In this document: positions 1 to 58,315 of the stretch, in pieces | How the letters are laid out: the number at the start of each line of letters is the position of its first letter | How positions within the stretch are numbered: the stretch's first letter is position 1 | Source of the DNA: a candidate division WOR-3 bacterium | Lineage (GTDB): Bacteria > Hydrothermota > Tepidihabitantia > Tepidihabitantales > CAIPLT01 | DNA: 58,315 nt | Direction: 5' to 3' | Assembly: GCA_026418155.1 (NCBI GenBank) | Contig: JAOABV010000006.1 | Location: forward strand, 1-58,315 | Program-made: the position numbers and the translations under genes | The notes under the pieces: model-generated | Seen by the model: the letters and a program-made list of their open reading frames with translations, nothing else | Databases searched by the model: none | What the model was told of the DNA's origin: nothing

Positions 1-103
1 CCCTAAAGGCTCGTCGTAGCCTACGATGTCGATAGGTCACAGGTGTAAGCCCGGTAACGGGTTGAGCCAAGTGATACTAATCAGCCGTGCGGCTTGTGAT
101 TCC
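1..103 (+). rRNA. 23S rRNA, 3' end (partial)
   Basis: The sequence matches the conserved 3' end of bacterial 23S rRNA, including the GATACTAATCAGCCGTGCGG segment and the GGCTT close that pairs with the 5' end of the molecule. The gene runs off the left edge of the window. The 3' boundary near 103 is placed by comparison with the usual end a few bases after GGCTT and is uncertain by several bases. It is followed by an unusual spacer gene and then 5S rRNA, so this is the distal part of an rrn operon. Confidence 0.93.
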
Positions 104-128
104 TGCCATTTTTAGTTGTTAGTCAATA

Positions 129-518
129 GTCTTTAGTCGTTAGGAGGAAAGATGAGTAGAAACTATCGACAATTAAAAGTCTGGGAATTAGCACACCTAA
201 TGACAAAAGAAATATACAAAATTACGCAAAAATTTCCAAAACAGGAAATTTTCGGACTTGTATCTCAAATGCGAAGAGCAAGTGTTTCTATCCCAGCAAA
301 TAATGCAGAAGGTTCGGGCAGGAAAAGTAAAAAAGATTTTTATCTACTGCGCTTGCTTCATGTAGTTAACTCGGTTATTATTTATACCTCTCAAAAGATT
401 TAGGATATATTCAGCAAATAGAGCATAGCCGACTTGAAATTATATGCAATAGTGTCGGCAAAATGCTTAATAGTCTAATTAAAAGCATTGAAACAACTAA
501 AGACTAACGACTAAAGAC
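129..518 (+). repeat. 15-bp inverted repeat enclosing the four-helix-bundle gene in the 23S-5S spacer
   Basis: GTCTTTAGTCGTTAG at 129-143 and CTAACGACTAAAGAC at 504-518 are perfect reverse complements. They bracket the whole spacer gene and would close a long stem-loop in the rRNA precursor. The left arm also carries the start of the gene's Shine-Dalgarno region (GGAGG at 143-147), and the right arm overlaps its end. Looser TTAGTC/GACTAA motifs flank both arms. Confidence 0.85.
152..507 (+). pseudogene. four-helix-bundle protein (23S rRNA intervening-sequence protein family), frameshifted
   Basis: The first frame (152-403, 83 aa) has the family hallmarks: YRQLKVWELAHLMTKEIY, then QEIFGLVSQMRRASVSIPAN and EGSGRKSKKDFY. 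It then drifts into an unrelated tail and stops. From about 370 the frame shifted by +2 continues with LYLSKDLGYIQQIEHSRLEI and ends at TAA 505-507. Together the two parts give about 118 aa, the usual family length. One missing base between roughly 368 and 376 explains this. A good Shine-Dalgarno (GGAGG, 143-147) precedes the ATG. Family members are normally encoded in intervening sequences inside 23S rRNA or standing alone; this one lies between 23S and 5S. The function of the family is not firmly established. A sequencing error is possible. Confidence 0.85.
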
Positions 519-536
519 AAACGACAATAAAAAATT

Positions 537-653
537 CCCGGTGGCAATACCGGAGGGGAAACACCTCTTCCCATTCCGAACAGAGTCGTTAAGCCCTCCA
601 GGGCCAATGGTACTGCGCTGGTAACGGCGCGGGAGAGTAGGTCGTCACCGGGT
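537..653 (+). rRNA. 5S rRNA
   Basis: About 117 nt with the 5S pattern: a closing helix between CCCGGTGGC near 537 and GTCACCGGG near 644-652, the conserved CATTCCGAACAGAG loop, and GGGAGAGTAGGTCG toward the 3' end. It lies downstream of the 23S end in the same orientation. Exact ends are uncertain by two or three bases. Confidence 0.93.
578..604 (+). other. coordinate note: interior of 5S rRNA
   Basis: This stretch lies inside 5S rRNA and includes its conserved CCGAACAGAG loop region. It is listed only to mark the best-conserved internal part of that gene. Confidence 0.5.
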
Positions 654-743
654 TATATAGATGTTTCAATCATATAAAACTGAAGAGATATATTAATATT
701 ATTTTTTGTAGATTCAAAATGATTTGTTTAAAAATTAACAATT

Positions 744-780
744 GGTAGTGTATAATATTTAGACTTGATATGCTAAAAAT
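744..780 (+). repeat. R1 element, copy E (promoter-adjacent)
   Basis: This copy carries GGTAGTGTATAATATTT followed by AGACTTGATATGCTAAAAAT. It aligns with three other copies at 6135-6194, 20745-20804 and 55587-55646, but lacks about 11 internal bases (TGTGTAAATTT) that they share. It ends 7 bp before the -35 box of the pilin promoter. Confidence 0.65.
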
Positions 781-787
781 TTTTTGC

Positions 788-816
788 TTGACAAATCATG
801 AATTTTCTGTTAAAAT
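788..816 (+). promoter_or_regulatory. sigma70 promoter for the pilin-like gene
   Basis: TTGACA at 788-793 and TAAAAT at 811-816 are separated by 17 bp. Transcription would begin near 823, giving an approximately 80-nt leader. The leader holds a small hairpin (CTCCAA 837-842 with TTGGAG 849-854), and ACCTCC at 835-840 could instead pair with the Shine-Dalgarno GGAGGT at 891-896. Confidence 0.75.
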
Positions 817-904
817 AATATAGATATGAAAAATACCTCCAATTTTGCTTGGAGCAAAAATGGAAAAAGATTTTTTATTCTAACAAGAGAGGAGGTGAAT
901 AAAC

Positions 905-1561
905 ATGCGTAACGAAAAAGGATTCACCTTAATTGAATTATTAGTTGTGATTCTCATCATCGGTATTCTACTCGCATTGATTCTACCGAACTTTGTCTTA
1001 ATGCAAGAAAGAGCCCGAAGAGCCAGTGTGAAGAATAATATGCATGTCTTCCAATTAGCAATGGAAGCATTTGCAACTGACCATATGGGAATTTTCCCCT
1101 CAGGCGATTTGTTTGCATCTGATGACCCAGCAGATAGAGGGCTTATCTGCTATTTCCCTGGTGGTGATGCTTTAGCACAACCTGACCCAACTGCTGGTCG
1201 TTTACCAATTAACCCCTATGCAACCACATTGTATACAATTGATGAAGACTTATTCTATTCTAATACCAATCCGCCGGAGTTCGGTGATGCAATTTTTGAG
1301 TCGTCTGGCGAGAATGCACGTGTTCGAACTGATGACCCAGAGGGTTGTCCGTATGAAGGATGGCTTCTTCCTGGTGATGGCGAAAATACTCAAGGAACAA
1401 TTGTGGTTGGCACTTGGCCCGAAGCTGATTCAGAAACTGGTGTAAAAGAATATGGTATTGCTGGTTGGGGCAGAGTCTATTCTGCTGATGAACATTTTCC
1501 AATGTTCGATTTAGACCCAGCAGCTCCAGATGTGATGGTTTTCTTCATTCTTCACAACTAA
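905..1561 (+). CDS. type IV pilin-like / pseudopilin protein
   Basis: This 218-aa protein has a textbook class III prepilin leader: a short basic MRNEKG peptide, then FTLIELLVVILIIGILLALI, with cleavage expected after G6 and the conserved Glu at position 5 of the mature protein. The hydrophobic N-terminal helix would hold the subunit in the inner membrane before assembly by a type IV pilus or type II secretion machine. The rest is a poorly conserved globular domain rich in Asp, Gly and Pro. It is monocistronic, with a strong Shine-Dalgarno (GAGGAGGTG at 889-897), its own promoter and a terminator. No assembly genes lie nearby, so pilin and pseudopilin cannot be told apart. Start chosen by SD spacing and leader peptide. 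Confidence 0.9.
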   Translation: MRNEKGFTLIELLVVILIIGILLALILPNFVLMQERARRASVKNNMHVFQLAMEAFATDHMGIFPSGDLFASDDPADRGLICYFPGGDALAQPDPTAGRLPINPYATTLYTIDEDLFYSNTNPPEFGDAIFESSGENARVRTDDPEGCPYEGWLLPGDGENTQGTIVVGTWPEADSETGVKEYGIAGWGRVYSADEHFPMFDLDPAAPDVMVFFILHN

Positions 1562-1577
1562 TACCTCAAATATTTTC

Positions 1578-1604
1578 AAGGGGGCAGAAATGCCCCCTTT
1601 TATT
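1578..1604 (+). terminator. rho-independent terminator of the pilin-like gene
   Basis: AAGGGGGCA (1578-1586) and TGCCCCCTT (1591-1599) form a perfect 9-bp stem closed by a GAAA tetraloop and followed by a T-rich tract. It starts 16 bp after the stop codon. Confidence 0.93.
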
Positions 1605-1644
1605 TTAGATTCTTTTTTGAATCTACTTAAGAGAATTTTTTTCG

Positions 1645-2613
1645 TTAAAAATTTACTCTAAGGAAATCCAATAGATTGGTCATATCTTCGGGTAGTGGTG
1701 CGGTAAACTCAAGATACTTATTAGTTCTTGGATGAATAAAACCTAACTTTACCGCATGTAATGCTTGGCGATGAATCATTGAGAGTATTTTCTTAAAAAC
1801 CGGTGCTTCAGATTGTGAGCGAATTAAACTGGGACTTCTGCCCCCATAATCAGCATCGCCCACAACCGGATGTCCATAGTGGTAAAGATGGACTCGAATT
1901 TGATGCGTGCGACCAGTTAAAAGTTTTAACCGAAGATAAGTGGCAATTTTGAACCTTTCAATCACCTCAAATTGAGTTACTGCATTTTTAGCGGAAAATG
2001 GCGTTACGGCCATCTTTTTTCTGTCAAGACTATGACGACCAATCGGTGCTGAGATTGTTCCTTGCGACTGAGGAAAGTCTCCCCAAGCAATGGCTAAGTA
2101 TTCACGAGTTATTTTACGGGCTTCAATTGCTTGACCTAAATAAGATAAGGCAAAATCAGTTTTGGCAAATACCAATAAACCAGTAGTATCTTTATCTAAA
2201 CGATGGATAACACCAGGCCGAACTTTGGAATCAGGGTGTTCGGGTAAATGACGACAGTGATATAAAAGTCCTTGAACTAAAGTGCCACTATTATGACCAC
2301 GCGCAGGATGCACAATAATACCTGCAGGTTTGTTAACAATAATTATGTCCTCATCCTCATAAACAATATTTAAGGCCATCGGTTCGGGTGTGATTTTTAA
2401 CTCCTCTTCGATTTCAAATCGTGCCTGAATCTCATCACCGGGTTTTACTCGATAACTGGGTTTGGTAATTTTTCCGTTAACTAAAACTGCTCCGGCTTCA
2501 ATTAATTTACAGACCCGATTGCGCGAAACACCAATCCCAGATAATAAGAGATAATGGTCCAATCTCTTTCCCCACATCTTTTCCGAAACAATTCGTTGAA
2601 ACTCCTTTTCCAT
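1645..2613 (-). CDS. rluD: RluA/RluD family 23S rRNA pseudouridine synthase
   Basis: This 322-aa enzyme has an N-terminal S4 RNA-binding domain (about residues 16-65) followed by the RluA-type catalytic domain. The catalytic motif HRLDKDT is at residues 137-143, with Asp140 as the expected nucleophile. Later GRTHQIRVHLYHYGHPVVGD matches the family. It would isomerise uridines in 23S rRNA, as RluD does for the helix 69 loop, but the exact target cannot be read from sequence. It is the last gene of the minus-strand run from smpB, about 94 bp after rph. Confidence 0.93.
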   Translation of the reverse strand: MEKEFQRIVSEKMWGKRLDHYLLLSGIGVSRNRVCKLIEAGAVLVNGKITKPSYRVKPGDEIQARFEIEEELKITPEPMALNIVYEDEDIIIVNKPAGIIVHPARGHNSGTLVQGLLYHCRHLPEHPDSKVRPGVIHRLDKDTTGLLVFAKTDFALSYLGQAIEARKITREYLAIAWGDFPQSQGTISAPIGRHSLDRKKMAVTPFSAKNAVTQFEVIERFKIATYLRLKLLTGRTHQIRVHLYHYGHPVVGDADYGGRSPSLIRSQSEAPVFKKILSMIHRQALHAVKLGFIHPRTNKYLEFTAPLPEDMTNLLDFLRVNF

Positions 2614-2707
2614 AGATTAATATATCAAGGGGAAAAATTAAACAGAGGTCTATTTTTTGTTTTGAAGGAATTGTTTTGTAAATATCCGATATATCGCTAT
2701 AGACATT

Positions 2708-3436
2708 CTATTTAAGCACAGAACGCAGACATTCTTTTTGAAACTTTATAATCTTTTTAATTTCTTTTTGGGCAACAGTAAACATATTTTGGAATTGATG
2801 ATAACTAAAAGGTCTTTTCTCGGCAGTGCTTTGGATTTCGACAATTTGGCCAGATTCCGTCATTACTAAGTTCATATCAACATCAGCCAAACTATCTTCT
2901 TGATAGTTTAAATCTAACAGAATTCTGCCATTAACAATTCCTACGCTGATTGCTGAGACATTTTCGATAATTGGATTTTTCTTAAGGATTTTTTGGGCTA
3001 ACAGATAATTAACACATTGGGCCAAAGCACAAAATCCGCCGTTTACCGCTAAGGTTCTGGTTCCGCCATCGGCCTGGAGCACATCACAGTCAATAATAAT
3101 TTGGGCTTCACCTAAACTATCAAGGTCAAAAATTGAGCGCAAAGAACGGCCGATAAACCGACTAATCTCTTGAGTGCGACCTTGGAGTCGTCCTGTTACT
3201 GATTCGCGCATTGTTCTTTGCACTGTGCTTCGGGGTAGTAAACTATATTCAGCAGTAATCCAGCCTTTGCCTGTGCCTAAAAGAAATGGCGGAACGCGTT
3301 GCTCATAAGTCGCCGACACTAAGATTTTAGTGTTTCCAGCAATAGCAAGACAAGAACCCTCAGCATATTTGAGATAACCGATATCCAATTCAATTTTCCG
3401 CGCCTGATTCCATTTTCGGCCATCGATTCTTAACAT
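2708..3436 (-). CDS. rph: ribonuclease PH
   Basis: This 242-aa protein is the usual length for RNase PH, the phosphate-dependent 3'-5' exoribonuclease that trims tRNA precursors. Family motifs are GKGWITAEYSLLPRST, RLQGRTQEISRFIGRSLR (phosphate-binding Arg region) and DCDVLQADGGTRT. A Shine-Dalgarno (GGAG) lies just before the ATG. It follows murI with a 17-bp gap, so the two are probably co-transcribed. Confidence 0.95.
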   Translation of the reverse strand: MLRIDGRKWNQARKIELDIGYLKYAEGSCLAIAGNTKILVSATYEQRVPPFLLGTGKGWITAEYSLLPRSTVQRTMRESVTGRLQGRTQEISRFIGRSLRSIFDLDSLGEAQIIIDCDVLQADGGTRTLAVNGGFCALAQCVNYLLAQKILKKNPIIENVSAISVGIVNGRILLDLNYQEDSLADVDMNLVMTESGQIVEIQSTAEKRPFSYHQFQNMFTVAQKEIKKIIKFQKECLRSVLK

Positions 3437-3453
3437 TTTTCTCCAAGATTAAA

Positions 3454-4269
3454 TTATTCAGGTAACGATGCCCGCATCACATCTTCTAAATTTGACCCCA
3501 AAAACCTGCGGCCAACTTCAGAGAAGTTGGGAGTTAAGTCGGAAAGATAAAATCTAATAGGAGGATGCCTTCGGCTACGGTTTTTCAATCCAAGAGTTTC
3601 TAATAATGCTTTTGCTTCCAATGCAGTTTCTAAACCAGCATCTACAATTTTTATCTTATTCGGAAATACTTTTCGGATTGCTTTTTTTAATAAAGGGTAA
3701 TGAGTGCAACCAAGCAGTAAAGTATCAATCTGTTCTTGCACTAAAGGAGACAGATATAGTTTTGCTATTTCAAAAGCAATTTTGTTGCCATACCAACCTT
3801 CTTCAACCAAAGGAACAAATAATGGTGTTGGTTTGGCGACAACTTCGACATCTTGACATAATTTTCTGATGGCTCGTTCATAAGCACCAGAAAGAATTGT
3901 GGCTTGAGTTCCGATAACTCCGATGCGTTTATTGCGGGTTGCCTTAATCGCTGCTTTTGCTCCAGGTTCAATTACACCAATGATTGGAAGATTAAATTTT
4001 TTTTTCAAGTCATCTAATGAGACCGAAGAAACCGAATGACAAGCAACAATAATCATTTTTACATCTCTACCCAATAAAAATTTTGCGTCTTGAAAAGCAA
4101 ATTTAGTTATAGTCTCAGGTGATTTAGTGCCATAAGGCACACGGGCAGTGTCACCCAGATAGATAATCTCTTCATAAGGTAGAATTTTTCTAAGGGCTTT
4201 GACAATTGTTAAACCGCCGATGCCGGAATCAAAAACACCAATCGGTCTATTTCCTAACTTGACAGACAT
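3454..4269 (-). CDS. murI: glutamate racemase
   Basis: This 271-aa cofactor-independent racemase makes D-glutamate for peptidoglycan. GVFDSGIGGLT is at residues 11-21, and the second catalytic Cys is C188 in GCTHYPLL. The first catalytic Cys is C77, in ACHSVSS, where most family members have ACNTAS, so the Asn next to the Cys is replaced by His. The gene lies between an amidase gene and rph in a minus-strand cluster; pairing with an amidase fits a cell-wall theme. Confidence 0.93.
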   Translation of the reverse strand: MSVKLGNRPIGVFDSGIGGLTIVKALRKILPYEEIIYLGDTARVPYGTKSPETITKFAFQDAKFLLGRDVKMIIVACHSVSSVSLDDLKKKFNLPIIGVIEPGAKAAIKATRNKRIGVIGTQATILSGAYERAIRKLCQDVEVVAKPTPLFVPLVEEGWYGNKIAFEIAKLYLSPLVQEQIDTLLLGCTHYPLLKKAIRKVFPNKIKIVDAGLETALEAKALLETLGLKNRSRRHPPIRFYLSDLTPNFSEVGRRFLGSNLEDVMRASLPE

Positions 4270-4363
4270 ATTCTTTAGAACCTACGAATAAAATTAATCT
4301 TTGACAAGTAAATCAATGCAGTAAGGGTTTTCAGATTTAGTAGTTGATTTAGTAATTAAGCAA

Positions 4364-5419
4364 TTATCGCAAGGCATTTTGTTCTTCATAATTTTTAATA
4401 AAATTTTGGATACCAACAAAGATTGTTTGAGCAATAGTTTCTCGATATTTTTCGGATTGCAATTTTTTCTCCTCACTTTTATTTGATAAGAATCCACATT
4501 CAACTAAGACTGCCGGCATAAAGCATCCGCGTAAAACATAAAATCCGGCTTGCTTGACTCCTCGGTCGACATTTTTTAATATTGAAACTGCTGCAGTTTG
4601 AATTTCCAGTGCCAGTTGATAGGACTCTTTTAGATATTCATTTTGGGCTAAATCAGAAAGAATGGTGCTAATATCATCATTAAGTAAGGGGTCGACATTA
4701 GAGATTTCAAATTGTAAAGACTGATTTTCTTTTGCGGCTACCGCTCGTTCCCAGTCAGTTTTGGCTTCAGAGAGAAAGTAGGTCTCAAAACCACAGGCTT
4801 GTCGGTTTCGGGCTGAAGCATTGCAATGGATTGAGATAAATAAATCGCCTTTCTTTTCATTAGCAAAACGAGTGCGTTCTGAAAGAGCAACAAAACAATC
4901 ATCCGAACGAGTCATTAACACCTTTAATCCATATTTCTCTAATTTCTTTTTTAATAATTGGGCAATGCTTAAATTGACATTCTTTTCTTGGAGCCCCCTT
5001 TTGCCAATTGCCCCTGGGTCAATACCACCATGCCCGGGGTCTAAAATAATCGTTTTGATGGTTGGTATATTCTTGGGAAAAAATTTAATGGTAATACCTC
5101 CGGAGGAAAGCACTTTTTTATAATCATAAGGTTTATTAAATGTTAGTTCAAAATCTGTAGCATTGGTTTTCGGCACTATTCTTATCTGCTTAATAAAACC
5201 GCGAGCCGAGATGGTTTTAGTCTTAGTTTGAGCCTTGACCGATAATCTTAAACTTGTTTTGGATAAATATTGCCAAGCGCAATCTACTGATGAATCAACT
5301 TCTAAGACCATTAAGACAGTATCTTTTATTTGGGAGACACTGATCGATTCAATATTATAACTTCCTAACGCCAAAGAGCAGATAAAAATCAGCAATATAA
5401 TTTTTAGTTTAAGATACAT
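4364..5419 (-). CDS. N-acetylmuramoyl-L-alanine amidase (AMIN + Amidase_3)
   Basis: This 351-aa secreted protein cleaves the bond between N-acetylmuramate and the stem peptide. An N-terminal hydrophobic signal (IILLIFICSLALG) is followed by a beta-rich AMIN-like targeting domain (about 25-115) and an Amidase_3 catalytic domain from about 122. Zinc ligands fit H130 in LDPGHGG, E145 in LQEKN and H198 in SIHCNAS. The catalytic Glu is in VLVECGFLSN. Its start lies 1 bp downstream of the smpB stop codon, so translation is probably coupled. Confidence 0.93.
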   Translation of the reverse strand: MYLKLKIILLIFICSLALGSYNIESISVSQIKDTVLMVLEVDSSVDCAWQYLSKTSLRLSVKAQTKTKTISARGFIKQIRIVPKTNATDFELTFNKPYDYKKVLSSGGITIKFFPKNIPTIKTIILDPGHGGIDPGAIGKRGLQEKNVNLSIAQLLKKKLEKYGLKVLMTRSDDCFVALSERTRFANEKKGDLFISIHCNASARNRQACGFETYFLSEAKTDWERAVAAKENQSLQFEISNVDPLLNDDISTILSDLAQNEYLKESYQLALEIQTAAVSILKNVDRGVKQAGFYVLRGCFMPAVLVECGFLSNKSEEKKLQSEKYRETIAQTIFVGIQNFIKNYEEQNALR

Positions 5420-5420
5420 A

Positions 5421-5873
5421 TTATCTGCGTCGGGCTTTTTGTTCGATGCGTTCGGTTCGTTCGATTGCCCGTGCTTTTAATTTTTCTCTAATATCGTGCA
5501 TCTTTTTACCTTTACATAAAGCCAGTTCGATTTTAGCAAAACCTCGTTCATTAAAATAGAATTTCAGTGGTATAAGGGTAAATCCGCGTTCTGCAACTTT
5601 ACCATATAACCTTTTAATCTCATCTTTATGTAAAAGCAGTTTCCGTTTGCGTTTGGGGTCACGGTTGAAGATATTACCTTGTTTGTAGGGTGCAATATTG
5701 ACATCGTAAAGATAAACTTCTCCGTTTTCAACAGCAGCATAGCCACCATTAAGAGAAACACCGCCGGCGCGAGCGGATTTTACTTCTGTGCCACAAAGTT
5801 GAATTCCAGCTTCATACTTGTCAAAGATAGTATAATTATGAAATGCTTTTCGATTAGTAGCAACTATTTTCAT
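5421..5873 (-). CDS. smpB: SsrA (tmRNA)-binding protein
   Basis: SmpB, 150 aa from the chosen start, partners tmRNA in trans-translation to rescue stalled ribosomes. Recognised by IVATNRKAFHNYTIFDKYEA, GTEVKSARAGGVSL and a basic C-terminal tail ending EQKARRR. An in-frame ATG 48 bp upstream (5921) would add MILGRNLFIYFNLALI, which falls inside an intergenic tandem repeat and is not part of the family; the start at 5873 is preferred. It heads the smpB-amidase-murI-rph-rluD cluster. Confidence 0.95.
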   Translation of the reverse strand: MKIVATNRKAFHNYTIFDKYEAGIQLCGTEVKSARAGGVSLNGGYAAVENGEVYLYDVNIAPYKQGNIFNRDPKRKRKLLLHKDEIKRLYGKVAERGFTLIPLKFYFNERGFAKIELALCKGKKMHDIREKLKARAIERTERIEQKARRR

Positions 5874-5884
5874 AATTAAGGCTA

Positions 5885-6092
5885 AGTTAAAATATATAAA
5901 TAAATTTCTTCCTAAAATCAAAAATATATAAATTTCTTCCTAAAATCATAAAACAATCAGTCAAGAAGTTAAGATATATAAATTTTGTGCTAAGATCATA
6001 AAATAAAGATAATGGGTTAAGTTAAAATATATAAAACTTTGTCTCGAAATCATAAGATAATAAGTTAAATTAGCCCTAAAAGCATAAGTTAA
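5885..6092 (-). repeat. imperfect tandem repeats in the smpB leader
   Basis: Four to five degenerate copies of a unit of roughly 36-52 bp, reading on the plus strand like GTTAAAATATATAAA followed by TTTGTCCTAAAATCATAAA. Copies begin near 5885, 5921, 5968, 6020 and 6063. They fill nearly the whole 5' leader of smpB. Confidence 0.7.
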
Positions 6093-6120
6093 ATTATAGA
6101 TAACTATATTGGTTCGTCAA
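6093..6120 (-). promoter_or_regulatory. promoter for the smpB cluster
   Basis: On the minus strand TTGACG (6120-6115) and TATAAT (6098-6093) are 16 bp apart. Initiation near 6086 gives a leader of about 213 nt made mostly of tandem repeats. An R1 element lies 14 bp upstream of the -35 box. Confidence 0.65.
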
Positions 6121-6134
6121 GTCCTAAAATATAA

Positions 6135-6194
6135 GGATATACCTTTATTTTTAGTATATCAAGTCTAAATTTACACAAAATATTATACACTATC
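6135..6194 (-). repeat. R1 element, copy A (promoter-adjacent)
   Basis: Read on the minus strand this carries GATAGTGTATAATATTTTG, AAATTTAGACTTGATAT and ACTAAAAATAAAGGTATA. It aligns base for base over most of its length with copies at 20745-20804 and 55587-55646. It sits between the divergent smpB and secA promoters. Confidence 0.8.
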
Positions 6195-6260
6195 AAATCC
6201 ACAGATACTTTTAGATTTTGTTTGCTCGCTTGGTAATTTCCGAGGCTCGGTTTTTTAACC

Positions 6261-6289
6261 TTGACATGAGATTTATCTGCTATTACTAT
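6261..6289 (+). promoter_or_regulatory. probable promoter for secA
   Basis: TTGACA at 6261-6266 and TACTAT at 6284-6289 are 17 bp apart. The -10 box matches four of six consensus positions. Confidence 0.55.
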
Positions 6290-6385
6290 TAATATGTGTG
6301 CTAAAAGTCAGGCTTCTAATACTGGTGTTATTATTTTATTATGAGTCTGAAAAGACGGGTTTCTAATAGAGGACACTAATTTCTT

Positions 6386-9300
6386 ATGTTAGCAAAGATT
6401 CTTAGTAAAATATTAGGCACAAAGAACGAACGGGAGTTAAAAAGGCTTTGGCTAAAGGTTGCGGAAATTAATGAGGTTTGGGAAAAGTTAAAAGACCTTC
6501 CTGATACCGAACTGCCTAAAAAAACCGAAGATTTTATTGCCCGAATACAAGATGGCGAAAGTTTAGATGACATTCTGCCCGAAGCATTTGCCTTAGTAAA
6601 AGAAACCTGCCGAAGACTGTGCGGTAAAAAATGGTTGGTTTGTGGTATTGAAACAATCTGGAATATGGTACCTTTTGATGTTCAGTTAATTGGCGCAATC
6701 GTGTTACACGAAGGTAAAATTGCGGAAATGAAAACCGGTGAGGGTAAAACTTTAGTTGCAACTATGCCCTTATATTTAAATGCCTTAACTAAACGCGGTG
6801 TCCATTTAGTTACAGTTAATGATTATTTGGCGCGTCGCGACCGCGAATGGATGGGACCGATTTATGAAACTTTAGGATTAACTGTCGGCTGTATTCAACA
6901 AGGCATGGAACCAACAGAAAGAAAACCCCATTATAATGCTGATATTACCTATGGCACTAATAACGAATTTGGTTTTGATTATCTGCGCGATAATATGGTC
7001 ATAAGATGGGAAGATAAGGTCCAAAGAGGCCATTATTATGCCATTGTTGATGAGGTCGATTCGATTTTAATTGATGAAGCCCGCACGCCCTTGATTATTT
7101 CTGGACCGGTTGAAGCCTCAGACCGCGGGTTTGATAATCTGACGCCATTAGTCAAACGCGGCTACCAATCACAGACGATTTTAGTCAACCGGCTGGTGGA
7201 AGAAGGCGAAAAGTTGTTACGAGAAGGTAAGGCCTATGAAGCCGGTATAAAGTTTCTTCAAGCCCGACGGGGCTCACCGAAAAATAAACGGCTAATGAAA
7301 GTAGAGCAAGAGGAAGGTGTCAAAAAACTAATTGAAAAGGTGGAATTAGATTTTATCCGCGACAAAAAACTTCATGAACTCGATGCCGAATTACTATTTG
7401 TTGTCGACGAAAAAAATCATACAATTGATTTAACGGAAAAAGGACGCAATTTTTTAGCACCTAATGACCCAGAATTTTTTACTTTACCAGATTTGTCCTC
7501 AGAAATAGCAAAGATTGACCGCAATGAAAAACTCACACCCAAAGAACGGATTTATGAAAAAGAAAAGGCATATGAACGGTATGCGAAAAAGAGTGAAATC
7601 TTGCATAATTTTCAGGCTTTACTCAAAGCATACACTCTGTTTGAAAGAGATGTTGATTATATTGTTCAAGATAATAAAGTAATTATTGTTGATGAATTTA
7701 CTGGCAGATTAATGCCAGGCCGAAGATTCTCTGATGGCCTTCATCAAGCTTTAGAAGCCAAAGAAGGCGTTCGGGTTCAAGAAGAAACACAAACATTGGC
7801 TACAATCACAATTCAGAATTATTTCCGAATGTATGAAAAACTTGCAGGAATGACCGGTACCGCAGTGACTCAAGCCAGCGAGTTCTGGTCAACTTATAAA
7901 CTGGATGTGATTGAAATTCCAACTAATGAACCAGTTCGTAGAATTGATTACCCAGATGTAATTTATAAGACCCGGCGAGAAAAATATAACGCGGTATTAG
8001 ATGAAATTGAAAAATGGCATCGGCAGGGTCGACCAATATTAGTCGGTACAACCTCTGTAGAAGCATCAGAAACTCTATCCCGAATGTTAAGGCGCCGAGG
8101 CATTAATCATCAAGTATTGAATGCTAAATATCATCAAAAAGAAGCCGAAATTGTTGCCCTCGCTGGCCAACCTGGTGCAGTCACAATCGCAACTAATATG
8201 GCAGGAAGAGGAACCGATATTAAACTTGGCAAAGGCGTAGTCAAAGGCGAAGGTTGCTATATTACTAAACACACAGGTGGAAGATGTCAAATCTGGGAAG
8301 AAAACGGTCCGTGTATTGACGAAGTGCCCTGCGGTCTTTATATTATTGGCACCGAAAGGCATGAAGCCCGAAGAATTGATAATCAATTGCGCGGTCGAAG
8401 TGGAAGACAAGGTGACCCAGGCTCAACCCGATTCTTTTTGTCTTTAGAAGACGATTTGATGCGACTCTTTGGTTCTGACCGATTAGCAAACATTATGGAC
8501 CGATTTGGCGTTAAAGAAATGGAACCAATCCAACATCCTTTAGTCAGTCGAGCAATTGAGAACGCGCAAAAACGAGTAGAAGCCCGTAACTTTGAAATCC
8601 GAAAGCATCTTTTAGAATATGATGATGTCATGAATCGCCAGCGAGAAGTAATTTACCATTTGCGTGACCAAATCTTAAAAGGCGAAAACCTTTTTGAGAT
8701 TTATTCGGCGGCAGTTGATGATGTAGTTGACCGCATAATTGAAAAATATGCTACAGATAAATATCCGGAAAATTGGGATTGGGATTCAATTAAAGGCGAA
8801 TTTGGGATAATCTTTCTGGCTGATTTTACCATTGATAAAAAGGAGATACCATTAATAAAAGCAAAAGATTTATCGGAATCATTAAAAAAGATTGCGCGGG
8901 AACAGTATTTACAACGGGAAGCAGAATTAGGCAAAGAGATATTTTCTGAACTTGTCAAAGCGGTTTTTTTGCGTATAATTGACCATAAATGGCGCGACCA
9001 TCTTTACGATTTAGATATTCTCCGAGAAGGGATTGGTTTAGTGGCATATGGCCAAAAGGACCCACTCATTGAATATAAACAAGAATCGTTTCAGATGTTT
9101 AATCAAATGATGGCGGATTTTAACAAAGAGGCAATAAGTCTTTTGTTTCGGGCTCAGGTGCAAACAACTGAGAGTCGAAGCGACCGTGCACGAAGACCAT
9201 CTCAGCCCTTAAGAGCTTATAAACCGACAGTAATAACTGCAGTTGGTGGCCAACCTACTTCTGCAGATGTTTCACCCCACACCGCGTCTCAATCGACTTC

Positions 9301-9424
9301 AAATAAAAAAGAGACGCCCGTACAGACCTGGTCGCATCGCTCAGAAAAAATAGGTAGAAACGAGCCCTGTCCTTGTGGGTCAGGGAAAAAATATAAAAAA
9401 TGTTGTGGCAAAAACCAATATTAA
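6386..9424 (+). CDS. secA: preprotein translocase ATPase SecA
   Basis: This 1012-aa motor drives post-translational export through SecYEG. Walker A (KTGEGKT) is at residues 116-122; DEVDSILIDEARTPL follows in the first nucleotide-binding domain. GTTSVEASE, NMAGRGTDIKLG and QLRGRSGRQGDPG mark the second. The C terminus carries the zinc-binding SEC-C motif CPCGSGKKYKKCC, which contacts SecB or phospholipid. An insertion relative to the shortest SecAs follows the preprotein cross-linking region (VNRLVEEGEKLLREGKAY). No secY is present in the window, although the spc cluster that often contains it is. Confidence 0.97.
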   Translation: MLAKILSKILGTKNERELKRLWLKVAEINEVWEKLKDLPDTELPKKTEDFIARIQDGESLDDILPEAFALVKETCRRLCGKKWLVCGIETIWNMVPFDVQLIGAIVLHEGKIAEMKTGEGKTLVATMPLYLNALTKRGVHLVTVNDYLARRDREWMGPIYETLGLTVGCIQQGMEPTERKPHYNADITYGTNNEFGFDYLRDNMVIRWEDKVQRGHYYAIVDEVDSILIDEARTPLIISGPVEASDRGFDNLTPLVKRGYQSQTILVNRLVEEGEKLLREGKAYEAGIKFLQARRGSPKNKRLMKVEQEEGVKKLIEKVELDFIRDKKLHELDAELLFVVDEKNHTIDLTEKGRNFLAPNDPEFFTLPDLSSEIAKIDRNEKLTPKERIYEKEKAYERYAKKSEILHNFQALLKAYTLFERDVDYIVQDNKVIIVDEFTGRLMPGRRFSDGLHQALEAKEGVRVQEETQTLATITIQNYFRMYEKLAGMTGTAVTQASEFWSTYKLDVIEIPTNEPVRRIDYPDVIYKTRREKYNAVLDEIEKWHRQGRPILVGTTSVEASETLSRMLRRRGINHQVLNAKYHQKEAEIVALAGQPGAVTIATNMAGRGTDIKLGKGVVKGEGCYITKHTGGRCQIWEENGPCIDEVPCGLYIIGTERHEARRIDNQLRGRSGRQGDPGSTRFFLSLEDDLMRLFGSDRLANIMDRFGVKEMEPIQHPLVSRAIENAQKRVEARNFEIRKHLLEYDDVMNRQREVIYHLRDQILKGENLFEIYSAAVDDVVDRIIEKYATDKYPENWDWDSIKGEFGIIFLADFTIDKKEIPLIKAKDLSESLKKIAREQYLQREAELGKEIFSELVKAVFLRIIDHKWRDHLYDLDILREGIGLVAYGQKDPLIEYKQESFQMFNQMMADFNKEAISLLFRAQVQTTESRSDRARRPSQPLRAYKPTVITAVGGQPTSADVSPHTASQSTSNKKETPVQTWSHRSEKIGRNEPCPCGSGKKYKKCCGKNQY

Positions 9425-9500
9425 AAAAACAAATGGCAGAAAAATATTGCGAGACACAAGCACACAACTGCCATTAACAAAAATCAATTAGGAGGCAAAT

Positions 9501-9914
9501 ATGACACGAATTATTGTTTGGACCATTGTCGGAATCCTGGTTGTTGTTGCGATTATCTTTACGGTTACATCCCGCAGACAACAACGCCAAATGATAGGTG
9601 TTCTGCCAGTAAAAGGCGAAGCGTATGATGCATTCATTTCTCGGTCGGAAAAGGATTTGGCAAGGCTTACTCAAAGAAGCGAAGATGTAAAAGCAAAACT
9701 AACCGCCCCGTCTCCTGAACAGCAAGCAATGCTAACTGAATTGGATGCGAAACTGAATGAACTTTCAGCAATTGTTTCTTCATTAAAAGAGAAAGAAGAC
9801 CGCAAAGAACGTGAAGATGCAGTTATCCAAATTAGAGAGTTGAAAAGAAATATTCGGCGTCTAATTCGCGATTTAGGAGGAAGAGTAGCTCCTGAGACCG
9901 AGACCGAAAAATAA
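9501..9914 (+). CDS. small membrane-anchored coiled-coil protein, unknown function
   Basis: This 137-aa protein has an N-terminal membrane anchor (IIVWTIVGILVVVAIIFTV) followed by a charged, helical region. Residues about 45-130 are rich in Glu, Lys, Arg and Leu in a heptad-like pattern (LTELDAKLNELSAIVSSLKE), consistent with a coiled coil projecting into one compartment. I do not recognise a family. A clear Shine-Dalgarno (AGGAGGC) precedes the ATG. It follows secA by 76 bp; an inverted repeat ATGGCAG/CTGCCAT (9433-9439, 9468-9474) lies in the gap, so co-expression with secA is possible but unproven. Confidence 0.75.
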   Translation: MTRIIVWTIVGILVVVAIIFTVTSRRQQRQMIGVLPVKGEAYDAFISRSEKDLARLTQRSEDVKAKLTAPSPEQQAMLTELDAKLNELSAIVSSLKEKEDRKEREDAVIQIRELKRNIRRLIRDLGGRVAPETETEK

Positions 9915-9931
9915 AAATATACGGATATAAA

Positions 9932-10807
9932 TTAATTAGAAGAAATTCGATATAGATACATAGGAATCGGACTGAAAAGATAATTTAGGAAGCGACTGAA
10001 TAATCTTCTAAACAAAGTGAACTTCGGTCGCTCCTTAATTATATGTGGTTCACCGGATATTCCTGCCAGATTGCAAGCAATCTTTATCGCATCTTCATAA
10101 GAACCTAAACTATCTACTAATCCTAACTGTTGTGCCTGATGTCCCGAAAGGATTCGGCCATCAGCAATCTCTAATACTTTTTCTTTTGGTAAATTGCGAT
10201 TTTGACTGACAACATCGACAAATTGTTGATAAATATCTGTAACCACTTCAGACAAGAGTCGTCTCTCTTTTTCGGTCATCTTTCTAAATGGCGAACCAAT
10301 ATCTTTGTGTTCTCGAGATTTGATTACTTCATAACTGATACCGAGTTTCTTGAGTAGTTCTTCAACCATCGGATATTCCATAATAACACCAATTGAGCCA
10401 GTCAAAGTCCCCGGGTTAGCCACAATGATATCTGCCGGACAGGCGATATAATAACCACCAGATGCGGCAACTGAGCCCATTGACACAACAATTTTTTTAC
10501 CTTTTGCTTTAGTCTTATTGATTTCATTATAAATTTCCTGTGTTGCACTGACACCACCGCCAGGACTTTCGATTCTTAAAACAATAACTTTAATAAAAGG
10601 ATTTTTCCCATAAGATTTAAGTTGTTTCACAATTGTTTTTGCATCCAGATCACATCCAATACATCCTTCAACTTCAATAACACCGATGGCTTTAGTTTTT
10701 AATAGACTTAATCCGCCTCTTTGTATCCGCATCATAATTAAGACCAAACCTAATATGTATATGATAACAACCAAAACAATTAATAAGACAATTTTTGGTT
10801 TCTTCAT
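9932..10807 (-). CDS. sppA: signal peptide peptidase SppA (S49 family)
   Basis: This 291-aa membrane-anchored protease degrades cleaved signal peptides. One N-terminal membrane helix (residues 5-26) is followed by the S49 domain. The nucleophile is expected to be Ser116 in VAASGGYYIA and the general base Lys168 in REHKDIGSPFR. The length matches the short, single-domain type (as in Bacillus) rather than the duplicated E. coli enzyme. Strong Shine-Dalgarno AGGAGGTG before the ATG. Confidence 0.94.
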   Translation of the reverse strand: MKKPKIVLLIVLVVIIYILGLVLIMMRIQRGGLSLLKTKAIGVIEVEGCIGCDLDAKTIVKQLKSYGKNPFIKVIVLRIESPGGGVSATQEIYNEINKTKAKGKKIVVSMGSVAASGGYYIACPADIIVANPGTLTGSIGVIMEYPMVEELLKKLGISYEVIKSREHKDIGSPFRKMTEKERRLLSEVVTDIYQQFVDVVSQNRNLPKEKVLEIADGRILSGHQAQQLGLVDSLGSYEDAIKIACNLAGISGEPHIIKERPKFTLFRRLFSRFLNYLFSPIPMYLYRISSN

Positions 10808-10879
10808 GGTTTCACCTCCTGTTACTTATTTTTGCCAGTTGAAATCATATTAACAAATCACTGCCAATAAATTAAAAAA

Positions 10880-10953
10880 TGGGCCTAAGTAGAATTGAAC
10901 TACTGACCTCGTCCTTATCAGGGACGCGCTCTAACCAACTGAGCTATAGGCCC
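10880..10953 (-). tRNA. tRNA-Ile (anticodon GAT)
   Basis: On the minus strand a 74-nt cloverleaf reads from GGGCCTATAGCTCAG. The acceptor GGGCCTA pairs with TAGGCCC, the anticodon loop is CTGATAA (anticodon GAT), and the T-arm contains GTTCAATTC. The discriminator base is A. CCA is not encoded. It is a single isolated tRNA gene between sppA and the porin, not in the rrn spacer where tRNA-Ile often lies. Confidence 0.96.
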
Positions 10954-11109
10954 AATCTTTATCAATATGATAAATTAAATTTCCAAAATGTCAATAGTAA
11001 TTTTCAAAAGAAAAGATTGAATAAGGACACAAGTTATCAAATTTGTTTTTCGTATTTGCGGCCAATAGTTAGCAGTTAACGGTTGGAGTTATGGAACAAA
11101 ATTATTTCT

Positions 11110-12033
11110 TTAGAAGGCAACTTGTAATTGACCAACCAAAATTTTTTGCGTTGAATTGGAATATTTTTCATATTTGTAATTGAGCATTATTTTTAAATTA
11201 TCTGCTAAGGGCCGATAATTAATTCCTAATGTCAATTCACTATTTCGGTCACTGGTCTGCTTTTTATAAGTAGAAAATCTAATTACTGGTTGTAAAAATT
11301 TCCAGATATAACTTGGTTGGATATAAAAACCAGCACCTGTAGTCGAAGCATCTTTAGTGTGCAGGAATTCAGTTTTAACGCTAATCGGATTAAAGGCGAA
11401 GTTCATTTCTGCACCAATCCGATGAAATGATGTGTTCGGCTCATATTTGCCAAGATAAAAATTTATCCCCGGCACTAAAAGCGGAACCGCAATTGGTTTA
11501 GCAATAATTCTGCCAGCAAGACATTTATTCTTATTATCATCATTAGAAATATTGCGACCAACACCATTGACACATGCCAGAGTTGCTTCTAATAAATCTT
11601 GTTTATAAGACATTTGCAAACCGATATCGCGTGTTCCTTTAGGAGCTCGGATATAAGTTCTACCAATTAACGAATAATCCGTCAATTCCAGATTTTCTGA
11701 TTTGGTGAGAACTTCAACTCCTAATGGTAACTTAAATTGTCCGAAAATAATGCTCAAATTAGTAATAGGTTTAATGTTGGCATATAGGTCATATAATGGT
11801 TTCCCTGAAATATCAGCAACATCAAAATAGATTCGCCCTGTCGCCCAACTGGTTAAAGTTGCCGTTAATCCGACAAAAGCACTTCGGCGATTAAAGGTAA
11901 ATGTATCTTTATTCATTCGGCATTGTGCCCACAGACAACCATCAAGGGTTAATTTTCCCTGAGCAATTTTTACATCTTGAGAATAGCTAAGACTAACAAT
12001 AAGTATGATTAAGATTGATAGAATCCGTTTCAT
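11110..12033 (-). CDS. porin-like outer-membrane beta-barrel (phosphate-selective porin type)
   Basis: This 307-aa protein has a cleavable signal peptide (ILSILIILIVSLSYSQ) and alternating amphipathic strands ending in a C-terminal phenylalanine (GQLQVAF), as in outer-membrane porins. LTATLTSWATGRIYFDVAD, GQFKLPLGVE and TRDIGLQMSY resemble OprO/OprP-type porins, though the protein is shorter than typical members. The solute cannot be inferred. SD AAGGAG precedes the ATG. It is transcribed divergently from the CoA-transferase operon with overlapping promoter regions, so a shared substrate theme is possible. Confidence 0.75.
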   Translation of the reverse strand: MKRILSILIILIVSLSYSQDVKIAQGKLTLDGCLWAQCRMNKDTFTFNRRSAFVGLTATLTSWATGRIYFDVADISGKPLYDLYANIKPITNLSIIFGQFKLPLGVEVLTKSENLELTDYSLIGRTYIRAPKGTRDIGLQMSYKQDLLEATLACVNGVGRNISNDDNKNKCLAGRIIAKPIAVPLLVPGINFYLGKYEPNTSFHRIGAEMNFAFNPISVKTEFLHTKDASTTGAGFYIQPSYIWKFLQPVIRFSTYKKQTSDRNSELTLGINYRPLADNLKIMLNYKYEKYSNSTQKILVGQLQVAF

Positions 12034-12103
12034 TTTATTATGCTCCTTTCTTTAAGATTTCTGTTACTAATCTATTATCTAATCGCAATTATAGATAGAA
12101 CGG

Positions 12104-12132
12104 ATTATAGGTTCGCTTCTTTACAATGTCAA
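12104..12132 (-). promoter_or_regulatory. consensus sigma70 promoter for the porin gene
   Basis: On the minus strand TTGACA (12132-12127), a 17-bp spacer and TATAAT (12109-12104) form a perfect consensus promoter. Its -35 box is 2 bp from the -35 box of the divergent CoA-transferase promoter. Confidence 0.9.
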
Positions 12133-12134
12133 GG

Positions 12135-12163
12135 TTGACAATCAATGATTTTGAAATTATATT
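12135..12163 (+). promoter_or_regulatory. sigma70 promoter for the CoA-transferase/acyl-CoA dehydrogenase operon
   Basis: TTGACA at 12135-12140, a 17-bp spacer and TATATT at 12158-12163. The segment TGTCAAGGTTGACA (12127-12140) contains both divergent -35 boxes, so two polymerases should not be able to bind at once. Confidence 0.85.
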
Positions 12164-12210
12164 TAGAGCATGAAAATTGTTCAAATTAATCATAATGAAT
12201 GGAGGCAACT

Positions 12211-13182
12211 ATGGATGTCGTAGAATCTGGAATTGGTGAGTTGTTCCAAAAGCCTGATGTCTGGGGTTTTCGCGAATGGGTCCGTAAGCATAAAGATAAG
12301 ACGCTGACTCCCAAATTAATGAGTGAACAAGAAGCAATTGCTAAATTTGTGCAAGATGGTGACTATATTGGCACAGAACTTTATGGCACGGTTCGTGCGC
12401 CAATGTCTTTGACTCGAGAATTGATTCGGCAAGGTAAAAAACATCTCCGCGTTGCGGGTCAAGGTATCCATGAGATTGATTTGCTTTTAGCTGCAGATTT
12501 AGTTGATACTCTGGATATTACTTATATTGCTTGGGAAGTTTATGGTATCTCTAATATCTTACGCCGGGCAGTAGAAAGCGGTCGAGTGAAAACGACTGAC
12601 TGGTCTAATGCCGCAATTACTTGGCGATTCAAAGCCGCGGCAATGGGTATTCCCTTTATACCAACTTTTTCTATGCTCGGCACTGATACCTTAAAACATA
12701 GTGCGGCTAAAGTTGTCAATTGTCCTTTTACTGGTCAGAAGGTTGCATTATTGCCGGCTTTGTTTTTGGATGTCGGTCTGATTCATGTCCATCGGGCAGA
12801 TATTTATGGCAACTGTCAAATTGACGGAATTTCGGGTTTTGCTTTTGAATTGGCTCGAGCATCAAAAAAATTAATTGTTAGTGCAGAAGAAATTATTGAT
12901 ACTGAAGAAATTAGAAGGTATCCGGAACATACAATTATTCCCTATTTTTTAGTTGATGCGGTGGTGCATGCTCCTTTTGGTTCTCATCCTGGTGAAATGT
13001 GCTATATGTATTGGCGAGATGAGGAACACCTTAAATCGTTTTTGGAAGATTCCAAAGACCCTGCCAAAGTCAAAGCTTATTTAGATAAATATGTCTATGG
13101 CGTGAAAAATCACGATGAGTATATTGAACTAATCGGTATAGACCGGCTTAAAAAACTACAATCAATGATTGGAGGGCGCTAA
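12211..13182 (+). CDS. CoA-transferase, alpha subunit (glutaconate CoA-transferase GctA type)
   Basis: This 323-aa family I CoA-transferase alpha subunit has GDYIGTELYGTVRAPMSLTRELIRQG near the N terminus, then PFTGQKVALLPALFLDVGLIHVHRAD and GNCQIDG. It pairs with the next gene, the beta subunit, to move CoA between carboxylic acids. The substrate is not certain; the subunit type suggests a glutaconate-like or 3-oxoacid substrate. An ATG 12 bp upstream (12199) overlaps the Shine-Dalgarno GGAGG at 12201-12205, so the start at 12211 is preferred. Confidence 0.88.
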   Translation: MDVVESGIGELFQKPDVWGFREWVRKHKDKTLTPKLMSEQEAIAKFVQDGDYIGTELYGTVRAPMSLTRELIRQGKKHLRVAGQGIHEIDLLLAADLVDTLDITYIAWEVYGISNILRRAVESGRVKTTDWSNAAITWRFKAAAMGIPFIPTFSMLGTDTLKHSAAKVVNCPFTGQKVALLPALFLDVGLIHVHRADIYGNCQIDGISGFAFELARASKKLIVSAEEIIDTEEIRRYPEHTIIPYFLVDAVVHAPFGSHPGEMCYMYWRDEEHLKSFLEDSKDPAKVKAYLDKYVYGVKNHDEYIELIGIDRLKKLQSMIGGR

Positions 13183-13236
13183 TGCTTTCTGGTATAAAAA
13201 GACTTTACAATGACATGAAACCAAGAGGAGGTTATT

Positions 13237-14001
13237 ATGCCTAATTATAATGAAACAGAATTTCTAATCTGTGTGGCATCAAAACTAATGGCAGATAAGA
13301 CCGTAGCATTTGTCGGCACGGGTATTCCGATGTTGGCCGCAGCATTAGCCAAAAAGATGCATGCCCCTAATTTGATTGTTGCCTTTGAATTCGGTGGTAT
13401 TGGTGCCAGTCTGGCAAAACTTCCTTTAGGTGTCGGTGATTCCCGAACTTTTCATAAAGCAGTAATTGCCAGTGGAATCTGCGATACAATGGAAACCGCG
13501 CAAAGAGGATTTATTGAATATGGATTTCTGGGTGGTGCACAGATTGATATGTATGGTAATCTTAATACCACGGTAATTGGTCAATATTGGCCTCCCAAAG
13601 TTCGATTGCCGGGTTCAGGTGGTGCTAATGATGTTGGGTCTCACTGTTGGAAAACTATTGCGATTATGCGTCAGCACGATACCAAGCGATTTGTTAAAAA
13701 GGTTGATTTTATTACGACCCCAGGTTATTTAACTGGTCCCGGTGCCAGAGAGGCAGCTGGTTTGCCACCTAATACTGGTCCTTATCGGGTTGTCAGTAAT
13801 CTCGGCTTAATGGGCTACGACGAGAAGACGAAACGGATGATGCTTTTGGCAACTAATCCTGGCGTGACCGTAGAGCAAGTTCTACAGAATACAGAATTTG
13901 AAATGCTGATTGCGGATAAAGTAGGCGTGAATCCTGAACCGACTGAACAGGAATTAAAGATTCTGCGAGAAGAAGTCGACCCAGATAGGCTTTACATTTA
14001 A
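13237..14001 (+). CDS. CoA-transferase, beta subunit (GctB type)
   Basis: This 254-aa beta subunit carries the family core IVAFEFGGIGA; Glu51 fits the position of the catalytic Glu54 of glutaconate CoA-transferase, which forms the CoA-thioester intermediate. VGTGIPMLAAALAKKMHAPN and LPGSGGANDVGS are typical. AGGAGG precedes the ATG. It follows the alpha subunit by 54 bp and precedes two acyl-CoA dehydrogenase genes, pointing to activation and oxidation or reduction of an organic acid. Confidence 0.88.
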   Translation: MPNYNETEFLICVASKLMADKTVAFVGTGIPMLAAALAKKMHAPNLIVAFEFGGIGASLAKLPLGVGDSRTFHKAVIASGICDTMETAQRGFIEYGFLGGAQIDMYGNLNTTVIGQYWPPKVRLPGSGGANDVGSHCWKTIAIMRQHDTKRFVKKVDFITTPGYLTGPGAREAAGLPPNTGPYRVVSNLGLMGYDEKTKRMMLLATNPGVTVEQVLQNTEFEMLIADKVGVNPEPTEQELKILREEVDPDRLYI

Positions 14002-14007
14002 TCTTTT

Positions 14008-15183
14008 ATGATAAGATTTGTTGACGGCCCAAACTTAGATAACAAGTATGAAAAATTTCGTCAAGAGGTTTATGATTTTGCTCAAAATAACATCTTACCC
14101 TATGCTTCAGAAATCTATAAAAACGAGACATTTCCCATTGACATTGTGCAAAAACTTGCGCAAAGAGGTTATCTGGGTATTCCTTATCCTAAAGAATATG
14201 GTGGTCTGGGTTTAGATTATTTGAGTTATGCCATTGCTGCTGAAGAAATCTCCAGAGTTTGTGCTTCAACTGGATTAACTTTATGTGCGCATACTTCTTT
14301 AGGAACTTATCCGATTTATCGATTCGGCACTGAAGCGCAAAAGAAAAAATATGTGTCTCAACTGGCATCCGGCAAAATATTAGGAGCATTTGGCCTTACT
14401 GAACCTAATGCTGGTTCCGATGCTTCAGCAATTGAAACTACTGCTAAAAAGACGGACCAAGGTTATATTCTTAATGGTACAAAGCGATTTATCACTTCAG
14501 CCGAATATGCAGGAACGGTTATCGTCGCGGCAAGTTTAGACCGCACCTTAGGCACAAAAGGTATTACCTGTTTTATTGTCGAAACTAATTTTAAGGGTTT
14601 TTCAATTGGTCAACGAGAACATAAACTGGGTCTTTTAGCATCCAATACTGTGGAATTGATATTTGAAGATTGTTTCGTGCCGAAAGAAAATCTTTTGGGT
14701 CAAGAATATGATGGCTATCGAATCTTTATGGAAACTTTAGATGGCGGAAGAATTAGTATTGGAGCGCATGCTTTAGGTATTGCCCAAGGCGCTTTAGATA
14801 TCGGATTAGAATGGTTGTCAAAAAATCCCGTAAGGTCTCAGCAAATATCAAAAATTATTGCCGATGTGACAACTCATCTTTATGCCGCAAGACTAATGGT
14901 CTATGACGCAGCAATGAAAAAAGATGCCGGAATGCGTGCGGACCAAGAATCGGCAATGGCAAAATTATACGCTTCAGAACTTGGCACTTGGGCAAGTGGC
15001 GAAATCATCCGAATGATTGGTTATCCAGCATTAACTAATGATTTACCTATCCAACGATTTTATCGGGATGCCAAATTATCGGAAATCGGTGAAGGAACTT
15101 CGGAAATAATGCGACTGATTATTGCTCGAGAAATGATAAGAAAATTCAAAGGCGAAGAAAAACCCGATGTCTTTCGAAAATAA
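14008..15183 (+). CDS. acyl-CoA dehydrogenase, first of two paralogues
   Basis: This 391-aa FAD enzyme has AFGLTEPNAGSDAS for flavin binding and the C-terminal YRDAKLSEIGEGTSEIMR motif, whose Glu in GEGTSE is the usual catalytic base of short-chain acyl-CoA dehydrogenases. Compared with its neighbour it lacks the normal KQFGKAI(C/S)EFE-type segment; residues around 271-280 read NPVRSQQISKII instead. It starts 6 bp after the beta CoA-transferase gene with little SD, suggesting translational coupling. Substrate unknown; no electron-transfer flavoprotein genes are in the window. Confidence 0.9.
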   Translation: MIRFVDGPNLDNKYEKFRQEVYDFAQNNILPYASEIYKNETFPIDIVQKLAQRGYLGIPYPKEYGGLGLDYLSYAIAAEEISRVCASTGLTLCAHTSLGTYPIYRFGTEAQKKKYVSQLASGKILGAFGLTEPNAGSDASAIETTAKKTDQGYILNGTKRFITSAEYAGTVIVAASLDRTLGTKGITCFIVETNFKGFSIGQREHKLGLLASNTVELIFEDCFVPKENLLGQEYDGYRIFMETLDGGRISIGAHALGIAQGALDIGLEWLSKNPVRSQQISKIIADVTTHLYAARLMVYDAAMKKDAGMRADQESAMAKLYASELGTWASGEIIRMIGYPALTNDLPIQRFYRDAKLSEIGEGTSEIMRLIIAREMIRKFKGEEKPDVFRK

Positions 15184-15197
15184 AAGATTATTATGAA

Positions 15198-15252
15198 ATC
15201 ACGAAACAAAGAAAACACGAAATTCTTTTCGTGTCCTTCGTGTCTTCGTGGT
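15198..15252. repeat. imperfect palindromic intergenic repeat (CACGAA type)
   Basis: The left arm (15198-15222) contains CACGAAACAAAGAAAACACG and the right arm (15227-15252) CGTGTCCTTCGTGTCTTCGTG. They pair over about 22-25 bases around a tiny TTCT loop. It lies between the two acyl-CoA dehydrogenase genes and could form an mRNA hairpin within the operon. Confidence 0.7.
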
Positions 15253-15270
15253 TAAAAATGAGGAGAAATT

Positions 15271-16413
15271 ATGAATTTTGAATTAACGGAAAATCAAAAG
15301 ATGATTCAAGATATGATGCGTAAATTTGCGAAAGAAGAACTTGAACCCAAAGCAGTGGAACTTGATAAGACCGGCGAATTTCCCACAGAAAATATAAAAA
15401 AATTAGCAGAACTTGGTATTATGGGAATGGTTGTGCCGGAAGAATATGGTGGCGCAGGTTTCGATTTTGTCAGTTTGGCAATTGCCGTAGAAGAAATCTC
15501 CCGCGCCTGCGCTTCTACTGGTGTCATTGTTGCAGTTCATAATTCTTTAGTTTGTCATTCAATTTATACTTTCGGCACAGAAGAACAAAAAAAGCGTTTA
15601 CTACCTAAATTAGCCTCCGGTGAAAAACTTGGTGCTTTTGCTTTAACTGAACCTAATGTCGGTTCTGACCCAGCGAGTTTGGAAACAACCGCAAAACTTG
15701 ATGGCGATTACTATATTCTCAACGGCTCAAAACGATTTATCACTAATGCGAAAAATGCTGATGTCTTTATCGTGTTTGCAACTGCAGATAAATCTTTAGG
15801 TTATAAAGGAATCTGTGGATTCATCGTCGAAAAAGGAATGTCAGGCTTTTCTTTAGGCAAACACGAAGACTTAATGGGCTTAAGAGCAACGGGCAACTGC
15901 GAGTTAATATTTGAAGACTGCAAAGTTCCCAAAGAAAACCTTTTAGCAGAGCAAGGCAAAGGATTCAAAATCGCCTTGGGTATTCTTGATGTCTCAAGAA
16001 TTGATATTGGAGCGCAAGCAGTTGGTATTGCCCAAGCCGCATTGGATAAATCAATCCAATATTCTAAAGAACGAAAACAATTTGGCAAGGCGATTTGTGA
16101 ATTTGAGATGATACAAGCCAAACTGGCTGAGATGGCAATGAAAATTCAAGCAGCAAGGCTTTTGACTTATTATGCAGCATTCTTAAAAGATAAAGGCGTT
16201 CCGAGATTTTCTCAAGAATCATCCATTGCTAAATTATACGCATCAACCATTGCAGTAGAAGTAACGCGGGAAGCAGTGCAAATCTTTGGTGGCTACGGAT
16301 ATTCTAAAGATTATCCAGTAGAACGATATTATCGCGAGGCAAAATGTCTTGAAATCTACGAGGGCACTTCGGAAATTCAGAAAATTGTCATTGCGAGAAA
16401 TCTGTTGAGTTAA
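15271..16413 (+). CDS. acyl-CoA dehydrogenase, second of two paralogues (short-chain/butyryl type)
   Basis: This 380-aa protein is close to the standard short-chain (butyryl-CoA) dehydrogenase: FALTEPNVGSDPAS, ERKQFGKAICEFEMIQAKLA, EVTREAVQIFGGYGYSKDYP and YREAKCLEIYEGTSEIQKIV. The Glu in YEGTSE is the expected catalytic base. SD GAGGAGA precedes the ATG. It is the last gene of the operon. Direction of the reaction (acyl-CoA oxidation or enoyl-CoA reduction) depends on an electron carrier that is not encoded here. Confidence 0.93.
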   Translation: MNFELTENQKMIQDMMRKFAKEELEPKAVELDKTGEFPTENIKKLAELGIMGMVVPEEYGGAGFDFVSLAIAVEEISRACASTGVIVAVHNSLVCHSIYTFGTEEQKKRLLPKLASGEKLGAFALTEPNVGSDPASLETTAKLDGDYYILNGSKRFITNAKNADVFIVFATADKSLGYKGICGFIVEKGMSGFSLGKHEDLMGLRATGNCELIFEDCKVPKENLLAEQGKGFKIALGILDVSRIDIGAQAVGIAQAALDKSIQYSKERKQFGKAICEFEMIQAKLAEMAMKIQAARLLTYYAAFLKDKGVPRFSQESSIAKLYASTIAVEVTREAVQIFGGYGYSKDYPVERYYREAKCLEIYEGTSEIQKIVIARNLLS

Positions 16414-16542
16414 AATAAATCATAGATAGCACAATTAAAACCTCATTTTTACTAGTGTTCATCTGCGTTTACTTTCTTATTTTTTTACCAACAAATTTTA
16501 ATGAATTTCTATCAAAATTCTATGAGTTTCAAAAAATTAATC

Positions 16543-16572
16543 TTGACAATCAAATGTTAAGATTATGGTAAT
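16543..16572 (+). promoter_or_regulatory. possible promoter for the zinc-knuckle gene
   Basis: TTGACA at 16543-16548 is followed after 18 bp by GGTAAT (16567-16572), a four-of-six -10 match. Only the -35 box is strong. Confidence 0.4.
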
Positions 16573-16668
16573 GTAAGATTTAATGTGGAAAATAAATAAA
16601 ATAAGGAAGTTGCCCGAATATCAGATTGAAAAATCTCTATGTATTCGATTAAAAGGAGATGATAAAAT

Positions 16669-16845
16669 ATGCTATTGTGCCCCAGATGTCATAAGACACC
16701 GATCCGAAAATGTGAAAAGTGCGGAACTGTATATTGTCCTAATTGTGATGGTATAAAAGGTTATTCTTCCAAATGTCCTAAATGCGAAACTTATCAACTA
16801 AACAAATTTAATTCTCTTATAGAGATCTGTATTCATCAGATGTGA
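16669..16845 (+). CDS. 58-residue protein with four CxxC zinc knuckles, unknown function
   Basis: The ORF encodes a 58-aa protein with four regularly spaced Cys pairs: C4-x2-C7 (LLCPRC), C15-x2-C18 (KCEKC), C23-x2-C26 (YCPNC) and C36-x2-C39 (KCPKC). These would bind two zinc ions as compact ribbons. A strong Shine-Dalgarno (AAAAGGAGATGAT) sits just upstream, and a TTGACA box lies further upstream. The C-terminal 20 residues (YQLNKFNSLIEICIHQM) are not ribbon-like. The gene is monocistronic and flanked by non-coding DNA. I cannot assign a function; the size would suit a nucleic-acid or protein-binding adaptor. Confidence 0.75.
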   Translation: MLLCPRCHKTPIRKCEKCGTVYCPNCDGIKGYSSKCPKCETYQLNKFNSLIEICIHQM

Positions 16846-17178
16846 TTTTTTTAATGAGAGCCTGCCGGACTCGTTATTTAACCATTTAGCGATTGTAAGA
16901 TTTGAGGATTCTAAGATTAACTACACTGATTTCAGAAAGTCACAAAAAAAGACTATACAGAATAAGTATTGAAACTCGAAACATAATTCCTGGAAACTGA
17001 TAGAAACGCATAAAGTCTTAACTTGTTGAAACTTATAGGAATTAGGTAGAGATTTCTCGATTTGCCCCGAATGGCGACAGTGTCGTGAAATTCGTGATTT
17101 AAAGAGGTTACTTCCTTTATTTTTCTGTTCACAGCGATTGACGATGTAATTAGTGTTGGAAGTTAAAGCATCTTTAAT

Positions 17179-17442
17179 ATGGTCAGCGCAGGGCTGAAAG
17201 ACGAGTTGAATGATAAGACGAAAGGCGATTTAATTGACTGAGTTTGAGGCATAAACATTGGCAAAGACATAAGTAAATTAAGAAACAAGGACTTAGACAT
17301 TATAAAAGATATACTTTTTGACCTATTAAGCGGTGTAAGGGATGGCTCCAGCACTGTACCCATACCGCACCCCCACAGCATTTGTTCTCTTTTGGCTTTT
17401 CGGGCTTTGAATATCAATATCTTAAGTTTTATCAGCAAATAG
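17179..17442 (+). pseudogene. possible decayed small gene interrupted by two TGA codons
   Basis: From ATG 17179 the frame reads MVSAGLKDELNDKTKGDLID, then TGA, Val, TGA, and continues in the same frame for 65 codons as GINIGKDISKLRNKDLDIIK and then LFDLLSGVRDGSSTVPIPHP to TAG 17440-17442. The composition looks protein-like (acidic helix, then a Pro/His-rich turn), but I recognise no family and there is no clear Shine-Dalgarno. It could equally be chance. Confidence 0.3.
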
Positions 17443-17654
17443 CCAACATCTCATTTATTTTATAAGTCAAATAAAGTCTGTTGATACCGATTCGCCATTG
17501 TAGAATTATCAAAGAACTACCACAGATAAACATTAGTGTAAATACTCAAGATTATACAGAAAACTTAGAATTTGTCAAGTATCGTTTTAAGAACTGTTCT
17601 GAAAAAGTGCTCAGGAACGAACTTACAGCGCACATTCATATCGGAGAGAATACA

Positions 17655-17735
17655 GCAAAAAAGGTAATATTTGGTAAGTCGGTATATTAATCAGCAAACT
17701 TAACTTTTTCAGGATTCGCTTTCAAGCATATTTTT
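17655..17735 (+). repeat. fragment of a dispersed non-coding element (left part)
   Basis: Shares ACAGCAAAA, GGTAAGT, TATATTAATC, GCAAA and TTTTTCAG in the same order and spacing with 55268-55355, with scattered substitutions and small indels. Confidence 0.55.
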
Positions 17736-17881
17736 CTTAAGCAAAAGTAATAGAAAATCATAAGTTGTTTTGATAAGTATGAATATATATATATTTCTTT
17801 TATACTCTTTGTTAGAGAAATAAGTAAATGGTAGTTTTTAGTGCGTATTCGTAAATCTCTTAATAGAATTAAGGGTTAAGT

Positions 17882-18787
17882 TTAGCGGCTTTGGTTTATT
17901 GCTGGGAAGTTTACTGAGTTTTTGTTCAATGTTGGAGCAATGATGTGGTCGAATCGTTTAATACATTCCAATGCTGATTCTTTAGGACGAACTTCAAATA
18001 TAAAGTAAGTGTCTGAGTTTGCAAGTAGTTCAAAATAGGGTTGAAAATTAATATTTCCTTCGCCGATAATATTATGTTGGTCCCATTCGCCGTTGTTGTC
18101 GTGGATATGACAGTTTTTGATATGTTTATGATTATCCCAGAAGAATTTTAATTCTTGTTCTTTTTCTATGCCAAAGAAACGATTGATATGGCCAATATCC
18201 ATTGTTAACCCAAATCTTCCGCCTAATAATTGTGGTAGCATGCTTAAAATGAACGGATAGCGAAAACCACCAACATTTTCCACACATAAAAACACTTTGG
18301 GCGGAATGTTTTTTTTGAGTGTGGATAAGGCTATGTAAAGATGTTGATTATAGAAATCAGGATAGACTTCAAAAGTTCTTAATTTTTGAGCCGAAACCCC
18401 AAAACTCATATCCGTGCCTAAATGAAAAGTTACGCGTTTGACACCAATTTCTTGTGCTTGGTGAAGCAATTTGACTATTGATTTGACAATAAAATTTTGA
18501 GTCGTGCGGTCTGGAATAAAAAACGACAGTCCTTCCGCCGCATGAAAAAGTAGGGTCAATTTATATTTTCTCAGATATTCGGCAATCGCGCGTCGATTTT
18601 TAGCACTTTGAATTTGATGTGAGAAATCAATATTATTGAGATTTAATTCCAGCACTTTAATCTTATGTTCTAAAGCAAAATCGCAAGCAGAAAGAATGTT
18701 ATTAAAATCGAATAGGATTTGAATTCCTAATCGATTTTTAATTGTCTCAACAATTTTAGTTGTTTGATTAATTATACCATTAGTCAT
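17882..18787 (-). CDS. sugar phosphate isomerase/epimerase-like TIM-barrel protein
   Basis: This 301-aa protein has the AP-endonuclease-2 / xylose-isomerase-like TIM-barrel pattern of metal ligands at strand ends: Glu in FLCVENVGGFR, Asp and His in TMDIGHINRFFG, His in KNCHIHDNNGEWDQHN, and Glu in FEVRPKE. Family members include sugar isomerases, myo-inosose dehydratases and endonuclease IV; the sequence does not pick one. The gene lies 47 bp downstream of the NifU-like gene on the same strand. Confidence 0.82.
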   Translation of the reverse strand: MTNGIINQTTKIVETIKNRLGIQILFDFNNILSACDFALEHKIKVLELNLNNIDFSHQIQSAKNRRAIAEYLRKYKLTLLFHAAEGLSFFIPDRTTQNFIVKSIVKLLHQAQEIGVKRVTFHLGTDMSFGVSAQKLRTFEVYPDFYNQHLYIALSTLKKNIPPKVFLCVENVGGFRYPFILSMLPQLLGGRFGLTMDIGHINRFFGIEKEQELKFFWDNHKHIKNCHIHDNNGEWDQHNIIGEGNINFQPYFELLANSDTYFIFEVRPKESALECIKRFDHIIAPTLNKNSVNFPAINQSR

Positions 18788-18834
18788 AAAGGACGAGTTT
18801 TAGAATTAGGTTTTGGTGAAAATTAGTGATAGTC

Positions 18835-19071
18835 TTATACGACTTCGACTCGTGCTACTTCAGGGATGGCGTCTTTAAGTGTTTTTTCAACACCTAAAGT
18901 TAAGGTCATTTGGGAAAAGGGACATTGGGCACAGGCGCCGTGTAATCGCACTTGAACTACGCCGTTATCTAAAATCTTAACCAATTCAATATTACCACCA
19001 TCGGCTTGAAGTCCAGGACGAATCGTGTTTTCAATTAAGTGTTTAATTTTTTCTTTAGTTTCTTCAGTCAT
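18835..19071 (-). CDS. NifU C-terminal domain Fe-S scaffold protein
   Basis: This 78-aa protein is a stand-alone NifU C-terminal (Nfu) domain that binds and transfers Fe-S clusters. It shows the family core IRPGLQADGGNIELV, then VQVRLHGACAQCPFSQMTL with the CxxC cluster-binding pair, and ends VARVEVV. A purine-rich Shine-Dalgarno (AGGAGA) precedes the ATG. The next gene upstream is a PP-loop sulfur-transfer-type enzyme, so a link with thiolation chemistry is conceivable. Confidence 0.93.
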   Translation of the reverse strand: MTEETKEKIKHLIENTIRPGLQADGGNIELVKILDNGVVQVRLHGACAQCPFSQMTLTLGVEKTLKDAIPEVARVEVV

Positions 19072-19305
19072 TTTTTTCTCCTATCCAAAGGTTATGCTCA
19101 ATATTGAAAGCAGTTTATTTTTATCGCTTTATTCATTGTTTTCTCTTATTTTGACTTTTCGTCGAGTTTAAGATAACACAGAGTTAAAACATTATCTTCT
19201 ACTCGGTCAAATTTGATTTTCTCCGAAACGAACTTTTATTATCTGGATTGAAGAACATTTCGGAAAAACAGAGAACAATTAATTATGGCATATAAAATTG
19301 TAAAT

Positions 19306-20328
19306 TTAAATTTTCATATTGTCAAACATTTTATTATTCAGGGGTTGAGTGAGGATAATCTTTTCCGCAACAGAAATCTTTACTGGTTGACCTTGATTAT
19401 CGCTATATCGTGCGCAAATTCCAGCAGCCAAAGATAAAATCTTTTCATTATGAATAATATTTATTTGGTTGGGATTTCGGATTAGGACAACCGGGCCGGG
19501 AACATCTAAGGGCTGTAAGACTAAATCATCGGGCATTTTTAATTGTAACAACTGCTGATTTTCTTTTTCATCTCGGCCAACAATAATTTTTAGCGGAGGC
19601 AGTTGCTCATTTTCTAAAGACCGAACCCGAAAATGGCGACCGAACTTCAAAAGTTCAATATCATTTAAGGAAACCTCATTATAAAACAAGGCATCACGCA
19701 GACGTTTGCTAAATTGGCTATCAGTTAAAAGACAACCGCCAGCCGGTTGGGGAATGTCTTTAATATTATACTGCCGGGCTAACAATAATTGGGTTTTTCG
19801 GGACCGGCCTTGAATATTGAGTAATCGGCTTCGGTCAATTAATCCTTGGGTTTCCAGAATCGTTGGTTCTAACAATTGGGCAGAGAGTGGTCGTAATAGT
19901 CGGCCGGTTAAACCGGCTTCGCGTTCGATTAATTTAAGAGACTGTCGGTTTTGTGACATTGGTCTTTCGCCTAAGACTTCGCCAGTAAAGACAAAATCAG
20001 CGCCGATAGATTCCATCAGTTCTTTACTCTTCTTTAACATATAGATGTGACAATCGATACAGGGATTGAGATTTTTGCCATAGCCGAATTTCGGATGCTG
20101 GATTAATTTGATATATTCATCACCAAACCAGATAATACGTAAATCAATGTTAAGTTCTTGGGCTATTGCTCTTGCGCGATGAGAATTATCAAAAAAGGGT
20201 GAGACAAAACAGACCGCAACGACTTTAATATTTAACGAATTGACCAGATGTAGTGCTAAAATACTGTCTAAACCACCAGATAAAAGGCCAATTCCAGTAA
20301 GTTGCTTTTGAGCATTGGAGTTTTGCAT
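19306..20328 (-). CDS. PP-loop ATPase with C-terminal NFACT-R-like domain, probable tRNA thiouridylase
   Basis: This protein of about 340 aa begins with the ATP pyrophosphatase P-loop GLLSGGLDSILALHL, as in ThiI, MnmA and TtuA. A Cys pair follows in NPCIDCHIYM, and another Cys in PAGGCLLTD. The C-terminal 100 residues (FGRHFRVRSLENEQLPPLKI, VGRDEKENQQLL, then PGPVVLIRNP) resemble the NFACT-R RNA-binding domain. A role in sulfur insertion into tRNA is inferred. The longer ORF start at 20379 overlaps the -35 box of the gene's own promoter, so the ATG at 20328 is chosen. Confidence 0.75.
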   Translation of the reverse strand: MQNSNAQKQLTGIGLLSGGLDSILALHLVNSLNIKVVAVCFVSPFFDNSHRARAIAQELNIDLRIIWFGDEYIKLIQHPKFGYGKNLNPCIDCHIYMLKKSKELMESIGADFVFTGEVLGERPMSQNRQSLKLIEREAGLTGRLLRPLSAQLLEPTILETQGLIDRSRLLNIQGRSRKTQLLLARQYNIKDIPQPAGGCLLTDSQFSKRLRDALFYNEVSLNDIELLKFGRHFRVRSLENEQLPPLKIIVGRDEKENQQLLQLKMPDDLVLQPLDVPGPVVLIRNPNQINIIHNEKILSLAAGICARYSDNQGQPVKISVAEKIILTQPLNNKMFDNMKI

Positions 20329-20350
20329 TTTTATTAGTATCTGAAAATTA

Positions 20351-20379
20351 ATTATAAAATACGACTTAAGAAATTGCAA
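20351..20379 (-). promoter_or_regulatory. promoter for the PP-loop gene
   Basis: On the minus strand TTGCAA (20379-20374), 17 bp, TATAAT (20356-20351). Initiation near 20344 leaves a 16-nt leader before ATG 20328 and excludes the upstream in-frame ATG. Confidence 0.7.
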
Positions 20380-20498
20380 GATTAAAGATTGGTTTGTTAT
20401 TTTTAATAAGACAGATAACTATTAGACTTTCATTTTTTATTATCTAAGCGCTAAATTTTAGAAGGAACTCCATTCCAATATTTTTTATTGTTTAACTA

Positions 20499-20655
20499 AT
20501 ATCTTGATAACTACACCATCTTTCTCTTAAGATACTTCACATAAGTTCTACAATATCTTGACGCTCCATCTTTTCCTTAAAATTCTTTGCACAGGTGTTA
20601 CAATATCTTGACTCCGCTAACTTTTCATTTTAGTTTTCTTAGATATATAAAATGA
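20499..20655. repeat. imperfect tandem repeat, period 50-54 bp, three copies
   Basis: ATATCTTGA recurs at 20499, 20553 and 20603, followed each time by a CCATCTTT- or AACTTTT-like stretch and then by ACA before the next copy. Confidence 0.6.
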
Positions 20656-20744
20656 TAAAGAGGGTAGCGACAAGAGTTCTGTTAAATTTTCTTTTCTTCA
20701 TTAGGAGTGTTCTTCTTTTCTTATTAAAAATTGTCCATCATAAG

Positions 20745-20804
20745 AGATATACCTTTATTTTTACCATATCAAGTCGAAATTTACACAAAATATTATGTAC
20801 TACC
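20745..20804 (-). repeat. R1 element, copy B (promoter-adjacent)
   Basis: On the minus strand it contains AATATTTTGTGTAAATTTC, GACTTGATATGGTAAAAAT and AAAGGTATATC. Homology with copy C extends about 90 bp further to the left. It ends 16 bp before the -35 box of the plus-strand promoter at 20821. Confidence 0.8.
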
Positions 20805-20820
20805 TTAAAGCGAATAATAG

Positions 20821-20848
20821 TTGACTATTGATTTTACTCAGTTATACT
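20821..20848 (+). promoter_or_regulatory. promoter for the beta-barrel gene
   Basis: TTGACT (20821-20826), 16 bp, TATACT (20843-20848). The same box pair and spacing occur at the rpsJ promoter. Confidence 0.75.
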
Positions 20849-20899
20849 GATATTAAAAAATTAAGTTACTATGGTTTTTATTTTGCAAAGAGGTAAATT

Positions 20900-21673
20900 A
20901 TGATTTTGATAGATAGAATAATCAATAAATATTTTGTGCTGGGCATAATCGTGTTATTCGGATTTTATTATGTGTTGGCAAATGATATGAGTTCAAGAAC
21001 TAAAGAGTTAGATATTGAAACCGGTATTGTTTTTAGTGGATATAATGATGTGCAAATTCCCAGGTCAACTGGAACTCGTTTTTCGCTTTCCCAGCAACTT
21101 AAAATTAACCCAGAGGTTTTTATACGAGCAAGATTCAATTTTGTTGTTAACCCTAAGCATACAGTATCAGCCTTGATTGCTCCGCTTCGACTGAAAGCAA
21201 CTGGTTCGGTTGATTTTCCGCTAAGATTTCAAGACACGGTTTTCCCTGCTGGTATAACACTTAATGCGGTCTATCGTTTCAATTCGTATCGTCTAACCTA
21301 TCGTTATAATTTCGTTAATAAAAGCAACTTCATCTTAGGCGTGGGTTTGACGGCCAAAATTAGAGATGCTGAGATTAGTCTCGCAAGTCATAATATTAAG
21401 TCGAAAAAGACGAATATTGGCTTTGTGCCGCTAATTAATTTCCAAATGCAATATTGGCTTAAAGAGAAATTTAATTTACTTTTAGATGGCGATGCCCTTG
21501 CTGTAGCACAGGGGCGGGCTGAAGATATTTTCATTGGTGGCACATATAAGGTCTCGGATAATCTGAGAATAAAATTAGGTTATCGGGTAATCGAAGGTGG
21601 TGCGGATGTCGAGGAAGTCTATAACTTTGCATGGCTTAATTACGGTATCCTTGGCATAATGTTAAAAATCTAA
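20900..21673 (+). CDS. outer-membrane beta-barrel protein, unknown function
   Basis: This 257-aa protein has an N-terminal hydrophobic segment (FVLGIIVLFGFYYVLA) that can act as a signal peptide. After it come alternating polar and hydrophobic strands such as YRFNSYRLTYRYNFVNKSN, FILGVGLTAKIRDAEISLAS and NLRIKLGYRVIEGGADVEEV. These resemble a small 8-10 strand barrel. The last residues (YGILGIMLKI) do not end in Phe, which is less typical for a BAM substrate. SD GAGGT precedes the ATG. The epimerase gene follows 43 bp downstream. Confidence 0.65.
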   Translation: MILIDRIINKYFVLGIIVLFGFYYVLANDMSSRTKELDIETGIVFSGYNDVQIPRSTGTRFSLSQQLKINPEVFIRARFNFVVNPKHTVSALIAPLRLKATGSVDFPLRFQDTVFPAGITLNAVYRFNSYRLTYRYNFVNKSNFILGVGLTAKIRDAEISLASHNIKSKKTNIGFVPLINFQMQYWLKEKFNLLLDGDALAVAQGRAEDIFIGGTYKVSDNLRIKLGYRVIEGGADVEEVYNFAWLNYGILGIMLKI

Positions 21674-21716
21674 TGATAGGTTGAATTCTTAAATTTCTTA
21701 AAAAGATTTTGAGTAA

Positions 21717-22682
21717 ATGGCAAAAGTTTTAGTTACCGGAGCCAACGGGTTTATTGGCAGTCATATTGTAGAAGGATTGTTAGAGAAAAAATATCAAGTG
21801 CGAGCTTTGGTAAGAAAAAGCGCAAATTTGCAGTGGATAAAAGACCTGCCGATTGAGATTTTTTATGGTGCGATTAGTAATTATACAGACCTACTCAAAG
21901 CAGTTACTGACATTGACTTTGTTATTCACTGTGCAGGAGCGACAAAAGGAATTACAGAAAAAGATTATACAACAGCAAATGTTATTGGCACCCAGAATCT
22001 ATTAAAAGCCTGTCTGGAATATAATCAGACGCTTAAGCGGTTTATATTTATCTCGACCATTTCCGCGGTAGGACCGTCGCCAACTCATTGGCCGATCACT
22101 GAAACTAAAACTTGCACTCCCGTCAGTATCTATGGAAAGACGAAGTTACAAGCCGAGTCTGAGGTGTTGGCGATAAAAGACATAGTTCCCTCCGTAATTC
22201 TTCGTCTCTGTGCAATATACGGACCACGAGACCATGAAATGCTTGCTTTTTTTAAGTTTCTTAATATGGGCATTTGTCCTGTTTTCGGTGGTTTGGTTTC
22301 GATGTGTTATGTAAAAGATGTTGTTTCAGCAACAATGTTATGTTTAGAAAAAGAGATTTTGTCAGGAACGATATATCATATCTCGGACGGTAAATGTTAT
22401 AATGTTATTGATGTTGCGAAAGTTATAGAAACGATACTGGGCAAAAAGGCCATTAAAATAAAAGTTCCCAACGCGATGCTTAAACTCTATGCCGATATAA
22501 TTAATTTCTTTAGACCTAATTCTACGGTGCTAAATTCTGATAAGATTAAAGAACTTATTCAACCATGTTGGGTTTGTGATATTGATAAAATAAAGACTGA
22601 GATTGGATTTATGCCACAATATAGTTTAGAGCAAGGATTAAAAGAGACGATTCAATGGTATAAAGAACATCATTGGCTCTGA
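21717..22682 (+). CDS. NAD-dependent epimerase/dehydratase (extended SDR family)
   Basis: This 321-aa protein has the N-terminal Rossmann motif VTGANGFIGSHIVEGLL (GxxGxxG), CAGATKG for the cofactor loop, a Ser in FISTISAVGPS and the catalytic pair YGKTK (YxxxK). These are the hallmarks of extended short-chain dehydrogenases acting on nucleotide sugars, sterols or dihydroflavonol-like substrates. The substrate cannot be read from sequence. No clear Shine-Dalgarno is present at the ATG; translation may be coupled to the preceding gene. Confidence 0.88.
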   Translation: MAKVLVTGANGFIGSHIVEGLLEKKYQVRALVRKSANLQWIKDLPIEIFYGAISNYTDLLKAVTDIDFVIHCAGATKGITEKDYTTANVIGTQNLLKACLEYNQTLKRFIFISTISAVGPSPTHWPITETKTCTPVSIYGKTKLQAESEVLAIKDIVPSVILRLCAIYGPRDHEMLAFFKFLNMGICPVFGGLVSMCYVKDVVSATMLCLEKEILSGTIYHISDGKCYNVIDVAKVIETILGKKAIKIKVPNAMLKLYADIINFFRPNSTVLNSDKIKELIQPCWVCDIDKIKTEIGFMPQYSLEQGLKETIQWYKEHHWL

Positions 22683-22734
22683 GAATAAATTGGAAAGTGT
22701 AACAGTGATTGTTGTCGAAATTATTTAAAACAAA

Positions 22735-22962
22735 ATGAATCGTACTGAACAACTTCAGAAGTTAGAGGAGATTTTAAGAAAAAAATCAGTCCGCTTAATT
22801 TATGATGTGATTAAAAGTGAAGGCGGTCTATGCCGAGTCAAAAACCAATATTATCTGATTGTCAACCGTAATTTGACCTTAGAGCAAAAAATTGCTCTTT
22901 TATCTAAAAGTTTATTAATTTTAGAGAACAATACAAAATCTTCATTCTCGGGCTCTCAATAA
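22735..22962 (+). CDS. small conserved-looking protein, unknown function
   Basis: This 75-aa protein reads as an N-terminal helix (EQLQKLEEILRKKSVRLIY), a central GGLCRVKNQYYLIVNRNLTL strand-turn-strand, and a C-terminal helix (EQKIALLSKSLLIL). The GGxCrvk...ivNrxLtxeqKi pattern looks like a real small family rather than chance, but I cannot name it. It lies 52 bp downstream of the epimerase on the same strand and lacks a strong SD. Confidence 0.6.
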   Translation: MNRTEQLQKLEEILRKKSVRLIYDVIKSEGGLCRVKNQYYLIVNRNLTLEQKIALLSKSLLILENNTKSSFSGSQ

Positions 22963-23322
22963 AAATCCCAATAGGTTATTTCTCTACTGCTATTATTAGT
23001 AAATAAGATAGAGTGTTTTTTTCCCTTTTTAGATGTGATATAATTGAAAGAATTTTTATTCGAAATGCAAAACTATTACGATACGCCCCTAATTTCGGGT
23101 GAGAATTTAATAATTAAAAAATATTCTTGTTTTCTTGGATGAACTTTATAGGTGTCTTAATAGTTTAGATAGACTATCACGATGTTAGGCGTATATTTAA
23201 AAATTAGTAAATGGGTATGATTTTTTGATGAACTTTATTGGTGTTTTAATAGTTGAGTTAGGCTATCACGATGTTAGGCGTATATTTAAAAATTAGTAAT
23301 AGGCATGATTTTTTGATGAACT
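22963..23322. other. intergenic region with duplicated 3' tail of the M23 peptidase gene
   Basis: The right-hand two thirds consist of two extra tandem copies of the M23 peptidase tail. The left third (22963-23130) is AT-rich and holds nothing I recognise. The two converging genes end on either side. Confidence 0.75.
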
Positions 23323-23371
23323 TTATTGGTGTTTTAATAGTTGAGTTAGGCTATCACGATGTTGGGCATAT
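23131..23371 (-). repeat. tandem repeat (88-90 bp, three copies) of the M23 peptidase 3' end
   Basis: Units begin at 23131, 23221 and 23309. The third lies partly in the gene and encodes its last residues YAQHRDSLTQLLKHQ and stop. The middle unit encodes the same peptide except that Gln3 is a stop codon (CAA to TAA), and the first is more diverged. All share GGCTATCACGATGTT or a near match. Confidence 0.9.
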
Positions 23372-24513
23372 AAAGAAAAATATTCAGGTTTTACTGGTTC
23401 GGCTCGAGGCGGAATTATTTTTAATGGATTAACCCATTGTCCATTGCGCAAGATTTCAAAATGAAGATGCGGTCCGGTGGCTAACCCGGTTGCACCAACA
23501 TAACCAATAACTTGCCCTTGGTAGACTTTTTTGCCAGTTCTTATGCCGGCACCAAAACCACTTAGATGGCCATAGCGTGATTTGAATCTTTGAGCATGAG
23601 CAATCTCGATTAATCGACCATAACCTTGTTTCCAACCAGCAAAAGTAATCGTGCCATCGCCAATCGCAGATACAGGAGTTCCTTGGGGCGCAACATAATC
23701 AACACCGTGATGGGGACGGACAATTCTTAAAATCGGATGATATCTTCTTTTACTAAAAAAAGAACTGACGCGAGAATAGCGCAAAGGTGATTTTAAGAAT
23801 GCTTTGCGCAAAGATTTACCTTCTTTGTCATAATAGTCTTTATTTCCTTTGGGGTCAATAAAATAAAATCCATAGAAATCGCCAATTCTTCCTTTATACC
23901 TTACTGCTTTTATTTGTCCATATGCAACGCATAACGAATCAACATATTTTTTTTCTACTAATACAAAGAAAGAATCACCGGTCTGGGTTTCTGTAAAAAA
24001 ATCGATTTCCCAGGATAATATATCTGCATAATCAGATACCAGTTCTGCAGTTTCTCCTTGGTTAAGCATTGACTCGTATAATGACGAGGATATCGCACCT
24101 TTTACTAATTTAGGTTCGGTTTGGACATTGATATACGCCATTGCAACCGAAGGGGTGTCATTTTGTAGGCGGATGAGATAAATGTTAGCATAATTTTTCT
24201 TATACTCGATTTTTATTAAAGTATCGTTCTGATAAAAAAACTTAAAAGTATCTGTGGTTCTAATGCTTTTGAATGGAAAGTTTATCAGTGAAAGCGATTT
24301 CATTATTTTTTCATTAGTTGATGGCAAGATTCCTACGCGGTTTAAGAGTGTGCTTAGAACTTCACCGGACTTAATTGTGTAATTTTGTATAGCAATTTTA
24401 GGCTTTACTGGCTTATGGGTGGGCTTTTGACTGCAACTCCCAATTATCAATGATAAGGCTAAAAGTGATTGGTAAAAAACAATGCGCGTGATACGAACAA
24501 TGAATGACATCAT
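23323..24513 (-). CDS. M23 family peptidoglycan endopeptidase (lipoprotein)
   Basis: This 396-aa protein has a lipoprotein signal (LLALSLIIGSC lipobox), a LysM/OapA-like segment (YTIKSGEVLSTLLNRVGI, about 43-60) and a C-terminal LytM/M23 zinc domain. Zinc ligands fit HHGVDYVAP (H and D) and the HLHFEILRNG motif near the end. It would cleave peptide cross-links in peptidoglycan during growth or division. Its ATG overlaps the aspS stop codon by one base (TAATG), so translation is coupled. The 3' end is the third copy of a tandem repeat. Confidence 0.93.
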   Translation of the reverse strand: MMSFIVRITRIVFYQSLLALSLIIGSCSQKPTHKPVKPKIAIQNYTIKSGEVLSTLLNRVGILPSTNEKIMKSLSLINFPFKSIRTTDTFKFFYQNDTLIKIEYKKNYANIYLIRLQNDTPSVAMAYINVQTEPKLVKGAISSSLYESMLNQGETAELVSDYADILSWEIDFFTETQTGDSFFVLVEKKYVDSLCVAYGQIKAVRYKGRIGDFYGFYFIDPKGNKDYYDKEGKSLRKAFLKSPLRYSRVSSFFSKRRYHPILRIVRPHHGVDYVAPQGTPVSAIGDGTITFAGWKQGYGRLIEIAHAQRFKSRYGHLSGFGAGIRTGKKVYQGQVIGYVGATGLATGPHLHFEILRNGQWVNPLKIIPPRAEPVKPEYFSLYAQHRDSLTQLLKHQ

Positions 24514-25808
24514 TAAGGCGTTAACCGGTATCGGTCGCGGGGAAATAGACTTGCTTCGCGAATATTTTTAAGATTTAAAATCTGTTGAGTTAATCGTTCA
24601 GTGCCGATAGCAAGTCCACCATGGGGTGGCATACCGAATTTAAAAATCTCAAGATAAAATTCAAAATTTTCTGGGTTTAATCCAAATTTTTTCATATTTT
24701 CCACAAGCATATAATAATTATGGATACGTTGACTTCCAGTCGTTACTTCCAAACCTTTATACAGCAAATCAAACCCTCGAGTTAAACCGTTTTCCGCAGG
24801 CATTGTGTAGAATGGCCTGGCTTCAGCGGGATAATGAGTGATATAGATAAAATCAGAATTAAATTCTTTTTTCGCGTAGTCACAAATCAATCGTTCTGCT
24901 TCGGGGTCTAAATCACCTTCTGATGCCATCTGCTTATGATACTTGTCTTTAAGAATTTTTATTGCTTCAGATAATCTTAATTGGGGAATGTCGTTGATTT
25001 CGGGTAATTCGGCGTTGTGTAATTTTAGTTCTTCGGCGCAGTTTTTGCGCAAAGACTCAAAAATATACTTCAAGAGTCTGATTTCTTGATTTATTACATC
25101 TTGTTCCGAATCGATAAATCCCATTTCAAAATCGAGACTAAGATATTCATTAATATGGCGAGAGGTCGCATGGTCTTCAGCGCGATAGACAAAACCGATC
25201 TCAAAGACTCGTTCATAGCCAGCGCCGACCAGCATCTGCTTATAAAATTGTGGGCTTTGGGCTAAATATGCCTTTTGTTCAAAATACTGAATCGGAAAAA
25301 GATTAGTTCCACCTTCAGTGCCCGCAGAAATTATTTTAGAAGTATGGATTTGGAGAAATCCATCATTGCGCAGAAAATCAGCAAATGCCCGAACAATTTC
25401 GGCTTGGATGCGAAAGATACTTCCTAATTCCGGATTTCTTAAACTAAAAGGTCGATGGTCAAGAATTGTGTCTATCTTTACATTAGTTAATTCTGTTGCG
25501 CGGTTGACCTCAAATGGTAAAGGAGCAATACATTTTTCAATTACTTCGATGCTGGTTACTTCAACTTCATAGCCACCAGGGGCTTGTTTTTCAACTTTGG
25601 GTTTACCATAGATAGTGACGACGCTTTCTCGTTCAATATCAGAAATATCGATTTTCGGGTCTAAAACAATCGTTTGAACAATTCCGGTTCGGTCTCGCAA
25701 CAATATAAAATTGATTTTTCCTAAAGCGCGGATTTGATGAACCCAGCCTTTAAGCATTATGGTTTCACCAATATGATTTTTGACTTCGTTGGCAAGCGTT
25801 CGCTTCAT
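24513..25808 (-). CDS. aspS: aspartyl-tRNA synthetase, archaeal (short) type
   Basis: This 431-aa class II synthetase has an N-terminal OB-fold anticodon-binding domain (about 15-95) and the catalytic core, with motif 2 in VFEIGFVYRAEDHATSRH and motif 3 in GLAIGTERLTQQIL. It lacks the large insertion (GAD domain) of the standard bacterial enzyme of about 590 aa, so it is of the archaeal/eukaryotic type. Enzymes of this type in bacteria are often non-discriminating and charge tRNA-Asn as well, for GatCAB to amidate. No gatCAB or asnS lies in the window. Confidence 0.92.
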   Translation of the reverse strand: MKRTLANEVKNHIGETIMLKGWVHQIRALGKINFILLRDRTGIVQTIVLDPKIDISDIERESVVTIYGKPKVEKQAPGGYEVEVTSIEVIEKCIAPLPFEVNRATELTNVKIDTILDHRPFSLRNPELGSIFRIQAEIVRAFADFLRNDGFLQIHTSKIISAGTEGGTNLFPIQYFEQKAYLAQSPQFYKQMLVGAGYERVFEIGFVYRAEDHATSRHINEYLSLDFEMGFIDSEQDVINQEIRLLKYIFESLRKNCAEELKLHNAELPEINDIPQLRLSEAIKILKDKYHKQMASEGDLDPEAERLICDYAKKEFNSDFIYITHYPAEARPFYTMPAENGLTRGFDLLYKGLEVTTGSQRIHNYYMLVENMKKFGLNPENFEFYLEIFKFGMPPHGGLAIGTERLTQQILNLKNIREASLFPRDRYRLTP

Positions 25809-26198
25809 AATTTTTATATTATAGTATTATATAGTATTAATTGACTTTTCAATCACTATCTGGGCTCCACAGTCAGCGGTTTGTGGTTTCCTAATTGGGC
25901 GATTGCTATTTTTGAAAAAAGATTTAATCATTATTTAATATCCTATTTAAATTTTTTAAGATGTCAACAAAAAGTATTAGCAACTTCTAAAAGATAAATT
26001 TTTATTTTCCGCAAACATCCGTAAAACCGACTTCATTCTGATTAACAAAAGTCTATTTACCCCGGTCAGGTTTGAATATAACACTATATAATTAAACATT
26101 TTTTGTGTCCTATCGCCCGTTTTCCAATGCTCACACGGTAGCGTCACGAATTTGGGTAAATTCTTTTTCTTCCACAAAGGCTTAACTAACTATAACTC
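25809..26198. other. aspS-glnA divergent intergenic region
   Basis: About 390 bp, AT-rich, with no gene. It contains a short CCACA...TGTGG inverted repeat near 25869-25886. TATAAT-like sequences occur just upstream of aspS, without a well-spaced -35 box. Confidence 0.6.
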
Positions 26199-26226
26199 TT
26201 GACTTTTTATTTTTATTGATGATAAT
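26199..26226 (+). promoter_or_regulatory. promoter for the glutamine synthetase gene, leaderless arrangement
   Basis: TTGACT (26199-26204), 16 bp, GATAAT (26221-26226, preceded by T as TGATAAT). The expected start point near 26233 falls at the ATG (26234). Confidence 0.7.
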
Positions 26227-26233
26227 AGTTTTT

Positions 26234-27679
26234 ATGACATCTTCAATTAAATACGATGACCGAGGAAGTCTCCATTCATCTAATCCTAATAAATTAAAGG
26301 CATTAACAGATGCAGATTTTATTGACCTTAAATATGTTGACCTTTTAGGAAAATTAAGACATCTTACTTTTCCCATATCCTATCTGAGGATTGCTAAAGA
26401 AAAAGGTGTCGGGTTTGATAGTTCTTCTTTAAGAGGCTTTAAGCGAACGGAACGGAGTGATTTAATCTTAGTGCCAGACGAAACTTCGTCTTTTGTTGAC
26501 CCCCTTTTTTCTGCAAAGACCTTATCATTTTTTGCTAATATCTATTATCCCTACAAGTTCCGAGACGAGACAAAAGCTGCTAATTATGCTATGCGCCAAC
26601 GATATGAAAAAGACTCAAGATGGATTTTACAAAAAGCGGTTGATTTAATTAAGAATGAAATGAAAGTAGATAGAATTTTATTCTTACCGGAACTTGAGTT
26701 TTATGTCTTTACCCATATTTCGGCAATAAGTGGTGGAAATCGAATTGGTGAACAGTTCATCTGGGAGGAACAATTTTCTGACCTGAAATCAAAATCTTAT
26801 CTTAGTGTTCTTCAAGAGGCAGTGGCAATTTATAGTGATGAGCGAACTTCAGGCATAACCGGTTCTTATCATCAGGCACCACCGGCTGATGTTTATGCTG
26901 AAGACCGTAATCAATTAGTCAAAATGCTTGAAGGTTGTGGCGTGAAGGTAAAATATCACCATCATGAAGGTGGTGAATTTGGTCAGTCCGAGATTGAAAT
27001 AATTTATAATGAACCGTTGTCAACAGCGGACAACATTGTAATTGCTAAATACATCATAAAAAATTATTTTTATCGACTGAATAAATTTGCAACCTTTATG
27101 CCGAAACCACTTAAAAATCGCCATGGTTCAGGACTGCATTTTCATCATATTCTGGAGCGAGAGGAAAAATCTCTATTCAAAGGTAGAAACGGAAGTCTTT
27201 CTCAATTGGGCGAGAATTATATTAAGGGCATTTTGTCGCATCTGGCTTCACTTTGTGCTTTTTGTAATCCCACAACTAATTCGTATAAACGATTAACTGG
27301 CGGTTTTGAAACTCCCCGTGCGCCAACCGTGGGGTTTGCGGACCGAACTTCAGCAATAAGAATACCGGGCTATGCGGAAGATTTTCCCATTGAATATCGG
27401 GTGAGTGATGCTACTTGTAATCCCTATTTAGCCTTAGCTGCTTTGCTTTTAGCCGGTCTGGATGGAGTGAGAAATAAAGGAAATTTAAAATTTAGTAGAA
27501 TTCCAAGTTCTTTAAAATTTGCCGTGGATGCCTTAAAAAATGATTCCGCATATTTGACCCGCGATGAAGTCTTTCCTCAAGAAGTCATCGAGTTTTGGAT
27601 TGAAACCAAATCCGAGGAAGCCCAAGAGATTAACCTGACACCCAGTCCCATTGAATTCGTTTATTATTTTGATTTGTAA
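26234..27679 (+). CDS. glnA: glutamine synthetase-like protein (divergent GlnA)
   Basis: This protein of 481 aa has the glutamine synthetase fold: FDSSSLRGF (FDGSS-like), ELEFYVF and QSEIEI metal ligands, GSGLHFHHIL (GSGMHxH-like), NPTTNSYKRL and a C-terminal EYRVSDATCNPYLALAALLL. It departs from canonical GlnA in DRTSAIRIP (normally NRSAxIR) and in HHEGGEFGQSE (normally HHEVAPGQxE). It may be a true synthetase or a related gamma-glutamyl ligase. The upstream in-frame ATG (26216) lies inside the promoter; the ATG at 26234 coincides with the predicted transcription start and has no Shine-Dalgarno. Confidence 0.8.
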   Translation: MTSSIKYDDRGSLHSSNPNKLKALTDADFIDLKYVDLLGKLRHLTFPISYLRIAKEKGVGFDSSSLRGFKRTERSDLILVPDETSSFVDPLFSAKTLSFFANIYYPYKFRDETKAANYAMRQRYEKDSRWILQKAVDLIKNEMKVDRILFLPELEFYVFTHISAISGGNRIGEQFIWEEQFSDLKSKSYLSVLQEAVAIYSDERTSGITGSYHQAPPADVYAEDRNQLVKMLEGCGVKVKYHHHEGGEFGQSEIEIIYNEPLSTADNIVIAKYIIKNYFYRLNKFATFMPKPLKNRHGSGLHFHHILEREEKSLFKGRNGSLSQLGENYIKGILSHLASLCAFCNPTTNSYKRLTGGFETPRAPTVGFADRTSAIRIPGYAEDFPIEYRVSDATCNPYLALAALLLAGLDGVRNKGNLKFSRIPSSLKFAVDALKNDSAYLTRDEVFPQEVIEFWIETKSEEAQEINLTPSPIEFVYYFDL

Positions 27680-27716
27680 GAATGTTCCCATTATTTTGAT
27701 TTATAAAAGCGTTCTC
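27663..27716 (+). repeat. tandem duplication (27 bp, two copies) of the glnA 3' end
   Basis: ATTATTTTGATTTGTAA at the end of glnA, including its stop, is repeated 27 bp later as ATTATTTTGATTTATAA. The intervening 10 bases are also similar (GAATGTTCCC and AAGCGTTCTC). Confidence 0.75.
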
Positions 27717-27756
27717 AAGGAAGAAGATTTTTTAATCTCTTCTGAGTTTTCTTTAT

Positions 27757-28521
27757 ATGCTATCTTTTCTTAAACCGGCTTACCGCGATATCATCGATAT
27801 TCTTGTTGTTGCGGTTGTCTTCTTCTATTTTTTAAGGTTTCTTAAAGGCACACGGGCTTTAAGAATGTTTTATGCATTGATTATTATTCTGGTGCTTTCG
27901 GTGGTTGTGCGCTGGCTTGATTTTAAGGCGCTGGGCCTAATTGTTGATTCATTAAAGACAGTCTGGGTGGTTATTTTTGTTATTTTATTTCAGCCAGAAA
28001 TTAGAAATGCTCTGGCTCGATTCGGTCGGACCCGGGCTTTTCGGTTTTTGCTTAAGCCAGTATCAGATAAAGAGATAATAGAAGAAATTCTTAGTGCTTG
28101 CGCAATTTTAAAAGAACGGAAGTATGGTGCGCTAATTGTGATTGAACGCCAAATCGGGTTAAAAGATTTTATTGAAACCGGCACAAAGATTGAAGCAAGA
28201 GTTTCTTCTCCCCTCCTTATTTCTATCTTTAATCCAACTTCACCATTGCATGATGGCGCTTGTATTATTTCTGGTGACCAGATAATTGCGGCATCTTGCA
28301 CATTACCTTTAAGCGAACCCGGTGCTGGTCTTTTTTCCAAAGGTGTTTTTTGGGGAATGCGGCATCGGGCAGGAATTGGGATTACCAATGTCTCAGATGC
28401 AGTGTCAATTATTGTTTCAGGCCAAACCGGTAATATTTCGTTTGCGGAAAAAGGCAGAATTGATTCTGACTTGACAATTACCCAACTTCAAGATAAACTA
28501 TCAAAAACAATTAGTAAATAG
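27757..28521 (+). CDS. cdaA: diadenylate cyclase CdaA (c-di-AMP synthase)
   Basis: This 254-aa membrane enzyme makes c-di-AMP from two ATP. Three N-terminal membrane helices (about 12-30, 36-53, 66-80) precede the DAC domain, whose catalytic motifs DGA (166-168, in PLHDGACII) and RHR (202-204, in MRHRAGIGIT) are both intact. c-di-AMP controls osmotic balance and cell-wall homeostasis in many bacteria. The usual neighbour cdaR is absent; the next gene is a DUF2723 protein, and glnA is upstream by 77 bp. Confidence 0.95.
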   Translation: MLSFLKPAYRDIIDILVVAVVFFYFLRFLKGTRALRMFYALIIILVLSVVVRWLDFKALGLIVDSLKTVWVVIFVILFQPEIRNALARFGRTRAFRFLLKPVSDKEIIEEILSACAILKERKYGALIVIERQIGLKDFIETGTKIEARVSSPLLISIFNPTSPLHDGACIISGDQIIAASCTLPLSEPGAGLFSKGVFWGMRHRAGIGITNVSDAVSIIVSGQTGNISFAEKGRIDSDLTITQLQDKLSKTISK

Positions 28522-28581
28522 TAAATGATGATAAATTACTACAAAAGTAAAAACAGATTTTTGGTTCGTTAATTTTATTTT

Positions 28582-31296
28582 ATGAAACCAAGATTAGTTA
28601 AATTAATTGTTAGTCTCGGTATTTTCGTAGTCGTTTTAGGGGTTTATCTCTATTCGATTGCACCGACAGCTTCATTTTGGGATTGTGGCGAACTTATTGC
28701 TTGTTCTTATATTCTTGGAGTTCCCCATCCACCGGGCACACCGTTATTTGTAATGTTGGGAAGAATTTTCTCATTAATTCCTATTGCTCGGGAATATGCT
28801 TTTCGAGTGAATTTCTTAACTGCGCTTTTTGGAGCAATTTCCTGTGTTTTAGTTTATCTTGTTATTTTCAAACTTATTTCTTTACAGAAAGCGGGTCAGA
28901 TGCTTCGTCAGAGGATACCATATTTACCCCATATTGCCGGCATTGCCGGTGCAATCGGATTAGCCTTTGCTTATTCTTTCTGGGATAATTGTGTTGAAAC
29001 CGAAGTATATACCCCTTGTGTCGTTGCGGCATTATTAGTAATTTATTTGGAATTACTGTGGCGGGATAAGGTTGAAGCCGGTGTCGGTGATAACCGAATA
29101 GTATTATTTGCAATTTATCTTTTATTCTTATCTGCCGGTATTCACTTTACGCCGTTAATGCTACTTTTTCCATTAATCATCTTTGCATTTATTGTTGACC
29201 GCAAATCTGTCCTACAACTTCACATTATTGAATTAATCGTGCTTTTTTTGATTATAGTAGCCATTGCAGGTTTAGACTTAATTGACTATTTTGTATTATT
29301 CTTAGCCTCACCAACTGTCTCGGTCATTCAAATATTACGAACCAATTTCTTATTGTTCATTGTCTTTGTAGCGGTCTATGCCGGTTATCTTTACTATCTT
29401 CACACTCGCAAAAAACTTGACAGTCGGTATGTGTTTTGGGGTTTAATATTTATCTTTCTTGCCGGCACGGTTCAATTTTATCTTATTGTCCGGGCTAAGC
29501 AAGAGCCATCAATTAATGAAGTCAATCCGCAAAAATGGGAAGATTTTGTCAGTGTGCTGAAACGGGAACAATACGACCCAATGAAACTCTATCCGCGCAA
29601 AACTCAGTTTTTAACGGAAAACGATTATCGAAATTATCCCAATAGTTATCCGGCTTATGGTTTAGTTAGAGCCTACTTTGAGCAGATAAAATTTTATGTG
29701 CGGTATTTGCTCTGGCAATGGGGCAATGAAAGATATTTTGACATCTTTTATCGAATTCGCTGGCAGGCACTAATTGGCATTATTCCTATTATTCTTGGAT
29801 TTTACGGTATGTGGGACCATTTTCGAAAAGACCGCAAGTCCTGGTGGTTGATCTTTTTATGCTTTTTAGTAGCATCTTTAGGCTTGATTACTTATCTTAA
29901 TCTGAAATATTCGCCATCAGACCCAAGAGAACATCTAAAATATCGTGAAGTCCGAGAGCGTGATTACTTTTTTGCTTTCTCATTTGTCTTCTTTACCATT
30001 TTTATTGGACTGGGATTTAATGCCTTGCTTAATTATTTAATTCCCAAATTAAAATTCCATAGGATTTATACTAAAGCGGTTGCGGGATTATGCGTTGTCT
30101 TTATGTTTATTCCAATGTTCTTTAATTATGGTACGGTTACGCGTCGGGGAAATTGGATTCCAGCAGAATACGGCTATAATATGTTAATCTCGTGTCAGGG
30201 AGAGAAGAGTATTCTCTTTACGAATGGTGATAACGATACCTTTCCTCTTTGGTTTGTGCAAGAAGTGCCGAACCGCATTGCTAATTATGACCCGAAATTT
30301 GGTAAAAATGTCGCAGTTGCCAATCTTTCGCTATTAAATACTAACTGGTATGTCAAACAACTTAAAAAATGGGGTGCGCCGATTTCGTTCTCTTTAGAGG
30401 AAATTGACCGATTGCCTCAAGGCTTTATGGGTGAAGGTAGAAGAACTTTTCTTTTGAAAGATATCATGCTTCGAGATATTATTGCGACTAATGCCGGCAT
30501 TAAACTCAAATGGCCTGAGGATTATGCTTCGTCAGCCGAAAAATTTATGGCCAAGGTGATGGACAATTATAAAGAAGGCGTGATGCCCATTTATTTTGCG
30601 ACAACTGTTGACCGGGCAGAAAATCTCAAAGATGTTGAGCCATATCTGCGTTTAGAAGGTATGGTTAACCGCGTTACCAATGTTAAATCGGCCAATCAAA
30701 TCGATGTCGCCCGAACCGAGTATCTGGTAAATGAAGTTTACAAAATGAATAGTATGCTTGACCCCAAAGTGGTAAAAGATGAAAATACCAAAGGTCTCTT
30801 CTTAAACTATATTGCTAACTATGCGGCATTGGCACAAGAATATCAAAGAATGGGCAACTTAGATTTAGCCATTGCTACCTTGAGCAAGACCTTAAAATTT
30901 GATATTGAACCGCAAAGAAAAGTTCCCATCTATTATAACCTTTCGGTATTTTCGATGTTAAAACAAGATTATAATAATGCGCTTGCCTTTTTAGATTCTG
31001 TAGAAAGACAAGGCATTTCAGACCCAGATTTAATGCTCAGAAGAGGGTGGATATATCAGAGTCAGGGCAATTATTCTTTAGCCGAGCAGTCTTATCAAAA
31101 GGCAAGGACTATAGCACCCAATCAACCCGAACCAGTGCAAAGTTTAGTTAGTTTATATACAGAAAATTTGCGCGATACGGCAAAAGCAATTGCAGTATTA
31201 CAAGATTGGTTGACGCGTAATCCCAAAGATGCGACCGCACAACAAATCTTACAGTCCTTAATGCCTAAAACCCCAACCCTTCCTAAATCAAAGTAA
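28582..31296 (+). CDS. DUF2723 membrane protein with C-terminal TPRs
   Basis: This 904-aa integral membrane protein begins with the DUF2723 signature: an N-terminal helix, then APTASFWDCGELIACSYILG and VPHPPGTPLFVMLGR. It has roughly a dozen membrane helices to about residue 510, a periplasmic region, and C-terminal tetratricopeptide-like repeats (SVFSMLKQDYNNALAFLDSV and SQGNYSLAEQSYQKARTIAP). The fold resembles GT-C glycosyltransferases of the protein O-mannosyltransferase kind, so lipid-linked sugar transfer to proteins or glycans is likely but unproven. Confidence 0.88.
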   Translation: MKPRLVKLIVSLGIFVVVLGVYLYSIAPTASFWDCGELIACSYILGVPHPPGTPLFVMLGRIFSLIPIAREYAFRVNFLTALFGAISCVLVYLVIFKLISLQKAGQMLRQRIPYLPHIAGIAGAIGLAFAYSFWDNCVETEVYTPCVVAALLVIYLELLWRDKVEAGVGDNRIVLFAIYLLFLSAGIHFTPLMLLFPLIIFAFIVDRKSVLQLHIIELIVLFLIIVAIAGLDLIDYFVLFLASPTVSVIQILRTNFLLFIVFVAVYAGYLYYLHTRKKLDSRYVFWGLIFIFLAGTVQFYLIVRAKQEPSINEVNPQKWEDFVSVLKREQYDPMKLYPRKTQFLTENDYRNYPNSYPAYGLVRAYFEQIKFYVRYLLWQWGNERYFDIFYRIRWQALIGIIPIILGFYGMWDHFRKDRKSWWLIFLCFLVASLGLITYLNLKYSPSDPREHLKYREVRERDYFFAFSFVFFTIFIGLGFNALLNYLIPKLKFHRIYTKAVAGLCVVFMFIPMFFNYGTVTRRGNWIPAEYGYNMLISCQGEKSILFTNGDNDTFPLWFVQEVPNRIANYDPKFGKNVAVANLSLLNTNWYVKQLKKWGAPISFSLEEIDRLPQGFMGEGRRTFLLKDIMLRDIIATNAGIKLKWPEDYASSAEKFMAKVMDNYKEGVMPIYFATTVDRAENLKDVEPYLRLEGMVNRVTNVKSANQIDVARTEYLVNEVYKMNSMLDPKVVKDENTKGLFLNYIANYAALAQEYQRMGNLDLAIATLSKTLKFDIEPQRKVPIYYNLSVFSMLKQDYNNALAFLDSVERQGISDPDLMLRRGWIYQSQGNYSLAEQSYQKARTIAPNQPEPVQSLVSLYTENLRDTAKAIAVLQDWLTRNPKDATAQQILQSLMPKTPTLPKSK

Positions 31297-31304
31297 TCAA
31301 AGAT

Positions 31305-31336
31305 CATTAAGTCGTTAGCCATTAGTCATTAGTTTT
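31305..31336 (+). repeat. solo TTAGTC-type repeat
   Basis: AAGTCGTTAGCCATTAGTC followed by ATTAGTTTTT resembles the left flank of the four-helix-bundle gene at 111-143 (TAGTCAATAGTCTTTAGTC then GTTAG). It lies just downstream of the DUF2723 gene. Confidence 0.45.
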
Positions 31337-31426
31337 TGGTAAAGAATTTTTGCTGTGGAATTCTCTTGACCATCTCAGCGTGACATATTATGTTAGTGTT
31401 AAGTTTTGAGTTCAGAGTTTTCCAAA

Positions 31427-31756
31427 ATGCATGAGTTCACGATAACGCAGTCAATCCTAAATCAAGTTTTAACTACGGCGCAAAAGCATAAGGCTAAAAG
31501 AATCAATAAAATCAAACTCCAAATCGGCGAAGGTTCAGCAATAATACCAGAGTGTGTAAGGTTCTATTTTGACCAGATAAAAATCGGCACCATTGCAGAA
31601 AATGCCATCTTAGATTTTGAAAAGATTCCTGTCAAAGTTCAGTGTCCTCAATGTAAAAAAGAATTTTTAGGACTGGAAATTACCTGCAATTGCCAAAAGG
31701 GTGTAGAAGTTGTCTCGGGCCAAGAGATGATTATTGAATATATTGATATTGAGTAA
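31427..31756 (+). CDS. hypA: HypA-like nickel metallochaperone
   Basis: This 109-aa protein begins with the nickel-binding MHE of HypA (His2, Glu3) and keeps the helix QSILNQVLTTAQKH and the EGSAIIPECVRFYFD core. It would load nickel into hydrogenase or urease. The zinc site is CPQC (C73, C76) followed by CNC (C87, C89); the second half is usually CxxC, so one residue is missing. The ORF extends upstream, but start at 31427 is set by the MHE requirement. It is an orphan here, without hypB or hydrogenase genes. Confidence 0.85.
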   Translation: MHEFTITQSILNQVLTTAQKHKAKRINKIKLQIGEGSAIIPECVRFYFDQIKIGTIAENAILDFEKIPVKVQCPQCKKEFLGLEITCNCQKGVEVVSGQEMIIEYIDIE

Positions 31757-32471
31757 TAAGAAAATAATATAATCCAATATAAATCTTACTACCATCTAAA
31801 AAGTTATACATATAGTTTAATAAAAAATTGACCATTTTTTTCATTTAAGTCTTTGAAACAAAATGTGATATTCAAAAATAGGTATAACTGGATGGTATGA
31901 TTCCCTCCGCTGAGGGGTATGTTTTGAAGGTTATGGAAAAGGTTTTCTTAAAGCGCGCCTCAAACCATTTTTAGCACCTTGGCTAATACCGCATTTCTTA
32001 AACCATCAGTAAAAGCAGCTATGCGTAGGTTCATTAAAGTGGCTTAAAGCACATTTTCCCGATTGCCTAATAGGTCGTGGTTACCGAGATGAAAATGCGT
32101 CTCATTGCGCAAAGCAGGTGCTTTATTCAGAAAAATTTTATTATCGTAGTTATAAAATTCTCATCAGAAACTTTTTAATTGCAGTAAGGTTTTTAACAAG
32201 GTCGAATTACTTATGTCAAAATAACATTCAGTAAAGTTTTTTGGTCTTTTGTTGTTATGCTTTTTATTATGCGTCAATGTGAGTCAGCCCAGGTATTTTC
32301 AGTTTCATCGCTTTCTTTTATTGTTATACTTTTACTAAGTGTCAATATCTTTGAATACCGATTAAAAAGCACACGGAAAAGGTCAATTTTTTGATTGAAT
32401 AGGTTGAACTGGCTAAATATTTTGCTTATTTTTTTCTGTGACACTTTTCCAGCACGGTCTTTAAGTGATTA
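31757..32471. other. 715-bp region without an intact gene
   Basis: It contains an imperfect inverted repeat (ACCATC...AGTTATAC at 31791-31809 with GTATAACT...GATGGT at 31882-31896), a GC-rich hairpin CCCTC-CGCT-GAGGG (31903-31916), and a segment at 32369-32466 homologous to 55363-55471. An open frame at 31911-32230 carries an internal TAA and shows no recognisable family. Confidence 0.55.
32369..32466 (+). repeat. fragment of a dispersed non-coding element (middle part)
   Basis: Shares ACGGAAA, GTCAATT, ATTG, TTGAACT, AATAT, CTTATTTTTT, CTGTGA and AAGTG in order with 55363-55471. Confidence 0.6.
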
Positions 32472-32499
32472 TTGACAATTGCTAAATCCTAAATATAAT
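32472..32499 (+). promoter_or_regulatory. promoter for the cold-shock gene
   Basis: TTGACA (32472-32477), 16 bp, TATAAT (32494-32499). Initiation near 32506 gives a leader of about 55 nt. Confidence 0.85.
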
Positions 32500-32560
32500 A
32501 GTATATTGCTATAAATCAGTAATGATTTATAATTTTAGCAGGAAAGGCGGAATTAGTAGT

Positions 32561-32764
32561 TTGGCAACAGGTAAAATAAAGTGGTTTGATGAAAAAAAAG
32601 GCTTTGGCTTTATCGAAGCAGAAGACGGTAGTGGCGATATTTTTGTGCATTACAGCGATATCGTTGGTGAAGGTTATAGAACCCTTCGAGAAGGCGAAAG
32701 AGTTCAATACGAAGTAGAAAATACGCCCAAAGGTAGAAAAGCGGTTAAAGTATCCAAACAGTAA
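32561..32764 (+). CDS. cold-shock domain protein (CspA family)
   Basis: This 67-aa single cold-shock domain has both RNP motifs: KGFGFIEAE (RNP1) and DIFVHYSDI (RNP2). It binds single-stranded RNA or DNA as an RNA chaperone. The domain begins at LATGKIKWF in the longer ORF, whose L is a TTG codon at 32561 preceded by AGCAGGAAAGGCGG. This TTG gives the family-length protein starting M-ATGKIKWF; the ATG at 32522 would add 13 unrelated residues. Its own strong promoter makes it monocistronic. Confidence 0.92.
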   Translation: MATGKIKWFDEKKGFGFIEAEDGSGDIFVHYSDIVGEGYRTLREGERVQYEVENTPKGRKAVKVSKQ

Positions 32765-32822
32765 GATTTTTATCTAAGGTGCGGGATTAATTTCTCCAGC
32801 ACCAAAATTATATTTATCCATC

Positions 32823-33908
32823 TTACACCAAAAGATGGATATTTCCTAACCGAACATTTTTAAGACCACAACTCTGGGCAATTTTTAATGCCTGTTCTGC
32901 TTGGCTTTTGGTAGTTATCGGCATATCAGAAAAATAGAAACAAGGATAAAAAGCCAAAAGTATCCACGGAATATTTTTGTCAATATTAGCAATAAATTGA
33001 GCAATCTGGGAAATTTCAATCTGGTCAATGTAACCAGGAATTAATAAGGTCGAGATAATAAGGAGTGGAGGTTTGGGTCTTCGGTAAATATATTTGGCGA
33101 CTTTTTTAATATTTTTTAGTGTTTGTTTATTGGAAACACCACATAAAGCATAATTTAATGCTTCATTATAGGCTTTAAGGTCAAATTTAATACAACCACC
33201 GCTGTTTAATGATAAATCAATTATGCGATTTAATAAGGTTTCAGTCATAGCACCATTAGTTTCCCAACAAATGGGAAGAGGTCTTGGAATTTGCGTCAAA
33301 ATTTGTTCAGATACCTTGATAGCAAAAGGTAGATTAGGTCCTGGGTCACCACCAAAAAAACAGAGGCAAAAGGTTTTATTATCTACCGCATCTACTAATT
33401 CTTGAAAACTAATCATTCGGGTTGGTTTTTCTCGATAATGCCAGTTTTGGCAGAAGAGACAGTTAAAATTACACGAGCAGAAAAAAACCGCTAAGTTTTT
33501 ATAACCATATGTCGAATTAGGTAAATAGGCATATGGGGCAGAATCTGAAATATTAGCCGAGCAAAATCCTTCAGCAACACAATTAGTCGGTAGTGGGTCA
33601 TAATACCACTGAAGATAAGTAAAATCTTTTGATGCACCAACTAAATTACCGCTTATATTCTTATATATATTACAATAACCCGTTTCAGCCTCACCGAGAA
33701 TACATTGATTAATACATTGACCACATTTTAAGCCTCCTTTGGTTCGAGATGGTCTTAATGGTAAATTGAATTTGATGCGACTTCTTTGATGAATCAAATC
33801 AATCTTATCTTTTATTTTTAGGAAATGCGTTCTAATACAATCAACACAAAAACTTAAATATTGAGAAATAACCGGCGAGTTTTTTTGGCAGAGTTGGCAT
33901 TGTGCCAT
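32823..33908 (-). CDS. radical SAM enzyme related to the AmmeMemoRadiSam / PflA-like family
   Basis: This enzyme of about 361 aa has the radical SAM cluster motif CNFNCLFC (Cx3Cx2C) in VFFCSCNFNCLFCQNWHYRE, preceded by Cys-rich segments: CQLC and CVDC at the N terminus, then CGQCINQCILGEAETGYCNI. The pattern resembles the radical SAM member of AmmeMemoRadiSam systems and anaerobic activating-enzyme-like proteins. Neither AMMECR1 nor Memo homologues are in the window. The ORF could begin at 33962, but the ATG at 33908 sits exactly at the predicted transcription start and begins the MAQCQLC motif. Confidence 0.85.
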   Translation of the reverse strand: MAQCQLCQKNSPVISQYLSFCVDCIRTHFLKIKDKIDLIHQRSRIKFNLPLRPSRTKGGLKCGQCINQCILGEAETGYCNIYKNISGNLVGASKDFTYLQWYYDPLPTNCVAEGFCSANISDSAPYAYLPNSTYGYKNLAVFFCSCNFNCLFCQNWHYREKPTRMISFQELVDAVDNKTFCLCFFGGDPGPNLPFAIKVSEQILTQIPRPLPICWETNGAMTETLLNRIIDLSLNSGGCIKFDLKAYNEALNYALCGVSNKQTLKNIKKVAKYIYRRPKPPLLIISTLLIPGYIDQIEISQIAQFIANIDKNIPWILLAFYPCFYFSDMPITTKSQAEQALKIAQSCGLKNVRLGNIHLLV

Positions 33909-33914
33909 ATATAA

Positions 33915-33944
33915 ATGGTAAAACAAAAATCTATGTTCTGTCAA
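33915..33944 (-). promoter_or_regulatory. promoter for the radical SAM gene, leaderless arrangement
   Basis: On the minus strand TTGACA (33944-33939), 18 bp, TACCAT (33920-33915). Six bases separate the -10 box from the ATG at 33908, so transcription should begin at or next to the start codon. Confidence 0.65.
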
Positions 33945-34247
33945 TTGTAATCTCCCAAGCACTTTAAGAAATCGTCACGATTGTAAAGGAACGAAAATCC
34001 GTAATGTCAACCAACGACAATTTATAGAAGAGTCTTTTTTTGTGTTTTGCCGTGAAATTCTGCGGCGTCTGTTAGTTTTTCTTTTTTGGGCTAAAATTCG
34101 CTTCATCTTGGTTAGACTTGTTGGCGCTTAGTATAACAATGATGTTTTGCAATCTATATTAATAAAGACTTTAGTGAAATCCTTATAGTATAACACTGAT
34201 ATTTTGCAATTTATATTAAAAGACTTTTGAAGTCCTCAAAAAAACAC
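33945..34247. other. intergenic region upstream of the S10 cluster
   Basis: Most of it is featureless. The right part is a two-copy tandem repeat (34129-34242) ending just before the rpsJ promoter. Confidence 0.6.
34129..34242 (+). repeat. tandem repeat, 57 bp, two copies, upstream of the rpsJ promoter
   Basis: TAGTATAACAATGATGTTTT and TAGTATAACACTGATATTTT begin units at 34129 and 34186. Both continue with GCAATCTATATTAA-like sequence and an AAAGACTTT or AAGACTTTT stretch. Confidence 0.8.
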
Positions 34248-34275
34248 TTGACTAATTTTGAATTTTCAGTATACT
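34248..34275 (+). promoter_or_regulatory. promoter of the S10 ribosomal protein cluster
   Basis: TTGACT (34248-34253), 16 bp, TATACT (34270-34275). Start near 34282, about 30 nt before rpsJ. Confidence 0.8.
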
Positions 34276-34312
34276 AATCGATTATTGCCAATTTTGGTGA
34301 TATGTTAAAATT

Positions 34313-34630
34313 ATGTTAAAGAAACAAGAAAAGATTAGAATTAAACTAAAAGCCTACGACCATCGGATTTTAGACCAGTCGGCAAAGGATATTGTTGATG
34401 TTGCCCGGCGCACTGGTGCCTTGGTCTCAGGACCAATTCCTTTGCCCACAGAACGCAGTCTTTTTACAGTATTACGTTCACCGCATGTGGATAAAAAGTC
34501 GCGAGAACAGTTTGAATTAAGAGTGCATAAACGACTGATTGAAATCTCAAATGCAACACGCGAGATGGTCGATGCTTTGATGAAGTTAGAAGTGCCGGCT
34601 GGCGTTGAAGTGGAGATTAAATCGGCATGA
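34313..34630 (+). CDS. rpsJ: 30S ribosomal protein S10
   Basis: S10, 105 aa, first gene of the S10 cluster, part of the 30S head and also NusE in antitermination. Recognised by [20 protein letters not shown] and [20 protein letters not shown]. The ATG at 34313 is followed by [11 protein letters not shown]. Its last four bases overlap the start of rplC (ATGA), so translation is coupled. No S12, S7 or EF-Tu genes precede it. Confidence 0.97.
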
Positions 34631-35244
34631 TTGGTTTAATTGGTCGAAAAGTTAGGATGTCACAATTGTTTTCTGATGCGGGAAAGGTGATTCCCGTGAC
34701 AATTGTTAAAGCCGGTCCTTGCTTTGTAGTCCAAAAAAAGACCAAAGAAAAAGACGGCTATGATGCCTTACAATTAGGTTTTGAACCAAAACCCAAGGCC
34801 AATAAACCAATCACCGGCCATTTTAAGAAGAGTAATTTAGAACCGATGAAGGTTCTGAGAGAGATTCGATTAACTGATAATGAGATTGAAAAGTATGCAG
34901 TTGGTCAAGAATTACGAGTAGATGTTTTTAGTGAAGGTGATTTAGTATCTGTAACTGGTTTAACCAAAGGTCGTGGTTTTGCTGGTGGGATGAAGCGATG
35001 GGGTTGGCATGGCGGACCTGCCTCGCACGGTTCAATGTCGCATCGCCGAATCGGCTCGCTCGGTTCTGGTAGTTCTCCAGGACATCCTTGGCGAGGCCGA
35101 AATTTACCTGGTCATTACGGTATGGAAAAAGTGACGATTAAAAACCTTAAGATTGTTAAAATTGATAACGAGAATAATCTTTTATATATTAAAGGCGCAA
35201 TTCCTGGTTCTTCGTATACGCCTGTAATTATAAAGAAACAATGA
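34627..35244 (+). CDS. rplC: 50S ribosomal protein L3
   Basis: L3, 205 aa, an early-assembly protein near the peptidyl-transferase centre. [11 protein letters not shown] at the N terminus and [20 protein letters not shown] plus [18 protein letters not shown] are diagnostic; the latter holds the Gln/Asn-methylation-loop region. The last 20 codons ([16 protein letters not shown] and the preceding YIK) are duplicated twice downstream of the stop. Confidence 0.97.
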
Positions 35245-35460
35245 GTAAAATAAGCGTGTTAATGGTATATATTAAAGGCGCAATTTCTGGTTCTTCGTAT
35301 ATGCCTGTAATTGTAAAGAAACAATGAGTGAAATATTATCTTTAATGGTAGAAACTATTATTAAAGGCATAATTTCTAGTTTTTCTCATATGCCTGGAAT
35401 TGTAAAAAAACAATGAGTGAAATAAGCGTGTTAATGTCATACACAATCAAAAGGTGAAGT
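35185..35460 (+). repeat. tandem repeat (83-89 bp, three copies) of the rplC 3' end
   Basis: The first copy is the end of rplC (stop 35242-35244). The second ends with GAISGSSYMPVIVKKQ and stop 35325-35327; the third with GIISSFSHMPGIVKKQ and stop 35414-35416. Reading frame and stop are kept in every copy. Each extra copy also has an in-frame ATG (35262 and 35345), giving mini-ORFs of 21 and 23 codons. The linker AAATAAGCGTGTTAATG appears after the first and third copies. Confidence 0.92.
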
Positions 35461-35463
35461 AAA

Positions 35464-36099
35464 ATGTATGCTGATTTATTAGCCGTTGACGGCACAGTGA
35501 AAGATAAAATTGAGTTATCCGAACTTGTTTTTGGCCAAGCAGATAATAATGGATTGATTTGGGAAGCAGTCTGTAATTATTTGGCTAATCAAAGACAAGG
35601 CACGGCTAAGACGAAAACTCGAGGTGAAGTTCGGGGTGGTGGTAAAAAACCCTGGGCGCAAAAACATACTGGTCGGGCTCGAGTTGGTTCGATTCGTTCA
35701 CCCATTTGGGTCGGCGGCGGTATCGTTTTTGGTCCGCAACCACGAGATTATTCCTATAAAATACCGAAAAAGAAAAAGAGAAAAGCAATGTGTGTTGCTT
35801 TGTCGATGAGACTGAGACAACAAGGAATCAAATTTGTTGAAGATTTTGAACTGGAAAGTCATAAAACTAAAGAGATGTTAAAAATACTTAAAAATTTAGG
35901 ATTAAATTCTGGCAAAACCATTTTTGTTAATGATACGTTTTCACAAAATATGATTTTGGCAAGTAGAAATATTCAGAATCTGGAATTAGTTTCAGCTCAG
36001 GATTTAAATATTTATGATTGTGTTGTTGCAGATAATCTGGCATTCACTCAAAAAGGGCTCTTGGCATTACAGAAGCGTTTAGTTAAAGAGGAAGCGTAA
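35464..36099 (+). CDS. rplD: 50S ribosomal protein L4
   Basis: L4, 211 aa, lines the peptide exit tunnel. The conserved loop is visible as [20 protein letters not shown] and [17 protein letters not shown]. In E. coli L4 represses its own operon; whether this applies here is unknown. It is separated from rplC by 219 bp that are almost entirely duplicated rplC tail. Confidence 0.97.
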
Positions 36100-36102
36100 A
36101 CT

Positions 36103-36390
36103 ATGATTGACCCGACCAAAGTAATTATTCGACCGATTGTAACAGAAAAATCGGAACGATTGAAGGCAGACAATAGTCAGTATGTATTTGAAGTTGGCCG
36201 AAAGTATAATAAGATTGATATTAAAAGAGCCGTGGAGGAAGTATTCCGGGTTAAAGTCGAAAAGGTTCGAGTGATGAATTATTATGGTAAACCGAAACGA
36301 ATGGGTGTTTTTCAAGGTAGACGCTCCGAATGGAAAAAAGCCATTGTGACCTTAAAACCAGGACAAAAGATTGAAAGTTTGGAACGATAA
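36103..36390 (+). CDS. rplW: 50S ribosomal protein L23
   Basis: L23, 95 aa, sits at the tunnel exit and docks trigger factor and SRP. IIRPIVTEKSERL, YVFEVGRKYNKIDIKRAVEE and VRVMNYYGKPKRMG match the family. It starts 3 bp after rplD. Confidence 0.97.
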   Translation: MIDPTKVIIRPIVTEKSERLKADNSQYVFEVGRKYNKIDIKRAVEEVFRVKVEKVRVMNYYGKPKRMGVFQGRRSEWKKAIVTLKPGQKIESLER

Positions 36391-36487
36391 AATGGATATG
36401 ATTATAGGATTTATTAATGTGCACATCAAGATATTAGAAATTAATCTGGTATTAAGCAACGATTATAATCACATAAGGAAATAGTTT

Positions 36488-37312
36488 ATGGGAATTAAAA
36501 CTTATCGACCAACTCCGTTATCGAGACGATATTATACGGTCTCCACTTTTGAAGAGATTACGACAACAGAACCGTATAAACCGTTATTAGTTCCAGCACC
36601 GAAGAAAGGTGGCAGAAATAATCTGGGTCGAATTACTGCAAAATATCGCGGTGGCGGCGAAAAGCGACATTATCGGATAATTGATTTTAAGCGGGATAAA
36701 CATAATATTGAAGCCACAGTCAAAACAATCGAATACGACCCAAATCGTTCGGCACGGATTGCTTTGGTGTGTTATAAAGATGGTGAATACCGATATATTT
36801 TGGCACCAGAAGGCTTAAAAGTGGGGGATACAATTATGTCTGGAGAATCAGCACCGATTAAACCCGGTAATGCGATGCCGTTATCCGCAATTCCGGTCGG
36901 AGTAGAAATTCATAACCTGCAACTCTATCCTAACTATAATTCGTATTTAGTTCGTAGTGCTGGAACTGCTGCCCAGATATTAGCCAAAGAAGGAAATTAT
37001 GCAGTAATTAAATTGCCTTCTTCGGAAATTAGAAAGTTTTCTTTAGATTGTTATGCCACGATTGGCAGAGTATCTAATCTTGACCATAAAGAGATTTCGA
37101 TTGGTAAAGCCGGACGTTCTCGTCACCGTGGCATTCGACCGCGGGTGCGAGCAGTGGCAATGAATCCAGTCGACCATCCGATGGGTGGCGGTGAAGGAAA
37201 ATCATCAGGTGGTAGACATCCCTGTTCGGAAAAAGGATTAATTGCGAAAGGTAAAAAGACCCGCAAAAGCAAAAAACATTCATCAAAACTTATCCTCCAG
37301 AGGAGAAAATAA
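36488..37312 (+). CDS. rplB: 50S ribosomal protein L2
   Basis: L2, 274 aa, is essential for subunit association and peptidyl transfer. [40 protein letters not shown] and [20 protein letters not shown] are diagnostic; the His in DHPMGGGEG is the conserved functional residue. Its stop overlaps the rpsS start by one base (TAATG). About 97 bp separate it from rplW. Confidence 0.98.
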
Positions 37313-37605
37313 TGGGACGCTCAACGAAAAAAGGACCATATATTGATGAGAAACTACTGAAGAAAATCAAAGAGATTACGGAACGCGGAGAAAGAAAAGT
37401 TATTAAGACCTATGCCCGCAGGTCACAGATTCCACCCGAATTTGTCGGTCATACCATTGCCGTGCATAATGGAAATCGATTTATTCCGGTTTATATTACC
37501 GAAAGAATGGTAGGTCATCGTTTAGGTGAGTTTGCACCAACGAGAACCTTCCGCGCTCATTCTGGCCAGCGACGAGAAAAGAAAGAAGAAGAGGAGAAAG
37601 AATAA
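37312..37605 (+). CDS. rpsS: 30S ribosomal protein S19
   Basis: S19, 97 aa, in the 30S head near the A-site finger. [19 protein letters not shown] and the [18 protein letters not shown] segment identify it. The C-terminal tail is short, acidic and Lys-rich (KKEEEEKE). It overlaps both neighbours by one base. Confidence 0.97.
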
Positions 37606-37958
37606 TGGAAGCAGTTGCTCGAGCCCGATACCAACGAGTGTCACCTAAGAAGATGAACCGAATTTTAAGATTAATTCGAAATAAACCCGTTCCCAAAGCA
37701 ATGGCCATTCTGCGCTTTCTGCCGAAACCTTCCAAAACACCGATTGTTAAAACATTGAAATCAGCCGTAGCCAATGCGATGGTTATAGTGGGTAAAGCAA
37801 AATTAGAGGAAAAAGATTTGTTTGTTAAATCAGCAACTGCTGACCCCGGACCAATGATGAAACGATTCCGGGCCGGTCCCAGAGGTTCAGCCAATATGAT
37901 TTTACGCAGAACCTGTCATATTAATATCACGGTTGCCACTAAAGAGGAGATTCGGTAA
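37605..37958 (+). CDS. rplV: 50S ribosomal protein L22
   Basis: L22, 117 aa, with a beta-hairpin reaching into the exit tunnel. [20 protein letters not shown], then [20 protein letters not shown] and HINITV, are typical. One-base TAATG overlaps at both ends imply tight translational coupling in the S19-L22-S3 segment. Confidence 0.97.
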
Positions 37959-38596
37959 TGGGCCAAAAGACACATCCCATTGGATTTAGATTAGGCATTA
38001 CTAAAGACTGGAAATCTTCTTGGTTCAGTTCCAGAAACTATCGCGATTATCTTTTAGAAGATTTGAAGATTAGAAGATATATTGAAACAAAACTACAAGA
38101 TGCAATGATTGCGAATATTAGAATCGAACGCGTGGTGGCGAAAACAACTATTACGATTTATACTGCTCGACCCGGCGTTGTCTTTGGTAAGGGTCGACAA
38201 GCATTAGATGCCCTCCGACAAGAAATAAAGCAACTTATTAACCGAGATGTCCAAATCGTGGTTGAAGCCGTTCGCGTACCAGAATTAGAAGCCAAATTAG
38301 TAGCAGAAAGCATTGCCCGGCAATTGGAACAACGCGTCGCCCACCGACGAGCAATGAAACGGGCAGTAACGCAAGCAATGCGATTAGGCGCTCAAGGTAT
38401 TAAAGTTATGGTATCAGGTCGGTTAGCCGGTGCGGAAATTGCTCGCTCCCAATGGTATCAAGAAGGTCGAGTTCCCCTCCAAACCCTTAAAGCCGATATT
38501 GATTATTACTGTGCGGTCTCGAAAACGATTTACGGCACAATTGGTTGTAAAGTTTGGATTTATAAAGGCGATGTGACACCAGAAGCAAGGAGTTAA
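37958..38596 (+). CDS. rpsC: 30S ribosomal protein S3
   Basis: S3, 212 aa, at the mRNA entry site. [20 protein letters not shown] at the start, the KH domain around [20 protein letters not shown], and [20 protein letters not shown] identify it. Confidence 0.98.
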
Positions 38597-38600
38597 AACT

Positions 38601-39029
38601 ATGTTGATGCCCAAACGCGTAAAGTATCGCAAACAACAACGAGGTCGTCGAAAAGGTAAAGCCACCCGGGCGAATAAGTTGGATTTTGGTGAAATTGGCT
38701 TACAGGTATTAGAGCCAGCCTGGATTACCGCACGACAAATTGAAGCTGCACGTATTGCCATCGCCAAATTCTTAAAAAAGAGCGGTAAGGTCTGGGTTAG
38801 AATCTTTCCGGATAAACCGGTTACGAAAAAACCAGCCGAAACGAGAATGGGAAAAGGCAAAGGAAATCCGGAATTTTGGGTTGCCGTGGTAAAACCAGGC
38901 AGAGTCATTTTTGAATTAGAAGGTCTGCCAGAAAATGAGGCCGCTGAAGCCTTAAGACGCGCAGCCAGTAAATTACCATGTAAAAGCCATATTATCCATC
39001 GAGAAGAGATAAGTTATGAGGCTTATTAA
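38601..39029 (+). CDS. rplP: 50S ribosomal protein L16
   Basis: L16, 142 aa, contacts tRNA at the A site. [20 protein letters not shown], then [14 protein letters not shown] and [20 protein letters not shown] are typical. SD AAGGAG (38587-38592) favours the ATG at 38601 over the one at 38607, giving MLMPKRVK. Confidence 0.96.
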
Positions 39030-39114
39030 AGATTATACTCTGCAAGCACAGCTTAAATTAATGTGTATTATTGCCCGGAAAGATAATATTGGTGCCAATA
39101 GTAAGGAATAGATT

Positions 39115-39345
39115 ATGAAACCTTCAGAAATTCGTAATATGACTAAAGAAGAAATTGCGCGGATGATAAAAGAACTGAAAGACGAACATTTCAAACTTAG
39201 AATGCGACGAGCAACAGAAGAACTTCCCAATCCCCTGCGTCTCAGAATGTTGCGACGAGATATTGCACGCTTAATGACAATTCTGAAAGAAAAGGAACAA
39301 GAACCGGCAAAAACTACTGCCGAAACTAAACCAAGGAAAGAATAA
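39115..39345 (+). CDS. rpmC: 50S ribosomal protein L29
   Basis: L29, 76 aa, a two-helix protein at the tunnel exit. [18 protein letters not shown], then [20 protein letters not shown] and [17 protein letters not shown], match the family. One-base overlap with rpsQ. An 85-bp gap separates it from rplP, unusual for this tight pair. Confidence 0.95.
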
Positions 39346-39587
39346 TGGCAAAACAAGTAATGGGAAGAGTTATCAGTAATAAGATGAATAAAACTGTTGT
39401 CGTGATTGTAGAACGAAAAGTGTTGCATCCGAAATATAAAAAATATATTACTAAACGGACTAAACTTTATGCCCACGATGAGAAAAACGAGTGTAAAATT
39501 GGCGACAAAGTGCTTTTAGAATCGACCCGACCACTTTCAAAATTAAAACGGTGGCGAGTCGTAAGAATTTATGAATCAAATGCGTAA
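39345..39587 (+). CDS. rpsQ: 30S ribosomal protein S17
   Basis: S17, 80 aa, an OB-fold primary 16S-binding protein. [40 protein letters not shown] and [20 protein letters not shown] are diagnostic. Confidence 0.97.
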
Positions 39588-39613
39588 ATTATTAAAGACA
39601 AGACATAAATAGT

Positions 39614-39982
39614 ATGATACAAGATTTTACACGCTTGACTGTTGCTGATAATACAGGTGCGCGCGTCGCAATGGTTATTAAAGTATTGGGCGGTTCCAAA
39701 AGAAGATTTAGTTATGTTGGTGATGTCGTGGTCGTTACAATCAAAGACGCTTTACCGAATGCTCCAATTAAAAAAGGCGATAAAGCCCGAGCAGTAATTG
39801 TCCGCCAAAGAAAAGAATATCGACGCCCGGACGGAACTTATATTCGCTTTGATGATAATGCTTGTGTTTTGATTGATGATAAAGGCGAACCAAGAGGAAC
39901 CAGAGTCTTCGGACCAGTAGCTCGGGAAGTTCGAGACCGCCAATACACTAAAATTGTTTCATTAGCCGCAGAGGTAATATGA
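39614..39982 (+). CDS. rplN: 50S ribosomal protein L14
   Basis: L14, 122 aa, at the subunit interface, where RsfS (encoded at 49770-50114) would bind to silence ribosomes. [40 protein letters not shown] and [20 protein letters not shown] are typical. Four-base overlap with rplX. Confidence 0.98.
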
Positions 39983-40299
39983 GTATTAAAATCAAAAAAG
40001 GTGATTTAGTTGAAATTATCTCCGGTGAGTCAAAAGGCAAACGGGGAAAAATCTTAGAAGTCATTAAAGAAAAGGACCGAATAAGAGCAATCGTTGAAGG
40101 CGTCAATTTGGCGAAGAAACATAAAAGGACCATAAAAGCCAATCAACCCGGCGGTATTATCGATTTACCCAACCCCTTAGATATTTCCAAATTGGCTCTA
40201 TTATGTCCCAAATGCGGCAAAATGACAAAAGTAAAAAGAGAAATAATTGAAGGTAAACGAACCAGAATCTGTAAACTTTGTGAGGAGATTATTGATTAA
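39979..40299 (+). CDS. rplX: 50S ribosomal protein L24
   Basis: L24, 106 aa, an assembly initiator with a KOW motif ([20 protein letters not shown]). The C terminus has two CxxC pairs, [10 protein letters not shown] and CKLCEEI, forming a zinc site. One-base overlap with rplE. Confidence 0.96.
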
Positions 40300-40847
40300 T
40301 GGTGCCAAGATTAAAGGAACTGTATTATACTAAAATTAGAAAGAGTTTGATGGAACGATTTGGTTATAAAAATATCCATCAGGTGCCAAGGTTATTAAAA
40401 GTAGTGATTAATGTAGGGGCCGGTGAAGCGGTTGCGGACCCAAAAATATTAGAAGTTATCAGTGAAGATTTAGCGGTTATTACAGGACAGAAACCAGTTA
40501 TCACGCGAGCACGAAGAGCAATTTCAGCATTTAAGTTAAGAGCCGGTTTACCGATTGGAGCTAAAGTTACCTTGCGGGGTAATCGAATGTATGAGTTTAT
40601 TGACCGCTTCTTTAATTTTGCAGCACCACGGATTCGTGATTTTCGAGGTTTTTCGCCCGAATCCTTTGATGGTCGCGGCGGTTATACCTTAGGTATCTCA
40701 GAACAGATAATTTTCCCAGAGATTGAGGTCAGTAAAATTAAAAAAGTTTTCGGAATGGATATTACACTGGTGACGAATGCAAAACATGATGACGAGGCTA
40801 AAGCCTTATTAGAAGAATTAGGTATGCCGTTTCGAAAAGGAAAGTAA
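40299..40847 (+). CDS. rplE: 50S ribosomal protein L5
   Basis: L5, 182 aa, binds 5S r[42 protein letters not shown] and [20 protein letters not shown] identify it. It starts at the TAATG overlap with rplX. Confidence 0.97.
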
Positions 40848-40961
40848 AATGGGAAAAAGAATAGACCAGATACTAATTTCACACCAGTTTAAGCGTAATC
40901 TCAAGAATTGGCCACAAGATATAAGTATAATTTTGGTATTAATAAAGGAGAATGAACAATA

Positions 40962-41147
40962 ATGGCACGAAGATGTTTAATTGTTAAATCTCAGCGGGAA
41001 CCTAAATTTGCGGTAAGAAAATATAATCGCTGTCAGCGGTGTTTTCGTCGTCGGGCCTACTATCGAAAATTTGGTTTATGCCGACTTTGTTTACGCGAAT
41101 TGGCATTAAAAGGAGAAATTCCGGGTTTGCGCAAAGCGACTTGGTAA
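40962..41147 (+). CDS. rpsN: 30S ribosomal protein S14, zinc-binding type
   Basis: S14 of the short zinc (type Z) form, 61 aa. [20 protein letters not shown] and the following C supply the two CxxC pairs. It ends with the typical [11 protein letters not shown]. About 114 bp separate it from rplE, with no convincing ORF between. Confidence 0.97.
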
Positions 41148-41205
41148 GCGTTAAATGGTAACAAACAAATTGCTAAACTACAACCAATTAAACGGGAGAT
41201 AAGAT

Positions 41206-41595
41206 ATGGACCAAATTGCTGATATGTTAACACAAATACGTAATGCCTTAAAAGCGAAACATAAAGAAGTTAAAATTCCTTATACGAAACTAAAATATGA
41301 AATTGCCCGGATCTTGTTAGAAGAGGGTTATATCAATAATTTCACTGTTGGTGGGAGCAAGGTAAAAAAAACTATCAATATTCAATTGAAATATGGTGAA
41401 GATGGTAAACCTGCAATTTTCGGACTCAAACGAATTTCCCATCAATCACGCCGGGTTTATTGTAGTTATAAAGAAATTCCCTTAGCCATTGGGGGATTAG
41501 GCATTACCATTCTTTCTACACCCAAAGGCGTATTAACTGACCGTGAAGCGCGAAAAGAACGCGTTGGCGGCGAAGTCATCTGTCAAATTTGGTAA
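41206..41595 (+). CDS. rpsH: 30S ribosomal protein S8
   Basis: S8, 129 aa, a central-domain 16S-binding protein. MDQIADMLTQIRNALKAKHK at the start and GGLGITILSTPKGVLTDREA toward the end are diagnostic. In the standard spc order the next genes are rplF, rplR, rpsE, rpmD, rplO and secY; none follows here. Confidence 0.97.
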   Translation: MDQIADMLTQIRNALKAKHKEVKIPYTKLKYEIARILLEEGYINNFTVGGSKVKKTINIQLKYGEDGKPAIFGLKRISHQSRRVYCSYKEIPLAIGGLGITILSTPKGVLTDREARKERVGGEVICQIW

Positions 41596-41760
41596 TTAGA
41601 AAACTCGGTTAATGCCATTAGATAATGTTAGGTCCTTTCTGTAGTTGGCTTTTTTCTATTATGCATTCTCTGAGATTTTGTTTGCAGGTTGGGAATGCTT
41701 AAAATAAAAATTAGCCAAGGATGTATTGAGATTTAAATATAAAAATTAAGGAGTCGCTCT

Positions 41761-42912
41761 ATGCAAAAATCATTTATTATTAGCCTATTAGTCCTCTTGG
41801 GTCTTTTTATTTTTAATATTAGTTGTGGTCCGAAAGAGGGCAATATAATTAAGATTGGTTTGATTGTGCCTATAACCGGTGATGTTAAGACTTTTGGCGA
41901 ATCCGTGCGCAATAGTGTGCTTTTAGCCATTGAAGAAGTTAATCTTAAAGGTGGTATTAATGGTAAGCAGTTAAAAGTAATCACCGCGGATGACAAAAAC
42001 GACCCCACCGAAGCAGCGAATGCTTGCAGCAAACTCATCAATCAGGATAAAGTTAAATTTATTATTGGTTCTGTGGCATCGAAATCTTCGATTCCGCTTT
42101 CTGAAATATGCCAACAAGCCAAAGTTGTTATGATAACTCCGACTTCAACCAATCCCAAAGTAACTGTCAGAGATAATGGCGAGCGTAAAGATTATATCTT
42201 TCGGGCTTGTTTTATTGACCCATTTCAGGGAACCGTCGCAGCAAAATTTGCCATCGAAAACTTAAAAGCCAAAACTTCGGCCATCCTCTACGATATTTCT
42301 AATGATTATGTTAAAGGACTGGCTGAGTTCTATAAAGATGCTTTTACTAAATTAGGTGGCAAAATATCGGTTTACGAATCTTATGGCAAAGATGATGTTG
42401 ATTTTTCAGCATTATTAACTAAAGTGAAAGCAGAAAATCCTGATGTTTTGTTTATCCCAGATTATTATAATAAGGTAGGTTTAATTGTAAAGCAGGCACG
42501 GGCTTTAGGGATTAAATCAGTGTTTTTAGGCGGCGATGGCTGGGATTCACCAGAGATGACAAAAATTGCTGGCGATGCAATAAATGGGGGCTATTTTACC
42601 AATCATTATTCACCTCAAGACCCGAGACCTGAAGTTCAAGAATGGGTTCAGAAATACGAAAAGAAATATGGGGCAAAACCTGATGCTTTAGCAACACTCG
42701 GTTATGATGCAACATTATTACTTATCGAAGGGATTCGACTTGCCGGTAAAGATGACCCAGCATTAGTGCGTGATGCTCTAACCCGATTGTCAAATTTTCC
42801 CACGGTATCAGGAAATATAACTTTTGATGCATTTGGCAACCCAGTGAAAAATGCCGTGATTTTGCAATATCAGAACGGTGAACAAAAATATATTGCAACA
42901 GTCCAACCATAA
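41761..42912 (+). CDS. branched-chain amino-acid-type ABC transporter substrate-binding lipoprotein (LivK-like)
   Basis: This 383-aa lipoprotein has a lipobox signal (LFIFNISC, mature Cys24) and the type 1 periplasmic-binding fold: IKIGLIVPITGDVKTFGESV at the N terminus, then EVNLKGGINGKQLKVITADD, VIGSVASKSS-like IIGSVASKSSIPLSEICQQ and a C-terminal ALATLGYDATLLLIEGIRLA. It would capture an amino acid or related solute for a Liv-type ABC importer; no permease or ATPase genes are nearby. SD AAGGAG precedes the ATG. It sits where the rest of the spc operon would be expected. Confidence 0.92.
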   Translation: MQKSFIISLLVLLGLFIFNISCGPKEGNIIKIGLIVPITGDVKTFGESVRNSVLLAIEEVNLKGGINGKQLKVITADDKNDPTEAANACSKLINQDKVKFIIGSVASKSSIPLSEICQQAKVVMITPTSTNPKVTVRDNGERKDYIFRACFIDPFQGTVAAKFAIENLKAKTSAILYDISNDYVKGLAEFYKDAFTKLGGKISVYESYGKDDVDFSALLTKVKAENPDVLFIPDYYNKVGLIVKQARALGIKSVFLGGDGWDSPEMTKIAGDAINGGYFTNHYSPQDPRPEVQEWVQKYEKKYGAKPDALATLGYDATLLLIEGIRLAGKDDPALVRDALTRLSNFPTVSGNITFDAFGNPVKNAVILQYQNGEQKYIATVQP

Positions 42913-43164
42913 TTGAAATAATAGAGAACTCGTATAAGCCTCATAGTCATATTTTATTTTCATCTGGTCACTAATAAGATAGGTGCGTTTCGATATTGGA
43001 ACTTAATCTAAAACAGATTAAAGTTAGTCATATAGAAAATCACCCCAGTCATCAGAATATAGTCAATACTCCAAAGGAAACTTCAAAGCCTTTTATCCTA
43101 AACAGGTGTGAACTCTTAAAAACTTATATCAGTTTTCCTGTTTAACCGAGTAAACGGAGTTGTA

Positions 43165-43327
43165 ATCAAATTTTGGGGGAAAATTGAAAATTATAGTATT
43201 TTATGAGTATAATAAAGAAGTTCAGTCAACCTTTTGTGACTAAGATGTTTTATGAGATAATAAAGAAATATCATCAAATTTTGTGAAAAATTGGGACTAT
43301 ATTATTTTATTGGTATAATAGAAACAA
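43165..43327 (+). repeat. imperfect tandem repeat, period about 108 bp
   Basis: ATCAAATTTTGGGGGAAAAT (43165) and ATCAAATTTTGTGAAAAAT (43273) begin two units that both continue into TTATxxTATTTTAT and GGTATAATA- or GAGTATAATA-like sequence. A TTATGAG(T)ATAATAAAGAA motif is also repeated inside the first unit. Confidence 0.6.
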
Positions 43328-43475
43328 CAGCACTTATCAAACGAGCCACAGGCCTGTTTGACCGAGGGGGTAAAAGAGTAGGCGATTTTATCTGCTATCC
43401 TATTGATAATTCAGAGGTTAAATCATTCGGTCACTTAAAGGGTAATCTAACTATCTGTAGATTAGGCGGTCAGAA

Positions 43476-43543
43476 GGGTATGCCGGCGGGTTGCCGAGGG
43501 GTATGCCCCCCGGCCTGCCCCCTGGCTTGCCGACCGGCTTACC
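43476..43543 (+). repeat. GC-rich 12-bp tandem array (NGGYNTGCC + 3)
   Basis: Six units: GGGTATGCC, GGGTTGCC, GGGTATGCC, CGGCCTGCC, TGGCTTGCC and CGGCTTACC, separated by three-base linkers GGC, GAG, CCC, CCC and GAC. It stands out in an AT-rich region and is largely self-complementary. Confidence 0.85.
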
Positions 43544-43771
43544 TACCAGATTATCGAGAAGGTCAATCAAGCCATCCGAAATGTTTAGTAACAAAAGACA
43601 GCGGGATGGAACATTAAAAATGAGCGATAAAAAATATGTTTATCTTTAATTTACCAGAATTTTCCCAAACATTGATAATATCTTATTTCTTATGACAACT
43701 ACCCGCTAATATTGGCAGATATTCTGTGTGATATGATATTATGAAAGAATATTATCTTAATATGAAGAGCC

Positions 43772-45046
43772 TTACCAATTTTGAGCAAAATTTAAGTCAA
43801 GTCCCAATCCTTTTGATTTTGTAAAAAGTCCATTTCTTTGGACTACTCCCAGGTTGAAATTGAAGCCTTTTAGGGCAAATCTAAAATTTGTTTTAATACT
43901 GATATTTTTGAAGTCAGTTTCAAAGGTAAGTTCAGGATTAAAGAACCGCTTAACTAAGAAATCTAAATTTAAGTGTATCGAGTGCGCAATATTATCAACA
44001 AGTTTACTACGAGAAAGATAATAATAGTAGTTAGAAGAAAGAATCAAAAAATCAGTCGCTTGATAGCCGACCTGCAATAGGATTTTTGCAGGCATTCCAG
44101 TCTTAAATGGAGCAATTGGGTAGGATGTATCCTCAGAGTGAACAAAGACATTAATATCCGAGGTATCTAAATATCGTTGTAGGCTTAGTGAATCAATATC
44201 AACTTTAAGCAGCATCTGTTTTGGTTCTTGAGTCCAGTAAAATCCATTATTAAGATTAAGCATTGCTAATCCTAACATAAGATTTGTTAAGGGTTGAACT
44301 GTCATTCCGAAATCCAATGCATAACTAATATTAGAGCCAGAAGCGGTTGAGATTAATAGTTTTTCGCGAGCGATAAAAGCATCTGGTGTGGTAATTAACA
44401 TTCCGTAAGCAGTGTCAGTAGCAATAATTCCTCTGCCTTTAAGTCCATGAATCCGGCACCCGATATTTAATGACTGGATTTCAGGAAGTTTTAGCAATTC
44501 AATTTCACGCTCTTTATTTATTAAAGGATAACCCAGATATAATGCCAAGTCAAAATAACCAAGCTCATTGACGGCAATATTAGATAGGTCATATGCACGA
44601 TTAAGTTCGTTTCCCAGTAAAACCAATTCAAATAATTCTTTGGGAAGTCTGGCTGAGACTAATTCGTGATATTGAAAAGAAATGCCAGCCCAAGGTGTAA
44701 AAAAGGCAATTGGAAGTGCTGTTCCTGAACCATTAATCTTAAAACCAGCATTGGGCACGCTATTAAGAATTGTTCTCTTTTGAATGCTGTCCCAATCTGG
44801 GTCTTGGTTAAAATTACGATTATAACTTGAGAAAGAAATCGAATTATTGAAAATCCCAATAGCAAAGTTTAGGTATCTTAACGAATATGCCGGTTTATTC
44901 GACATCGGCCAGTATGCTGGATTGGGCTCAAGAAATCTTGAAGTCGTATAAGAAAAACCTCCGATAGAATTGGTAATCAAAATTAAAATAGTCAAACCAT
45001 AAAATTTTTTGTAGAAGATGTTATTCTGATAAAGACAGAATTTCAT
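43772..45046 (-). CDS. predicted outer-membrane beta-barrel protein, unknown function
   Basis: This 424-aa protein has a signal-like segment (YGLTILILITNSIGGFSYTT) and a long series of amphipathic strands ending in an aromatic residue (GLGLDLNFAQNW), as BAM substrates do. FLEPNPAYWPMSNKPAYSLR and GFNFNLGVVQRNGLF recall FCB-group PorV/FadL-like or DUF5723-type barrels, but the match is only impressionistic. It lies 45 bp downstream of a large lipoprotein gene, likely co-transcribed, so the two may act together at the outer membrane. Confidence 0.65.
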   Translation of the reverse strand: MKFCLYQNNIFYKKFYGLTILILITNSIGGFSYTTSRFLEPNPAYWPMSNKPAYSLRYLNFAIGIFNNSISFSSYNRNFNQDPDWDSIQKRTILNSVPNAGFKINGSGTALPIAFFTPWAGISFQYHELVSARLPKELFELVLLGNELNRAYDLSNIAVNELGYFDLALYLGYPLINKEREIELLKLPEIQSLNIGCRIHGLKGRGIIATDTAYGMLITTPDAFIAREKLLISTASGSNISYALDFGMTVQPLTNLMLGLAMLNLNNGFYWTQEPKQMLLKVDIDSLSLQRYLDTSDINVFVHSEDTSYPIAPFKTGMPAKILLQVGYQATDFLILSSNYYYYLSRSKLVDNIAHSIHLNLDFLVKRFFNPELTFETDFKNISIKTNFRFALKGFNFNLGVVQRNGLFTKSKGLGLDLNFAQNW

Positions 45047-45091
45047 ATTATTTTCGATAGTTAATTTTATGCAATTCGATTTTTTGACGAT

Positions 45092-47014
45092 TTAATCCGG
45101 AGGTAGCCCAAGTCTAATTTTAGCATATGAGTTTTTGACTTGAAAATAATCGTTACCCATCACAGTTATTGTATCAGTTTGGGGAATATATAAATAGAGA
45201 CTAACTTTTATTAGAGAATCAGCAAAGATTTTGGTTTCCGATTCGCTAAGGGCTAAAGTAATATTAGTGTCTACCGGAGCCATAACAATTCCAGCATTAT
45301 TTGTCAGTCCTTGAGGAACCGCAATTTTTATTCTTACGGAATCACTAAACGAATTTTTAAGTAGCAGTTCGCCTGACATCCCTGCGGGAAAATGATTAGA
45401 GATAAGTCCATTAAATGTTCCGCCATATGTATTTTTTCTAATCTGTTCTCGGGTATCTTTATCAATCTTTAGAGTCTCAGGACCAAATACTACTGTATCC
45501 GATTGCAAAAATAATCGCATCGGACTTGCTACTTCATAAGTAGCGGTGTTAAACGAATGTCGACTCATCCAACCGTGACCAAAAGATGCGATATTTAATC
45601 TAAAAATCACATTATCGGGATGAAAATTAACGAAGCGCGTAAAATTGATTAAAGGCGTCTCGATGTCTGGTTGTTGAGGTGTTCCTCTTTCAAGATAAAA
45701 AGTCGTATCCAGCACTAAACTATCACCATTATTATTCAAGGCACACATATTTAATGTTAAATAAATCGGAAACCACACACCATTTATTAACATTAAACTT
45801 GCATAAGCATTTGCCACATTGACATTAGATAGAATGTCAGGGAGTTTAATTTTAATCGTTTCAGCAGGGAAATAGTGTTTAAGCGTATCTTTAATTCTAC
45901 CGGCAAGGGAATCAACTTTAAGATTACTGGTTAAACAGGATACTTTGACAAAATTATCTGAAACAAAGTTGACAAATTGTGGACCGAGTTCAAATTCAAT
46001 GATGGTTCTTAATGTTAAAGGAGTCGAATCTAATGAGAAGTTTTGATAGAGTCGGTTGGCTAAATCAATTGCTATATGGGTACTATCAAAATCTTCAACA
46101 AACAGAGTGTCACCAAATGACAATTCTGGGACTATCACTCGGACTGAACAGGCAACAGGAAAGCCATTATGAAGGGTAACTGATAAATCGCCGTCGTGAA
46201 AAATCAAATCACTAATTGTAATCTGATAGTTCATGGGCAGCGTATAGATTTTTTGTTTGGTGACTCGAACCGTGCGTGGCTGTAATGACCGAAAACTACC
46301 GGAGTCAATTTTTACTGAATCAAATTTAACATAAAATCTCACTGAATCATATTTAGAAACTGGAATTAAATTTGTGCCAGTGCCGCTGGAAGCAAATTTT
46401 ATCTGAACATCAAACATACTATCAATCTTGGCATTTTCTATGCGGTGAGAAAACTCTACGCCTGCCATTGAATCGGGTCCTAATAGGTTTATAAGACTTA
46501 TATTAGAGATTGAGCAACTTACAGAATCAAAAGGTAAATGAGAAAAATTCCATAAAGAAATCCGCAGAACCGCTGAACGAACAAAGACGCTTCGGATATT
46601 ATCTGTCTCAAGCAATGTATCATAAATTCGGGTAAAAGCCGGGACGCTAATATGCACAGTTGTGTCCGGTAAGACTAAACCAGGAACAATCTGGGGTATC
46701 TTTAAAACTACATTACCTGAAGCCAAATTAGAAAAAGTAAAATCTGGTAATCTGGTATAGGTTGAATCTAATCGGTCACGAATCTCAATTGAGTCTAATA
46801 AACAAAAGGTATCTAATTTGCCGGCTTTATAAAATTGCAATGATGAATCGTTATTAATTCTAAAGTAACTGGTATCAATAAAATCCCGAATGGAAAAGAG
46901 TTTTGCATACAAAGGTATTGTAATATCTGAACGCCATTTTGGGGGCTTAAAACAATTGAAACCTAAGAAAAAAATAAAAATTAGAATACCACAAATAATT
47001 TTTTTAATCGGCAT
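45092..47014 (-). CDS. large beta-rich lipoprotein, unknown function
   Basis: This 640-aa protein begins with a lipoprotein signal, IICGILIFIFFLGFNC (lipobox LGFNC). The mature part is Ser/Asp/Val-rich with repeated strand patterns such as SVFVRSAVLRISLWNFSHLP and DSVRFYVKFDSVKIDSGSFR, suggesting several immunoglobulin-like beta-sandwich domains. I recognise no family. A barrel gene follows at 45 bp. Two tandem promoters lie upstream, created by duplication of the gene's 5' end; the nearer one would give a leader of only about 5 nt. Confidence 0.75.
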   Translation of the reverse strand: MPIKKIICGILIFIFFLGFNCFKPPKWRSDITIPLYAKLFSIRDFIDTSYFRINNDSSLQFYKAGKLDTFCLLDSIEIRDRLDSTYTRLPDFTFSNLASGNVVLKIPQIVPGLVLPDTTVHISVPAFTRIYDTLLETDNIRSVFVRSAVLRISLWNFSHLPFDSVSCSISNISLINLLGPDSMAGVEFSHRIENAKIDSMFDVQIKFASSGTGTNLIPVSKYDSVRFYVKFDSVKIDSGSFRSLQPRTVRVTKQKIYTLPMNYQITISDLIFHDGDLSVTLHNGFPVACSVRVIVPELSFGDTLFVEDFDSTHIAIDLANRLYQNFSLDSTPLTLRTIIEFELGPQFVNFVSDNFVKVSCLTSNLKVDSLAGRIKDTLKHYFPAETIKIKLPDILSNVNVANAYASLMLINGVWFPIYLTLNMCALNNNGDSLVLDTTFYLERGTPQQPDIETPLINFTRFVNFHPDNVIFRLNIASFGHGWMSRHSFNTATYEVASPMRLFLQSDTVVFGPETLKIDKDTREQIRKNTYGGTFNGLISNHFPAGMSGELLLKNSFSDSVRIKIAVPQGLTNNAGIVMAPVDTNITLALSESETKIFADSLIKVSLYLYIPQTDTITVMGNDYFQVKNSYAKIRLGLPPD

Positions 47015-47025
47015 TTTTTAGACTC

Positions 47026-47053
47026 ATTATATGTGTTATTCATAGTTTATCAA
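47026..47053 (-). promoter_or_regulatory. lipoprotein gene promoter P1
   Basis: On the minus strand TTGATA (47053-47048), 16 bp, TATAAT (47031-47026). Initiation near 47019, about 5 nt before the ATG at 47014. Confidence 0.75.
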
Positions 47054-47129
47054 GGATTTGTTATTATACCAAATAGGAGAAAAATTTCATCTTACAATAA
47101 AATTTTTTTAATTAGCATGTTTCAGTTTC

Positions 47130-47158
47130 ATTATATGTGCTGATGCATAGTTTGTCAA
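47130..47158 (-). promoter_or_regulatory. lipoprotein gene promoter P2 (duplicated copy)
   Basis: On the minus strand TTGACA (47158-47153), 17 bp, TATAAT (47135-47130), a perfect consensus pair. It would produce a transcript carrying the 8-codon mini-ORF at 47118 ahead of the real gene. Confidence 0.75.
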
Positions 47159-47237
47159 TTAAAATCCGGATGTGTTACTATGCCAATTGTGTTTTAATAG
47201 GAAAAAATTATCTTATGGTCAATTATTTGGGATAACT

Positions 47238-47588
47238 TTACTTCACCCAATATAGAAAGCGACCGCAGTTGGGGCAATTAACAATTTCGGTTCGACACCG
47301 ATAAACATATTCCGAAGGTAATTTCATAAAACACCCACCACAGAATTCATTAATTACTTGAACCACAACCCGACCACCATATCGTTTTATAATTCGTTTA
47401 TATGTAGCGAGTAGATTTGGGTCAATTTTTTGGGCGATTTCTTCACGTTTTTTTTCTGCGGTTTGAATAAAATCTAAAGTAGGCTTGGGAGTCTTAAAAC
47501 CAATCTTTTTGTAGTCAGGTGAAGCGATATCCTTTAATTGCAGATCTAATTCTTCTAATGCCCGCAAAAGGTTCAGTTGTTTTTTCAT
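47238..47588 (-). CDS. short C4-type zinc-ribbon protein
   Basis: This 116-aa protein ends in a zinc ribbon, FCGGCFMKLPSEYVYRCRTE then NCPNCGRFLYW, typical of C4-type zinc-ribbon proteins (COG1579 / CdsZ-like) that are usually about 240 aa with a long N-terminal coiled coil. Here the coiled coil is reduced to a short helical region. The ribbon resembles nucleic-acid-binding or trans-acting factor ribbons. It lies between the PTS EIIA gene and the lipoprotein on the minus strand. Confidence 0.8.
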   Translation of the reverse strand: MKKQLNLLRALEELDLQLKDIASPDYKKIGFKTPKPTLDFIQTAEKKREEIAQKIDPNLLATYKRIIKRYGGRVVVQVINEFCGGCFMKLPSEYVYRCRTEIVNCPNCGRFLYWVK

Positions 47589-47670
47589 TGACGAAAATCC
47601 TTTGGTCTGTACCTAACTTATTACCGTATCACAATTTATTTTTGTCAATCAATTTAATGTTTAGGACAGA

Positions 47671-48129
47671 CTATTTTATCTTTTCTTCTAATGATTTTAT
47701 TAAAGCAATAAATTCTTCAGGAGTTTGTGGCTCAAAAATTCGCTTTTTTGAGGTCAGTTCTTGACAAATCATTGCCACTCGGCCTAATGTGATTAGATAT
47801 TGATTACCGGGGTCTTGAGGTGGCGCAACAATAAGAAATAGTAGATAAACTGGTTTCTTATCAATTGCATTAAAATCAATACCCTTTTGTGAACGGCCAA
47901 CAGCAATTTCCAGTTTATCGATTAATAAAGACCGGCAATGAGGAATTCCGATTCCTTTACCAATACCAGTGGAACCTAATTCTTCTCGAGTTAATAATGT
48001 TTCTAATAACGATTCGGCATCACTACCGGATTTTAATAAACTGACAAGTTCTTTTAAGGCATCAATTTTCTTTTTTGCTTTTAAGTTTAAATTAATGCGT
48101 TCGGGTCTTAATAACGATGTTAATGTCAA
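47671..48129 (-). CDS. ptsN: PTS EIIA-Ntr-like protein (PtsN type)
   Basis: This 152-aa protein has the EIIA fructose/nitrogen-type fold with the phosphorylatable His in GKGIGIPHCRS. LLTREELGSTGIGKGI and VYLLFLIVAPPQDPGNQYLI are typical. Lacking sugar-transport domains, it is likely regulatory. The start codon appears to be TTG at 48129, with AGGAGGT four bases upstream. The gene lies downstream of argS. Confidence 0.9.
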   Translation of the reverse strand: MTLTSLLRPERINLNLKAKKKIDALKELVSLLKSGSDAESLLETLLTREELGSTGIGKGIGIPHCRSLLIDKLEIAVGRSQKGIDFNAIDKKPVYLLFLIVAPPQDPGNQYLITLGRVAMICQELTSKKRIFEPQTPEEFIALIKSLEEKIK

Positions 48130-48189
48130 GATTACCTCCTACAATTACTGACTGAAAAGACTAAGATGAATTCTTTTCATAATCAGGAT

Positions 48190-49773
48190 TTACATCTTTT
48201 CTGGTGCAGAAACACCAATTATCGATAAAATGTCTTTTAAGATTTTTTGAGTTGTCCGGCAGAGATAAATTCGAGCCAAGGTTGTTGGAACATCGTCGGT
48301 TACCACGCGAACATTCTCATAGAATTTATGAAAGGTCGTTGCAAGTTCTAAGGCATAATAAATAAGATGATGCGGTTCAAAATTATTTGCCGCAGTCGCA
48401 ATGACCTCAGGATAATGTAAGAGCATTCTTATTAATTCTCGTTCCTCGGTAGTGTTCAAATAGTTCAAATCCGGAATGGCGCAACCTTCGGTAATTTTTT
48501 CCTGAGCAAATCTAATAATACTATTGATTCGAGCGTGAGCATACTGGACATAATATACGGGATTTTCTTGTGAGGTCTTCTGGGCTAAGGCTAAATCAAA
48601 GGTTAAATGTTGTGACGCTTTGCGCATTAACAGAAAAAATTTTAACGCGTCGGCGCCGATTTCGGATAGAACTTCATCCAAGGTGATAAACTCGCCCTGT
48701 CGTTTCGACATCGCAATTTTTTGATTATTACGCGTTAAAGACACTTGTTGCGCAATAATAATTATTAACCGATGGGAGTCAAATCCCAGACATGCAATTC
48801 CTCCTTTCATTCGGGCAATGTAACCGTGATGGTCAGGTCCCCAAATATTTACTAAATATTCAAAATGCCGTTCAAATTTATACCAATGATATGCCAAATC
48901 CGAAAGAAAATAAGTTGGACGATTGTCCGCGGTGATTAAGACGCGATCTTCCGAATCACCGAATTGTGAAGACTTAAACCACAGTGCATCATCTTTCTTA
49001 TAAGTCCAATCGGTTAACTTTTCTAAAACTACTTTTTGGTATCGGGCGACCGAACTCTCCCGCACGAAGTTATCAAAGATAATTCCGAATTTTGTTAAAG
49101 ATTCTTTTTGCATCTGGATAATTTGATTTAAGAGAAATGAGCGCCACTCAGAATTAGGGAGATTATTCTTTAATATTAAATTGCCAATTTCTACTAAATA
49201 ACTTCCAGGATAACCATTTTCGGGCAGAGTCGCAGATTCTCCTTGAATTTGTTTGATACGGGCTAAAAGCGATTCATAAAGTAAATCTATTTGCGTTCCC
49301 ATATCATTAATATAGTACTCTGAAGTAACATCGTAATTGACATAGCGTAATAAATTTACTAAGGCATTACCTAAGGCACCAGCCCGAGCTTGGACAACAT
49401 TTAAGGGTCCAGTGGGATTTGCTGAGATGTATTCCACTAAAATCTTTTTTCTTTTTCCAAGGTCTAATTTGCCAAAGTCAGGTCTTGCGGCTTTGGCTAA
49501 TTCCTTGAGCAATAATTGGCGGTTAAGAAAAAAGTTAATAAAACCCCGACCTGCTACTACCACATCGGAAAAAATATCGCGATGGCAAAGTAGTTTCTTT
49601 TGGAGTTCGTTTGCGATATCTGTCGCCGGACGATCTTGGATTTTACTTAAGAGGAATGCAATATTTGAAGCATAATCGCCGATTTTAGAATCTTTGAGAA
49701 AAACTATTTCGTGTTGCGTTGGAACTTGAGGAACATATTGATTGATTAAATGATTTATGGTCCTGCTAATCAA
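48190..49773 (-). CDS. argS: arginyl-tRNA synthetase
   Basis: This 527-aa class I synthetase charges tRNA-Arg. The HIGH-like region is in SANPTGPLNVVQARAGALGN, and the N-terminal Add-1 domain and the C-terminal DALR anticodon-binding domain (ALELATTFHKFYENVRV) are present. KMSKS equivalent is seen in IAMSKRQGEF. It overlaps the rsfS stop by four bases (ATGA), so the two are translationally coupled. Confidence 0.95.
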   Translation of the reverse strand: MISRTINHLINQYVPQVPTQHEIVFLKDSKIGDYASNIAFLLSKIQDRPATDIANELQKKLLCHRDIFSDVVVAGRGFINFFLNRQLLLKELAKAARPDFGKLDLGKRKKILVEYISANPTGPLNVVQARAGALGNALVNLLRYVNYDVTSEYYINDMGTQIDLLYESLLARIKQIQGESATLPENGYPGSYLVEIGNLILKNNLPNSEWRSFLLNQIIQMQKESLTKFGIIFDNFVRESSVARYQKVVLEKLTDWTYKKDDALWFKSSQFGDSEDRVLITADNRPTYFLSDLAYHWYKFERHFEYLVNIWGPDHHGYIARMKGGIACLGFDSHRLIIIIAQQVSLTRNNQKIAMSKRQGEFITLDEVLSEIGADALKFFLLMRKASQHLTFDLALAQKTSQENPVYYVQYAHARINSIIRFAQEKITEGCAIPDLNYLNTTEERELIRMLLHYPEVIATAANNFEPHHLIYYALELATTFHKFYENVRVVTDDVPTTLARIYLCRTTQKILKDILSIIGVSAPEKM

Positions 49774-50114
49774 ACAAATCTCCTTTGAGGCGCATCACCC
49801 CAGAGTCTTTCTAAACCATAGAACTCTCGCACATCGGCTAAAAAAATATGAATAATAAAATCCCAATAGTCTAAGAGAATCCATTGACCTACTTGATACC
49901 CTTCAATATGATGAGGGAAAAGATTAATCTTTTTTAATTTTGTATCTAAATCGCGACAGATTGCTTGAGCGTGAAGTGTAGATTGCGCAGTACAAATTAT
50001 AAAAAAATCTGTGATGGGAGAGATGTGGCGCAAATCTAACAATAAGACATTTTCAGCTTTTTTCTCTAAAATAATATTTATTATCTTTTCTAATTTTCTT
50101 TTACTAATTGCCAT
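49770..50114 (-). CDS. rsfS: ribosomal silencing factor RsfS
   Basis: This 114-aa RsfS/Iojap protein binds L14 and blocks subunit joining under starvation. VLLLDLRHISPITDFFIICT, the QSTLHAQAICRDLDTKLKK helix and WILLDYWDFIIHIFLADVRE match the family. It lies between the LytR_C-domain gene and argS; in many genomes rsfS sits next to nadD and a LytR_C gene, in line with the upstream neighbour here. Confidence 0.95.
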   Translation of the reverse strand: MAISKRKLEKIINIILEKKAENVLLLDLRHISPITDFFIICTAQSTLHAQAICRDLDTKLKKINLFPHHIEGYQVGQWILLDYWDFIIHIFLADVREFYGLERLWGDAPQRRFV

Positions 50115-50256
50115 TAAAAAAGTATTTTAGGTATAGATGAACCCAATATTTAGTTTTACTGCAATTAATATACATTGAGTAATAAGCATAATATGTTTTA
50201 ATTACACTTTAATCTTGGAAATAGAGCCGGTCGATTACTAAAAAAATAAATTTTAT

Positions 50257-50712
50257 TCACGGCAGTTGAACAGATTTGATAAATTTTTCGGCATCCCGAC
50301 CAAGAACAACAGTAACTTCTATATACAATAGAGAATCAATGTCTTTTTGGATTTCCGGAAGGACTTTTCGACTAATAGGCAAAAATCCTAATTTCTTTTG
50401 ATAAGACATTATGTTCGCTACGGCCATAGCATTAGACAGTTGAGGGTTGACTCTCTCAATAACCGTAGTCCGGTCAATGATTTGTTTTCCGGTTCTTAAT
50501 TCATAAACATCAAAACCAAAATTTCGCAGAAAATCTTGGGTCTTTCGAGCTTGTTTTTCAATACCCGAACAGTTTATGATTTCAATTCGAATTTTACTAA
50601 AATCAGAATTAATGATTTTTTTCGGTTTGCAAAATCGGTAGGCAATAGAAAATAATGCTAGGCCCAAACAAACGGTCAGCAAGATTATAATTATAGTTAA
50701 GAACCGCTTCAT
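50257..50712 (-). CDS. LytR C-terminal-domain protein, membrane anchored
   Basis: This 151-aa protein has one N-terminal membrane helix (FLTIIIILLTVCLGLALFSI) and a LytR_C domain: RIEIINCSGIEKQARKTQDF, then LRNFGFDVYELR, TTVIERVNPQLSNAMAVAN and a terminal VTVVLGRDAEKF. The domain is found on LCP proteins and as stand-alone partners in envelope biogenesis; here the catalytic LCP domain is absent. It starts 3 bp after the GlmU-like gene and has rsfS downstream. Confidence 0.88.
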   Translation of the reverse strand: MKRFLTIIIILLTVCLGLALFSIAYRFCKPKKIINSDFSKIRIEIINCSGIEKQARKTQDFLRNFGFDVYELRTGKQIIDRTTVIERVNPQLSNAMAVANIMSYQKKLGFLPISRKVLPEIQKDIDSLLYIEVTVVLGRDAEKFIKSVQLP

Positions 50713-50715
50713 TTT

Positions 50716-51444
50716 TTAATCACATTGAGTATTAAATAATTTTTTTACGCGTTCCCATTCTTCCGGTGTATTGATACCAAAACTTTCTTCCGGTGTTTTT
50801 GTTCTTACAGAGTTTACCTTACCACCTTGTTTAATAATTTCGGTTAATGCCGAAGTTAGATAATATTCGCCATCTTTGGAACTGGCGGGTAAGGTATCTA
50901 AAATCGGTTTTAGTTTTGCAAAACGAAAAGCATAAACGCCGGTATTAATCTCGTTAATCTTCTGAATTTCAGGTCCGGCATCTTTATGTTCAATGATAGC
51001 AATGATTTCTTGTTGCTCGTTGCGAACAATTCGACCATAACTTGACGGGTTGTCTAAAATTGCAGTCAATATTGTCGCATCGGCTTTTTCTCTATAAAAG
51101 ACCTCGATTAATTCTTTAATCGTGGATAATTTTAATAATGGAACATCGCCGTATAATACTAAAATGTCATCATTTACTGATAATAACGGCGCACAAACCC
51201 TAACAGCATCAGCAGTTCCTTTCGCCTCAGGTTGAATAACAAACTGGATACCATAATCACTAAAAATATCTTTAATTTCAAGATTATTAGGAGAAATGAC
51301 GACAATAATTGGGTTTAGTGAGGCTTTTTGGGCCAGTTCTATAATCCAGGCGAGTACGGGACGACCTTTTAGAGGCAGTAACACTTTCGAATGGTTAAGT
51401 CCCATTCGTTTACTTTTCCCGGCTGCGAGAATTATTCCGGTCAT
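50716..51444 (-). CDS. GlmU-like sugar-nucleotide pyrophosphorylase domain protein
   Basis: This 242-aa protein corresponds to the N-terminal uridylyltransferase domain of GlmU: GIILAAGKSKRMGLNHSKVL, PEAKGTADAVRVCAPLL, LYGDVPLL and the EINTGVYAFR segment. The left-handed beta-helix acetyltransferase domain of about 200 residues is absent, so it would make UDP-GlcNAc only from GlcNAc-1-P supplied elsewhere. It overlaps the 3' end of panD by 35 bp and is followed 3 bp later by the LytR_C gene. Confidence 0.88.
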   Translation of the reverse strand: MTGIILAAGKSKRMGLNHSKVLLPLKGRPVLAWIIELAQKASLNPIIVVISPNNLEIKDIFSDYGIQFVIQPEAKGTADAVRVCAPLLSVNDDILVLYGDVPLLKLSTIKELIEVFYREKADATILTAILDNPSSYGRIVRNEQQEIIAIIEHKDAGPEIQKINEINTGVYAFRFAKLKPILDTLPASSKDGEYYLTSALTEIIKQGGKVNSVRTKTPEESFGINTPEEWERVKKLFNTQCD

Positions 51445-51790
51445 TAATTATACAATTGTTATTAGCGACAGTTATTTTTTTGGCTTCAAAACTTCTGGCA
51501 GTAACGGTTTCCATTGCCGCATAAGATAAAACCGTTAGTTCATCGCCAATTTCTCCCAAGGTAGCAGTTCTTCCATTAAGACACACGGTGCCACTACCTT
51601 TTTCACCTTTCGTAACATAGGTTTCGAATTGAGCGCCATTGTTGTTATTGATTACCTGAACCAATTCTCCTTCTAAAATATCAGCGCGTTGAATCAATTC
51701 TTCGTCAATGGTAATACTGCAGTCTGTAAGAAGATTTTTATCCGTTACTTTTAAATGTTGGATTTTAGATTTCAAAAGAAACCGTAACAT
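51410..51790 (-). CDS. panD: aspartate 1-decarboxylase (pyruvoyl-dependent)
   Basis: This 126-aa PanD makes beta-alanine for pantothenate and CoA. Self-cleavage before Ser25 generates the pyruvoyl cofactor; the site reads TDC-SITIDEEL, where residue 24 is Cys rather than the usual Gly. ADILEGELVQVINNNNGAQF, then ETYVTKGEKGSGTVCLNG, follow the family closely. It starts 6 bp after rplQ, an unusual fusion of CoA synthesis to the alpha operon, and overlaps the GlmU-like gene by 35 bp. Confidence 0.92.
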   Translation of the reverse strand: MLRFLLKSKIQHLKVTDKNLLTDCSITIDEELIQRADILEGELVQVINNNNGAQFETYVTKGEKGSGTVCLNGRTATLGEIGDELTVLSYAAMETVTARSFEAKKITVANNNCIINDRNNSRSREK

Positions 51791-51796
51791 TCACAT

Positions 51797-52186
51797 TTAA
51801 GTTTTCTTAGTTCCTTCCTTTTCCTTCGTTTTTTTGATAGTGAGTTCTAACAGCGCCATTTCGGCACTATCCCCTACTCGGTGCTCTAATTTAAAAATTC
51901 GGGTATATCCTCCTTGTTGGTTTTGAAACCTTGGGGCTATTTCATCGACTAAATGTTTTACTAACTGCTTGTTTTGTAAAAATCTAAAAACATAGCGTTG
52001 ATGGGCAACTGATTTATTTTGAGCATACCGAATTAATCGTTCAGCATGTTTTTGTACCAGTTTCGCTTTGGCTAAGGTGGTTTTAATTCGTTCATGGATG
52101 AATAAGGATCGGAGCATATTTTTGATTAACGCTTTTCGATGTGCAGCAGTTCGGCCTATTTTTTTTATTTTTCTGCCGTGACGCAC
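51797..52186 (-). CDS. rplQ: 50S ribosomal protein L17
   Basis: L17, 129 aa, near the tunnel exit. RHGRKIKKIGRTAAHRKALI, then NMLRSLFIHERIKTTLAKAK and GGYTRIFKLEHRVGDSAEMA, match the family. It follows rpoA by 3 bp, the standard order. Confidence 0.97.
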   Translation of the reverse strand: MRHGRKIKKIGRTAAHRKALIKNMLRSLFIHERIKTTLAKAKLVQKHAERLIRYAQNKSVAHQRYVFRFLQNKQLVKHLVDEIAPRFQNQQGGYTRIFKLEHRVGDSAEMALLELTIKKTKEKEGTKKT

Positions 52187-52189
52187 AGC

Positions 52190-53200
52190 TCACTCCTTTT
52201 TCATTATTTCTGTAACATCCATGCCAAAACTTAAGCCATGTGCTTCTAAGATTTTACGAACTTCTTCCAAAGACTTGCGACCGAAATTTTCGATGTCAAG
52301 CATTTCGCGTTCGGTACGGCTGACCAAATCGCCAACGGTTATAATATTTACCTTTTCCCCAGTTTTTTTCGAGCGCCCTTTTCGGAGACAATTAAGAGCT
52401 CGATTTGAAAGTTCCAACTCTTCGATATCCATTTTAAGAAGGTCAATTAATCGTTGCTTTTCTTTGTCATAGCGTTCAGCCATAATAAATTCCGGTTCTT
52501 TTTCAGTAGGAATAAGGTTTATGAGATGATTTTTTAAGATTGTGGCACTTTGAATGAAACACTCTTCTGGAAATACCGTTCCATCAGTCCAAATTTCTAA
52601 AATTATTTTTTCATAATCAGCTCGGTCCGCAACCCGAGTGTTTTCTACCCAGAAATTCACTTTTTTAACTGGTGAGAAAAAAGCATCAAGGAAAATGGTG
52701 CCTTCAGGATAACTGCCAAGTTTTTTTAATCGTTCCGCAGGAATATAACCCCGTCCATTTTCAACACGTAATTCAATGTGGACGCTTTGATTGGCATCGG
52801 TAATATTAAGAATGGTTTGCTCAGGATTAGCAATAATGATTTCAGGCGGCACAGTTAAATGTTTAGCCTTATATTCATTTATGCCTTTTGCATGGAGATA
52901 ACAAAGTTTAGGAGTTTCGGAATCTAAGCGCATACGAATCTTTTTTATATTTAATATGATTTGTGATACATCTTCAATAACTCCGGGAATAGTAGAAAAC
53001 TCGTGGAGCACATTATTAATACGGACTTGAGTTACTGCCGCACCCTGAATTGATGAAAGCAGGGCTCGACGTAAGGCGTTACCGATAGTATGCCCCCAAC
53101 CTTTTTCTAAGGGAGTAATAGTAAATTTTCCGTAATTACTGGTAGCAGTTTCTTTTTCGAGAACTGCACTTTCCGGTAATAAAATGGGTGTTAATTTCAT
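52190..53200 (-). CDS. rpoA: RNA polymerase alpha subunit
   Basis: RpoA, 336 aa. The N-terminal dimerisation domain (FTITPLEKGWGHTIGNALRR, then ALLSSIQGAAVTQVRINNVL) nucleates polymerase assembly. The C-terminal domain (SNRALNCLRKGRSKKTGEKV, then ITVGDLVSRTEREMLDIENF and GRKSLEEVRKIL) contacts UP elements and activators. It retains an LNCLRK motif in place of the usual LNxLKR. This matters here because AT-rich R1 elements lie just upstream of several promoters. Confidence 0.97.
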   Translation of the reverse strand: MKLTPILLPESAVLEKETATSNYGKFTITPLEKGWGHTIGNALRRALLSSIQGAAVTQVRINNVLHEFSTIPGVIEDVSQIILNIKKIRMRLDSETPKLCYLHAKGINEYKAKHLTVPPEIIIANPEQTILNITDANQSVHIELRVENGRGYIPAERLKKLGSYPEGTIFLDAFFSPVKKVNFWVENTRVADRADYEKIILEIWTDGTVFPEECFIQSATILKNHLINLIPTEKEPEFIMAERYDKEKQRLIDLLKMDIEELELSNRALNCLRKGRSKKTGEKVNIITVGDLVSRTEREMLDIENFGRKSLEEVRKILEAHGLSFGMDVTEIMKKE

Positions 53201-53257
53201 AGGTTTATTAACTTATTGTCTGTTCTTTGCGAATTAACATTATAATATCTCATAATT

Positions 53258-53869
53258 TTATTTTGAATAGAGTTCGACAATTAATTGAGTATTTACTGGT
53301 ATATCTTTAATATCTTCACGAGATGGTAGTCGTAGTACCTTACCGATAACATTATCTTTATCTAATTGGAGCCAATCGACCGTAGTCGGTTCTTTATCGA
53401 TCAGGATTTTCTTTGCCATTTCTAACCCTTTTTTATCTTTGATCGAAATCGTATCATCAGGATTTACTTCATAAGAAGGAATGTTAACCTTTTTACCATT
53501 TACTAAAATATGTCCGTGACGCACAAACTGTCTTGCCTGTGCTCGGGAATTGCAAAAACCTAAACGATATACAGTGTTATCTAAACGACGTTCTAAAGAG
53601 ACTAATAATTGTTCTCCAGGATTCTTTTTCTTTTGAGCACGCAAAAAGATGAGATGAAATTGTTGCTCTAATACACCGTATATTGCTTTAAGTTTTTGTT
53701 TCTCTTTTAATTGGATAGAATACTGTGAAAGTTTTTTACCGCGGTCAACCTGTTTTTCTAACCGCTTAGGCAATACACATTTATCAGTGTAACATTTTTC
53801 GCCTTTGAGAAAGAGTTTCTCGCCGGCGCTGCGACACCGTTTACAAATAGGACCTATGTTTCGTGCCAT
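53258..53869 (-). CDS. rpsD: 30S ribosomal protein S4
   Basis: S4, 203 aa, a primary 16S-binding protein and often an operon regulator. ARNIGPICKRCRSAGEKLFL and CYTDKC give the zinc-binding (C+) form; the S4 RNA-binding domain lies around RRLDNTVYRLGFCNSRAQAR and VRHGHILVNGKKVN. The ORF could begin at 53908, but that would run through the promoter; ATG 53869 starts MARNIGP as in homologues. The predicted leader is only about 4 nt. Confidence 0.97.
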   Translation of the reverse strand: MARNIGPICKRCRSAGEKLFLKGEKCYTDKCVLPKRLEKQVDRGKKLSQYSIQLKEKQKLKAIYGVLEQQFHLIFLRAQKKKNPGEQLLVSLERRLDNTVYRLGFCNSRAQARQFVRHGHILVNGKKVNIPSYEVNPDDTISIKDKKGLEMAKKILIDKEPTTVDWLQLDKDNVIGKVLRLPSREDIKDIPVNTQLIVELYSK

Positions 53870-53879
53870 ATAAGTGTCT

Positions 53880-53908
53880 ATTTTAATATAAAAATTGTTT
53901 TTTGTCAA
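53880..53908 (-). promoter_or_regulatory. promoter for rpsD-rpoA-rplQ, nearly leaderless
   Basis: On the minus strand TTGACA (53908-53903), 17 bp, TAAAAT (53885-53880). Expected start near 53873, about 4 nt before the rpsD ATG at 53869. Confidence 0.8.
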
Positions 53909-54251
53909 TCATTAAAAATTGATTTAGTAGAATTTTATTCGGATTTAAGAGACCCAAAATTTACCATAACAAGATTACCTAAAATCTATATCATTATTTT
54001 ATATTTGAATGTTGAGAGTTTTTATTTCGTTAATCTCAGCAGCTTGTAAATGTCTGGAGTTATAAAAATGTCTGCAGTTATAAAAATCTCTGTAGTTATA
54101 AAAATCTCTGTAGTTATAACAATATGACTAAATTTGATTATTTTTTTGTCATAAAGCATTTGGTTCTTTATGGAATTTCATTAGGATTAATTTAAGGTGG
54201 AACGAACACAGAATTATTCGAGAGGATTTTTAATTTAGCAAGTAAGAAATA
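53909..54251. other. rpsK-rpsD intergenic region
   Basis: A 343-bp break in the usual S13-S11-S4 gene order, with no gene. It contains an 18-bp tandem repeat (54053-54124) and lies upstream of the separate rpsD promoter. Confidence 0.7.
54053..54124 (+). repeat. 18-bp tandem repeat, four copies
   Basis: TCTGGAGTTATAAAAATG, TCTGCAGTTATAAAAATC, TCTGTAGTTATAAAAATC and TCTGTAGTTATAACAATA in direct succession. Confidence 0.95.
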
Positions 54252-54623
54252 CTATACTCTTCTCGGCTTAGGTGGTCGGCAGCCATTATGGGGAATTGGG
54301 GTTACATCTCGGATAGCGGTAATTTTTAATCCGGCATTCTGTAAAGAACGAATTGCCGCTTCACGACCAGGACCGGGCCCTTTTATTTCAATGATAACTT
54401 TTTGGACGCCTAGTGTAACTGCTTCACGACCAGCGGCTTCAGCGCATTGTTGTGCAGCAAAGGGAGTCCCTTTTTTAGCACCTTTAAAACCAATCCGGCC
54501 AGCCGAGGACCAGCATAAAACATTGCCTTCCGGGTCAGTAATAGTTACTATTGTGTTATTAAAAGTAGATAGGATATGAGCGATACAGGTTGGCGGAACT
54601 TTGCGTTTAACTGATTTTTTCAC
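54252..54623 (-). CDS. rpsK: 30S ribosomal protein S11
   Basis: S11, 123 aa, on the 30S platform. [60 protein letters not shown] and a C-terminal [12 protein letters not shown] are diagnostic. It follows rpsM by 14 bp. Confidence 0.98.
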
Positions 54624-54637
54624 TTTGGTCTCCTTTC

Positions 54638-55027
54638 TTACTTAGGTTTGGTCGTTTCGCGAACCTTTATGACACCTGCAGTTTTTCTTGGACCTTTTCT
54701 GGTTCGGGCATTAGTTCGAGTCCGTTGACCACGAACAGGTAAACCAGCACGATGCCTTAATCCACGATAAGAACCGATTTCGATGTAGCGTTTGATGTTT
54801 GCCGCAACCTCTGCTCGTAGCGCTCCTTCAACTTTGTAATTAGTCTCAATTTCTTTACGAATTTTTGCAATTTCGTCATCTTTCAATTCCATAACTTTTT
54901 TGTTAGGGTCAACACCTGTGCTATCAAGTATCTTCCGTGCCGTACTTAGACCAATCCCATAAATATGGGGTAAAGCGTAAAGGATTTTTTTAGTATCTGG
55001 TAAATCAACACCAGCAATTCTTGCCAT
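54638..55027 (-). CDS. rpsM: 30S ribosomal protein S13
   Basis: S13, 129 aa, in the 30S head, contacting P-site tRNA and L5. [37 protein letters not shown] and [20 protein letters not shown] identify it. It begins the minus-strand alpha cluster. The usual upstream rpmJ and infA are absent. Confidence 0.98.
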
Positions 55028-55095
55028 TTAAATTCTCCTAATTATTATTTCTTAAATTATTATTAAGAGTCTTAGTTTTGAACAAATAATATAAT

Positions 55096-55124
55096 TTATA
55101 CATAAAATTTGCTGTTTTGTCAAG
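55096..55124 (-). promoter_or_regulatory. promoter for rpsM-rpsK
   Basis: On the minus strand TTGACA (55124-55119), 17 bp, TATAAA (55101-55096). Start near 55089 gives a 62-nt leader before rpsM, with TAGGAGA as Shine-Dalgarno. Confidence 0.85.
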
Positions 55125-55149
55125 GATAAAATGCAATGTGTTCAAGAGA

Positions 55150-55646
55150 TACTATACAGTTTATGAGATTTAATTATAATGGATATGTGAAACAGGTCTT
55201 GAAATTAGCAAAAATTAATTTTAACCGTTTATTCAAAAACATAGTGTTCTGGAAAAGCGCTCTGGAACTATTTAAAAACACAGCAAAATAAGTAATGTGG
55301 GGTAAGTTCCTTATATTAATCGGCAAAACTTGATTTTTCAGACTTCTTTTCAATGAACTCACTGGACGGAAATGTCAATTCTTGCTATTGGATAAATAAA
55401 TTGAACTTATTGAATATGTTTCTTATTTTTTCTGTGAGTTCTCTGATACGGATGCGCACTGTAAGTGTTTCCTTAGCACTTTTTATAATACTCTTTAAGA
55501 TAGCATAAAGAATTTTGTTTAATTTCTTTTCTCTTCCATTAGGGGTATTTTCTTTTTTATTGTTATTAAAATTGTCTGTCATAGGAGAATACACTTTTAT
55601 TTTGAAAATATCAAGTCTAAATTTACACACAATATATGCACTGTCC
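55150..55646. repeat. dispersed degenerate non-coding element, fullest copy
   Basis: Successive parts align with other places in the window: 55268-55355 with 17655-17735; 55363-55471 with 32369-32466; about 55500-55646 with about 20670-20804; and the last 60 bp (R1) also with 6135-6194 and 744-780. No copy has a conserved reading frame. Confidence 0.6.
55587..55646 (-). repeat. R1 element, copy C (promoter-adjacent)
   Basis: On the minus strand GTGTAAATTTAGACTTGATA is present, followed by TTTTCAAAATAAAAGTGTAT. It ends 15 bp before the -35 box of the rpsR promoter. Confidence 0.8.
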
Positions 55647-55661
55647 CCCTTTAACTAATAC

Positions 55662-55690
55662 TTGACAGAAGCAAAAAAATTAAGTATGCT
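55662..55690 (+). promoter_or_regulatory. promoter for rpsR-rplI, leaderless arrangement
   Basis: TTGACA (55662-55667), 17 bp, TATGCT (55685-55690). Expected start near 55697, on top of the two tandem ATG codons at 55695 and 55698. Confidence 0.8.
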
Positions 55691-55694
55691 ATAA

Positions 55695-55907
55695 ATGATG
55701 ATAAGAAAACGAAAACATTGTTTCTTTTGTGAACGCAAAGAACAGGTAATCAGTTATAATAATCCAGTGCTGAGAAACTTCATTAGCGAACGCGGCAAAA
55801 TTCTTCCTGCGCAGTATACTGGGACCTGTCCTCGGCATCAAAGGCGATTAAAGAAAGCAATAAAATTAGCACGTAATCTTGCGATTCTCTCATATGTAAA
55901 AAGATGA
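55695..55907 (+). CDS. rpsR: 30S ribosomal protein S18
   Basis: S18, 70 aa or 69 from the second ATG, on the 30S platform beside S6. KHCFFCERKEQVISYNNPVL, then FISERGKILPAQYTGTCPRH, match the zinc-binding (C+) form. Two ATGs in a row (55695, 55698) overlap the expected transcription start, and there is no Shine-Dalgarno. rpsF and ssb, its usual partners, are absent; rplI follows by 37 bp. Confidence 0.95.
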   Translation: MMIRKRKHCFFCERKEQVISYNNPVLRNFISERGKILPAQYTGTCPRHQRRLKKAIKLARNLAILSYVKR

Positions 55908-55944
55908 CCGAAGTGGTCTATTTTTAATATCTTTATATTATCGG

Positions 55945-56388
55945 ATGAAGATTATTCTAACTCAAGATGTAGAACGTTTAGGGAAAAAGGGCGAAGTAGT
56001 TGAGGTCCGAGATGGCTATGCCCGAAATTATCTTTTACCCAAAGGGCTAGCGATTTATGCAACCAAGGAGCGGTTAAATCAAATAGAGGCAATTAAAGCT
56101 GAGTTATTAAAACGGGAAGAACGGAAACTTAAAAAACTTAAAAATTTAGCAGAGAAACTGGAAACACTTTCGCTTAAAATTGAGCTAAGGATGGGGGAAA
56201 CTGGTGCCTTCGGTGCGATTACTAATGCCGATATCGCCCAATTACTGAAAGCAAATGGATTTGAAATTGACCGTCACAAAATTGAATTATCTTCACCGAT
56301 TAAAGAACCAGGGATATATGATATTCCTGTCAATTTAGGTGCAGTCTCGGCAACTGTTAAACTTTGGGTTACTCCAGTCCAAGTATAA
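55945..56388 (+). CDS. rplI: 50S ribosomal protein L9
   Basis: L9, 147 aa, an elongated protein at the base of the L1 stalk. MKIILTQDVERLGKKGEVVE and VRDGYARNYLLPKGLAIYAT form the N-terminal domain, followed by the connecting helix (AELLKREERKLKKLKNLAEK) and the C-terminal domain (GETGAFGAITNADIAQLL). Confidence 0.97.
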   Translation: MKIILTQDVERLGKKGEVVEVRDGYARNYLLPKGLAIYATKERLNQIEAIKAELLKREERKLKKLKNLAEKLETLSLKIELRMGETGAFGAITNADIAQLLKANGFEIDRHKIELSSPIKEPGIYDIPVNLGAVSATVKLWVTPVQV

Positions 56389-56460
56389 TTCAATTTTGAC
56401 AATATCCAGAAAAAGAATCATTGTCACAGACTTATAGTCTAAAGTAATTCAGAGATTTTT

Positions 56461-56943
56461 ATGATAGAGGTAAAAGTCGCAGGCGTTCTATTCGATTCTC
56501 AAAATAATTCACCCGTGATGTTATTAAAAGAAGTAGACGGTAATAAAATTTTACCAATATTTATTGGTCCAATTGAAGCCGCGGCGATTGCTTATGTTTT
56601 AGAAAATGTAAAATTATCAAGACCGATGACTTTAGATTTGATGAAATTGATAATTGAAGGTTTAAAAATTAAGGTCAAACGCGTAATTATTACAGCCTTA
56701 AAAGACGATACATTCTTTGCAGAAATAATCATTGAAAACGATAACAAAATTCTTTCAGTAGATGCTCGGCCATCAGATTCGGTAGGATTGGCTTTACGAG
56801 TTCAAGCTCCGATTTATGTTGCGGAAGAGGTTATGGATGAAGCAGGAATCACAATGACCGAAGAAGAGGAGGCGCGGTTATCAGAACTTCGCCAGCACCT
56901 TCGTAATATTCCACCGGAAGAATTCGGTAATTATAAAATGTAA
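56461..56943 (+). CDS. bifunctional nuclease family protein (DUF151/BFN)
   Basis: This 160-aa protein has the BFN fold: VKVAGVLFDSQNNSPVMLLK, then LPIFIGPIEAAAIAYVLEN, RPMTLDLMKLIIEGL and DARPSDSVGLALRVQAPIYV. Plant and mycobacterial relatives are described as nucleases or regulators; activity here is unproven. A C-terminal extension with an acidic stretch (MTEEEEARLSELRQHL) is usual for the family. It lies between rplI and tyrS, all on the plus strand. Confidence 0.9.
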   Translation: MIEVKVAGVLFDSQNNSPVMLLKEVDGNKILPIFIGPIEAAAIAYVLENVKLSRPMTLDLMKLIIEGLKIKVKRVIITALKDDTFFAEIIIENDNKILSVDARPSDSVGLALRVQAPIYVAEEVMDEAGITMTEEEEARLSELRQHLRNIPPEEFGNYKM

Positions 56944-56972
56944 TTATAATACAAATTAGAATATAATTTCTA

Positions 56973-58178
56973 ATGGACCAAAGACAAATTCTGGCTGAGT
57001 TGATTAGGGGAACCGAAAGAATAATAAGTGAAGAAGATTTACAGAAAAAACTTGATAGAAGTGTAAAGACTAACAAACCTTTGCGAGTAAAATTAGGCAT
57101 CGATGCGTCAGGGCCAGATATTCATTTAGGTTTTGCGGTTGTTTTAAGAAAACTAAGACAATTTCAGGATTTTGGACATACTGCGGTATTAATCATCGGT
57201 GATTTTACAGGTAGTATTGGCGACCCAACAGGTCGTTCTAAGACCAGACCACAATTGACCGAAGAAGAGATAAAAAGAAATATAGCAAGATATCGAGACC
57301 AGGTATTTAAAATTTTATTACCGGAACGAACTGAGTTTCGTTATAATTCCGAATGGTCAAATCAATTAACCAGTAAAGATATTATAAATTTAGCATCTAA
57401 ATACACAGTTGCAAGAATATTAGAACGAGAAGATTTTAGTCAAAGGTTAAATCAAGGCATACCGGTTTTTATTCACGAAATCCTTTATCCTTTGTTTCAA
57501 GGCTATGATTCAGTGGCGGTTAGAGCCGATATTGAATTAGGTGGTGCTGATCAGTATTGGAACCTTTTGGTCGGTAGAGAATTGCAGCGAGAATTTAATC
57601 AAGAGCCGCAGGTTGTTATGACGATGCCGCTTTTAGAAGGGACGGATGGCAAATTAAAAATGAGCAAGTCTTATAATAACTATATTGGTATTGCTGAACC
57701 ACCCAAAGAAATATTTGGTAAGATAATGTCGATTCCTGATGAAATAATTATAAAATACTTCCGATTGTGTACTAATCTTACAGAATCGGAAATTAGAAAA
57801 ATCGAAGATGATATTAAGGCTGGGCAGAACCCCAAAATTTTCAAGGAGAGATTAGGAAAAGAGATTGTTTCATTATATTACTCGAAAGAAATTGCCGAAC
57901 AAGTAAGTAAAGAATTTGAACTGGTATTCAAACACAAAAAAATACCGGATGAGATAGAAGAGTTTGTTTCACCTGTTCAGCGGATTAATGTTGTTGAATT
58001 GTTAGTGATGGCAAAATTATTGCCTTCAAAAAGTGAAGCGCGAAGAAAAATCAGTGAGGGCGCAATTGAGATAGACGGCCAAAAGGTCAAAGATATAAAT
58101 TACGAACTTAATATCGAAAAACCAGTTATTATAAAGGTCGGCAAACGTAAGTTTTGCAGAGTATTACCTACATATTAA
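56973..58178 (+). CDS. tyrS: tyrosyl-tRNA synthetase
   Basis: This 401-aa class Ic synthetase charges tRNA-Tyr. The HIGH equivalent is in GPDIHLGFAVVL, tyrosine and adenylate residues in GDFTGSIGDPTGRSKTRPQL and GGADQYWNLLVGRELQ, and the KMSKS loop in DGKLKMSKSYNNY. The C-terminal S4 domain (about 335-401, LLPSKSEARRKISEGAIEID) binds the tRNA variable arm. No Shine-Dalgarno is obvious. Only 137 non-coding bases follow before the window ends. Confidence 0.96.
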   Translation: MDQRQILAELIRGTERIISEEDLQKKLDRSVKTNKPLRVKLGIDASGPDIHLGFAVVLRKLRQFQDFGHTAVLIIGDFTGSIGDPTGRSKTRPQLTEEEIKRNIARYRDQVFKILLPERTEFRYNSEWSNQLTSKDIINLASKYTVARILEREDFSQRLNQGIPVFIHEILYPLFQGYDSVAVRADIELGGADQYWNLLVGRELQREFNQEPQVVMTMPLLEGTDGKLKMSKSYNNYIGIAEPPKEIFGKIMSIPDEIIIKYFRLCTNLTESEIRKIEDDIKAGQNPKIFKERLGKEIVSLYYSKEIAEQVSKEFELVFKHKKIPDEIEEFVSPVQRINVVELLVMAKLLPSKSEARRKISEGAIEIDGQKVKDINYELNIEKPVIIKVGKRKFCRVLPTY

Positions 58179-58315
58179 TAAAGTTAAAATCTATTTTTTA
58201 TATCATTAAAAATATTTAATTTTGTTAGTTATCTGGTAATGCAGATTTCTTGAGGAGGGTATTATAGTAGTAATGATTTACCTCTTTGAGTACTTCTCTT
58301 TGAATTAATTTGAGA

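Follow-up and report, generated by a model that had tools for sequence, protein, structure and literature searches.

R1, a promoter-adjacent repeat of a Ca. Stahlbacteria/WOR-3 genome, is very likely the left end of an IS256-derived MITE with promoter-directed insertion

R1 copies in the window and in the host genome

The window, that is, the whole 58,315-nucleotide stretch of contig JAOABV010000006.1 that was analyzed, contains five copies of the element to which the repeat denoted R1 belongs, each adjacent to a predicted promoter. Copy 1 (744..789, + strand) is a degenerate left end only (27 bits), with its truncated right side about 7 bp from the -35 box of a pilin-like gene (905-1561); the predicted promoter of this prepilin-type (N_methyl) gene, which starts at 905, is TTGACA-17-TAAAAT (788..816, +). 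Copy 2 (6134..6194, - strand), also a left end only, is 61 bp long and is located between the divergent genes smpB (5421-5921, -) and secA (6386-9424, +), its truncated side lying about 13-14 bp from the -35 box of the predicted smpB promoter, TTGACG-16-TATAAT. Copies 3 (20663..20804, -) and 4 (55499..55645, -) are full-length MITEs. The intact left end of copy 3 lies 16 bp upstream of TTGACT-16-TATACT (20821..20848, +), the predicted promoter of gene 20900, and that of copy 4 lies 16 bp from the -35 box of TTGACA-17-TATGCT (55662..55690, +), the predicted promoter of the operon containing rplI. Copy 4 is flanked by a degenerate 9-bp target duplication (TTAAAGGGG / TTAAAGAGT, 7/9 match). Copy 5 (26137..26184, -), a right end only, has its truncated side 14 bp from TTGACT-16-GATAAT, ahead of the glutamine synthetase gene (26216-27679). 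The preliminary description placed the first four copies and their distances to the -35 boxes correctly but missed copy 5, and the unit of about 55 bp that it proposed is too short, given the extent of copies 3 and 4. Other repeats in the window are three tandem units of ~88 bp (23108-23372; 75-89% identical) that adjoin the end of gene 23323-24513 and three ~83-bp tandem units amid small genes (35183-35437), both unrelated to R1, along with an array of 18-bp tandem units (AAATGTCTGNAGTTATAA-like; 54048-54119) close to the S13 gene.

The 1.74-Mb host genome, which belongs to the Ca. Stahlbacteria/WOR-3 lineage, carries ~98 copies or fragments of the R1 element, nearly all of them intergenic. 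End-profile searches combined with local analysis yielded 98 deduplicated copies, among which 19 retain both ends, 54 the left end only and 25 the right end only, with fragment lengths from 42 to 230 bp. Across the whole assembly, the 18-mer core, with at most three mismatches allowed, produced 72 matches, compared to 10 for the reversed control, and a query of the host genome with the right end retrieved fragments that contain the right end alone, with no left end. According to the preliminary description, numerous matches inside genes would have marked R1 as an ordinary dispersed repeat; 4 of the 98 copies are inside an open reading frame of at least 120 aa, against the 64% expected from random placement.

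When the family is laid out, the left boundary is sharp (GGTAGTGTATAATATTTTGTGTAAATTTAGACTTGATATGTTAAAAATAAAGGTG...) and the right boundary is variable. The full copies span GGTAGTGTATAATATTTTGTGTAAATTT...AAATTACACAAAATTCTTGACGCTACC, or ~147 bp, with imperfect terminal inverted repeats of ~28 bp, the right terminus (...GAAATTACACAAAATTCTTGACGCTACC) being an imperfect inverted repeat of the element start; a shorter form of ~112 bp has spread in the host genome as well. The element thus combines the features by which MITEs are recognized, being short, multi-copy, bounded by terminal inverted repeats, devoid of a transposase gene and derived from an IS. Homology over the full length of ~147 bp excludes the possibility that the copies are unrelated promoters sharing similar UP sequences. 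A peculiar arrangement is found at locus L034 (G000:C1:30011-30185), where three left ends follow one another at a spacing of ~65 bp, the last one 1 bp from a TTGACT promoter, which would reflect several insertions beside the same promoter or else a tandem duplication there.

An IS256-family parent

Other genera of the class contain intact IS256 elements that share the ends of the R1 element and have 8-9-bp target duplications. The element in G041:C1 (L105/L165) is bounded by terminal repeats and encodes a 398-aa transposase that matches PF00872 (3.7e-90) and the NCBIfam IS256 model NF033543 (1.3e-94), scoring as an IS256 equivalog with 317 bits against a cut-off of 150 bits; its target duplication is the 9-bp GGCGGTCAG, and those of other relatives are ATGGTTGAC in G028 (L166) and GCGAAGCG in G052 (L167). 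More distant is L108 (JAJRUP010000087.1), an IS256 element with a transposase 32% identical, the left end of which is identical to the consensus over 28 bp. When public genomes were scanned for the end of the R1 element, 5 records only were returned, two of them bearing the names WOR-3 SM23_42 and Ca. Stahlbacteria; around the element, these two agree in sequence with G045 and G052, which places the host in this lineage.

In the host genome, a single perfect (9/9) target duplication, TATATGAGA, was detected, at L001, and most of the full copies have no recognizable target duplication. No intact PF00872 transposase gene was found in the 95%-complete host assembly, but remnants persist. The right-end fragment L116 encodes, in frame, a transposase C-terminus (44% over 62 aa, E 2e-8, tblastn), and on contig C7, a transposase pseudogene interrupted by stops comes after a left end that is itself 15 bp away from a -35 box. 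Given that the relatives' IS256 elements have the same ends and that the host retains transposase remnants, the R1 element is identified as an IS256-derived MITE, the ~147-bp form consisting of the left end and transposase leader of the IS joined to its last ~36 bp. Three type-B left-end fragments (L030, L032, and L017) encode MKQYNLHLSKKEYNNPWLIIKDYLHEDHEDY after the leader. The type-B peptide (MKQYNLHLSKKEYNNPWLII...) has no Pfam match and does not align with the transposase N-terminus of the relative L096; it is probably a candidate N-terminus of the lost transposase.

Some of the conserved blocks can be interpreted by reference to ISCth4, where the promoter formed at the circle junction has its -35 at right-end bp 6-11 and its -10 at left-end bp 8-13 (PMC7780238). 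In the R1 family, 39 of the 73 left ends have TATAAT at bp 8-13, and 18 of the 44 right ends have TTGACG at bp 6-11. Because these positions equal those in ISCth4, the TATAATATT block is, by analogy of position, the -10 half of a putative junction promoter, and the right-end TTGACG would be its -35 half. The core AGACTTGATAT and the next block, AAAATAAAG, overlie a putative weak transposase promoter, TTGATA-17-TATCCT. The leader, GGTGTATCC...GGAGGATACACC, which precedes the transposase start, is predicted to form a hairpin that covers the ribosome-binding site (z -4.9), a weaker version of which is predicted in the MITE (z -1.6).

Spacing to promoters and truncated copies

We scored each outer flank for an outward-facing sigma-70-type promoter using a hand-set weight matrix, so that the promoters discussed here are predictions, with random intergenic positions from ~300 kb of the same host genome serving as the control. 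A -35 box lies at 13-18 bp from 18 of the 116 intact ends, compared to 0.6% of the control positions (binomial p 3e-20). A promoter within 60 bp was scored for 28 of the intact ends, and 18 of these 28 have it at 13-18 bp, against 10% expected (p 6e-12), which bears out the earlier impression that the abutment to -35 boxes is regular and non-random. Within the 13-18 bp window, most of the intact ends are at 14-17 bp, with the mode at 15-16 bp. The same spacing recurs in the relatives, where 9 of 11 elements are located 15-16 bp from a -35 box: a near-consensus promoter is found exactly 15 or 16 bp away from L165, L166, L170, L097, L099, L100, L103, and L184, and, by visual reading, at 15 or 16 bp from the right end of L167; L171 and L098 depart from this spacing. 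No promoter was seen at those ends of L168 and L169 (transposases 49% identical) or of L108 that the analysis covered, and promoter targeting may therefore be limited to a clade at ~60% identity or more.

The promoter can be faced by either end of the element, the left end being the more common among the intact copies, which accounts for two of the originally described R1 copies pointing one way and two the other. For 48 of the 98 copies, no promoter was scored within 20 bp on either side; their promoters may have decayed, a contig end or a nested copy may intervene, or the insertion may have been untargeted. Taken together, the sequence comparisons make us confident that R1 consists of the left terminal inverted repeat and the leader of a MITE that descends from an IS of the IS256 family, and that insertion of this MITE is promoter-directed. 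Abutment to -35 boxes would then reflect target choice, with host promoters as targets rather than cargo. Of the readings initially offered for R1, the end of a small mobile element that supplies promoters was accordingly half right: R1 is the end of a mobile element, but one that inserts beside promoters already present in the host.

Among the copies with a single end, 32 lack the promoter-proximal end and 7 the distal one (p 7e-5 for the departure from an even split). The truncation junction is 6-9 bp away from the -35 box in 19 of the 32 such cases within 16 bp. Subtracting a 9-bp duplication from 15-16 bp gives 6-7 bp, as if the second target copy were absent and the insertion had been completed at one end; later deletion halted by the promoter also predicts a similar pile-up of junctions. 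Truncated copies might, additionally, be kept because they provide a second promoter, the putative transposase promoter TTGATA-17-TATCCT, in tandem with that of the gene itself. Such retention, although compatible with promoter-directed insertion and in line with the 26 left-end-only copies that point to a host promoter within 20 bp, 16 of which are long enough to include the internal promoter, seems to us rather improbable, given that the internal -10 is lost in 10 of the 26 and that right-end-only fragments are placed alike without any internal promoter.

We consider it very unlikely that the MITE inserts at random and that purifying selection spares the copies upstream of promoters. The near-absence of copies from genes is indeed also expected from selection, but selection of this kind predicts broad distances, as opposed to the narrow peak at 15-16 bp, where the 13-18 bp range takes up so little of random intergenic space, and the same peak is seen for the intact elements of other genera, which have clean target duplications. 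The least probable explanation is that the repeat is a cis-regulatory element, a regulator-binding site or UP element as the preliminary description also proposed, retained by the host: half of the copies are within 20 bp of a promoter, housekeeping genes included, but many copies face none, and a regulator operator or UP element is contradicted by the facing of promoters by either end, in either orientation, and by a transposon anatomy in which copies of widely differing length are parts of one element that has terminal repeats, is flanked by target duplications, and has left remnants of its transposase.

Proposed mechanism and comparison with known transposons

As the sequences show, promoter-directed insertion places an intact end, either of the two, 15-16 bp upstream of a sigma-70-type -35 box, with the generation of an 8-9-bp target duplication. 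The insertion point is thereby close to -50, the binding region of the C-terminal domains of the RNA polymerase alpha subunits, and from this position, we suspect that the transposase locates its target via promoter-bound RNA polymerase. Movement would follow the IS256 copy-out/paste-in route, with the junction promoter arising where the element ends meet in the circular intermediate. The truncated copies would be relics that retain the promoter-distal end, and the family appears to be dead or nearly dead in the host genome.

If this interpretation is correct, promoter-targeted transposition extends to the IS256 lineage and to the Stahlbacteria/WOR-3 phylum. Comparison of the R1-type transposases with non-targeting IS256 enzymes could reveal the part of the protein that recognizes promoters, and the ~98 dead copies would serve as natural markers that chart the sigma-70-type promoters of an uncultured lineage.

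Like other bacterial MITEs, the R1 element is a short, non-autonomous, intergenic, internally deleted IS derivative with terminal repeats; it differs from them in its fixed promoter spacing, in the many end-only fragments, and in that no intact helper transposase was found in the genome. The R1 MITE is thus of a known kind, but its insertion habit is unreported for the IS256 family. With IS256 elements (p-MULT 1), such as ISCth4, the R1 parent shares the transposase family and the 8-9-bp target duplications, and the half-promoters of ISCth4 occupy the same end positions as those of the R1 element (PMC7780238). A survey of 109 elements, however, found the insertions of the IS256 family to be random, with no promoter enrichment (PMC3942029), unlike the R1 element, whose insertions cluster 15-16 bp ahead of -35 boxes. 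We found no later report of IS256 promoter targeting in a literature search that covered mainly open-access papers.

The closest parallels in insertion habit come from elsewhere among the Mutator-type transposases. TnGBS/ISLre2 (p-MULT 3) insert upstream of sigma-A promoters at a distance of 15-17 bp from the -35 box, and the ISKra4 group (p-MULT 4) shows a similar spacing with a weaker signal, the promoters being predicted on both sides (PMC3942029). The R1 element shares its spacing with both groups, all of them Mutator-type, but the transposase families differ, and membership in p-MULT 3, which the spacing alone would fit, is ruled out because the R1-type transposase scores as an IS256 equivalog. 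It is conceivable, although we regard this more specific scenario as tentative and would not call it likely, that a lineage of IS256-family transposases became promoter-directed without any contribution from p-MULT 3 or 4, probably through recognition of promoter-bound RNA polymerase, and that near promoters they often fail at the promoter-proximal end, such one-ended insertion giving rise to the junction peak 6-9 bp from the -35 box, closer to it than the intact ends by one target duplication. The two kinds of elements also differ in their orientation: in TnGBS/ISLre2, it is the right end that adjoins the promoter, whereas in the R1 element, either end can do so.
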